A DNA stretch of 31,592 nucleotides from a virus, in the IMG/VR virus record IMGVR_UViG_3300033143_001814, positions 1 to 31,592 of that record. The stretch is one strand, 5' to 3'. This document shows, piece by piece, positions 1 to 31,592 of the stretch (position 1 is its first letter; each line of letters begins with the position of its first letter). The notes under the pieces were generated by a model. That model did no database searches and had not been told where the DNA came from. It saw only the letters and a list, made by a program, of their open reading frames with translations. The translations under genes and the position numbers were made by a program.

Positions 1-1
1 T

Positions 2-91
2 ATGACACAATATAAAGGTTTTGGGCCAAACGAAAATGTAACGAGATTTATATGTAAATGTGGACAAGAGTTGAGGGTGTTGAAAAGATAA
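2..91 (+). CDS. Microprotein, possibly the 3' end of a gene entering from the left
   Basis: A 29-codon frame opens at an ATG on the second base of the window and ends 18 bases before the AAA+ gene. It has a Cys-x-Cys pair (ICKCGQEL) near its C-terminus, like other small Cys-pair proteins in this window. Because it begins at the window edge, the ATG may be internal to a longer gene. No family is recognised. Confidence 0.45.
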   Translation: MTQYKGFGPNENVTRFICKCGQELRVLKR

Positions 92-109
92 AACAAAAAA
101 GGAGACAGA

Positions 110-1360
110 ATGGCCAAGAAGAAAATCAAGCGAGTGAAGAGTAAAAAGATAAGCAATCCGGTTGAAGAATATAAGAGAAAGGTACGTAAATATCTTGTTC
201 TGAATGAAAGCCACGACTATATTGACTTTGTTTTCGGTGTGGTGTATGCAAATCGCTTGGATGTTAAACCAATATGGGCGTATTTGATTGGGCCGAGTAG
301 TGCGGGGAAGACAACTATACTTGATCCGATGGATGGACATGAGAGTATTGTGTCGCTGGACACTCTGAGTAAGGCAAGTTTGTTGCCTGGGATTAAGCCT
401 GGCAGACCAAGTGAAAAGAGTACTAAAATGGCCATTAAAAATTCAGTATTGAGTAGGGCTGATGGAAAGATTCTTGTTATAAAAGATTTGTCGCCACTTT
501 TGACCGAAGATTACAAGGAGTTGAAGTCGATCCTGGGGATATTACGAAGTGCGTATGATGGCAAGTTTGCTAAGGCGTTTGGCAATATTGGGCGGGTGGA
601 GATTGAATGCCGATTTGGACTGATTGCCGCTGTGACCGATGCAATTGATAATCATGGAGTAGTGGATTCGGAATTGGGGCAAAGGTTTATTGGATATCGA
701 ATGCCCGCGATAAGTTTGAAAGAGGAGAGAGCAATATGCGATGCTATAAGGGAGAATAAAGAGAGTAAGTTGAATGAAGTGTTGTGTGCTGCGGCTTATG
801 AGATGCTGGATAGAGAACCCAAAGAGCCGAGTATTACTAAGAAACAGGCAGATGCTATTATGTATGCAACTGAGGTTGTCGCCCTTGCAAGAACGGGGAT
901 AACACGGGACAGATACAGGCGCAGCCCGAGTGTATCGAGACCGGAGAGAATAGCAAGGCTGTATTCACAACTGATAAGTCTGGCTAAAGGTGTGGCGATG
1001 GCAAGAGGACATAGGAGAGTGATGGGGGAAGATGTGGTGTTTGTAAGGCATGTAGCTGCTCATACGCTGTCTCTTGATACATTGAGACTGTTGAGCTTGT
1101 TCCTGGAAAGAGGGGGGTTAACAATTGCTTATTTACATGAGAAATATGGATGGCATCCGGAGACGTGCCATGAAAAACTTGACAACCTTAAATGGGTGGG
1201 AATATGTAATACGGAAGCGATTGGCGGAAAGAAAGGTAAAGATGAGACCATGTGGACGTTAAAGCGGGCGGATCAATGGGAGAAAATGCTGCGAAAACTC
1301 GATTACGATATATGCTATAGTGGAACAGAGAGCCGAAAAGGTAAGAAGATTAAATTTTAA
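110..1360 (+). CDS. AAA+ ATPase, MCM-like, with C-terminal winged helix; probable replicative helicase or loader
   Basis: The protein has 416 residues. Seen in the sequence: a Lys-rich N-terminus; Walker A GPSSAGKTT at 61-69; a Walker B-like strand ILVIKDLS near 121-128; a sensor 1-like strand (LIAAVTD) near 171-177; a possible arginine finger in SELGQRF near 187-193; an MCM/AAA lid-like helix with RIARLYSQLISLAKGVAMAR; and a C-terminal winged-helix-like segment from about 325 to 395. MCM-type helicases share this order of AAA+ core, lid and winged helix. The Walker B Asp (D126) is followed by Leu instead of the usual Glu, so catalytic details may differ. The start is preceded by a strong AAGGAGA ribosome site. 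It is the only helicase candidate seen in the window. A transcriptional regulator or DNA-packaging-like ATPase cannot be excluded. Confidence 0.65.
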   Translation: MAKKKIKRVKSKKISNPVEEYKRKVRKYLVLNESHDYIDFVFGVVYANRLDVKPIWAYLIGPSSAGKTTILDPMDGHESIVSLDTLSKASLLPGIKPGRPSEKSTKMAIKNSVLSRADGKILVIKDLSPLLTEDYKELKSILGILRSAYDGKFAKAFGNIGRVEIECRFGLIAAVTDAIDNHGVVDSELGQRFIGYRMPAISLKEERAICDAIRENKESKLNEVLCAAAYEMLDREPKEPSITKKQADAIMYATEVVALARTGITRDRYRRSPSVSRPERIARLYSQLISLAKGVAMARGHRRVMGEDVVFVRHVAAHTLSLDTLRLLSLFLERGGLTIAYLHEKYGWHPETCHEKLDNLKWVGICNTEAIGGKKGKDETMWTLKRADQWEKMLRKLDYDICYSGTESRKGKKIKF

Positions 1361-1386
1361 CAACACAAAATAAAGGAAAACGAAAA

Positions 1387-1467
1387 ATGAATAATTTAAT
1401 TGCAAAAATATTGTATTGTCTTGGATTCAAATATAAAATATCCACAGATATTGGTGGAAGTTTTTGA
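1387..1467 (+). CDS. Putative 26-residue microprotein
   Basis: A short frame starts at ATG 1387 behind AAAGGA (spacing about 8) and ends at TGA. It encodes a hydrophobic N-terminal half and no recognisable motif. The good ribosome site and its position just after the AAA+ gene are the only support, so it may not be expressed. Confidence 0.3.
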   Translation: MNNLIAKILYCLGFKYKISTDIGGSF

Positions 1468-1519
1468 TAATTAGTAGATAGATTTGAAAATATTTTTGAG
1501 CAAAATAATTATTTTTCCC

Positions 1520-1547
1520 TTGACTTATGATGAAAATGTGGTATAAT
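1520..1547 (+). promoter_or_regulatory. Promoter P1, sigma-70 type with extended -10
   Basis: TTGACT at 1520-1525 and TATAAT at 1542-1547 are 16 bases apart. A TGG directly before TATAAT gives an extended -10 (TGN). The 18 bases AATTATTTTTCCCTTGAC at 1507-1524 recur exactly at the second promoter near 6870, and both continue TGGTATAATAT around the -10. It points at the genes starting at 1587. Confidence 0.85.
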
Positions 1548-1586
1548 ATAATAGACGAGCAAAGGTAAAACCAAAGGAGCAGTACG

Positions 1587-1697
1587 ATGATTGAAATTGA
1601 ATATAACCACAGAATCAAACAAACGCCAATTGTTGTTAAAATTCCTAACAGCATTATACGAAAGATAGTGGGGTCTAAAAAATACAAAAAGCAGTAA
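1587..1697 (+). CDS. 36-residue basic microprotein, unknown
   Basis: The first frame downstream of promoter P1, starting at ATG 1587 behind a textbook AAAGGAGC site. The product begins MIEIEYNHRIKQTP and ends in a Lys-rich tail (KKYKKQ). No domain is recognised. Position and ribosome site suggest a real early gene; function is unknown. Confidence 0.55.
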   Translation: MIEIEYNHRIKQTPIVVKIPNSIIRKIVGSKKYKKQ

Positions 1698-1709
1698 AGG
1701 AGAATAAAA

Positions 1710-1916
1710 GTGATTGAATTAGTGGAAAAAGACAAGCCGAAAGGAATTTGGACTGGTGATATGGAAGATGGCGATGTTGGTGTGATAGTTAGTTGGTTAT
1801 GTGGCACACATTTAGGCCGGATTGTTCAGAGATATAAGAATAATCTTGTTTCTATCGGAAGGCCAAGTGGTAATGGATGGAGCTTGGCATTTAAACGTAG
1901 TTTTTCTTTTTCATAA
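1710..1916 (+). CDS. 68-residue hypothetical protein
   Basis: It uses a GTG start at 1710 behind AAAGGAG, 12 bases after the preceding microgene, so both are probably cotranscribed from P1. The protein is acidic in its first third (KDKPKGIWTGDMEDGDVG) and ends in an aromatic, Ser-rich tail. It matches no family I recognise. A large stem-loop begins 2 bases after its stop codon. Confidence 0.6.
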   Translation: MIELVEKDKPKGIWTGDMEDGDVGVIVSWLCGTHLGRIVQRYKNNLVSIGRPSGNGWSLAFKRSFSFS

Positions 1917-1917
1917 A

Positions 1918-1986
1918 CAACAGGGACTGGACAGATGCACAAATAGTAGCAGGTAGATATTCTTGTCCGTCCCTGTTGTATTTTTT
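1918..1986 (+). terminator. Stem-loop A with U-rich tail
   Basis: CAACAGGGAC (1918-1927) plus GGAC (1929-1932) pair with GTCC (1965-1968) plus GTCCCTGTTG (1969-1978), a 14-pair stem with one bulged T, followed by TATTTTTT. The 32-base loop is far larger than in ordinary intrinsic terminators, so this may be a terminator, an RNA-processing site or a structured small RNA. Confidence 0.6.
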
Positions 1987-2002
1987 GTTGTAGTGAAAAT
2001 TG

Positions 2003-2077
2003 AATAAATGGACGGTTGCAAATACTTTAAGTACATAGCCTATAAAGAAAGCAGATTTGGCTGTCCATTTATTTTTT
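2003..2077 (+). terminator. Stem-loop B with U-rich tail
   Basis: AATAAATGGAC (2003-2013) pairs perfectly with GTCCATTTATT (2063-2073), and the T-run extends to 2077. The 49-base interior can form two further short hairpins (TACT/AGTA and AGCC/GGCT), giving a three-way junction. It lies 25 bases after stem-loop A and resembles it at the 5' side of the loop (GGAC..G.TGCA.AATA). It may be a second terminator or part of a structured RNA. Confidence 0.55.
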
Positions 2078-2101
2078 GAAAATTAAAGCGAAAGAGATGA
2101 G

Positions 2102-2275
2102 ATGAACAAAAAAGAAAACATACCACAAGGGGTATATTCAGGACATCTGGTACATTTTCCGAATCAGGCTGAATGTGTTTTTACATTTATTATTGATGAA
2201 GCTGAGAATGATGAAATGATTGGTAAAGGTATTCCTCAAAGAATAACGCACGACACCAGGAAGAGAGAAGATTAA
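2102..2275 (+). CDS. 57-residue hypothetical protein
   Basis: ATG 2102 lies behind a weak purine-rich site (AAAGAG); the TAA ends directly before the glycosylase ATG with no spacer, indicating translational coupling. The product begins MNKKENIPQGVYSGHLVHFP and is acidic in the middle (IDEAENDE). No known domain is seen. It is the first gene after the stem-loop pair and opens the operon that runs to the DNA polymerase. Confidence 0.6.
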   Translation: MNKKENIPQGVYSGHLVHFPNQAECVFTFIIDEAENDEMIGKGIPQRITHDTRKRED

Positions 2276-2926
2276 ATGTCTGCCAGAAGTGACAAGTTAG
2301 AACACCTAAGTAAGTTTTGCAACCTCGAAACAGGAGAGTTAGATAAAAATAGTTTTGCCGATTTGGATTTGTTATACCAAAAGAGTAGACAGTATCATAG
2401 GTTGTGTCAATGGATAAGAGGGTGTGATAACTGTCTTGGAATGAATATTGGCAGAGTTACGGAAGCATGTCCGGGATGGGGAAATCTAAACGCTGATGTA
2501 ATGTTTGTAGGACAGAGTTTGCATGAGCCTGGAATGTATAGTCAAGTACCGTTTATTCTTGGGTCAGGACTTATTATTGACGCTGTATTAAGATTGAGTG
2601 GAATTGATCGGTATGATTGTTTCTGGACTAATGTTGTGCTGTGCCACCCTGAGAGGAATAGAGCCAGTACGGAAGAGGAGAAGAGTAATTGCTGGCCGTA
2701 TCTGGCTGAAATGATTGATATTGTTCAGCCTCGTGTAGTAGTGGCATTGGGTAAGGATGCTGAATGGGGGGTTAAAAGATATATGGATGAAAGGGAGTGT
2801 GGGTGGAAATATCTTAAATATCAGCATCCAGCTTCGCTTTTGTATTCTTCACCAGAGTCGCGTCCCAATTGGATTGTGAAAATGAGTTTGGATATTGATA
2901 AAATTTTAAGTAAGGTTAAGAAATGA
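2276..2926 (+). CDS. Uracil-DNA glycosylase, family 4-like with Fe-S cluster
   Basis: This 216-residue protein carries the UDG superfamily layout. CDNC (C50, C53) and C123 and C139 match the four Fe-S ligands of family 4 enzymes. ADVMFVGQS (74-81) corresponds to the first uracil-pocket motif, PFILGSG to the PF.G.sG signature, TNVVLCHPERNR (118-129) to the tNvvKcrP..nR motif, and HPASLL (184-189) to the DNA-intercalating C-terminal motif. Members remove uracil from DNA as the first step of base excision repair. Here it begins an operon with nucleotide-metabolism genes and ends in the polymerase, suggesting it protects phage DNA from dU or deamination. The usual Glu or Asp of the first motif is replaced (GQSLHEP), so activity needs checking. 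Confidence 0.85.
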   Translation: MSARSDKLEHLSKFCNLETGELDKNSFADLDLLYQKSRQYHRLCQWIRGCDNCLGMNIGRVTEACPGWGNLNADVMFVGQSLHEPGMYSQVPFILGSGLIIDAVLRLSGIDRYDCFWTNVVLCHPERNRASTEEEKSNCWPYLAEMIDIVQPRVVVALGKDAEWGVKRYMDERECGWKYLKYQHPASLLYSSPESRPNWIVKMSLDIDKILSKVKK

Positions 2927-3024
2927 AAGTTACTGTAAAACCAAAACAAACAGAAAAGAGCCGGAAAATACCGTTTAATGAAATTCTCGGTAAATTGACC
3001 GAGGTTATTGTTGAAGAGGCGTAA
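2923..3024 (+). CDS. 33-residue microprotein coupled to the glycosylase
   Basis: ATG 2923 overlaps the glycosylase stop as ATGA. The product is basic in its first half (KVTVKPKQTEKSRK) and acidic at the end (VIVEEA). It ends two bases before the next gene, so it is tightly packed between two real genes, but nothing is known about its function. Confidence 0.5.
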   Translation: MKVTVKPKQTEKSRKIPFNEILGKLTEVIVEEA

Positions 3025-3026
3025 GT

Positions 3027-3419
3027 ATGATTAAGATGAGGCCTGGATTTTATTATCTATGTCATCCGTATTCAGTTGAAACTAAAGAAGGTAGAATAGC
3101 TAATTATAAACTTTGTTGTAGAAGATCGGCTAAGTTACTATTGAAAGGGTATAATATATTCAGCCCGATTGTCCATAGTCATACTATTGAAACAGCCAGT
3201 CCTGAAATGTTGAAGTGGTCGATAGAAGATAGATGGCAATTCTGGATGAACATTGACATAGCTATTCTTGAACAGGTTGATTTTACGGGGGCGATACTTG
3301 CTCCAAGTTGGGGAAAATCGAGAGGGTGTAAGAAAGAGTATGAGTGGTTCTTATCGCATCGAAAAGTTGACGGAATACCTTATGACATTCTAAAATATTG
3401 TGATATTGTGGGAGATTAG
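3027..3419 (+). CDS. DUF1937-family, nucleoside 2-deoxyribosyltransferase-like protein
   Basis: The 130-residue protein has the features of the DUF1937/deoxyribosyltransferase-like fold: an N-terminal YYLCHPYS strand-loop (9-16), a helix with A.LL..GYN, the FSPIVHSH motif (45-52), W..D (about 74-77), D85 in an EQVDF turn, and WGKSRGCKKE (95-104), which matches the nucleotide-binding W..S.G...E signature. Related enzymes cleave or exchange N-glycosidic bonds of deoxynucleosides or their monophosphates. Its place between the glycosylase and the DUF1599 gene suggests a role in nucleotide salvage or base modification. The exact substrate is not predictable. Start ATG 3027 is used; ATG 3036 is also possible. 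Confidence 0.75.
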   Translation: MIKMRPGFYYLCHPYSVETKEGRIANYKLCCRRSAKLLLKGYNIFSPIVHSHTIETASPEMLKWSIEDRWQFWMNIDIAILEQVDFTGAILAPSWGKSRGCKKEYEWFLSHRKVDGIPYDILKYCDIVGD

Positions 3420-3421
3420 AA

Positions 3422-3583
3422 ATGGTTAAAAAATGTAATTGTGACAGAGGTAGAGGAGCGAGATACCAGGATGAGAGATATGGTATAGGTATGGGGGTGC
3501 ATAATGCCGTTCCATCAAAAACTCATTCTGAAAAGCCTGATTATGTCTGTACCGTTTGTGGTGCAAGGAAAACAGGGGATTAA
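3422..3583 (+). CDS. 53-residue zinc-ribbon-like microprotein
   Basis: ATG 3422 follows the preceding stop by two bases. Cys pairs CNC (5-7) and CTVC (44-47) are separated by a basic, Gly-rich stretch (RGRGARYQ), suggesting a single zinc site that could bind nucleic acid or a partner protein. No named family. It belongs to the run of small genes between 2923 and 3934. Confidence 0.6.
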   Translation: MVKKCNCDRGRGARYQDERYGIGMGVHNAVPSKTHSEKPDYVCTVCGARKTGD

Positions 3584-3585
3584 AG

Positions 3586-3768
3586 ATGAAAACAATAAAA
3601 GTTGAAGAGATGTTTGAATGTCCGTTTAAGTATGAAGAAGAGTTTCGGTATAGTGAATTGACTACTGGATATGATAACAAGTGTACTATACTAAAAGATG
3701 ATTGTCGTAGAGATGACTGTCCTTTAATTAACGAAAATTCTATAAAAGTTGTGTGGATAGGAAATTAA
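3586..3768 (+). CDS. 60-residue Cys-rich acidic protein
   Basis: The likely start is ATG 3586, two bases after the preceding stop and behind GGGGA; a longer frame from 3556 would overlap the upstream gene. The protein has four Cys (ECPF, KCTI, DCRRDDCP), the last two in a C-x4-C arrangement, and may bind a metal. No family is recognised. Confidence 0.6.
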   Translation: MKTIKVEEMFECPFKYEEEFRYSELTTGYDNKCTILKDDCRRDDCPLINENSIKVVWIGN

Positions 3769-3769
3769 G

Positions 3770-3934
3770 ATGATTTGGATTATAATTGGTTGGTTATTGT
3801 GTAGTATATTAGCACTTGTCTTAATGCGATTAGGTGGAAAGATGGCCATTACTCTTTGGTTAATTGTTCTTATTTGTGGCCCAATGGCTTTGCTTATGTG
3901 GGTATTTGCTATATTATCTGAAATAGAATTATAG
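3770..3934 (+). CDS. 54-residue membrane protein with two helices
   Basis: ATG 3770 follows the previous stop by one base. Two hydrophobic segments, about 3-19 and 25-49, are separated by a short basic turn (MRLGGK), giving a hairpin membrane topology with an acidic C-terminus (SEIEL). Size and shape fit small holin-like or superinfection-exclusion proteins, but it lies in the replication operon, far from the lysis-like genes near 17900. Function is open. Confidence 0.6.
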   Translation: MIWIIIGWLLCSILALVLMRLGGKMAITLWLIVLICGPMALLMWVFAILSEIEL

Positions 3935-3943
3935 GAGATTGAG

Positions 3944-4405
3944 GTGAAAGATTTCGTAGAAAAACATATAGATAAATTGCACCAAAACAGAGAAGAAAAA
4001 AAGACCAACAAAACGATTCGTGGGTACTTTCAAGAGTTGACAGAAATAGAATTTCACGGCCATCCTGGATTTTATGGATTATTGGTCAAAATGGCCAAAT
4101 TACATAGCCGTAAAAACCATGATTATGCTGGTGAGGGAAATCCTCTTAGAAACTTTTACAAATGTAAGGAGCAAGGACTTGAACCCTGGCGGGGAGTAAT
4201 GGTTAGGTTAAGTGACAAATGGAGTAGATTGGAAAGTTTTTGCCGGCAAGGAAAGTTGGAAGTGAAAGATGAGAGTGTAGTGGATACGTTAATGGATAAT
4301 GCTGTATATTCATTGCTGGCGATTTTACTCTTTGAAGAAGAGCATGGGAAAGGCAAAGAATATTATGATTCTATAACGAGAATGATTGATGAAAAGGATA
4401 ATTAA
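3944..4405 (+). CDS. DUF1599 / Nmad1 protein (nucleotide modification-associated domain)
   Basis: The protein has 153 residues with a GTG start at 3944 behind AGGAG. The domain spans about 45-135: KNHDYAGEGNPLRNF (57-71), a conserved R..DKWSRL (88-95) and E..D.SVVDTLMDNAVY (about 106-122). This all-alpha layout, with acidic residues on facing helices, is typical of DUF1599, named Nmad1 in comparative work on phage DNA modification and similar in outline to MazG-type NTP pyrophosphatases. It probably acts on a nucleotide in the pool. Its neighbours (DUF1937, glycosylase, methyltransferase, polymerase) agree with that. A charged, His-containing N-terminal extension of about 40 residues is not explained. 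Confidence 0.75.
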   Translation: MKDFVEKHIDKLHQNREEKKTNKTIRGYFQELTEIEFHGHPGFYGLLVKMAKLHSRKNHDYAGEGNPLRNFYKCKEQGLEPWRGVMVRLSDKWSRLESFCRQGKLEVKDESVVDTLMDNAVYSLLAILLFEEEHGKGKEYYDSITRMIDEKDN

Positions 4406-4406
4406 G

Positions 4407-4958
4407 ATGAAACAAATACCATTTCCAAATAAGAAATACCAGATAATTTATGCTGACCCACCTTGGAACGGTCTTGGGTGGAACAACGGAAGCGGTAATA
4501 AATGCCCTGCAAATCATTATTCTGTACAAGATGCAAATTGGATTAAATCTTTGTCCGTTAGTAGTATTACCGATAATACTTGTGCATTATTTTTATGGGT
4601 AACTTTTCCTACTTTACCTTTGGGTCTTGAGGTTATTTCTTCTTGGGGTTTTTCTTACGCCACATGCGGATTTAATTGGGTAAAACGTAATAAGAAAAAT
4701 GATGATTTTTTTGTTGGATGTGGTAATTATACAAGAGCTAATTCTGAACTATGTTTATTAGGGACAAAAGGACATTGCCAAAAATTACGAAAATCTCGAA
4801 GTGTACGTCAAGTATGTGATTCCCGAATTAGGCAGCACAGCCAAAAACCGGACGAAATACGAGATAGGATTGTCACCTTGTTTGGAGATATTCCTCGTAT
4901 TGAATTATTTGCTCGTCAGAAAACACCGGGATGGGACGTGTGGGGCAATGAAGTCTAA
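4407..4958 (+). CDS. MT-A70-family DNA adenine methyltransferase
   Basis: From ATG 4407 the protein has 183 residues. ATG 4407, one base after the previous stop and behind AAAAGGA, is preferred to the ATG at 4386 inside the upstream gene. The catalytic DPPW is at 17-20 in IIYADPPW; FLWVTFPTLP follows as the conserved W strand, then FNWVKRNK, the ELCLLGTKG strand, and the C-terminal HSQKP..IRDRI motif used in SAM and target binding. MT-A70 enzymes transfer a methyl group from SAM to adenine N6. No restriction partner is nearby, so protection against host restriction, or strand marking alongside the polymerase, is likely. It is one of three unrelated methyltransferases in the window. Confidence 0.9.
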   Translation: MKQIPFPNKKYQIIYADPPWNGLGWNNGSGNKCPANHYSVQDANWIKSLSVSSITDNTCALFLWVTFPTLPLGLEVISSWGFSYATCGFNWVKRNKKNDDFFVGCGNYTRANSELCLLGTKGHCQKLRKSRSVRQVCDSRIRQHSQKPDEIRDRIVTLFGDIPRIELFARQKTPGWDVWGNEV

Positions 4959-6871
4959 TGAGTGATTATTCGGACATATTACTGCAACATAAAAATGCAA
5001 TAAGAGTTTGGAAATATAACAAAGATTCAAGATTATTGCTTCGTCATAAGAAAGACATTATTGCCTGGGACACGGAGACGACATCACTTAAATTTCATGC
5101 TCCAAGTATTCTACATGATGATCACGACAGAGTAGTCAATAATCCTTTTCCCTTCGGAATTTCTTTATGCTTTCCTCGATCAAGAAAAAATAATCAACTT
5201 GTTCTTGTGTGGGGACGCTATGGTAGTGATCTTTATAAAGCGTGTAAGGACATACTTGCATCGAATTGTATGAAGGCCGCTCATAATAGTAAGTATGATC
5301 TTAGGGTATGTAGGACAAATGGTATTGAGGTTAATGGAACACAACTGTGTACCCTAACGATGAGCCGGATATATTGGGACAGAAGGAAAAGCCATAGTTT
5401 ACAGGCGTTGAGCGAATTTATCTGTCCAGGGATAAGCGATTGGGAGGTAGACTTAAAGAAAGAATTGGCCAAATTAAGAAGGCAATGGGCTAAGAGGAAA
5501 GACGAGTGGAATCCCGCTTGGATGGGCGATCCGAAGGAATACGTTAATTATAGTTTTCTACCAGATGAAATGATTGGCGGATATAGTATGACAGATGTGT
5601 TTATGGTTTGGCAATTGTTTCAGAAATTATATCCTTATATGGTTGATGAGTATGCAGATATATTTGATCGTGAAATGGCTGTCACCCATGTTATTACGAA
5701 AATTGAGGAAGCGGGGATGGGGTTTGATGTTGAAAGAGGGCGGGCTGAATTGAAAGCGTTACTGCCCAAGATTAAGTTGAAGAGGAGGATATTGGATGAA
5801 TTGTCTCCACCTGACTTTACGCTTGGGCCTAAAAAGATTTTAGCGGCGTTGAAGTTTTTAGGTGTCAAATCAAAACAGCTTAAAGTTAAAGGGAAAGAAA
5901 CTACAGCCGTTGATACATTGAACCAGGCGGTTAGAGATGGTGTGCCTAAGCGGGCGGAACGATTTATCAAAGTGTTGTTGGACTTTAGAGCGTATAATAA
6001 AATTGCCAATACCTATTTGAAGCCGTTTACCGAACAAGCTGAGAGAACAGGTGGGACGGTTTATACAACTATTAATCCCACTGACAGCAGGACGGGGAGG
6101 CCTGCCAGCCGCGATCCCAATCTATTGAATATTCCTAATCAGGATGTTAAACAACGTGGAAGACAAAATCATGTAAGAGATTGTTTTGTCCCCCGTGACG
6201 GTAAAGCTATTTATTACTTTGATGTTAGTCAGCAGGAAATGGCTATGTTTTTAAGTTATGCAGGTGCAAATGATATGCTTGAAGCGTATCTGGATGGTGC
6301 TGACCTTCATCAACACATGGCCGATTTACTTGGACGGCCTGAAAAGAGAAAGATTATCAAAAACCAGAATTTCGGAGTAATATATGGATTAGGTATCAGG
6401 GCAATGGCTGCTTCACAAAATCTGACAATCGAACAGGCTAAAAAGGAGATGAAGATTTACAATCGTGAGTTTCCTTTCATACGTGAATTGCAATTACGGT
6501 TGGAAGAGGAGTTGAGATTTTACGGATATGTTGCTGACTATTTTGACCGTAGATATCATGTGCCATTTGGACAGTCTTATAAGGCAGTCAATGCTATTGT
6601 TCAAGGAGGATGTGCACAGGCATTCAAGCAGGGGCTGCTGCAAGTGGATGAATTGTATGAGAGGAAGTATAAGGATGCCAAGATTATTCTGCCGGTGTAT
6701 GATGAGTTGATGGTTGAAAGAGAGATAAAGAGGGATGAGAAAATGTTTTGTCGGGAGACTATGAAGACCATGAGTGAGGTGGCGGAGTTGATGGATGTAG
6801 GGTTGAAGTTTCGAGTTGACATAGCACGTACTACGACTAATTGGGCAGAGAAAGAAAGTTTGAAAATTTAA
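4958..6871 (+). CDS. polA: DNA polymerase I, family A, with 3'-5' exonuclease domain
   Basis: The protein has 637 residues. The exonuclease domain has AWDTETT (D38, E40), HNSKYD (D114) and Y209..D213, so proofreading residues are complete. The polymerase domain has TDSRTGRPASRDPNLLNIPN (375-394), motif A FDVSQQE (catalytic D422), motif B R464...K468...NFGVIYG (F472, Y476), and motif C PVYDE (Y581, D582, E583). Motif C normally reads VHDE, so His is replaced by Tyr, and motif A lacks the usual IELR ending. The Phe at the position equivalent to E. coli F762 predicts discrimination against ddNTPs. No 5' nuclease domain is present, as in T7-type replicative polymerases. Its ATG overlaps the methyltransferase stop by one base (TAATG), and promoter P2 follows directly. 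Confidence 0.95.
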   Translation: MSDYSDILLQHKNAIRVWKYNKDSRLLLRHKKDIIAWDTETTSLKFHAPSILHDDHDRVVNNPFPFGISLCFPRSRKNNQLVLVWGRYGSDLYKACKDILASNCMKAAHNSKYDLRVCRTNGIEVNGTQLCTLTMSRIYWDRRKSHSLQALSEFICPGISDWEVDLKKELAKLRRQWAKRKDEWNPAWMGDPKEYVNYSFLPDEMIGGYSMTDVFMVWQLFQKLYPYMVDEYADIFDREMAVTHVITKIEEAGMGFDVERGRAELKALLPKIKLKRRILDELSPPDFTLGPKKILAALKFLGVKSKQLKVKGKETTAVDTLNQAVRDGVPKRAERFIKVLLDFRAYNKIANTYLKPFTEQAERTGGTVYTTINPTDSRTGRPASRDPNLLNIPNQDVKQRGRQNHVRDCFVPRDGKAIYYFDVSQQEMAMFLSYAGANDMLEAYLDGADLHQHMADLLGRPEKRKIIKNQNFGVIYGLGIRAMAASQNLTIEQAKKEMKIYNREFPFIRELQLRLEEELRFYGYVADYFDRRYHVPFGQSYKAVNAIVQGGCAQAFKQGLLQVDELYERKYKDAKIILPVYDELMVEREIKRDEKMFCRETMKTMSEVAELMDVGLKFRVDIARTTTNWAEKESLKI

Positions 6872-6882
6872 TTATTTTTCCC

Positions 6883-6911
6883 TTGACATGGTCTGAATAG
6901 TATGGTATAAT
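6883..6911 (+). promoter_or_regulatory. Promoter P2, sigma-70 type with extended -10
   Basis: TTGACA at 6883-6888 and TATAAT at 6906-6911 are 17 bases apart, both perfect consensus, with TGG before the -10. The 18 bases AATTATTTTTCCCTTGAC at 6870-6887 are identical to P1, and the copy begins in the stop codon of the polymerase gene. It drives the genes starting at 6968. Confidence 0.92.
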
Positions 6912-6967
6912 ATTGATAGTGGCAAAAGAGTTGAAGAGTAAAAGAAACTTACAAAGGAGCAAAACAA

Positions 6968-7129
6968 ATGAGAGTTAAATGTGCAAATTGTGGTATGATA
7001 TATGATATTCATCCAAGTTCAATGGAATTTAGAGACGAGCAGGAAGTTATACAATCTGGTGTTTGCCCAAAATGTCAATCAAATGCAAAAGATAGAATTG
7101 ACAACCCAGATTCTTGGACAAAAGATTAA
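6968..7129 (+). CDS. 53-residue zinc-ribbon protein
   Basis: The first gene after P2, with ATG 6968 behind AAAGGAGC. CANC (5-8) and CPKC (33-36) form a classic four-Cys zinc ribbon; the C-terminal 15 residues are polar. Such small ribbons often bind DNA, RNA or RNA polymerase. As the first gene of a strong unit it could be a transcription or host-takeover factor, but that is inference. Confidence 0.7.
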   Translation: MRVKCANCGMIYDIHPSSMEFRDEQEVIQSGVCPKCQSNAKDRIDNPDSWTKD

Positions 7130-7133
7130 CACA

Positions 7134-7337
7134 ATGTATGATTTTTCATTTGAAAAAGAGAAAAGAATAATCTATGGCGATGGGGCTATGTTTGTGAAGC
7201 GATGTAAGAAATGCTGCCGATTTGTCAAAGCACCTGAGAGCATGACTTTCAATAGGTTAGGAGAATATGTTGAAACAGAGAACACGGTTTGTTCCAGATG
7301 TGGGCCTACGAGTTTGGTGTTTGAAGGGTTTTATTAA
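7134..7337 (+). CDS. 67-residue zinc-ribbon protein
   Basis: ATG 7134 is four bases after the previous stop and is preferred to a longer frame from 7002 that overlaps the previous gene. The protein has CKKCC near residue 23 and CSRC near 56, spaced as in a zinc ribbon, with a basic central part. It is followed by another Cys-rich gene through a TAATG overlap. No named family. Confidence 0.65.
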   Translation: MYDFSFEKEKRIIYGDGAMFVKRCKKCCRFVKAPESMTFNRLGEYVETENTVCSRCGPTSLVFEGFY

Positions 7338-7534
7338 TGTACATTGATTGTCCAACTTGCGGCCAAACCGAACACGAGAGTAAGTTTCACACATGTAGCA
7401 GATGTAGGCAATATATATGTAAGTGGTGTCGAGATAATACACATGCGTGTGTAGATGTTTATAGTGATGAGTATGAGGTTGAGGTAATCGGTAATATCCA
7501 TGAAAATCCAGAACTCTTGAAAGAACAACAATGA
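7337..7534 (+). CDS. 65-residue Cys-rich protein, RING- or treble-clef-like
   Basis: ATG 7337 overlaps the previous stop. Seven Cys and several His occur in the first 40 residues: CPTC (5-8), CSRC (20-23), CKWC (28-31), then H and C near 36-38, followed by an acidic tail. The density suggests two zinc sites in a compact finger, with a spacing reminiscent of small RING or treble-clef domains. It overlaps the ERCC4 nuclease start by four bases. Function is unknown. Confidence 0.7.
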   Translation: MYIDCPTCGQTEHESKFHTCSRCRQYICKWCRDNTHACVDVYSDEYEVEVIGNIHENPELLKEQQ

Positions 7535-8019
7535 GGTATTTGAAAACTAAAAAAGTTCCAAAGCAATTCACCGTTCTTGTCGATGATCGTGAGAAAAAAG
7601 CGTGGGACTTATCCTATAAGATTGAGAAGAAACGTCTAAAGACAGGTGATTATACCATCAAAGGCTTCGAGAAGGTAATTGCCATCGAAAAGAAAAGTGG
7701 ATTAATTGAATTGCTAAATGACTTGGCCAATGGATATAGAAATACATTTGAGAGATTTCTGAAACGCTTGAGTGAGTACCCGGTCAAAGTTATCATTGTA
7801 GAGGATACCTTGAGCGAATTAAGTATTAATCGTGCCCTGGCACACATAAGACATAAAAGTAGAGGTAGGGCAAGATTAACATCCAGGTCAATATACTATT
7901 GGGTGAGTGAGATAGCGATTAAATATGGAATACCTATTGTGTTTGTAGGTAAAAGAGCAAAGATAGATTTGTTGCCAGAGATTTTTCGGGCGGCGTTTGA
8001 ACGTGCAAATGAATTTTAA
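7531..8019 (+). CDS. ERCC4-type nuclease
   Basis: The protein has 162 residues. The ERCC4 (XPF/Mus81) core is complete: VDDREKKAW (17-25), the conserved KTGDYTI (37-43), and IAIEKKSGLIELL (50-62), where EKK takes the place of the family ERK signature and D18/D19, E21, E53 and K55 are the likely metal-site residues. There is no helicase or helix-hairpin-helix domain. Family members cut branched DNA or 3' flaps. With the Sak4-like ATPase, SSB and the second nuclease it makes a plausible recombination and repair set. It overlaps the preceding zinc protein by four bases. Confidence 0.85.
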   Translation: MRYLKTKKVPKQFTVLVDDREKKAWDLSYKIEKKRLKTGDYTIKGFEKVIAIEKKSGLIELLNDLANGYRNTFERFLKRLSEYPVKVIIVEDTLSELSINRALAHIRHKSRGRARLTSRSIYYWVSEIAIKYGIPIVFVGKRAKIDLLPEIFRAAFERANEF

Positions 8020-8034
8020 TTGGAGAAACAAAAA

Positions 8035-8205
8035 ATGTTTATCACTTACAGTAATTTTGAAGAAGCAATTATTTGTGTTGATACAACCGAAGAAAAAACA
8101 ATCGAGACTTATTTTACTAAAGGCGGACGTGATTTGGAAGACTATGATCGCAAAGAATCTAAAGACGAAGCTGTCTGTGTTATGTCCAGTGTTTCAATAG
8201 ATTAA
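8035..8205 (+). CDS. 56-residue acidic hypothetical protein
   Basis: ATG 8035 sits behind TTGGAG with about nine bases spacing, so it is preferred to the TTG at 8020. The protein is acidic (FEEAIICVDTTEEKTIE, DLEDYDRKESKDEA). No domain is recognised. A competing frame over the same bases has a poor start and is treated as a shadow. Confidence 0.6.
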   Translation: MFITYSNFEEAIICVDTTEEKTIETYFTKGGRDLEDYDRKESKDEAVCVMSSVSID

Positions 8206-8228
8206 GTTTAATTGAAAGGCGCAAAATA

Positions 8229-8435
8229 ATGGAAACAAAAGTCAAAATAGTTATTACTTATGTAATGACTTTATCAGAATTAGAATTCTACGCTTTACGT
8301 AAACTTATTGGGGCAACTTCGTACGATAAACGTAAAGAATATGGTTTAAGTAATGATGAAAACAATGTTATTTCCGAACTATACGGCGATATAAATATTA
8401 TAATTGGCGAACAACAAAGAAAAGGAGCGAAATAA
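8229..8435 (+). CDS. 68-residue hypothetical protein, possible paralog of its neighbour
   Basis: The start is ATG 8229 behind GAAAGG. The N-terminal half has a beta strand then a helix (VITYVMTLSELEFYALRKL), and the rest is polar. The same pattern of strand, LT/LS turn and helix appears in the next protein (EYTIILTRKEAEILCNAL). The two genes overlap by one base. Function is unknown. Confidence 0.6.
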   Translation: METKVKIVITYVMTLSELEFYALRKLIGATSYDKRKEYGLSNDENNVISELYGDINIIIGEQQRKGAK

Positions 8436-8641
8436 TGAGAACAAAAGCAGTAACAAAAAAAGAATATACAATAATTTTAACACGAAAAGAGGCTGAGATT
8501 TTATGCAATGCTTTAGAGAGCATACCAAGAAGTTCTTTAAGTAAAAAAACTAAAGCATCAAAGGAATTGCAAGAGAGAATTAATTTTACAGATAATTTGT
8601 TTGATAATGTTTATGATTTGCTTGAAAGTGAGGATGATTGA
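8435..8641 (+). CDS. 68-residue hypothetical protein, possible paralog of its neighbour
   Basis: ATG 8435 overlaps the previous stop as TAATG and lies behind AAAGGAGC, the ribosome site used repeatedly in this genome. It has a basic N-terminus, a strand-turn-helix (YTIILTRKEAEILCNAL) like its neighbour, a Ser/Lys-rich linker and an acidic C-terminal helix ending ESEDD. No family is recognised. Confidence 0.6.
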   Translation: MRTKAVTKKEYTIILTRKEAEILCNALESIPRSSLSKKTKASKELQERINFTDNLFDNVYDLLESEDD

Positions 8642-8645
8642 TAAA

Positions 8646-9236
8646 ATGGCTAAGAAAAAAACCAACAACTCTATAGTCCCTGTCGAGGTTATTCAAAAGG
8701 CTGAAAGTGATGCCGCTTTAATGGCACAACAAGCTGAGGCGATTCAGGTTACAACGACAGAGCAAGAGGAACAAGCTTACACCACTTTGACACAAATCAA
8801 ACAAGCTATTAAGACCATTGAAAGCAAAAGAAAAGAAATTACAAAGCCGCTTAACACCAGTCTGAAAACAACTAACGCAATGTTTAAGAAATTGGCTGCA
8901 CCATTTATAGAAGCGGACAGAATAGTGCGGGATAAGGTTATGGATTTCCGTCAATTGCAGGAGAAAAAAGCAGAAAAGGAATTGAAGAGACGGCAGAAAA
9001 TTCAAGCTGCCCATGAAGCCAAAGGACATGAGACACATGAGATTACAGAACCAGAGGTGAAAGTGAGTAAGGAAACTGTAGTGGCCAAGCGGTGGACATT
9101 TGAAGTTGTAGATGTTAATAAAGTGCCGAGAGAGTATCTTAGTGTAAATCATGTGCTTATAAATAAGGCTATACGAGACGGTGTAAGGGAAATAGATGGT
9201 TTGAATATTTTCCAAGTGGAGGGGTTGCGAGTATGA
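8646..9236 (+). CDS. Coiled-coil phage protein of the recombination region
   Basis: The likely start is ATG 8646 (196 residues); a longer frame from 8601 would overlap the previous gene. Residues 10-125 are predicted coiled coil, rich in Gln, Glu, Lys and Ala. The C-terminal part has a conserved-looking strand pattern (RWTFEVVDVNKVPREYLSV, then IRDGVREIDGLNIFQ) found in many phage proteins encoded beside single-strand annealing genes. It may hold a nuclease or SSB complex together, but that is inferred from similar neighbourhoods. It overlaps the next gene as ATGA. Confidence 0.65.
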   Translation: MAKKKTNNSIVPVEVIQKAESDAALMAQQAEAIQVTTTEQEEQAYTTLTQIKQAIKTIESKRKEITKPLNTSLKTTNAMFKKLAAPFIEADRIVRDKVMDFRQLQEKKAEKELKRRQKIQAAHEAKGHETHEITEPEVKVSKETVVAKRWTFEVVDVNKVPREYLSVNHVLINKAIRDGVREIDGLNIFQVEGLRV

Positions 9237-9955
9237 AAACACTATTACAAGAAGACTTAGTTTGGTGTTTACGTAGATTACCAAAAAGTGTATTCAATCT
9301 TATGAAAGAGGAAAAAGATTCTGTTATGCTTGCGGGTGGGTTCATACGTTGTTGTGTAACAAATGAAAAAATGACTGATGTAGATTTATTTGTCAAACAA
9401 AAAGAAAGTGCAGAATTATATTCAAGACGTTTGATTGAAAAAGGTGGTTATTTTATCAAGACAGATAATGCTTATACTGTTATCAACAAAAAACCAACCA
9501 TACAATTCATACATCGTTGGACATACGACAATCCTGCTGATATTATTCCAGCTTTTGATTTCACCATCGCAAGAGCAGTAATATGGTATGATGGAACTAA
9601 CTGGCAGAGCCTTTGTGATGATAGATATTATCAAGATTTAGCGGCAAAACGATTAGTCTATTGTTCACCGATACGTATCGAAGAAGCTGGCGGTTCAATG
9701 CTTAGAGTTTTGAAGTTTTATCAAAGAGGATATAGAATACCGTTAGACTCGCTTGCAGCGGTAATCGCTCGGTTGAATTTTGGTATTAGACTGGAGTCAT
9801 TTGCAACAGTGGATGAAAAACAAATGACCAAAGTTTTAACGGGGCTGTTACGAGAAGTTGATCCTAATGTCGATCCGACTCATGTGTCACATCTACCATC
9901 AATGAAAGAGAACCAGGATGAATTGGAAGGAAAGGACAATCAATGTATATCTTAG
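9233..9955 (+). CDS. Pol beta-superfamily nucleotidyltransferase, CCA-adding/poly(A) polymerase head-like
   Basis: The protein has 240 residues. VMLAGGFIR (31-39) matches the GG..R nucleotide-binding loop; TDVDLF carries the catalytic pair D49 and D51; FDFTIARA (108-115) corresponds to the RRDFTINA motif of class II CCA-adding enzymes, with D109 in place; and SMLRVLKFYQRGYRIP resembles their PLRILRA.RF neck helix. The body and tail domains are missing (bacterial enzymes have about 400 residues). Such enzymes add nucleotides to RNA 3' ends, usually tRNA CCA. Its stop overlaps the start of a metallophosphoesterase, so a joint role in RNA 3'-end repair is possible. An anti-host nucleotidylation role is an alternative. 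Confidence 0.8.
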   Translation: MKTLLQEDLVWCLRRLPKSVFNLMKEEKDSVMLAGGFIRCCVTNEKMTDVDLFVKQKESAELYSRRLIEKGGYFIKTDNAYTVINKKPTIQFIHRWTYDNPADIIPAFDFTIARAVIWYDGTNWQSLCDDRYYQDLAAKRLVYCSPIRIEEAGGSMLRVLKFYQRGYRIPLDSLAAVIARLNFGIRLESFATVDEKQMTKVLTGLLREVDPNVDPTHVSHLPSMKENQDELEGKDNQCIS

Positions 9956-10842
9956 AATCAATTATCAATTGTAAATCACGCTCAGACCGTATTGAAATAT
10001 TTCCTTTTTTCGATACCCATGTGGGGAAGTTCAACTGTGATGAAGATGCGATCAAGAAACAAATCGTCGAAATAATCCGCCGGTCTGAAATGCCTAATCG
10101 TCATGTACGGGTGTTTTTTGGCGGCGATAACACGAACAGCATCAATAGTAAAGACGCCAAAAGATTTGATTTCAGTGAATTAGCCGATTGGTTTGTTGAA
10201 GGCCCGGCGGCTAATGTGAAAGAGAAGTTAAGCGATATATGTGGCCAGGAGATTGACCATTTTTGTGAACTGTTTGATCCTATTAAACATTTGGTTCTTG
10301 GTGCTATGTGTGGTAATCACGAAAAGGCAATGAAAACAAGGAATAACATCAATGTTCACGAAGCCATGTGCCAAAAAATGGGGTTCGTGAATTTGACTGA
10401 CGAGTGCTTAATTGTACTGCACCTCAGGCGAGGTAAAAAAACCAGTCAAACAGTCACTATTTACGCCCGTCATGGTTATGGTGGTGGCAGAACCCCTGGT
10501 GCCGAAGCCAATAAGCTGGAGCGTCTGGTCAATGAATGGGAATGTGCTGATGTTTGTTTAAGTGGACACACACATAGTTTTAGAATAGAGCCGCCCAAAC
10601 CAACGCCGTATATATATGGAATGAAATCTAAAAACGGCCCTACGCTTAATTACAGAAATAGATGGGGGGCCAATCCGGGATGTTGGTTGTTAAGTCATAA
10701 ATTGGGGCCGGGGAGCTACGAATCTATGCAGGCTTATCCGGCGAGAGCAATGATGACTTTGAAGATTGTCATTTGGCCGTTTTATCATAGTGGAAAAATT
10801 GAGCAGCCTAAATTGGAGTTGAGACACTATCCGATTATATAA
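9943..10842 (+). CDS. Calcineurin-like metallophosphoesterase
   Basis: The protein has 299 residues. The metal-binding motifs are all present in order: FDTHVG (D24, H26), GGDN (60-63), GNHE (124-127), ARHGYGG (H177) and SGHTHSF (H209, H211). The long insert between GGDN and GNHE and the PYIYGMKSKNGPT region differ from SbcD/Mre11 and other common subgroups, and I cannot assign a substrate. Family members hydrolyse phosphomono- or diesters, including cyclic phosphates and DNA ends. The start (ATG 9943 behind GGAAAGG) lies inside the 3' end of the nucleotidyltransferase gene, a 13-base overlap suggesting coupled expression. Confidence 0.88.
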   Translation: MYILESIINCKSRSDRIEIFPFFDTHVGKFNCDEDAIKKQIVEIIRRSEMPNRHVRVFFGGDNTNSINSKDAKRFDFSELADWFVEGPAANVKEKLSDICGQEIDHFCELFDPIKHLVLGAMCGNHEKAMKTRNNINVHEAMCQKMGFVNLTDECLIVLHLRRGKKTSQTVTIYARHGYGGGRTPGAEANKLERLVNEWECADVCLSGHTHSFRIEPPKPTPYIYGMKSKNGPTLNYRNRWGANPGCWLLSHKLGPGSYESMQAYPARAMMTLKIVIWPFYHSGKIEQPKLELRHYPII

Positions 10843-10858
10843 TTGAGAGCGAAACCAA

Positions 10859-11254
10859 ATGAAAGAAATTCATTTTGAAAAAGAAGAGTATCCTGGAGGG
10901 TTTCAAGTTGAAAGTCTTTGCGGCGTAAAGGCGGTGTTTCGTACTGAAGGCGATTGTATGGTTACAGCAAAAGATATGCGTGATTATTTGAGATATTCAA
11001 AACTTTCAGTGGAAGAAATAATAACTTGTAGTAAATGTAGGGAATTATATTTGAAAGAAAAGAGTGGTAAATTAAAGAAACGACGGTGGGACATATCTAT
11101 TTGGCCAAGAACATGGAAATTTCATGTACATAAAAAATTTGGCCGGTCTTCTCCATTTTTGTTTGAAACATGGATTGGGCCTATCTGTTTTCGTACATGG
11201 TCAAACAGGAAAAGTGCTTGTAATAAGATTGTGAGGATTGTACAAGATGGCTAA
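10859..11254 (+). CDS. 131-residue hypothetical protein with a CxxC pair
   Basis: ATG 10859 lies 16 bases after the phosphoesterase. The N-terminal part is acidic; residues 57-62 have CSKC, followed by a Lys-rich linker; the C-terminal half is rich in Trp and Phe (WDISIWPRTWKFHV) and ends in a basic helix with one Cys. It may bind a metal. No family is recognised. Its 3' end overlaps the next gene by eight bases. Confidence 0.6.
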   Translation: MKEIHFEKEEYPGGFQVESLCGVKAVFRTEGDCMVTAKDMRDYLRYSKLSVEEIITCSKCRELYLKEKSGKLKKRRWDISIWPRTWKFHVHKKFGRSSPFLFETWIGPICFRTWSNRKSACNKIVRIVQDG

Positions 11255-12197
11255 TATTATACCAAGTACCAGATTACTCTGTGTTTCAGTTCATAAAATG
11301 GCCGACACAACTTGTTGGCGTAGATACTTCTGGCGTCGTGTCCTTAATCTGCAAAGTAAAAACCTAAACATGAACTTTTACTATGGCTCTGTCTTGGGTG
11401 CTGGCTTTGAGGCTATTCTTCTGGGCAAGAAAAACTGGAAACAATTGATGAGAAAAGAGCACAATCGCCAGATTAAAGGGTATGATACAAGTAACTTAGT
11501 TGATGAACTTGACTTGCAATATCACCTCATCGAAGCCATATTAGAACAGGCGAAAGTGTTGGCCAAACAGCACGGCATGTCACTTATCAAATCACAAGTG
11601 CTTGTTAATACTAAACTTAAATGTGGTGTCACTTATTGTGGCAGTGAAGACGGCGAAGGTGTGTATGAGGGTAAGAGAAGTTTGTACGAGATTAAGACTG
11701 CCAGCAAGGTTAATCAAGGATACCTAGATTCGTTGAAACTTGATAAACAAATTAATTCCTACTGTTGGGCCAATAGAAACAGTAAGAAAAAACACTACGG
11801 CCAATGTGCTTATTGTATTTTCAAAAAACCACAAAAACGGCTAAAGAAGAATCAGACTGTGGATGAATTTGTCGAAGAGATTAGACAAGATTGTATTGAT
11901 AGACCGGAGATGTATTACGTTTGGCTGCAATTGTCGCTGGTTAAGCAGTTTGTCGATTCGGTCGGCAATAGTATTGAGAGAATGGCCGAAATACTTAAAA
12001 TGATTTATGATAGTTTGACAAAAGAGCAATTGCTTAACCCTAACTATTGGCCGGAGATGGAGACTAAATGTTCGGATTATTCTGGGTGTGAGTTCTTGCC
12101 GTTGTGTTTGCATCCAAATGGATGGGAGATGTATTTGAGGTTTTATAAACAACGAACAATGTTGTATGAATTAGAAAAAGAGGAGTTAGAACAATGA
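11247..12197 (+). CDS. PD-(D/E)XK nuclease, Cas4/AddB-like with Fe-S cysteines
   Basis: ATG 11247 gives 316 residues; the frame can extend to a TTG at 11238. C23 in TCWRRYF, plus C275, C281 and C287 in CSDYSGCEFLPLC, match the split four-Cys Fe-S cluster of Cas4, AddB and Dna2-type nucleases. The nuclease core shows FYYGSVLGAGFE (GxxxH-like helix with the His missing), GSEDGEG as the probable acidic strand, SLYEIKTAS (E148, K150) and the Q motif DKQIN (Q168). Such enzymes trim DNA ends with 5' or 3' polarity. It lies in the recombination unit with the ERCC4 nuclease and the Sak4-like ATPase, with no Cas genes nearby. Confidence 0.82.
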   Translation: MANIIPSTRLLCVSVHKMADTTCWRRYFWRRVLNLQSKNLNMNFYYGSVLGAGFEAILLGKKNWKQLMRKEHNRQIKGYDTSNLVDELDLQYHLIEAILEQAKVLAKQHGMSLIKSQVLVNTKLKCGVTYCGSEDGEGVYEGKRSLYEIKTASKVNQGYLDSLKLDKQINSYCWANRNSKKKHYGQCAYCIFKKPQKRLKKNQTVDEFVEEIRQDCIDRPEMYYVWLQLSLVKQFVDSVGNSIERMAEILKMIYDSLTKEQLLNPNYWPEMETKCSDYSGCEFLPLCLHPNGWEMYLRFYKQRTMLYELEKEELEQ

Positions 12198-12355
12198 AAG
12201 CATTTAAGAAGTGGAATAAAAACAATCCTACTAAGTACGCTTTAGAAGAATGTGGTCGAAAGGATGGATGGAAAGCGGCATTGGAAATGGTAAAAAGAGA
12301 GATATTTGAACATCGGGACGCTTTAGATGTTATTGAAGAAGAATTAGAACAATAG
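12194..12355 (+). CDS. 53-residue hypothetical protein
   Basis: The start overlaps the nuclease stop as ATGA. The product is helical and charged (RKDGWKAALEMVKREI) and ends EEELEQ, echoing the EEELEQ-like end of the preceding nuclease (KEELEQ). The DNA at both ends is also similar (TTAGAACAAT). No domain is recognised. Confidence 0.6.
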   Translation: MKAFKKWNKNNPTKYALEECGRKDGWKAALEMVKREIFEHRDALDVIEEELEQ

Positions 12356-12358
12356 CAC

Positions 12359-12376
12359 AAAGGAGCAAAAGAATGA
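12359..12376 (+). repeat. Repeated translation-start sequence, copy 1
   Basis: The 18 bases AAAGGAGCAAAAGAATGA cover the ribosome site and ATG of the gene at 12373. They recur exactly at 12616-12633 and, with small changes, at 13337-13351. Confidence 0.8.
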
Positions 12377-12525
12377 TTGACCCAGGCATAAATCCACATG
12401 AATTAGCAGTTGAAGAATTAGAGAAAGCCATAGCAGAAGGAAATAGATTTGCATTTGATACGGAAGCGATTGTGTTGGCTGATTTACATAGAGGAGACAA
12501 AGATGGGCGAAATGGCGGACTATGA
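12373..12525 (+). CDS. 50-residue acidic hypothetical protein
   Basis: ATG 12373 lies behind a perfect AAAGGAGC. The protein is a mostly acidic helix (HELAVEELEKAIAEG) with no recognised motif. Its 3' end overlaps the next small gene by 23 bases in another frame. Confidence 0.55.
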   Translation: MIDPGINPHELAVEELEKAIAEGNRFAFDTEAIVLADLHRGDKDGRNGGL

Positions 12526-12652
12526 TATAGAACAAGGCGAAAATATGTGGTTTGACCATTTAGCGGGACACCCAGATTTTCCTGATGAATGTCCATATTG
12601 TAAAGAAGAACATGAAAAGGAGCAAAAGAATGAGAAAAATAATTCACGGTGA
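12503..12652 (+). CDS. 49-residue acidic protein with CxxC
   Basis: ATG 12503 lies behind GAGGAG and is preferred to an upstream ATG at 12449 inside the previous gene. It contains DFPDECPYCKEEHEKEQ, with one CxxC followed by His, and a polar Lys/Glu tail. Its 3' end overlaps the methyltransferase start by 23 bases. Function is unknown. Confidence 0.55.
   Translation: MGEMADYDIEQGENMWFDHLAGHPDFPDECPYCKEEHEKEQKNEKNNSR
12616..12633 (+). repeat. Repeated translation-start sequence, copy 2
   Basis: The exact second copy of AAAGGAGCAAAAGAATGA, here holding the ribosome site and ATG of the DPPY methyltransferase. The match to the Sak4-like gene continues for another 11 bases (GAAAAATAATT). Confidence 0.8.
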
Positions 12653-13352
12653 TTGTCTGAAAGAGATGCCAAAAATTCCTGATGAATCTATTGATATGGT
12701 TCTTTGTGACCCGCCCTACGGTACGACGGCTTGCAAGTGGGATTCAGTAATATCGCTTGAGTCTATGTGGAAGCAGTTGAAACGAGTGATTAAGCCTAAT
12801 GGTGCTATTGTAATGACTGCAAGCCAGCCGTTTACTACAGTTCTAATATTATCTAATATGAAGATGTTTAAGTATTGTTGGGTTTGGGTTAAAACTAAAC
12901 CAACCGGGTATCAAATAGCTAAAATAAAACCGCTTTCAAAACATGAAAACATTGTAGTATTTGGTGCTGGAAGATTAAATTATATACCCCAAATGGTTCT
13001 TAGAGATAAGCCGAGAGTCGGTATAGTCCATAGTACTAATAACCAGATGAAGGTATCAGGAGGTGGTGTTTATAGAGTTAATAAAAAATATACTCATAAA
13101 TATCCCACTACAGTAATAGAAATTGCTAATGGAAGTCAGAAGGGTAAAGTCCATCCTACACAAAAACCAGTAGCTCTTATGGAATATCTAATCAAAACCT
13201 ATACCAACGAAGGTGACACAGTTCTCGACTTTGCAGCAGGAAGTGGAACAACAGGTGTGGCGTGTCAAAATCTGAATCGCCAATTTATTCTTATTGAAAA
13301 AGAAGCAAAGTATATAGAAATAATAAAACAAAGACTGGAGCAAGAGAAATGA
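12630..13352 (+). CDS. DNA adenine methyltransferase, DPPY type (N6-adenine, beta order)
   Basis: ATG 12630 gives 240 residues; a frame from 12585 would overlap upstream genes and lacks the strong ribosome site. Motif IV DPPY is at 27-30 near the N-terminus. HPTQKP (185-190) and the SAM-binding LDFAAGSGTTG (209-219) are near the C-terminus, the order of beta-class enzymes, followed by FILIEK..KYIEI. It transfers methyl from SAM to adenine (or possibly cytosine N4) in a specific target. No restriction enzyme is adjacent. The stop overlaps the next gene by four bases. Its first codons (MRKII) are shared at DNA level with the next gene. Confidence 0.9.
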   Translation: MRKIIHGDCLKEMPKIPDESIDMVLCDPPYGTTACKWDSVISLESMWKQLKRVIKPNGAIVMTASQPFTTVLILSNMKMFKYCWVWVKTKPTGYQIAKIKPLSKHENIVVFGAGRLNYIPQMVLRDKPRVGIVHSTNNQMKVSGGGVYRVNKKYTHKYPTTVIEIANGSQKGKVHPTQKPVALMEYLIKTYTNEGDTVLDFAAGSGTTGVACQNLNRQFILIEKEAKYIEIIKQRLEQEK

Positions 13353-13363
13353 GAAAAATAATT
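13337..13363 (+). repeat. Repeated translation-start sequence, variant copy 3
   Basis: The Sak4-like gene start reads GGAGCAAGAGAAATGAGAAA and continues AATAATT. This is the methyltransferase start (12619-12644) with one substitution and one inserted base, including the first five codons. Confidence 0.75.
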
Positions 13364-14302
13364 AGAGGACAGATAGGTAAAGGTGGTAGTGGTAAGTCAA
13401 GCAAGTTTGCCTCCCGCTTAAAACGTATTGAAAAGCAACAAACGGCGCATGAGATTGTGTTTGAGACAGAGGCGTCTGCTGCCACCACATGTTTCGAGGA
13501 GTCAATAAGTGCTGTATTCGGTATGCCTGGTGTTGGTAAAAGTAAATTTGCCGAAGAGATGGGATTCGCTTTGCAAGAAAAGTATGGTTTGTCTCAATCC
13601 GGTGTGTATTTCATCCAGTGTGAGAGAATCAACCACAGTTGGAACATCCGCAAAACAATGACGCCGACATGGCCTACATTCAGGGCGTTTGTCGATAAGA
13701 TGGAAAAGTCACCTGATAAGGTCAAGACAGTCAAGATGTGGTGCATTGATACCATTGACGCTTTGGCTCCTCTCGGTATTAGTACAATATGTCACGACAT
13801 GGGAATTGCGGATTTACGCGAGGCCACAAGAAAAGTAGGCGGAGACGGTTGGTTTGCCGAAGCTTGGCAGGAGTTGCGGTTTGAATTGGAGTATCAGATT
13901 TTACGATTAGCATCACTCGGCCCCGGTGTTTTGATACTATCACATGAAAGAGAAAGGAAACGGACGGAGAATAACAGGGAGGTTAATAAAGCCAGTATGG
14001 ACTTGAGTAATTCGATTTACAACTCAGTTGGTGACGCCTGTTCGATGATACTCCACATGAGGGTGGTGAATGATGTAACAAGGAAAGCAAAGAGCAGGCC
14101 GATTAGATGTTTAAGTTGTTTGAGTAGCGAGAGTGAAGAGGCTAAGGATAATCTGAATGTATTGTTGAAGAAATATCCGGAAGGGATAATGAGATTCGGA
14201 ACAGAGAGAGAGGCGGTTGATAATCTGCTTGGGTGTTTCGGTAAATCTAAAAGTGTTGTTAAGAAACACAAGAAGGTTAAGAAGACAGTGAGGCGGAAAT
14301 GA
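13349..14302 (+). CDS. RecA-like ATPase, AAA_24 / Sak4-like single-strand annealing protein
   Basis: The protein has 317 residues. Walker A GMPGVGKS is at 58-65 and Walker B MWCIDTIDAL around 130-139 (D134); LGPGVLILSHER is a plausible sensor strand; the C-terminal 30 residues are strongly basic (KSVVKKHKKVKKTVRRK). This is the plan of AAA_24 phage nucleotide-binding proteins, which include Sak4-type annealing proteins, usually working with a DUF669-type SSB; one lies 560 bases downstream. A second P-loop-like string, GKGGSGKSS at 10-18, lies in the N-terminal extension and is probably part of a basic flexible arm. The start overlaps the methyltransferase stop by four bases. Confidence 0.82.
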   Translation: MRKIIRGQIGKGGSGKSSKFASRLKRIEKQQTAHEIVFETEASAATTCFEESISAVFGMPGVGKSKFAEEMGFALQEKYGLSQSGVYFIQCERINHSWNIRKTMTPTWPTFRAFVDKMEKSPDKVKTVKMWCIDTIDALAPLGISTICHDMGIADLREATRKVGGDGWFAEAWQELRFELEYQILRLASLGPGVLILSHERERKRTENNREVNKASMDLSNSIYNSVGDACSMILHMRVVNDVTRKAKSRPIRCLSCLSSESEEAKDNLNVLLKKYPEGIMRFGTEREAVDNLLGCFGKSKSVVKKHKKVKKTVRRK

Positions 14303-14613
14303 GTAACAAGTTAATTACTGGAATTGGCCCAAACGCAAGGCCATTCAGAATATCAGAAACAGTAGACTGGTATGATTTTGTACACTATGGCAAAACTGGT
14401 GAATATCGCTCTATTGATTTGGTAACAGGAGACTCTCCAAATAAATCAAAAAGAAAGTTTGACAGTGATGGTTATATAATAGCTGGTGTTGAAAAAATTA
14501 ATAAGTGTAATGTATGTGGTGTAAAAATTCCAAAGAGAGCAAGGCTATGTAATAAGTGTAGGGCCAAAAAAAGACGCGAAAGTTATAGAAAAGCAAGGAT
14601 AAGTGCAAAATGA
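14299..14613 (+). CDS. 104-residue protein with C-terminal zinc ribbon and basic tail
   Basis: ATG 14299 overlaps the Sak4-like stop by four bases. Residues 1-65 are of unknown fold (with ISETVDWYDFVHYG). From 70 to 90 there is a zinc ribbon, CNVCGVKIPKRARLCNKC, then a Lys/Arg-rich helix (RAKKRRESYRKAR), which suggests nucleic-acid binding. It may accompany the annealing protein. No named family. Confidence 0.7.
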   Translation: MSNKLITGIGPNARPFRISETVDWYDFVHYGKTGEYRSIDLVTGDSPNKSKRKFDSDGYIIAGVEKINKCNVCGVKIPKRARLCNKCRAKKRRESYRKARISAK

Positions 14614-14717
14614 TTAATGTGCAACAGTTAATGATTTTTGGGGCTTGTAAGTACTTGTTAATAAAAGAGTTAAAAATGTTGATTTTCACTGTCTGTATAA
14701 TAGTCGCCTTAAATTGA
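14610..14717 (+). CDS. Putative 35-residue hydrophobic peptide
   Basis: A frame coupled to the previous gene as ATGA encodes a short peptide with a hydrophobic C-terminal third (MLIFTVCIIVAL) that could span a membrane. It overlaps the first copy of an intergenic repeat, so it may be a chance frame in regulatory DNA. Confidence 0.3.
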   Translation: MINVQQLMIFGACKYLLIKELKMLIFTVCIIVALN

Positions 14718-14773
14718 AAAACCTTATTATTAGTTCAAAAACGGCCATTATCAACAGTTAAGTTTTTGGCTTG
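14622..14773 (+). repeat. Pair of direct repeats upstream of the SSB gene
   Basis: CAACAGTTAA followed within four bases by TTTTTGG and then CTTG occurs at 14622-14647 and at 14752-14773, about 130 bases apart. A further TAACAGTT lies at 14814. They could be protein-binding sites for regulation or replication. Apart from these, the 36-codon frame and the palindrome, the stretch 14614-14858 shows nothing recognisable. Confidence 0.6.
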
Positions 14774-14824
14774 AAAGGGGGTGTTCCAACAACAAAAAGT
14801 AATGTAGTTATTGTAACAGTTGTG

Positions 14825-14838
14825 AAATAGTACTATTT
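14825..14838. promoter_or_regulatory. Perfect 14-base palindrome, possible operator
   Basis: AAATAGTACTATTT is its own reverse complement and lies 20 bases before the SSB start codon. A dimeric repressor site, or a small hairpin affecting translation, are both possible. Confidence 0.45.
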
Positions 14839-14858
14839 TTTATTGAAAGGGTAAATAT

Positions 14859-15482
14859 ATGGCAACAGTAAGTGTAGCATCAAAGTTACGTGCGTTAAAG
14901 AAAATATGGAAAAATGCGGCACCACGAACAGGTGGTGGGCTGCCTGACGGCGAGTATGAAGGTGTTATCAAAACCGCTGTTGTTGGCATATCCAAGTCTG
15001 AGTCCAAACGACTCCAGTGTGTGTGGACATTAGAGGTTACAGCACCGGAAGGATTTGTAGGCCGGAAGCAAACCAAGACTGCCGGCCTTGAAACCGAAGA
15101 TAATCTGTGCTGGTTTCAAGGTGACTTGGCTGTTCTTGGAGTTGATCCGCCTGATGATGTTGATGACATTGCCGATGCTGCCGGACAGACTGAGGGATTA
15201 CCGATTGTCTTTAAGGTTCGTACCAAACAGGAGTTTACTAATGTAGATTTCATTGGTTTGCTTGAAGGTGTAGAAGTAGAGCGATCTGAAGACGGCGGCG
15301 AGAAAGACGAAGGCGATGGTAAAGAGGAATTGACAGCAGAGGATGTAACAGCAATGGGTGTAGCAGAGGACGAAAAGGCACTTCAAATAATTATTGATGA
15401 GTATGACTTAGACATTGTTCAGGATGATTATGCAACATATACTGAAGTGGCCGATCTTGTCATTGAGCAATTGGAACTATAA
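14859..15482 (+). CDS. DUF669-type single-stranded DNA-binding protein
   Basis: The protein has 207 residues. The N-terminal 30 residues are basic with a GGGLPDGEYEG start of the OB-like domain (25-35); the strands KRLQCVWTLEVTAP, TKTAGLETEDNLCWFQGDL and GLPIVFKVRTKQEFTNVDFIG match the DUF669 phage SSB pattern. After about 140 the chain is very acidic (EDGGEKDEGDGKEE) and ends in a hydrophobic tip (LVIEQLEL), like the protein-docking tails of SSBs. It probably coats ssDNA for the Sak4-like ATPase. ATG 14859 follows GAAAGG. The region upstream carries repeats and a palindrome, so it may be separately regulated. Confidence 0.78.
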   Translation: MATVSVASKLRALKKIWKNAAPRTGGGLPDGEYEGVIKTAVVGISKSESKRLQCVWTLEVTAPEGFVGRKQTKTAGLETEDNLCWFQGDLAVLGVDPPDDVDDIADAAGQTEGLPIVFKVRTKQEFTNVDFIGLLEGVEVERSEDGGEKDEGDGKEELTAEDVTAMGVAEDEKALQIIIDEYDLDIVQDDYATYTEVADLVIEQLEL

Positions 15483-15527
15483 AAGAGACTAATGAGATTT
15501 GATACAACATAGATACACATCTCTTTT
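15481..15527 (+). other. Stem-loop C at the SSB stop codon
   Basis: AAAAGAGA (15481-15488, including the last two bases of the stop codon) pairs with TCTCTTTT (15520-15527) around a 31-base loop, similar in loop size to stem-loop A. Its loop has GATACAACATAG, close to GATGCACAAATAG in A. Confidence 0.45.
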
Positions 15528-15534
15528 GCTCCGA

Positions 15535-15577
15535 CGAGTAGCTCCGGCACACCGCTGGGGCTGCTTGTCCCTTTTTT
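15535..15577 (+). terminator. Stem-loop D, probable terminator
   Basis: CGAGTAGCTCCGGC (15535-15548) pairs with GCTGGGGCTGCTTG (15554-15567), 14 pairs including four G-T wobbles, with a 5-base loop, followed after TCCC by six T residues (15572-15577). It should end most transcripts coming from the SSB gene. Confidence 0.65.
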
Positions 15578-15589
15578 GAAATCATAAAT

Positions 15590-15892
15590 ATGACCAAAAG
15601 AAAAACGACAGTTGATAATATTAGAAACTATGATTGTAATAGCCTTCCGTCTCATTGTGTGTTAATAGATAGAACTACAATATTTGGAAATCCATTTAGC
15701 ATAGGGCGGCACGGTAATAGGGACGATGTAATAAAAAGATTTAAGCGGTATTTCACAAGAAGGGTAAAGTATGATGCCAAATTTAGAAACGCCGTTAAAA
15801 AACTTGCAGGAAAAACACTTTTATGCTGGTGTCATCCAATGGAATGTCATGGCGATGTGTATGTTGAGTATCTTAATAATGAAAAGGTGTGA
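15590..15892 (+). CDS. DUF4326-family protein
   Basis: The protein has 100 residues. LIDRTTIFGNPFSIGRHGNRDDVIKRF (25-51) is the family's central motif, and GKTLLCWCHPMECHGDVYVEYL (74-95) is its Cys/His-rich C-terminal motif, probably a metal site. DUF4326 proteins are small, found in phages and bacteria, and have no established biochemical role. It follows stem-loop D by 12 bases and is coupled to the SPPY methyltransferase, whose start region overlaps its stop. Confidence 0.8.
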   Translation: MTKRKTTVDNIRNYDCNSLPSHCVLIDRTTIFGNPFSIGRHGNRDDVIKRFKRYFTRRVKYDAKFRNAVKKLAGKTLLCWCHPMECHGDVYVEYLNNEKV

Positions 15893-15894
15893 TG

Positions 15895-16731
15895 ATGAAT
15901 AAGTTAATTTGTGGCGATTGCTTGAAAGTAATGAGGGACATGCCAAATGATTCGGTTGATTTGGTTTTTGGTTCTCCACCCTATGAGAATGCCCGCACTT
16001 ATGGAATTGACTTTAAGTTGAAGAGGCAAGACTGGGTTGATTGGATGGTTGAAATTTATGAAGAATCTGTTCGGATTTCTAAGGGACTTGTTGCGTTTGT
16101 AGTACAAGGGAGGACACGGAAATTCAAGTGGTCTTGTACTCCCGCTTTGCTTATGGCTGATTTACATCGGGTGGGGCTTAATGTTCGCCGTCCTGTTATT
16201 TTTCAACGCTTTGGTATAGCTGGTAGTGGCGGCCCAGATTGGTTAAGATGTAATCACGAATATGTTGTTTGTACTACACAACCAGGCAAATTGTTTTGGA
16301 GCAATAATGTTGCTTGTGGACATCCTCCGAAATATGCGCCGGGGGGCAATTGTTCAAATCGTTTACAAAGCGGAAGTAGAACGGGACGAGGCAGGAACAA
16401 AGATGGAACAATTCGTAATGGACGGCCATATAGGCCACCAAAATTAGCAAATCCAGGTGATATAATTGATTGTGGAGCAATGGGTAAAGGCAACATGGGC
16501 AGCGATCTTGCACACGAAAACGAAGCACCATTTCCACTCAAATTAGCAGAGTTCTTCGTTAAGTCATTCTGTCCTCCAAACGGCATAACACTTGACCCGT
16601 TCTGTGGTAGCTCAACAACCGGCCATGCTTGTGTGAAGAATGAAAGAAATTATATTGGTATAGATTGTCGCCAATCTCAAATTAAATTAAGCCGAAAAAG
16701 ACTTGTAGCAGCTAAAAAAGAAAGGCGGTAA
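15895..16731 (+). CDS. DNA methyltransferase, SPPY type (probable N4-cytosine or N6-adenine)
   Basis: ATG 15895 is preferred (spacing of seven from AAAAGG); ATG 15892 and GTG 15889 are alternatives. The 278-residue protein has motif IV GSPPYEN at about 26-32, typical of N4-cytosine enzymes, and the SAM-binding LDPFCGSSTTGHAC near the C-terminus, followed by YIGIDC. The middle, about residues 100-200, is an unusually long Gly/Asn/Arg-rich target-recognition region (GGPDWLRCNHEYVV, RTGRGRNKDGT). It is the third methyltransferase class in the window. No restriction enzyme is seen, which suggests modification for protection or regulation. Confidence 0.85.
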   Translation: MNKLICGDCLKVMRDMPNDSVDLVFGSPPYENARTYGIDFKLKRQDWVDWMVEIYEESVRISKGLVAFVVQGRTRKFKWSCTPALLMADLHRVGLNVRRPVIFQRFGIAGSGGPDWLRCNHEYVVCTTQPGKLFWSNNVACGHPPKYAPGGNCSNRLQSGSRTGRGRNKDGTIRNGRPYRPPKLANPGDIIDCGAMGKGNMGSDLAHENEAPFPLKLAEFFVKSFCPPNGITLDPFCGSSTTGHACVKNERNYIGIDCRQSQIKLSRKRLVAAKKERR

Positions 16732-16735
16732 AAGA

Positions 16736-16951
16736 ATGATACTATTTCAAACCATAAGAAAAAAATGGGACTTAACGTGTACAGTCTATTACAACTTAGG
16801 TGCGTTTGGTCACATAGCACTACCATTTGAAATTAGTTGGTGGCTTAGTACTGATGCAGAAGACAATAAGTGTAGGGAAATTAGTTTTAGTTTTTTGTGT
16901 TTTACATGTACTTTTGAATATTGGAGATGGGGCAATGAAAAAAGTAATTGA
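16736..16951 (+). CDS. 71-residue hypothetical protein, Trp- and Cys-rich
   Basis: ATG 16736 follows the methyltransferase stop by four bases. The product is rich in aromatic residues (TVYYNLGAFGHIALPFEISWWL) with three Cys, and looks like a single beta-rich domain. Its 3' end overlaps the next gene by 17 bases. No family is recognised. Confidence 0.6.
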   Translation: MILFQTIRKKWDLTCTVYYNLGAFGHIALPFEISWWLSTDAEDNKCREISFSFLCFTCTFEYWRWGNEKSN

Positions 16952-17216
16952 TGAAATAATTAAAGACTTTAATTTTGAAAAAGTTTATCGAGCAATGGTG
17001 GTCGTAAATTGGTGCTGGAGCAGTACACACGGAGTACCGTCTATTAATGAATTAATGTTGTGTGCTCAGGAATTGTTGAACGAGGCATCAAAAATGGACA
17101 CAGATTGTTCAATAGGTACAGGAGGATTTAGAGCAACAAAAATAGAAAATGAAGACGGCGAAGAAGGACTACAGTTGGAATTTATTTTAACAGAGAGTGG
17201 ATTTTATACAGAATGA
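16935..17216 (+). CDS. 93-residue conserved phage-type hypothetical protein
   Basis: ATG 16935 lies behind GGAGATGGGG; a longer frame from 16827 would run through the upstream gene. The sequence NWCWSSTHGVPSINELMLCA followed by LLNEASKMDTDCSIGTGGF looks like a compact helical domain common in phage genomes, but no function is known to me. The C-terminal half is acidic. About 47 bases follow before the lipoprotein gene. Confidence 0.65.
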   Translation: MKKVIDEIIKDFNFEKVYRAMVVVNWCWSSTHGVPSINELMLCAQELLNEASKMDTDCSIGTGGFRATKIENEDGEEGLQLEFILTESGFYTE

Positions 17217-17263
17217 AGCAAGGAAAAAACAAATATTATTAACTTTAATGAAAGGGAAAACAG

Positions 17264-17710
17264 ATGAATCGTAAACAGAAATTATTTGCGGGATTTTTAG
17301 TACTATTCTTAATTGTATTCATCGGCGTCGGCTGTATTCAAGACGCTGTTGTGCCAATGGAAATTGACCAGGATGCCATAGCATATACCGGCGAGCCACC
17401 TACAATGTATGTTCCCTGGACAACCATTCACGATGGAAACAGAATAAAGCGTAAAATGGAATACATTCATTTAACAAAACAGGAGACCGCAAAACGATTA
17501 AGTGAAGACGATAATATGTTTTATGATTACATCAATGGTAATATGACAATCAACTTTGCAAATGCACAACAGATAAAGGACATTGTTTTCGATCCGGCCG
17601 GTCCGCTTGCGATGATGTTTCCCGCTCTCATGGGCTTGGGGCTTGGCCGTTATCTCAAGAGCCCAAGAGAACAAGCGTTGGAGAAAAAAGTTAATGGAGG
17701 CACAAAATGA
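17264..17710 (+). CDS. Lipoprotein, possible outer spanin or envelope protein
   Basis: The protein has 148 residues. The N-terminus NRKQK, then a hydrophobic core (LFAGFLVLFLIVFI) and IGVGC form a lipobox-like signal with the modified Cys at C24. The mature part is mostly polar; a second hydrophobic stretch, GPLAMMFPALMGLGLG, at about 113-128 may insert in a membrane. The next gene, coupled as ATGA, encodes a small membrane coiled-coil protein. A lipoprotein plus a membrane coiled-coil protein at the end of an operon is reminiscent of a spanin pair, though order and size differ from known Rz/Rz1. Lipid anchoring would favour a Gram-negative-like host. Confidence 0.65.
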   Translation: MNRKQKLFAGFLVLFLIVFIGVGCIQDAVVPMEIDQDAIAYTGEPPTMYVPWTTIHDGNRIKRKMEYIHLTKQETAKRLSEDDNMFYDYINGNMTINFANAQQIKDIVFDPAGPLAMMFPALMGLGLGRYLKSPREQALEKKVNGGTK

Positions 17711-17895
17711 TATATCTTTTATTAACAGTTTTTCTCCTGTTTTCAATTTGTGTTCTTAGTAATTCGATAAATAAATTGAAACAAGAAATAGAATTATTGT
17801 GGAACTGTATTGATAATAGCAGAAGACGGCTTACTGCTCTTGAGGAACAATGTAATGTTGCTTATGTAGAATTAATAGAAAAGGAAAAACATTAG
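17707..17895 (+). CDS. 62-residue membrane coiled-coil protein, possible inner spanin-like
   Basis: ATG 17707 overlaps the lipoprotein stop as ATGA. Residues 2-18 form one hydrophobic helix (YLLLTVFLLFSICVL), and 20-60 form an amphipathic helix with heptad-like spacing (INKLKQEIELLW, RRRLTALEEQ). An N-terminal anchor with a periplasmic coiled coil is the plan of inner spanins, but this protein is shorter. Its stop codon overlaps the stop region of a minus-strand gene by four bases. Confidence 0.6.
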   Translation: MIYLLLTVFLLFSICVLSNSINKLKQEIELLWNCIDNSRRRLTALEEQCNVAYVELIEKEKH

Positions 17896-18065
17896 TTCAA
17901 TTTAAGCAATAGTATAATCAAAGTGATGATAAGTCCGATGCAAACCGTAAAAGCGTAAAATGAATAGCGAAAGTGGTGCTCCAAATGATTATTCAGATTG
18001 GTTTCAACGTTGCCCAGTCGTTCATCTATACGCAGTAATAAATCATGGTCAGTTTGTTCATTCAT
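17892..18065 (-). CDS. 57-residue holin/XhlA-like membrane protein
   Basis: On the minus strand a frame starts at ATG 18065 behind AGGTGA and ends at TAA 17894-17892. Residues 5-30 form an amphipathic, coiled-coil-like helix (DLLLRIDERLGNVETNLN), followed by a single hydrophobic helix at about 37-54 (FTVCIGLIITLIILLL) and a short KLN tail. This helix-plus-membrane-anchor plan matches XhlA-type haemolysins and other small phage lysis proteins. As the last gene of the structural transcript, facing the lipoprotein and coiled-coil genes, it probably belongs to lysis. No endolysin is seen in the window. Confidence 0.72.
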   Translation of the reverse strand: MNEQTDHDLLLRIDERLGNVETNLNNHLEHHFRYSFYAFTVCIGLIITLIILLLKLN

Positions 18066-18102
18066 TTAGTCACCTGTCATTGGTCATAGAGACACGGAAG
18101 TC

Positions 18103-21100
18103 CTATGGCCTTTTTATTTGTTCTCTATTCCTCAAATCACTATAATTAGCTTCAGTGGTAAGTTTCATTCTCGCATATTTTTTAATTTCATCAATCCCCT
18201 CTTGCAATATAGCCCGCTTTTCTTGAGGACTTAATGATTTATACTCAGTACTGTTTACAAGTTTGGGCATATATTTATTGAACAACCGCACAATCTCTTT
18301 TTGATACACTTTATATCTACTGTCATTCAAATACCAATCGGCACCAACCTTTCTTCCTATATTACCGACGTCAAGTACATATTTTTCCAGTTCCTGTCGC
18401 ACACCGACAGTAAGTTGCGACATTACTTTCCGCCCAGTCTGGTCTGCCTCTTCTAAAATCTTACCAATAAAGTTATAATCCTCACGATCTATTTTCGCCT
18501 GTGCTTCCTGAACACCTATATCAGGATAATATGCTCTTAGAGCCTTTTGTGCTTCCGGGCCTAACTCGTCCCAGGTGTTGCCGAAATATTGCCTGGATAG
18601 CCTGTCTTTATACGACCGTACTTCCTGGGTAAGTGTCGGATTGTAAGTCTGAACGCCTAATCCATGCCAGGCAAGTGGGGCAATTACGCCGGCTGTTCCC
18701 AATCCTTGAAATCTAATGGCATCAACGACATCCTGAATAAAAAGCGGGGCTAATCTTTCATATATCTGTTCGGATACTCCAGACGGTGACAGTTTAAGTT
18801 TCTTGCCCAGGAATGTTTCGCCTCGCCATAAGTCAACTGCCAAACCTGCATGAGGAGATAATTTACTTTGTAAAAATCTTGATATGATTTCTGTCCGTTC
18901 TACATCATAAACTCTTCCACTTTCTGTTGATTTACGTTTACCGGTAGCAAGCTGGACGATTGTTCTAAGTAAAGGTTGATATCCACCTGTAATATCTACA
19001 CGAGTTTTTCCATGTCTGACTTTAAGGAAATCAGTAGATACTGGATTCCATTCTACATCTATCTTGTCTTTGTCGTCTCTATCTAATAGATACAGCGTTG
19101 CAAGTGTAAAACCTAAAAATTTTACCAATGTTCCGGCCAGCATTTTACGGGCAGGAGAATACTTTCTCAACTTCATTTCCTTGCCGGATGGAATTAAATC
19201 GACAGTAGGGATACGAACTAATGCCGCTGTTAACTTGGGAGCGAAAAAGATAAGGCCAAATTCTTGTAGTTTTTGCAGTGACTTAGGTAATTTACCTCTA
19301 CCAGTAATGTCGTTGGCAATTGTGGCTAAAGTTTTTTGGTTAGCAGCCGACATCCCCATACCTTCCGACAATTCCTTGCCCTTAAAATACCAGCCAAATC
19401 GCATTTCATTTACAGTAGTTATAAAACCTCTTGCCGATGCTCTGATACCTGGAATTTTTTGAATCATGTTAGAGGCAAACATTTCTTCACCGCGAGTAGC
19501 AGAATCTATCGTGGTTTCCTCAACCCCCCTTTTGATTGCTTCGGTATAAAGTGGATTTGTTTTTCGCTTTAACTCAATGAAATTGTAATACTTTTCATTA
19601 GTGAAAGCCCTGTATCCCCTGGCAACTGATTTTAACCACAGTTTGGGGTCGGTAAATAAAACTTTCCAGCCTTGCCTGCCACCTGCCGACATATCGAAAC
19701 TTGTAAGTAACGACCAGGGGGCGAAACTTAAATCTTTAAGTCCATCTATTACTCGTTGTGCCGTTGTTCTGTGTTTTAATATTTGTGTGATAGCTTCTTT
19801 ACTTAATAATCCGGCCTTTTGTAGTGCCATTAGTTCATGCTTGGCTGGTATTTGTGCCGCTCCTTTTTCATCCCCTAATAACTTTATCAAGCCATCGGTA
19901 GCAGATATCTGTTCTCCATCTGTTAATAAAGTAGAAGTAGCTATGGTGTCAAATGCAGCAAGAACAGAGTCGCTACTAAATTTTTCTTGTAGTGGTGCTA
20001 TCTCTCGTTTTAACTTTCCAGACAACGCAATCCGTTTGGCTATAGCTACTTTTTGTCGCGGATCTTCAATTGAGTCTCGTATATTACGGTATTCTTCAAA
20101 TCGTTTACCCCGTTCTCTTGATATTTCTTCTTCTTCTATCGGCCGCATCTGTTCGATGTCAACAGCAACTTCGTCAAATTTATTGCGGAATTGTTCAGCG
20201 GGAGTTAATTCAGACGGAGCAAATCTAAATGGTTTTCCTGTATCTATCTTAGGTTGAGGAGTGGGAACTTCATATATTTTACGTTCAGGCATTTCCTCTT
20301 TCATTACCTTTAATTCGTCAAGAGTACGTTCTAATCGTCCCTCTCCATATAAGTTCTTAAAGACTTGTGGGTGTTCTATCGCAAGTTCTTGTGTATGATA
20401 AAGAGCTTCATTGTCCCATTTGGCGACCTCGCTGCTTTCATATAAAGCGGCTGTCTTAAAAAATCCACCATGTTCATCAGCATATTTGTTTTCAAGTTCT
20501 CTTGCTTTGTTTTGGGCTATTTTTAAGTCACGGAGTATTTGTTTAGAACTACGCTTCTCTGCTCTTCCCTCTTCAGAAGTAGTGACTTGGGATTTGTATC
20601 CGTCTTCGTCAAACATCTCCAGGTTGTTGTCCAACTCTCTAAGTAGAATATTCTTCTCAATCTCAGACAGATTACTATTCTTGATAGTATCGGCAGTAGC
20701 TTTAGCCTCTTCAAAAGTTGGTGCTGCAATATCGGGGGTAGCGGATATGAACGCTCCACCACCGCCAAGTACAGTACCGGCAAACGCCCCACCTATACCA
20801 GCTTCACCAATCTGTGTCAATATAGTACGATAATCGGGACTGCCGTCTTCCAACTTAGGATACTCACCTCTAATTGCGGCAGGCACACCAATTGACACTC
20901 CCTCTTGTGCTGCTTCCTGCAATCCCTCTGTTACAGCGAGTTTAAGTATTTCGCCAGAGAAATTACGAATATCTCCGCCAATCATTTTCCAGGCTTTATT
21001 TCTGATATTACGTGCAAATCCTTTAAGTGTAGTTCCACCAGCCTCATGGAATCCAATAAGTTTACGAATTTGTAATGATTCGAGATAGGCATTGATTGAG

Positions 21101-21672
21101 CCAACAATTACTCTCTCTGTTTGTGCTTGTGTTTCGGTTGCCCCTGACTTCTTAGCTTGGTCATAAGCGGCGTCACCTTCAACTGCAAATGCCACTCCAC
21201 CGGAACCAACAGCCTGGCCTAATGCAGCACTTTTTCCTAATGCTCCCGCAGCCGCACCACCGGCATATCCGCCAGCCATTGCCGTTGCCATAAACGGAAT
21301 AGCTTCACCCAGTACTCTACCAGACCACGCTGCTGCCCCTTCATGTGTGGGATTGAATCTTTCTCTTGCACGTTGAATATTAGCTTTGACACCCAACAAC
21401 GACTCTTGCTTACCTGGAATAAGAAATTCTGTAGTGCCAATTAATCCGGCAGCAGTATTCAAAAACCCTCTAAACACACCTTTACTATATTCATCGGCAA
21501 ATGTAGCTACAGCACCTTCTTCAGTATCAATATCCGGCAACCCAAAAGATTTTCCAAACTGAGGAAAAGTCATTTGATTCTTATAATACTTATCGTATAA
21601 TGATCGGGATAATTGGACATCGGATATGTCACTATATTGTGGATATTGGGCCCTAAATTCTTGTATATTCAT
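18103..21672 (-). CDS. Large internal virion / DNA ejection protein (1189 residues)
   Basis: The N-terminus (FRAQYPQYSDISDVQLSRSL, with YDKYY) matches a short motif common at the start of very large phage ejection proteins. Residues about 110-160 contain long Gly/Ala-rich hydrophobic runs (MATAMAGGYAGGAAAGALG) that could insert in a membrane. Residues 330-620 are charged helices. A conserved-looking part near 900-1020 (LRTIVQLATGKRK, FLQSKLSPHAGLAVDLWRG) occurs in big polyvalent phage proteins. No lysozyme or transglycosylase catalytic motif is evident. By position after the fibre and beside a coiled-coil protein, it resembles the T7 gp15/gp16 internal core. Its ATG overlaps the upstream stop by one base. 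Confidence 0.72.
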   Translation of the reverse strand: MNIQEFRAQYPQYSDISDVQLSRSLYDKYYKNQMTFPQFGKSFGLPDIDTEEGAVATFADEYSKGVFRGFLNTAAGLIGTTEFLIPGKQESLLGVKANIQRARERFNPTHEGAAAWSGRVLGEAIPFMATAMAGGYAGGAAAGALGKSAALGQAVGSGGVAFAVEGDAAYDQAKKSGATETQAQTERVIVGSINAYLESLQIRKLIGFHEAGGTTLKGFARNIRNKAWKMIGGDIRNFSGEILKLAVTEGLQEAAQEGVSIGVPAAIRGEYPKLEDGSPDYRTILTQIGEAGIGGAFAGTVLGGGGAFISATPDIAAPTFEEAKATADTIKNSNLSEIEKNILLRELDNNLEMFDEDGYKSQVTTSEEGRAEKRSSKQILRDLKIAQNKARELENKYADEHGGFFKTAALYESSEVAKWDNEALYHTQELAIEHPQVFKNLYGEGRLERTLDELKVMKEEMPERKIYEVPTPQPKIDTGKPFRFAPSELTPAEQFRNKFDEVAVDIEQMRPIEEEEISRERGKRFEEYRNIRDSIEDPRQKVAIAKRIALSGKLKREIAPLQEKFSSDSVLAAFDTIATSTLLTDGEQISATDGLIKLLGDEKGAAQIPAKHELMALQKAGLLSKEAITQILKHRTTAQRVIDGLKDLSFAPWSLLTSFDMSAGGRQGWKVLFTDPKLWLKSVARGYRAFTNEKYYNFIELKRKTNPLYTEAIKRGVEETTIDSATRGEEMFASNMIQKIPGIRASARGFITTVNEMRFGWYFKGKELSEGMGMSAANQKTLATIANDITGRGKLPKSLQKLQEFGLIFFAPKLTAALVRIPTVDLIPSGKEMKLRKYSPARKMLAGTLVKFLGFTLATLYLLDRDDKDKIDVEWNPVSTDFLKVRHGKTRVDITGGYQPLLRTIVQLATGKRKSTESGRVYDVERTEIISRFLQSKLSPHAGLAVDLWRGETFLGKKLKLSPSGVSEQIYERLAPLFIQDVVDAIRFQGLGTAGVIAPLAWHGLGVQTYNPTLTQEVRSYKDRLSRQYFGNTWDELGPEAQKALRAYYPDIGVQEAQAKIDREDYNFIGKILEEADQTGRKVMSQLTVGVRQELEKYVLDVGNIGRKVGADWYLNDSRYKVYQKEIVRLFNKYMPKLVNSTEYKSLSPQEKRAILQEGIDEIKKYARMKLTTEANYSDLRNREQIKRP

Positions 21673-22523
21673 TATTCAATCAGACCACTTAAAGTACCAA
21701 CAGGGCGTCTTAGATAACCAACTAAGTCATGTATAGTGCCGACTTTTTCGGATAGAAACGGAGTAGAATCGGCTTCTCTTAATTTTTTAATCTCTGATAA
21801 AATATACCCTTGTGCTTTTTTATCCGGCCATTGGTCGGCATCAATTGTTTCTTTAACACCATCGGGAGATATGACTTCAAATTTATTTTGTGCTTCCAAA
21901 TTTAACACTGTCTGCGGTAATTGGCTAACTGGAATATTATCTATGCTTAGTCCCAATGGATTATCAACAGTCGGGACACCTGGAGGTGGAGGCGCTTGCC
22001 CTCCGAGATTAAATAAACCCTTTTTACCAGTTGATGTATCAAAGCCAAGCCCCTCTACAGCAGCATCAACACCTTTTGGTGCGTATATAGAATCAAGCCT
22101 AAACAACGCTCTTTCGTATTCACCAGCAGGCATCTCTTCTTTTTTCTTATCAAGAGCGTCTCTGCCAGCAGCATATTCAGCTTTTATACGCAGTCTCTCT
22201 TTCTCCTCTTGTTCAAAATCCATACGAGAAGCTATTTCCATTTTTTCAACTTGCCATTCTCTTGCCCTAGCTTCAGCTTCCAATCCAGCCTGCCTCATTC
22301 TCATCTCATGTGCAAAGTCCTGTTGAGAATTAAGTAGCATTTTCTGCCGTTCCCAGTCCAACGCGGCCTGTCTTGCGGCCTGTTGAGCGGCAATCTGTTG
22401 TGCCCTGGCTTGCTCTCTTTCAGCCCTGGCTCTCTCTTCTTCTGCTCTTTTGCCTTTCCCTATTATAGCACCAGCCTGTGCTGCCGCCTTGGCTGCTCCT
22501 GGTTGCTCTATTCGGATTGCCAC
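21672..22523 (-). CDS. Coiled-coil internal virion protein (283 residues)
   Basis: A GTG start at 22523 follows TTAGGAG. Residues 15-135 are extremely rich in Ala, Glu, Arg and Gln (EEERARAEREQARAQQIAAQ), a long coiled coil; a PPPPGVP hinge lies near 175-185; the C-terminal 90 residues are more globular. Such proteins between fibre and the largest ejection protein in podoviruses are usually ejected or scaffold-like core proteins. The start codon and ribosome site lie within the remains of an HNH gene. Confidence 0.68.
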   Translation of the reverse strand: MAIRIEQPGAAKAAAQAGAIIGKGKRAEEERARAEREQARAQQIAAQQAARQAALDWERQKMLLNSQQDFAHEMRMRQAGLEAEARAREWQVEKMEIASRMDFEQEEKERLRIKAEYAAGRDALDKKKEEMPAGEYERALFRLDSIYAPKGVDAAVEGLGFDTSTGKKGLFNLGGQAPPPPGVPTVDNPLGLSIDNIPVSQLPQTVLNLEAQNKFEVISPDGVKETIDADQWPDKKAQGYILSEIKKLREADSTPFLSEKVGTIHDLVGYLRRPVGTLSGLIE

Positions 22524-22633
22524 GATATATCTCCTAAAGAATGTATTCTTCTATGACAATTAGAACACACGACAATACATTTTTCAATCTCTTTGTCTAA
22601 TTGTTCTTGTGTTTTTGATGACTTATTATGTAG
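22508..22633 (-). pseudogene. 3' remnant of an HNH endonuclease gene
   Basis: In the gap between the fibre gene and the next gene, a minus-strand frame with no ATG encodes KTQEQLDKEIEKCIVVCSNC followed by HRRIHSLGDIS, then ends at TAG 22510-22508. The C-x3-C-x-NCHRR-x-H pattern is the hallmark end of phage HNH endonucleases. The usual N-terminal 70-80 residues are missing and a stop (TAG) lies just upstream. It overlaps the ends of both neighbouring genes, consistent with a deletion scar from a free-standing homing endonuclease. Confidence 0.75.
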
Positions 22634-25600
22634 CTATTAAGCCATGTGCCCTGCATCTGGCTAATAGTTCGTTAAGTCTTAATATTACTGACTCGGCATC
22701 TGTAGAGTCTGCAACCGCCGCACCCTGATTACTTACCACTTGAACATCGTCAACTTTATAAACTCCAGTAACATTTGCATTACCGCCAACATCTAAATAC
22801 TCTGCTGGAGCAGCATCATTAATACCTAAACAACCGGACGCTGAAAAAGTCCAAAATTCTGTTGCTGGTTCAGCCCCTAATTCGTGCCGTTGTAAAAATA
22901 AATTACCTGTAACTTGGTTATCTATTTGAAATTTATATCCGTAATCTGAGGCTGCTCCTTGTTTGAAGAACAGCAGGTCTTCTCTTGTGCCCACACCTTC
23001 AGTAGTAATACTCAAAGGGGAGTCTGCGGAAGACATACCTATACAAACTTGACAGCCGGTTAATTCAAGATAATTGTTTGTATCGTCAAAAGTCAAAAGT
23101 GGCCCGGCAACTTGACCAATTGTTTTTCCATCGGCCATAACAATGTTGTTGCCAAAAGTACAGGTTCCATCAACAGCTATAGAAAGAGCAGTGGCACCTG
23201 GGGTGGTATCGTCTTTAACTCTGGCTATGGTGAAAACACCTGCGGCGCCGTAAAATATAATACCCTTTGCATCAGCAGCAGCATCACTTTCCCAAAAGAA
23301 AAATTCTGGTTGTGCCCCTTCAATAAGTATTCGACTGGGTGCAATATCATTGTCAATATGAAAAGATAAACCAGGCAATTCTACTGCGTTCAAAGTGCCC
23401 GGAGTAGTTGTTCCAAGTCCAAGGTTACACCCTGTTATTTCAAGATAATTATTAGTATCATCAAACGTAAGTAAAGGGCCGGCAGCTTGGCCAATAGTAC
23501 CGCCATTAGCTATTACAAGACCACCAAAAGTCGGGCTTGCATCACTTGAATAATCTTGGCTAACGATTGCAGTGTCTTCTACTGTTAAAGTCTTAGATGC
23601 AGCACTAAAATCAAGCGCTCCAGCATTAGTGGCACAAGCCGTAAGAAGATTAGCGGCAGTATAATTAGCAGCAGTAATAGCTCCAGTAATAGAGGCACTC
23701 GAACTTACAGTAAGAATCCCTGTTATTTCCACTTGGTCGTCAGTATTGTTGAACGTTAATATAGGAGAGTTATCAAAGTATCCTATATGCCCGTTATCTA
23801 CGTCAAATATGACATGGCCGCCACAAACTATGTCACTTGGTACGTCTATAGCTTGATGAAATACGATATCCCCGTCGGCCTCAATCTGAATTGCCTGTGA
23901 TTCAGACACAGAACCGATATATCCACTATCTGGTACGGTGACCCCAGAGGATATTGTAACTCCCTCAGCGATAGAAATAGAACCAGAAGTAACTAACAAT
24001 GCCGCACCTGAACCGTTTTGCACCAATTCCAATAGTGGTTGGTCATCATCAGCATGGTCTTGTACCATATAAACTACCGGGCAATCTGTTGATGCTGCTG
24101 TAAGATTGCGACCAAAAAAGTAAGTTCCAGAAAAGGCATTATTTGAATTTAGCCCAAGATAACACATTCCGGCGTTACCATTGCCGTTCAAAAACTCAGC
24201 TACCATAGCTCCCGCTGAGGTTATTATACTCAAACCGTAATTAGTATCTGTTGTAGCAGCAGATTCTATTTTCAAACCAATGGCGTCTGTATTTTGGTCA
24301 ATCAATAAGGACTGAAATTCTACATCATCTCCTGTTCCCAATCCCAAAGACGTTCTTACAGTGGCCCCTGATTCCCAAGCCAATGTTCCCGCTCCGGTTC
24401 CAACTAAAAATTCACTATCGGCAGAATTAGCCCCAAGAGCGTCTAAATCCTCCAGTAGACCATCAACCGAAAGAGTTCTGCTGGAAGATATATCCCCACC
24501 TCCTGTTAATCCTGTTCCAGCTATAATAGATACAGAAGTATGATTTATATGCTCATTGGCAACGAAATCAGCAAAAGAATCGTGAGACAAAGCATAAATA
24601 TTAGACGGGGCACTTAAAGTTAAATCATTAAATGTTACATCTGCATCCGGACTATAATCCTGACTCACTATTGCATCGTCTTCAACAGTTAATGTTTTGG
24701 ATGCAGCACTGAAATCTAAAGTCCCTGCGTTTGTACCGCAAGCTGTAAGAAGATTTGCTGCTGTGTAGTTGGTTGCACTTAACTTACCTGCTAAAGTTGT
24801 GTCTAAATTACTATCTATTGTTAACCCAGTAACTAACCCCGCACCAGTATTGGTTTGTATTACAACTGTGCCTAACTCATCGTCTCCTGTTCCTTCATGT
24901 ACTCCAAATATAGCAGCAGCATGAGATTGCTCTCCACCACTTTGCTCCCTTTGAAAATGAATAGAACCACCACCTGCCTCATCGGAATGGAGATATGAGC
25001 GACATGCTAATTGAGCCGTAAGACCTGTATTATCAATAAAAGTATGGCCAACAAACTGAAACTCACCAACCCCACCACCGGCACCTGCAAACACTAAAAT
25101 AGCACTGGCGTCTCCAGCCTCATTTGTAGACAGGATATAATTTTTACCAGCGTTACTCCAAAATCTTGATTTGGATACTCCGTCACCAAAATAATGGTTG
25201 TTTCCCGAAGCCACAAGACTGCCGGTAAACGTCCCTCCAGTAAATTGAGGACTATCTCCTGTACCTAATCCTAAACTTGTTCTTACTGTGGCCCCGGACT
25301 CCCAAGCTAAAGTACCTGCACCAGTGCCTACGAGGAACTCGCTATCGGAAGCAACGGCACCTAAAGTATTCAAGTCATCAAGTACATCACCTTGTGCCTG
25401 AAATCCAGTGTGCCCGGAATCGGCAAAAGCCAAATTAGACAGACTGTCATGTGTGGTAACTATTCCGGAAATTATTTCAGAATCCCAGGGAGTGCTGATA
25501 TTTGTAAATGTAGAAGTTTCTTCCGTTTTTACCGTTATCCTGGCAAGTAGCATTGCAAAATCGGAAACAATAGTCGGTAAATTAGCAGGGGCGGCAGCAG

Positions 25601-26828
25601 CAATTGCCTCGGCGTATTTATAATTACCCAATCCATATACTACATGAACGTGACCATCATGACAAATATAAACCCAAAAATTACCGTATTTCTGTGCTCC
25701 TGTTGCTACAAGACCTGTTCCATAGTCGTTGTAATGATGAGTTAAAACGCCTGTTTGAGACGATTGCCACGCACCATCGTTATACCAAAGAGTAAAATCT
25801 GTTTCCGTACTATCGTAGCCAGTACCGGTAAAGACCGGGAAATCTCTTAGTCCTCTCCAGAAAACACCCTCGGTAATAGCTATACCCAAATCCCCTGTTT
25901 CCGATATTTGAAGTCCACTGGAACGATGAAAATGTAAAGTAGCTGCTATAGCCTGGTGTGTTCTTTGGATAACATCGTTTGTGGGTGCTCCACCAGGAAG
26001 CACGTGTAAAGAAGTGCCGTTTCTATACACACGGCCAAGTCCTATTTTATCTGTAAAACTAATATCACTGATAGAAGTGGTGCAAAATATTTGTGGACTT
26101 CCGGATTTATAGTCGACATATATATGATTAGTAGCCTGGTCTGTCAGTCCCTCTGGAGTTTCTTCATCCGTTTGGACATCCGTGTTTTCTTCCCAATCGA
26201 ACATCAAAGTAACACCTGTTCGGCTGTCGGTTGTTTTTATCATCCCTGTTCCGGCAGCAACAGTCAAAGTCCCATCCTCGTTATCTGTAAAATCTCCACC
26301 GGAAATTCTACCGGCAGATTGTATAGTATTCATCCAGTCGTGGACGCTATTGTAGGTAGGAGTACCAAGTTGCCAATCACCCAAGACTAAATCAGCAAAT
26401 TCAGGGGAGTCAGTTGTAGCAATGCCTTGTATTGTATCTACATTGCCAGCTACAACAGGTAAATTGGCCGCAGTAAAACTGGCTATTCCTTTATTGGCTG
26501 CCGTAGCATCTTCACCGGAAATAGTAATACTGCCGGCAGCGTTAGCAATATCAATTCCCTCACCTTCTGATAAAGTTGACAACACTGGAGTAGTTCCTGT
26601 AGAGCCTATCGGTATTTGGCCGTTAGTAGCCACACCAAGAGAAGTTAATAAACCGTCAACAGGGTAGATTAAAGAGTCGTTGGTTAATCCACTTATTGTT
26701 AAATTGATAGTAGTGACACCAGCAAATGTGGGTGTAGACTTTGGGCCAAGTTTAGACGAACCAAGACGGGCTATCGCCTGACGTACAGACACATCGTCTT
26801 TAGGTTTTGGATTACTTACTAACCCCAT
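22626..26828 (-). CDS. Tail fibre / receptor-binding protein, repeat-rich (1400 residues)
   Basis: The sequence is rich in Gly, Thr, Ser, Ala and Asn, with almost no Cys, and is made of short beta-repeat units. The N-terminal 30 residues (NPKPKDDVSVRQAIARLG) resemble virion-attachment peptides. Repeat units include LVGTGAGTLAWESGATVRTS (twice), ANLLTAC.TNAG.LDFSAAS (twice) and GPLLTFDDTNNYLE (twice, with a variant). The C-terminus ends VILRLNELLARCRAHGLIAT, a helical trimer-like end often seen on phage fibres. No intramolecular chaperone peptidase or depolymerase is recognised. It probably binds the host surface. The gene starts directly at the stop of the preceding coiled-coil gene. Confidence 0.8.
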   Translation of the reverse strand: MGLVSNPKPKDDVSVRQAIARLGSSKLGPKSTPTFAGVTTINLTISGLTNDSLIYPVDGLLTSLGVATNGQIPIGSTGTTPVLSTLSEGEGIDIANAAGSITISGEDATAANKGIASFTAANLPVVAGNVDTIQGIATTDSPEFADLVLGDWQLGTPTYNSVHDWMNTIQSAGRISGGDFTDNEDGTLTVAAGTGMIKTTDSRTGVTLMFDWEENTDVQTDEETPEGLTDQATNHIYVDYKSGSPQIFCTTSISDISFTDKIGLGRVYRNGTSLHVLPGGAPTNDVIQRTHQAIAATLHFHRSSGLQISETGDLGIAITEGVFWRGLRDFPVFTGTGYDSTETDFTLWYNDGAWQSSQTGVLTHHYNDYGTGLVATGAQKYGNFWVYICHDGHVHVVYGLGNYKYAEAIAAAAPANLPTIVSDFAMLLARITVKTEETSTFTNISTPWDSEIISGIVTTHDSLSNLAFADSGHTGFQAQGDVLDDLNTLGAVASDSEFLVGTGAGTLAWESGATVRTSLGLGTGDSPQFTGGTFTGSLVASGNNHYFGDGVSKSRFWSNAGKNYILSTNEAGDASAILVFAGAGGGVGEFQFVGHTFIDNTGLTAQLACRSYLHSDEAGGGSIHFQREQSGGEQSHAAAIFGVHEGTGDDELGTVVIQTNTGAGLVTGLTIDSNLDTTLAGKLSATNYTAANLLTACGTNAGTLDFSAASKTLTVEDDAIVSQDYSPDADVTFNDLTLSAPSNIYALSHDSFADFVANEHINHTSVSIIAGTGLTGGGDISSSRTLSVDGLLEDLDALGANSADSEFLVGTGAGTLAWESGATVRTSLGLGTGDDVEFQSLLIDQNTDAIGLKIESAATTDTNYGLSIITSAGAMVAEFLNGNGNAGMCYLGLNSNNAFSGTYFFGRNLTAASTDCPVVYMVQDHADDDQPLLELVQNGSGAALLVTSGSISIAEGVTISSGVTVPDSGYIGSVSESQAIQIEADGDIVFHQAIDVPSDIVCGGHVIFDVDNGHIGYFDNSPILTFNNTDDQVEITGILTVSSSASITGAITAANYTAANLLTACATNAGALDFSAASKTLTVEDTAIVSQDYSSDASPTFGGLVIANGGTIGQAAGPLLTFDDTNNYLEITGCNLGLGTTTPGTLNAVELPGLSFHIDNDIAPSRILIEGAQPEFFFWESDAAADAKGIIFYGAAGVFTIARVKDDTTPGATALSIAVDGTCTFGNNIVMADGKTIGQVAGPLLTFDDTNNYLELTGCQVCIGMSSADSPLSITTEGVGTREDLLFFKQGAASDYGYKFQIDNQVTGNLFLQRHELGAEPATEFWTFSASGCLGINDAAPAEYLDVGGNANVTGVYKVDDVQVVSNQGAAVADSTDAESVILRLNELLARCRAHGLIAT
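23038..23508 (-). repeat. Fibre repeat pair, GPLLTFDDTNNYLE type
   Basis: Two copies (about 23038-23128 and 23421-23508) encode TIGQ.AGPLLTFDDTNNYL and E.TGC, with a looser third version (SPILTFNNTDDQVEITG) near 23730-23790. They are separated by about 300 bases of unrelated beta-type sequence. Confidence 0.75.
23551..24773 (-). repeat. Fibre repeat pair, ANLLTAC type
   Basis: Copies at about 23551-23671 and 24658-24773 encode near-identical stretches (TAANLLTAC.TNAG.LDF, then AASKTLTVED.AIVSQDYS) of about 39 residues. The DNA has diverged mainly at third codon positions. Confidence 0.75.
24328..25349 (-). repeat. Fibre repeat pair, LVGTGAGTLAWESGA type
   Basis: Copies at about 24328-24420 and 25253-25349 encode the same 31 residues (DSEFLVGTGAGTLAWESGAT, then VRTSLGLGTGD) with many synonymous differences, so they are an old duplication kept by selection. 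Confidence 0.8.
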
Positions 26829-27376
26829 TAACGCTGTCCTTGAGCTATCATTGCCTGCATTAGCATGTTATAATCAGGATATGGAGTTTCAACTCTTTCT
26901 ACAAATCCCGCTAAACCCCGCTTTGCTTCCGTAGTTCTTTGTTGTAAAATATCTTCCAGCTTTAATCTTTGAAGTCCCGCTGTTTGTTCTGCCTGAACTG
27001 GAATACTTGCAGCAGTTGTAGTGCCATAGAGACCGGAACTAATCATCTGTTGTGTACCAGCACCGATGGCTCTTGTTTTAGCTCTTTCTATATCGGCAAG
27101 ACCAGCGGCCTTAAAAGCACCACCCTCTTCATATTGAGCTATCTCTTGTCCATAGATACCACGAATCTCTTTTTCTCTTGCAATATTGGCTTCACGAGCA
27201 CCCGTTTCTCTTTTTAGAAAATCTTGATAAAGTGCAGCTAAATTTGCTCTACCACTTTCTGCTTGTGCTTTTGCTATCCTTTCGGCTTCTTTTCTCCTTG
27301 TATACTGAGCAGATTGTTCATAAGAACCAGTTAGTCCTCCTGTTGCTGTAGTATATGTACCTCCTCTAAGCGCCAT
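26828..27376 (-). CDS. Helical virion-associated protein (182 residues)
   Basis: A Gly/Thr-rich N-terminus (MALRGGTYTTATGGLTGSYE) is followed by a long charged helix rich in Ala, Glu, Arg and Lys (about 20-95) and a further helical region with GAGTQQMISSGLYGTTTAAS. It is placed between the beta-propeller gene and the fibre, with one-base TAATG overlaps on both sides. Small internal virion proteins of podoviruses (similar in place to T7 gp14) are an attractive comparison, but no motif proves it. Confidence 0.6.
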   Translation of the reverse strand: MALRGGTYTTATGGLTGSYEQSAQYTRRKEAERIAKAQAESGRANLAALYQDFLKRETGAREANIAREKEIRGIYGQEIAQYEEGGAFKAAGLADIERAKTRAIGAGTQQMISSGLYGTTTAASIPVQAEQTAGLQRLKLEDILQQRTTEAKRGLAGFVERVETPYPDYNMLMQAMIAQGQR

Positions 27377-28986
27377 TATTTTACCTTTCCAGCTTTCTTT
27401 GTGCTATATAATACCCGATTTATGGCCCAAGTCTTAGAGGCTGTAGAGTTATACAATTTCAACCCCATATACGCTCCTCTCATTCTGGGCCTAAGTTTAT
27501 TCTTTCTTCCGGTTCCAGACAGCGTTCCTGTACTCCACGCTGTTGCACCATCTCTAATGTCCTCTAACACTGTTTCGGCATCATCTCCTTTATGCAACTC
27601 ATAAGACACACTATCTGTATCGGAGAAGTCACCATCGGCAGCACCGCCACCTAAATCAAATACTAATTCAGCCAGCTTACCTCGTTCATCTGTTTCACTT
27701 AAAGGTGTAATTGGATAAGTTACATAAGAATCTATTGCCTCCGTTCCAACACCCGTATCATCATCCTTAGCAGTACTTAGAAACTTTCTAATATAGCCGT
27801 CCTTACACCCAATAAGTAAATCGGCATACGTGGTGTCATTAGCATCGTAATAGAATATGGAATAAGGCCCACATTCCTCTGGATAAGACTCTGGATAGAA
27901 TCCCTCTGTTTTGAAACTATAAAAATAATTTGAATTCACCCCGGTTGCCAATACAGTAATGGCAACAACAATTCCATGTCGTTTCTTATCATATCCCATT
28001 GTAATTCTATGTGTCGATGGGTCTGCCGCTTCGTCATTTATAATATCTGGCAACACCATTTCTGTTAGATTTCTGATACCTGAGAAATCAGACTTAATCT
28101 CATATATTCCACCCGACCCCCAGAAGTATAAATTCCTATTGTCATCAAAACACCAACTGTTAGCTCCAAACATTCCTGTTGTATCACTAAGATTGTCAAG
28201 AGACCCACCAGCTACGGGGTCTCCTCGTAAAATCCATATCGTAGAGGCACAACCGAATATTAAATAGTCATCGTGGAATGATATTAAGCTCCTTATAATA
28301 TCCGGGCATTGCCCTGCATCGGCATTATTACCTGCAACAGCACTCATTGGGTCGTCAGTACCATAAGTAAAATTAAATGGATCTGCTACTTTAGACATAT
28401 ACCACTGGTTAGGATACTGAGGATTCCCTGCTAACACTAATCTACCACGATATACACTAACCAAATAAGCTTTGTCGGGCATGTTTGTACTCAAGGCTTG
28501 TGTTTTTCCGTACTCTGTCCAACTATACCAAGTAGGTGGGGTGTTGTCAACAGCAGTTGGTGTACGGGCAGGATCCATGTCACCACCATCTACATTGCTT
28601 TCGGTATCAAACGTCCCACTTGTAGTATAGCCATAAATCTCCGTCTTAGCACCATTAACAAAATCTACTATCATTGTAGCCCCAGAGGTAACTTGCTCAA
28701 GAATATCTCCCCTTGTCGGAGCGGTTGTTAATGCGGCTACAGTTAATTTAGTGTTGATAAAATCAGCTACCTTGAGTTTAGCCCCGTTTGCCACAAATAC
28801 TTTCTGAAAAGCAGATGCCATAGTCAATTGGTCAGAAGTATCTATATCATCAACAGCAAAACCATCATCTGCATCTAATGCTATCATTGTTCCAGCCACG
28901 TCTACATCCTCATAATAAATAAGATTATTACCGGCAGCTACTAATCTTTTATAAGATATTTTATCGGTTAATTCAACATCTGCCAT
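27376..28986 (-). CDS. Tail nozzle-like beta-propeller protein (536 residues)
   Basis: Residues 10-80 start SYKRLVAAGNNLIYYEDV and SDQLTMASAFQKVFVANGAK, and the middle has YRGRLVLAGNPQYPNQWYMS then DPFNF, HDDYLIFG and ASTIWILRGDP, DNRNLYFWGSGGIYEI, a repeated blade pattern typical of propeller-type nozzle proteins (T7 gp12 / P22 gp10 in plan). The C-terminal 80 residues are basic and end KAGKVK. It likely forms the tail tube end and gates DNA release. The N-terminus nearly repeats the C-terminus of the upstream gene, suggesting that a longer ancestral gene has been split. The two are separated by only two bases. Confidence 0.7.
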   Translation of the reverse strand: MADVELTDKISYKRLVAAGNNLIYYEDVDVAGTMIALDADDGFAVDDIDTSDQLTMASAFQKVFVANGAKLKVADFINTKLTVAALTTAPTRGDILEQVTSGATMIVDFVNGAKTEIYGYTTSGTFDTESNVDGGDMDPARTPTAVDNTPPTWYSWTEYGKTQALSTNMPDKAYLVSVYRGRLVLAGNPQYPNQWYMSKVADPFNFTYGTDDPMSAVAGNNADAGQCPDIIRSLISFHDDYLIFGCASTIWILRGDPVAGGSLDNLSDTTGMFGANSWCFDDNRNLYFWGSGGIYEIKSDFSGIRNLTEMVLPDIINDEAADPSTHRITMGYDKKRHGIVVAITVLATGVNSNYFYSFKTEGFYPESYPEECGPYSIFYYDANDTTYADLLIGCKDGYIRKFLSTAKDDDTGVGTEAIDSYVTYPITPLSETDERGKLAELVFDLGGGAADGDFSDTDSVSYELHKGDDAETVLEDIRDGATAWSTGTLSGTGRKNKLRPRMRGAYMGLKLYNSTASKTWAINRVLYSTKKAGKVK

Positions 28987-28988
28987 TG

Positions 28989-30473
28989 TTATTGCTCATA
29001 CCAAATTTTATTGTTTGCAGCGGCAACTAATTTTCTTGTGGTTTTAATAAAATTGGGAACATATTCAGCAGCCAAATACACAAAGTCTGTATTCTCTACA
29101 CCACCATCAGCAGGATGGTCTCCATAAGACCCGTCTGATTGAATAAGTAATTGATAATATTGTCCCGTAGTAGAATACCAATATGTCACTGTAGGTGGAG
29201 ATAATCTTATGGTAGTAAACGACCATTCATCGCCGGTTGTAGTCCCTGCTGCATTGATAGAATCTATTCTCCAATATCTTGTTGTTAAATAACTATACGG
29301 GGAACCTAAAGTAATTCCGGTAACAGTAAATGATGTTCCTGCTTGTGCAGAAGATACCAAAGACAAATCTCCAGATGTATCTCCATAGTAAACATTATAG
29401 GTATCCGCTCCACCACCGTCTTCCCAAGTCAAAGTTGCTTGGTCTAATGTAACATCTGTTGCCGCATCAGCGGGTGCGGGTGTTTTGGCCTTTGTTGGTG
29501 CGTCTGCTGCGGTATTTCTAATGCCGACAGTAACCTCTTCGGGTGTTTTACCGGATGCTAAAGATAATTTTAAGATTACTCCAAGTATAACATAAGAAGT
29601 AGTAGTCTTAAAACTTTGTCCTCTCCAATTTGTTAATCCTACACTGTAAGCTAAAGTATGTGCCCCATTGTATAGCTCTTTGTTTTCTTTGGCATATAAC
29701 TTAAATCCTAAATCCCGGTTTTCAGGATTATCATTCCCAAAAGGGGCGTCCCAATAAACCCAACCACCACCTGTGTTTCTATTCATATAGAAAGCACCGC
29801 CAGCATAGTCGTCTGAATCATCTGTGGCATCACCTACCCAATAAATTATTTCATCGGCCTCTCCATCAAGAACAATAGCATATACTGTTGATTGAGTTAA
29901 AGACACCGTAGAGGATAATTTAGCGTAAAGCCAGGTAGCTGTTTCAGTTAATATTGGAAAAGAAAACGTAGCCAAAGCCGCACCTGATGGTTTACCTGCG
30001 GTAGTTGCATAGATGCCACCGGAAACACCGCCTGGTGCAGAATAAACATTTAATCTCAATCCTATTGCTTCTAAATCATAAGAAGATGTAGCAGTAAATG
30101 TTTGGGCAAAAGACCATGCAGAAAGTAATCCATAACCTCCTGGAGTAGCTGGGATGTATGTTTCTTTCTCTACTCCCCCTACTATGGTAAACCAAAAATC
30201 ATCTGTAGTTGTCATTGGAGACCAGGAAACACCGCTATCACCACTTACATGAGGTTCGCCATTGGCATAAGAACTTGTTCTGTGTGCAGACCAGTACATA
30301 GCATTTGTATGACTTGCCGAGGGCGCAGAATTAACTATGCTATATTTAGTATCAGTTGCTAATTCAACTGGATTATCAAAAGATATTTCCCTTTCAGTCC
30401 AACTGGCATAAGTAGCTAAAGTATTGCCGTTAGTAGTACCAGAACATAGATTTGAACCAACAGGAGCACCCAT
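28989..30473 (-). CDS. Tail-associated beta-sandwich protein with Fn3 domain (494 residues)
   Basis: Residues 1-100 (NLCSGTTNGNTLATYASWTE, then KYSIVNSAPS) look like the second half of a jelly-roll domain. Residues 110-262 are a complete copy of the same kind of domain, including KPSGAALATF and STVYAIVLDG. Residues 265-325 are another partial beta domain, and 330-422 form a fibronectin type III-like domain (ATLTWEDGGGADTYNVYYGD). The last 15 residues, RKLVAAANNKIWYEQ, repeat the start of the next gene's propeller. It is probably surface-exposed and helps bind sugars or receptors. The unusual domain boundaries suggest a rearranged gene. The start overlaps the upstream stop (TAATG). Confidence 0.65.
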   Translation of the reverse strand: MGAPVGSNLCSGTTNGNTLATYASWTEREISFDNPVELATDTKYSIVNSAPSASHTNAMYWSAHRTSSYANGEPHVSGDSGVSWSPMTTTDDFWFTIVGGVEKETYIPATPGGYGLLSAWSFAQTFTATSSYDLEAIGLRLNVYSAPGGVSGGIYATTAGKPSGAALATFSFPILTETATWLYAKLSSTVSLTQSTVYAIVLDGEADEIIYWVGDATDDSDDYAGGAFYMNRNTGGGWVYWDAPFGNDNPENRDLGFKLYAKENKELYNGAHTLAYSVGLTNWRGQSFKTTTSYVILGVILKLSLASGKTPEEVTVGIRNTAADAPTKAKTPAPADAATDVTLDQATLTWEDGGGADTYNVYYGDTSGDLSLVSSAQAGTSFTVTGITLGSPYSYLTTRYWRIDSINAAGTTTGDEWSFTTIRLSPPTVTYWYSTTGQYYQLLIQSDGSYGDHPADGGVENTDFVYLAAEYVPNFIKTTRKLVAAANNKIWYEQ

Positions 30474-30700
30474 TATGCCACCGCCGCCACAACTGTAAAT
30501 GCAACAACAGGCTGCTCAGCGTCACCAATCTGAGTCTCAGACCATTTATCCAGTCCTGGCCTTTGTCCTAATCTTAATTGTCTCTCAAGGACATCTACAG
30601 GGCGGACATTATCCATATATCCACTCGTAGTAGGAGGTTCTTTATCTACCGGCAGACCTTTCGATACACCTTTAATCGGGGGAGTTAATTCAATCATCAT
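30473..30700 (-). CDS. 75-residue tail protein, N-terminal segment-like
   Basis: The sequence MDNVRPVDVLERQLRLGQRP followed by GLDKWSETQIG resembles the N-terminal end of phage tail nozzle or other propeller-type tail proteins (pattern NVRP.D...R.R.GQRPGL). It ends abruptly in a hydrophobic AFTVVAAVA tail exactly where the next gene begins. It may be the broken-off front of a longer tail gene, or a stand-alone small protein. Start ATG 30700; a second ATG follows directly. Confidence 0.6.
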   Translation of the reverse strand: MMIELTPPIKGVSKGLPVDKEPPTTSGYMDNVRPVDVLERQLRLGQRPGLDKWSETQIGDAEQPVVAFTVVAAVA

Positions 30701-30707
30701 TTACTCC

Positions 30708-30935
30708 TTAATCCTTCATACCAACACGTTTTCTTTCACTTCGTCTTAGTCGAGACAACTGGCTGGTAGTACCTTTTGTACCAAAATACCCACTTCTCCG
30801 ACCAGATTTTTTCCAATGATAATACGTCATAGGTTGTTTATTCTTAGCCCGCATTTCTTTATAGTATTTCTGATATGCTTGTTTGAGTTTTACATCTTCG
30901 CTAATCTTTTTTTCTTTCCTGCCATAAATGGCCAT
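30708..30935 (-). CDS. 75-residue highly basic protein
   Basis: Very rich in Lys and Arg (RKEKKISEDVKLKQAYQKYY; RLRRSERKRVG) with several Tyr. It could bind nucleic acid or lie inside the head. It lies between two virion-type genes, overlaps the upstream stop by one base, and has no recognised family. Confidence 0.62.
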   Translation of the reverse strand: MAIYGRKEKKISEDVKLKQAYQKYYKEMRAKNKQPMTYYHWKKSGRRSGYFGTKGTTSQLSRLRRSERKRVGMKD

Positions 30936-31282
30936 TATGAACCTCCCTTGAAATACAGAATATCAACTACAGCATCGTCATCAGCACTATAGAAGTACAA
31001 ACTGGCTACATCGTCAATAGGAACCCATAGTGGTTGACATCCAGCAGCACCATCTGCGAATATATGTGGACGGCCGAGTTCTATTCCAACATCGGCAGAA
31101 GCGGCAGTATCAATGTTCATATACACTTCATCAGTATTGGCAAGAGTCGCCTGAACATAACAACCCAAACACGGCAGACTTGTTCCGCCGTTACCTTGGC
31201 CAAGGCCGCTATCCAAAGTAACTCTTACAGCACCGCCACTTGAACGTATTCTTTGTGCATCAGCGTTTTTATAGACACTCAT
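30935..31282 (-). CDS. 115-residue probable virion decoration-type protein
   Basis: A beta-rich sequence with an N-terminal basic stretch and the conserved-looking blocks GCYVQATLANTDEVYMNI and PLWVPIDDVASLYFYSADDD. Size and composition resemble small head decoration or head-tail proteins, an inference from position among structural genes. The start is ATG 31282 behind GGAGG. No family can be named with confidence. Confidence 0.62.
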   Translation of the reverse strand: MSVYKNADAQRIRSSGGAVRVTLDSGLGQGNGGTSLPCLGCYVQATLANTDEVYMNIDTAASADVGIELGRPHIFADGAAGCQPLWVPIDDVASLYFYSADDDAVVDILYFKGGS

Positions 31283-31297
31283 TAGTTACCTCCAATC

Positions 31298-31592
31298 TTA
31301 ACTGGTTACACTTTCTTTTAGGACTACCCAGCCCGTTGTTGCGCCAGTCCATACCGAAATCTGATACATGCCTGCATCCTCCATTGTGCTGTCTTGAGCA
31401 GCATTTCCATCTATTGTTACGGTTTTACTATTAGCATCGCTCTCAAAAACAATAAGCAATTCCTGTCCAACATACAGTCCATCCGGTATTGTAATAGTCA
31501 AATCCGCAGCAGGGTCGTCAACTATGACAACTCTATCAACATGAAAACTATTAGCCCCCGTTCCAACTTTTACTGTGTAATCGGCATCAATT
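31298..31592 (-). CDS. Partial beta-rich virion protein (5' end beyond the window)
   Basis: The frame stays open from the stop at 31298 to the right edge, so the start is missing; the ATG at 31501 is internal. The visible 97 residues (VKVGTGANSFHVDRVVIVDD, then TITIPDGLYVGQELLIVFES) are beta-rich with Ser/Thr/Gly, and end in WTGATTGWVVLKESVTS. The pattern of a Gly-rich strand pair resembles small virion decoration or fibre-type domains. Sixteen bases separate it from the next gene. Confidence 0.65.
   Translation of the reverse strand, partial: IDADYTVKVGTGANSFHVDRVVIVDDPAADLTITIPDGLYVGQELLIVFESDANSKTVTIDGNAAQDSTMEDAGMYQISVWTGATTGWVVLKESVTS

Follow-up and report, generated by a model that had tools for sequence, protein, structure and literature searches.

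An uncultivated phage has two adjacent hairpins, A and B, behind its small early genes. They are real and probably have a function as RNA, judging by how their sequences have been kept in related phages, among them loop bases that a simple transcription stop could do without; the nature of this function we infer. B is supported as an RNA module that goes beyond a terminator, because one of its copies has no U-tract, its core is conserved and the gene upstream of it changes; for A the picture is similar and the support weaker. As structured RNAs with a constrained core, B is well supported and A moderately so. We see about an even chance that the two are separate structured RNAs that form 3' untranslated parts of early genes, with a core that is recognised by a factor.

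The contig and its early region

The window, by which we mean the whole stretch of 31,592 nucleotides that was analysed, is a 31.6 kb uncultivated phage contig from an IMG/VR record, with genes for a family A DNA polymerase and for a protein like uracil-DNA glycosylase. It has no close relative among named phages: of the matches listed, the best for the polymerase are 24-25% identical, and a search with the 416-aa gene beside the polymerase gave zero matches. The features considered here all lie on the + strand:

1520..1547, +: predicted strong sigma-70 type promoter (TTGACT, 16 nt, TATAAT, extended -10; 11/12 consensus matches, by consensus match only)
1917..1979, +: element A, an imperfect hairpin, from its fold against shuffles and its homologues in L005 and L008
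1937..1965, +: conserved interior of A, GCACAARUA ... AGGUAGAURUUCUUG
1981..1986, +: U-tract behind A, six T, found in 3/3 A copies
1993..2002, +: joint sequence TGAAAATTGA, the site where L005 has an extra 87-aa gene
2002..2074, +: element B, a hairpin with P1 (2002-2016/2060-2074), P2 (2019-2023/2055-2059) and P3 (2025-2029/2043-2047)
2016..2059, +: conserved core of B, UUGCAAAUACUUUAAG and UAAAGAAAGCAGAUUUG flanking a variable apical loop (2032-2042)
2072..2077, +: U-tract of B, six T, overlapping the end of P1 and lost in L005

The promoter at 1520..1547 is the nearest strong one predicted upstream of A and B, and one of its type occupies the equivalent position in L005, L006, L008 and L011. 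After B the next strong promoter is predicted at 6883, with none in the stretch from B through the polymerase gene. The two window promoters (1520-1547 and 6883-6911) are near-identical (CCCTTGAC ... TGGTATAATAT), each heads an early gene block, and they recur in related contigs. The 68-aa ORF at 1710-1916 of the window is truncated at its 3' end in comparison with the products of L005, L006 and L008, which end in RVRLLEKGE.LVV; a search with its product found nothing.

Anatomy of the two hairpins

The first base of A directly follows the stop codon of the 68-aa ORF in the window. Its outer arms (ACAACAGGGAC at 1917-1927 and GTCCCTGTTGT at 1969-1979) form 11 pairs, and inwards of a bulged U1928 lies GGAC (1929-1932) paired with GTCC (1965-1968). 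The stem first described as 14 pairs thus consists of 11 pairs, the bulged U and 4-5 further pairs. Its fold has an energy of -27.6 kcal/mol (z -5.32), and 0/200 dinucleotide shuffles folded as well.

B begins 22 bases beyond A. Its stem (AATAAATGGAC at 2003-2013 with GTCCATTTATT at 2063-2073) has exactly the 11 pairs and the 49-base interior that had been described, and runs into T2072-2077. It extends inwards by three pairs (G-U, G-C, U-G), to 15 in total with an outer G-U, and is A+T-rich, with four G-C pairs only. The fold (-18.3 kcal/mol, z -3.15) was again equalled by 0/200 dinucleotide shuffles. The description of two hairpins with U-tails was essentially right in coordinates and pair counts, with six T at each 3' end, and the words GGAC, TGCA and AATA are indeed found in both.

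The further suggestion that A and B look like copies has to be abandoned. With a covariance model of A, the + strand of B reaches 15.8 bits and the wrong strand 15.7, and a model of B scores A at 14.0 and 13.0; such near-equal wrong-strand scores indicate that the two share only outer stem pairing. When A and B of the window were compared directly, their similarity stayed short of p<0.05 against shuffles. We therefore rejected the idea that they are copies of one family, as there is no mutual recognition beyond the outer stem. A known riboswitch or other Rfam RNA was rejected as their identity too, since none of 4227 Rfam families matched either element above its gathering score.

Homologues in related phages

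Scans of viral contigs with the proteins encoded nearby yielded six more contigs of the group, G002 (L004/L005), G003 (L006), G004 (L003/L008), G005 (L007), G006 (L011) and G007 (L014), and the short L002. The homologues found in them are:

L005 2461-2521 and L008 7007-7068: homologues of A
L005 2857-2942 and L006 3563-3644: homologues of B

Each element is represented by three sequences, from the window and two contigs, of which the window and L005 are close relatives. RNAalifold folds the A alignment into one long imperfect hairpin of 22 consensus pairs, 97% of which are kept; three pairs are changed on both sides in this three-sequence alignment. Of the 25 pairs of B (P1 15, P2 5, P3 5), 98.7% are kept across its three sequences. 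Two P1 pairs are changed on both sides (A-U to G-C and G-C to A-U) and four on one side, pairing falls to <=50% when the partners are slid, and RNAalifold unaided gives almost the same fold. P2 and P3 are invariant in the three sequences, hence pairing there is unproven, and for both A and B, with three sequences each, the covariation counts are matched by 47-48/500 column shuffles. We regard the covariation, read from these alignments, as modest and supportive, not as proof. Compensatory changes, whose absence from homologous phages had been named beforehand as evidence against a structured RNA, are present, with three sequences per element. The three-way junction proposed for B (AGCC/GGCU) is not kept in L006, which has GAUU in place of GGCU.

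In the B copy of L005 the U-tract is gone, the stem running into UAUAUAUUAUAUAUUAGGAG, yet stem and core are retained. This copy follows directly on the stop codon of the 87-aa gene, which is missing from the window; the joint coincides there with the repeat TGAAAATTGA, found twice in L005, behind A and as the final bases of the 87-aa gene before B. L006 has a different ORF upstream of B than L005. B stays while its upstream gene differs in each phage, and it travels independently of the gene in front. A small helix-turn-helix protein, sigma region 4-like by eye, is encoded at L008 6733-7044 and L006 2562-2829; the final codons of the L008 gene extend into element A, where its stop codon lies.

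Covariance models run over eight related contigs gave no additional convincing copy, with no further B and, for A, only a weak tRNA-like match and one chance match in a structural gene. Pattern scans of viral contigs returned the two known relatives only, for A as for B, the remaining B matches being without the stem and mostly within genes. The 35 matches of the B pattern in bacterial genomes have <=8 flanking pairs, versus 15-17 in true copies. The plasmid collection gave no match, and one match at chance level fell in the polymerase gene of the uncultured phage cr52_1. Outside the related contigs, neither Rfam nor the collections of phages, plasmids, viral contigs and genomes gave a convincing match.

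Selection on the interiors

We used the four-fold degenerate sites of flanking genes as a neutral yardstick. The window is identical to G003 at 38-42% of these sites and to G004 at 47-48%. The core of B, UUGCAAAUACUUUAAG ... UAAAGAAAGCAGAUUUG, is identical across the three genomes, with 31/31 identical columns between the window and L006 (chance about 2e-12 at the four-fold rate), and the B interior overall is identical at 33/39 (p about 5e-8), while the apical loop varies both in its length and in its bases, and P1 has diverged too. The interior of A is identical at 27/35 between the window and L008 (p about 4e-4 at the neighbouring genes' four-fold rate). Both the A interior and the B core have an unpaired part conserved beyond the neutral rate. 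Measured against this yardstick, the B interior is demonstrably under selection at the RNA level; the same claim for the A interior is weaker. Exchange between phages may account for some of the identity; if recent, it could raise identity, but it would not be expected to spare the core while the stem and loop around it diverged.

The invariant core also bears on whether A and B are processing sites, as known from T7 early RNA, at which an enzyme of RNase III type would cut the polycistronic early transcript between its genes. RNase III requires little sequence specificity, which leaves the 31 invariant bases of B unexplained, and T-runs are unnecessary for such a site. The duplexes are of a suitable kind, some 20-25 pairs long and interrupted by bulges or by an asymmetric internal loop, and stand between early genes, and RNase III cuts T7, T3 and lambda RNAs (PMC5371410). 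On balance we hold processing of this type to be quite improbable.

B contains a short ORF (window 2008-2079, ATG at 2008; MDGCKYFKYIAYKESRFGCPFIF), whose frame is common to L005 and L006 and shifted in the window. As a small gene it would encode a peptide of 23-28 aa, and the frame shared by L005 and L006 does read as related peptides (MDSCKYFKHWALSRLKKADLAVHLYIIY and MGNCKYFKTLILKKADLIAHLFLKRAK, with CKYFK..LKKADL..HL in common). The frame is nevertheless broken in the window, a ribosome-binding site is absent, unlike in surrounding genes, and the compared codons have 5 non-synonymous versus 2 synonymous changes. The codons for ten core residues are base-identical and the stem pairing survives the changes. 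Constraint on the RNA fits this frame better than constraint on a peptide, a double role being possible, and a small gene as the explanation of B seems to us very unlikely.

Probably more than a terminator

In the window, A and B have G+C-containing stems that run into six T on the + strand directly behind genes, as would be expected of plain intrinsic terminators whose loops are unusually long and whose interior has no role. A stable stem followed by a U-tract is found in both window elements and not in the L005 copy of B, which nevertheless keeps stem and core. Neither has a loop of 3-8 nt on a G+C-rich stem, and the terminator scan omits both, whereas ordinary-looking terminators elsewhere in the group have 16-bp stems and 5-nt loops. 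The A+T-rich stem of B also fits a plain terminator poorly, and the interiors are conserved far above the neutral rate. A full stop would moreover be costly, as the downstream genes, including the polymerase, lack a strong promoter before 6883; with the next one only there, A and B are unlikely to be complete blocks unless antitermination takes place. For these reasons we consider plain termination unlikely. What holds of the earlier proposal of a new phage structured RNA is a structured RNA beyond a terminator, to which the conserved cores, the compensatory changes and the U-tract-free B point; the copies and the three-way junction do not hold.

We favour two structured RNAs at the 3' ends of early genes, each with a recognised core. 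A and B would be transcribed together with the small early genes ahead of them, probably from the promoter at 1520, and their anatomy suggests that each hairpin forms the 3' end of a transcript or acts as a leaky terminator. The closing stem is kept through sequence change, with a U-tract behind it in most copies. Recognition of the core by a protein or RNA of the host or the phage would be the likeliest reason for its conservation, and would make the element a stable 3'-end RNA or a 3'-UTR regulatory element instead of a plain terminator. This explanation is favoured by the kept pairing and double changes in homologues, the 31/31 core of B, the L005 copy and the varying upstream genes, and also by the start of A (window) and B (L005) right after stop codons and by the short-loop 16-bp hairpins elsewhere in the group that look like ordinary terminators. 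It is weakened by n=3 per element, the invariant P2 and P3, the lack of a recurrent complementary site and possible exchange between phages.

Other elements in the same slot

In the slot of A and B, L005 (3161-3252) and L008 (7203-7296) have degenerate tRNA-like elements with a T-run behind. Both fold as cloverleaves at 80% of the ARAGORN threshold, a level passed by 0.2% of the shuffles of the first and 1% of those of the second, and standard settings call no tRNA. The L005 element has a Leu-like D-arm sequence (GGUGGCGGAAUAGGUAGACAC). A further hairpin at L008 7087-7180 has D-loop-like (AGUUGGGUAAUGGC) and T-loop-like (GGUUCAACACC) sequences and a T-run at its end, and its fold is only slightly better than shuffles.

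A and B could be shrunken remnants of tRNA-like elements, with the fuller forms in the slot of these relatives. Besides the cloverleaves, the A model matches L005 3161-3252 at E 0.003, and the 3' half of A resembles the same element (p 0.01-0.02). Against such an origin, ARAGORN at all thresholds tried and RF00005 were negative for A and B as tRNAs, and RF00005 and standard ARAGORN found no tRNA anywhere in the group contigs. The B model gives the L008 tRNA-like element 1.1 bits and so does not recognise it, and the consensus fold of A is a single long hairpin, not an acceptor plus T-arm. We judge this origin very unlikely.

Two larger elements were observed. L007 has a 227-nt element (7409-7636) with a 12-bp G+C-rich closing stem and a T-run, placed ahead of the promoter instead of behind it. 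It resembles the 5' part of the L008 tRNA-like element (p 0.006), within a larger structure, and the ends are alike too. In L011, some 330 nt (4487-4820) directly behind a strong promoter and ahead of the next gene contain no obvious gene; they end in a 14-bp stem and T-run at the place of B. This stretch and L006 end in the same tail, CCATTTGTTTTTGAAAAGAGC; searches identified it neither as a relative of B nor as an Rfam family. Compared with shuffles, none of the L007, L008 and L011 elements folds clearly better.

These different structured elements in the same slot of related phages lead us to a tentative suggestion, to which we attach rather low confidence: the region from the early promoter to the replication genes may be an exchange slot for self-contained RNA modules, where phages each carry different structured RNAs (A, B, degenerate tRNA-like, an enlarged L007 relative, the L011 stretch), some with the same 3' tail. 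Elsewhere in the group, an inverted repeat (ACATCCCATT/AATGGGATGT) flanks an A+T-rich stretch with a tract of 12-13 T upstream of the 416-aa gene in both G003 (L072 743-871) and G006 (13073-13200), and is possibly an origin or a regulatory site.

Relation to known systems

Our literature search on elements like A and B yielded analogies only. Intrinsic (Rho-independent) terminators likewise have a stem and then a U-tract behind a gene, whereas the interiors of A and B are about 40-50 nt long and conserved in sequence, and one B copy lacks the U-tract. The lambda int retroregulator, sib (Plunkett and Echols, 1989, as cited in PMC5371410), and the L17 downstream element are, like A and B, structured RNAs behind a coding region, and a structured element in a 3'-UTR possibly acts on its message via the 3' end (PMC2864571). 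The upstream gene of B, by contrast, changes between phages; the likeness is one of position and structure alone, and we claim no sequence relation.

DicF-type phage-derived small RNAs are, like A and B, short phage-encoded RNAs with a terminator-like hairpin (PMC12197685). DicF and its kin are prophage RNAs with characterised targets, whereas a search for recurrent sites complementary to A or B, as trans targets, found none. GOLLD and ROOL are also structured phage RNAs of unknown function and often lie near tRNAs (PMC12286853), and here tRNA-like elements occupy the slot of A and B in relatives. A and B differ from them in being about 63-73 nt long, not hundreds, and in having no Rfam match.

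Implications

Most small structured RNAs in uncultivated phages have yet to be mapped, as annotation skips intergenic gaps. B is a defined element of 73 nt whose core is invariant; it comes in three natural variants, and one natural copy is free of a U-tract, which makes RNA function beyond termination directly testable. The slot of A and B in related phages is a place to seek more RNAs, including degenerate tRNA-like ones. If the exchange slot is real, these phages would swap RNA genes as others swap protein genes.
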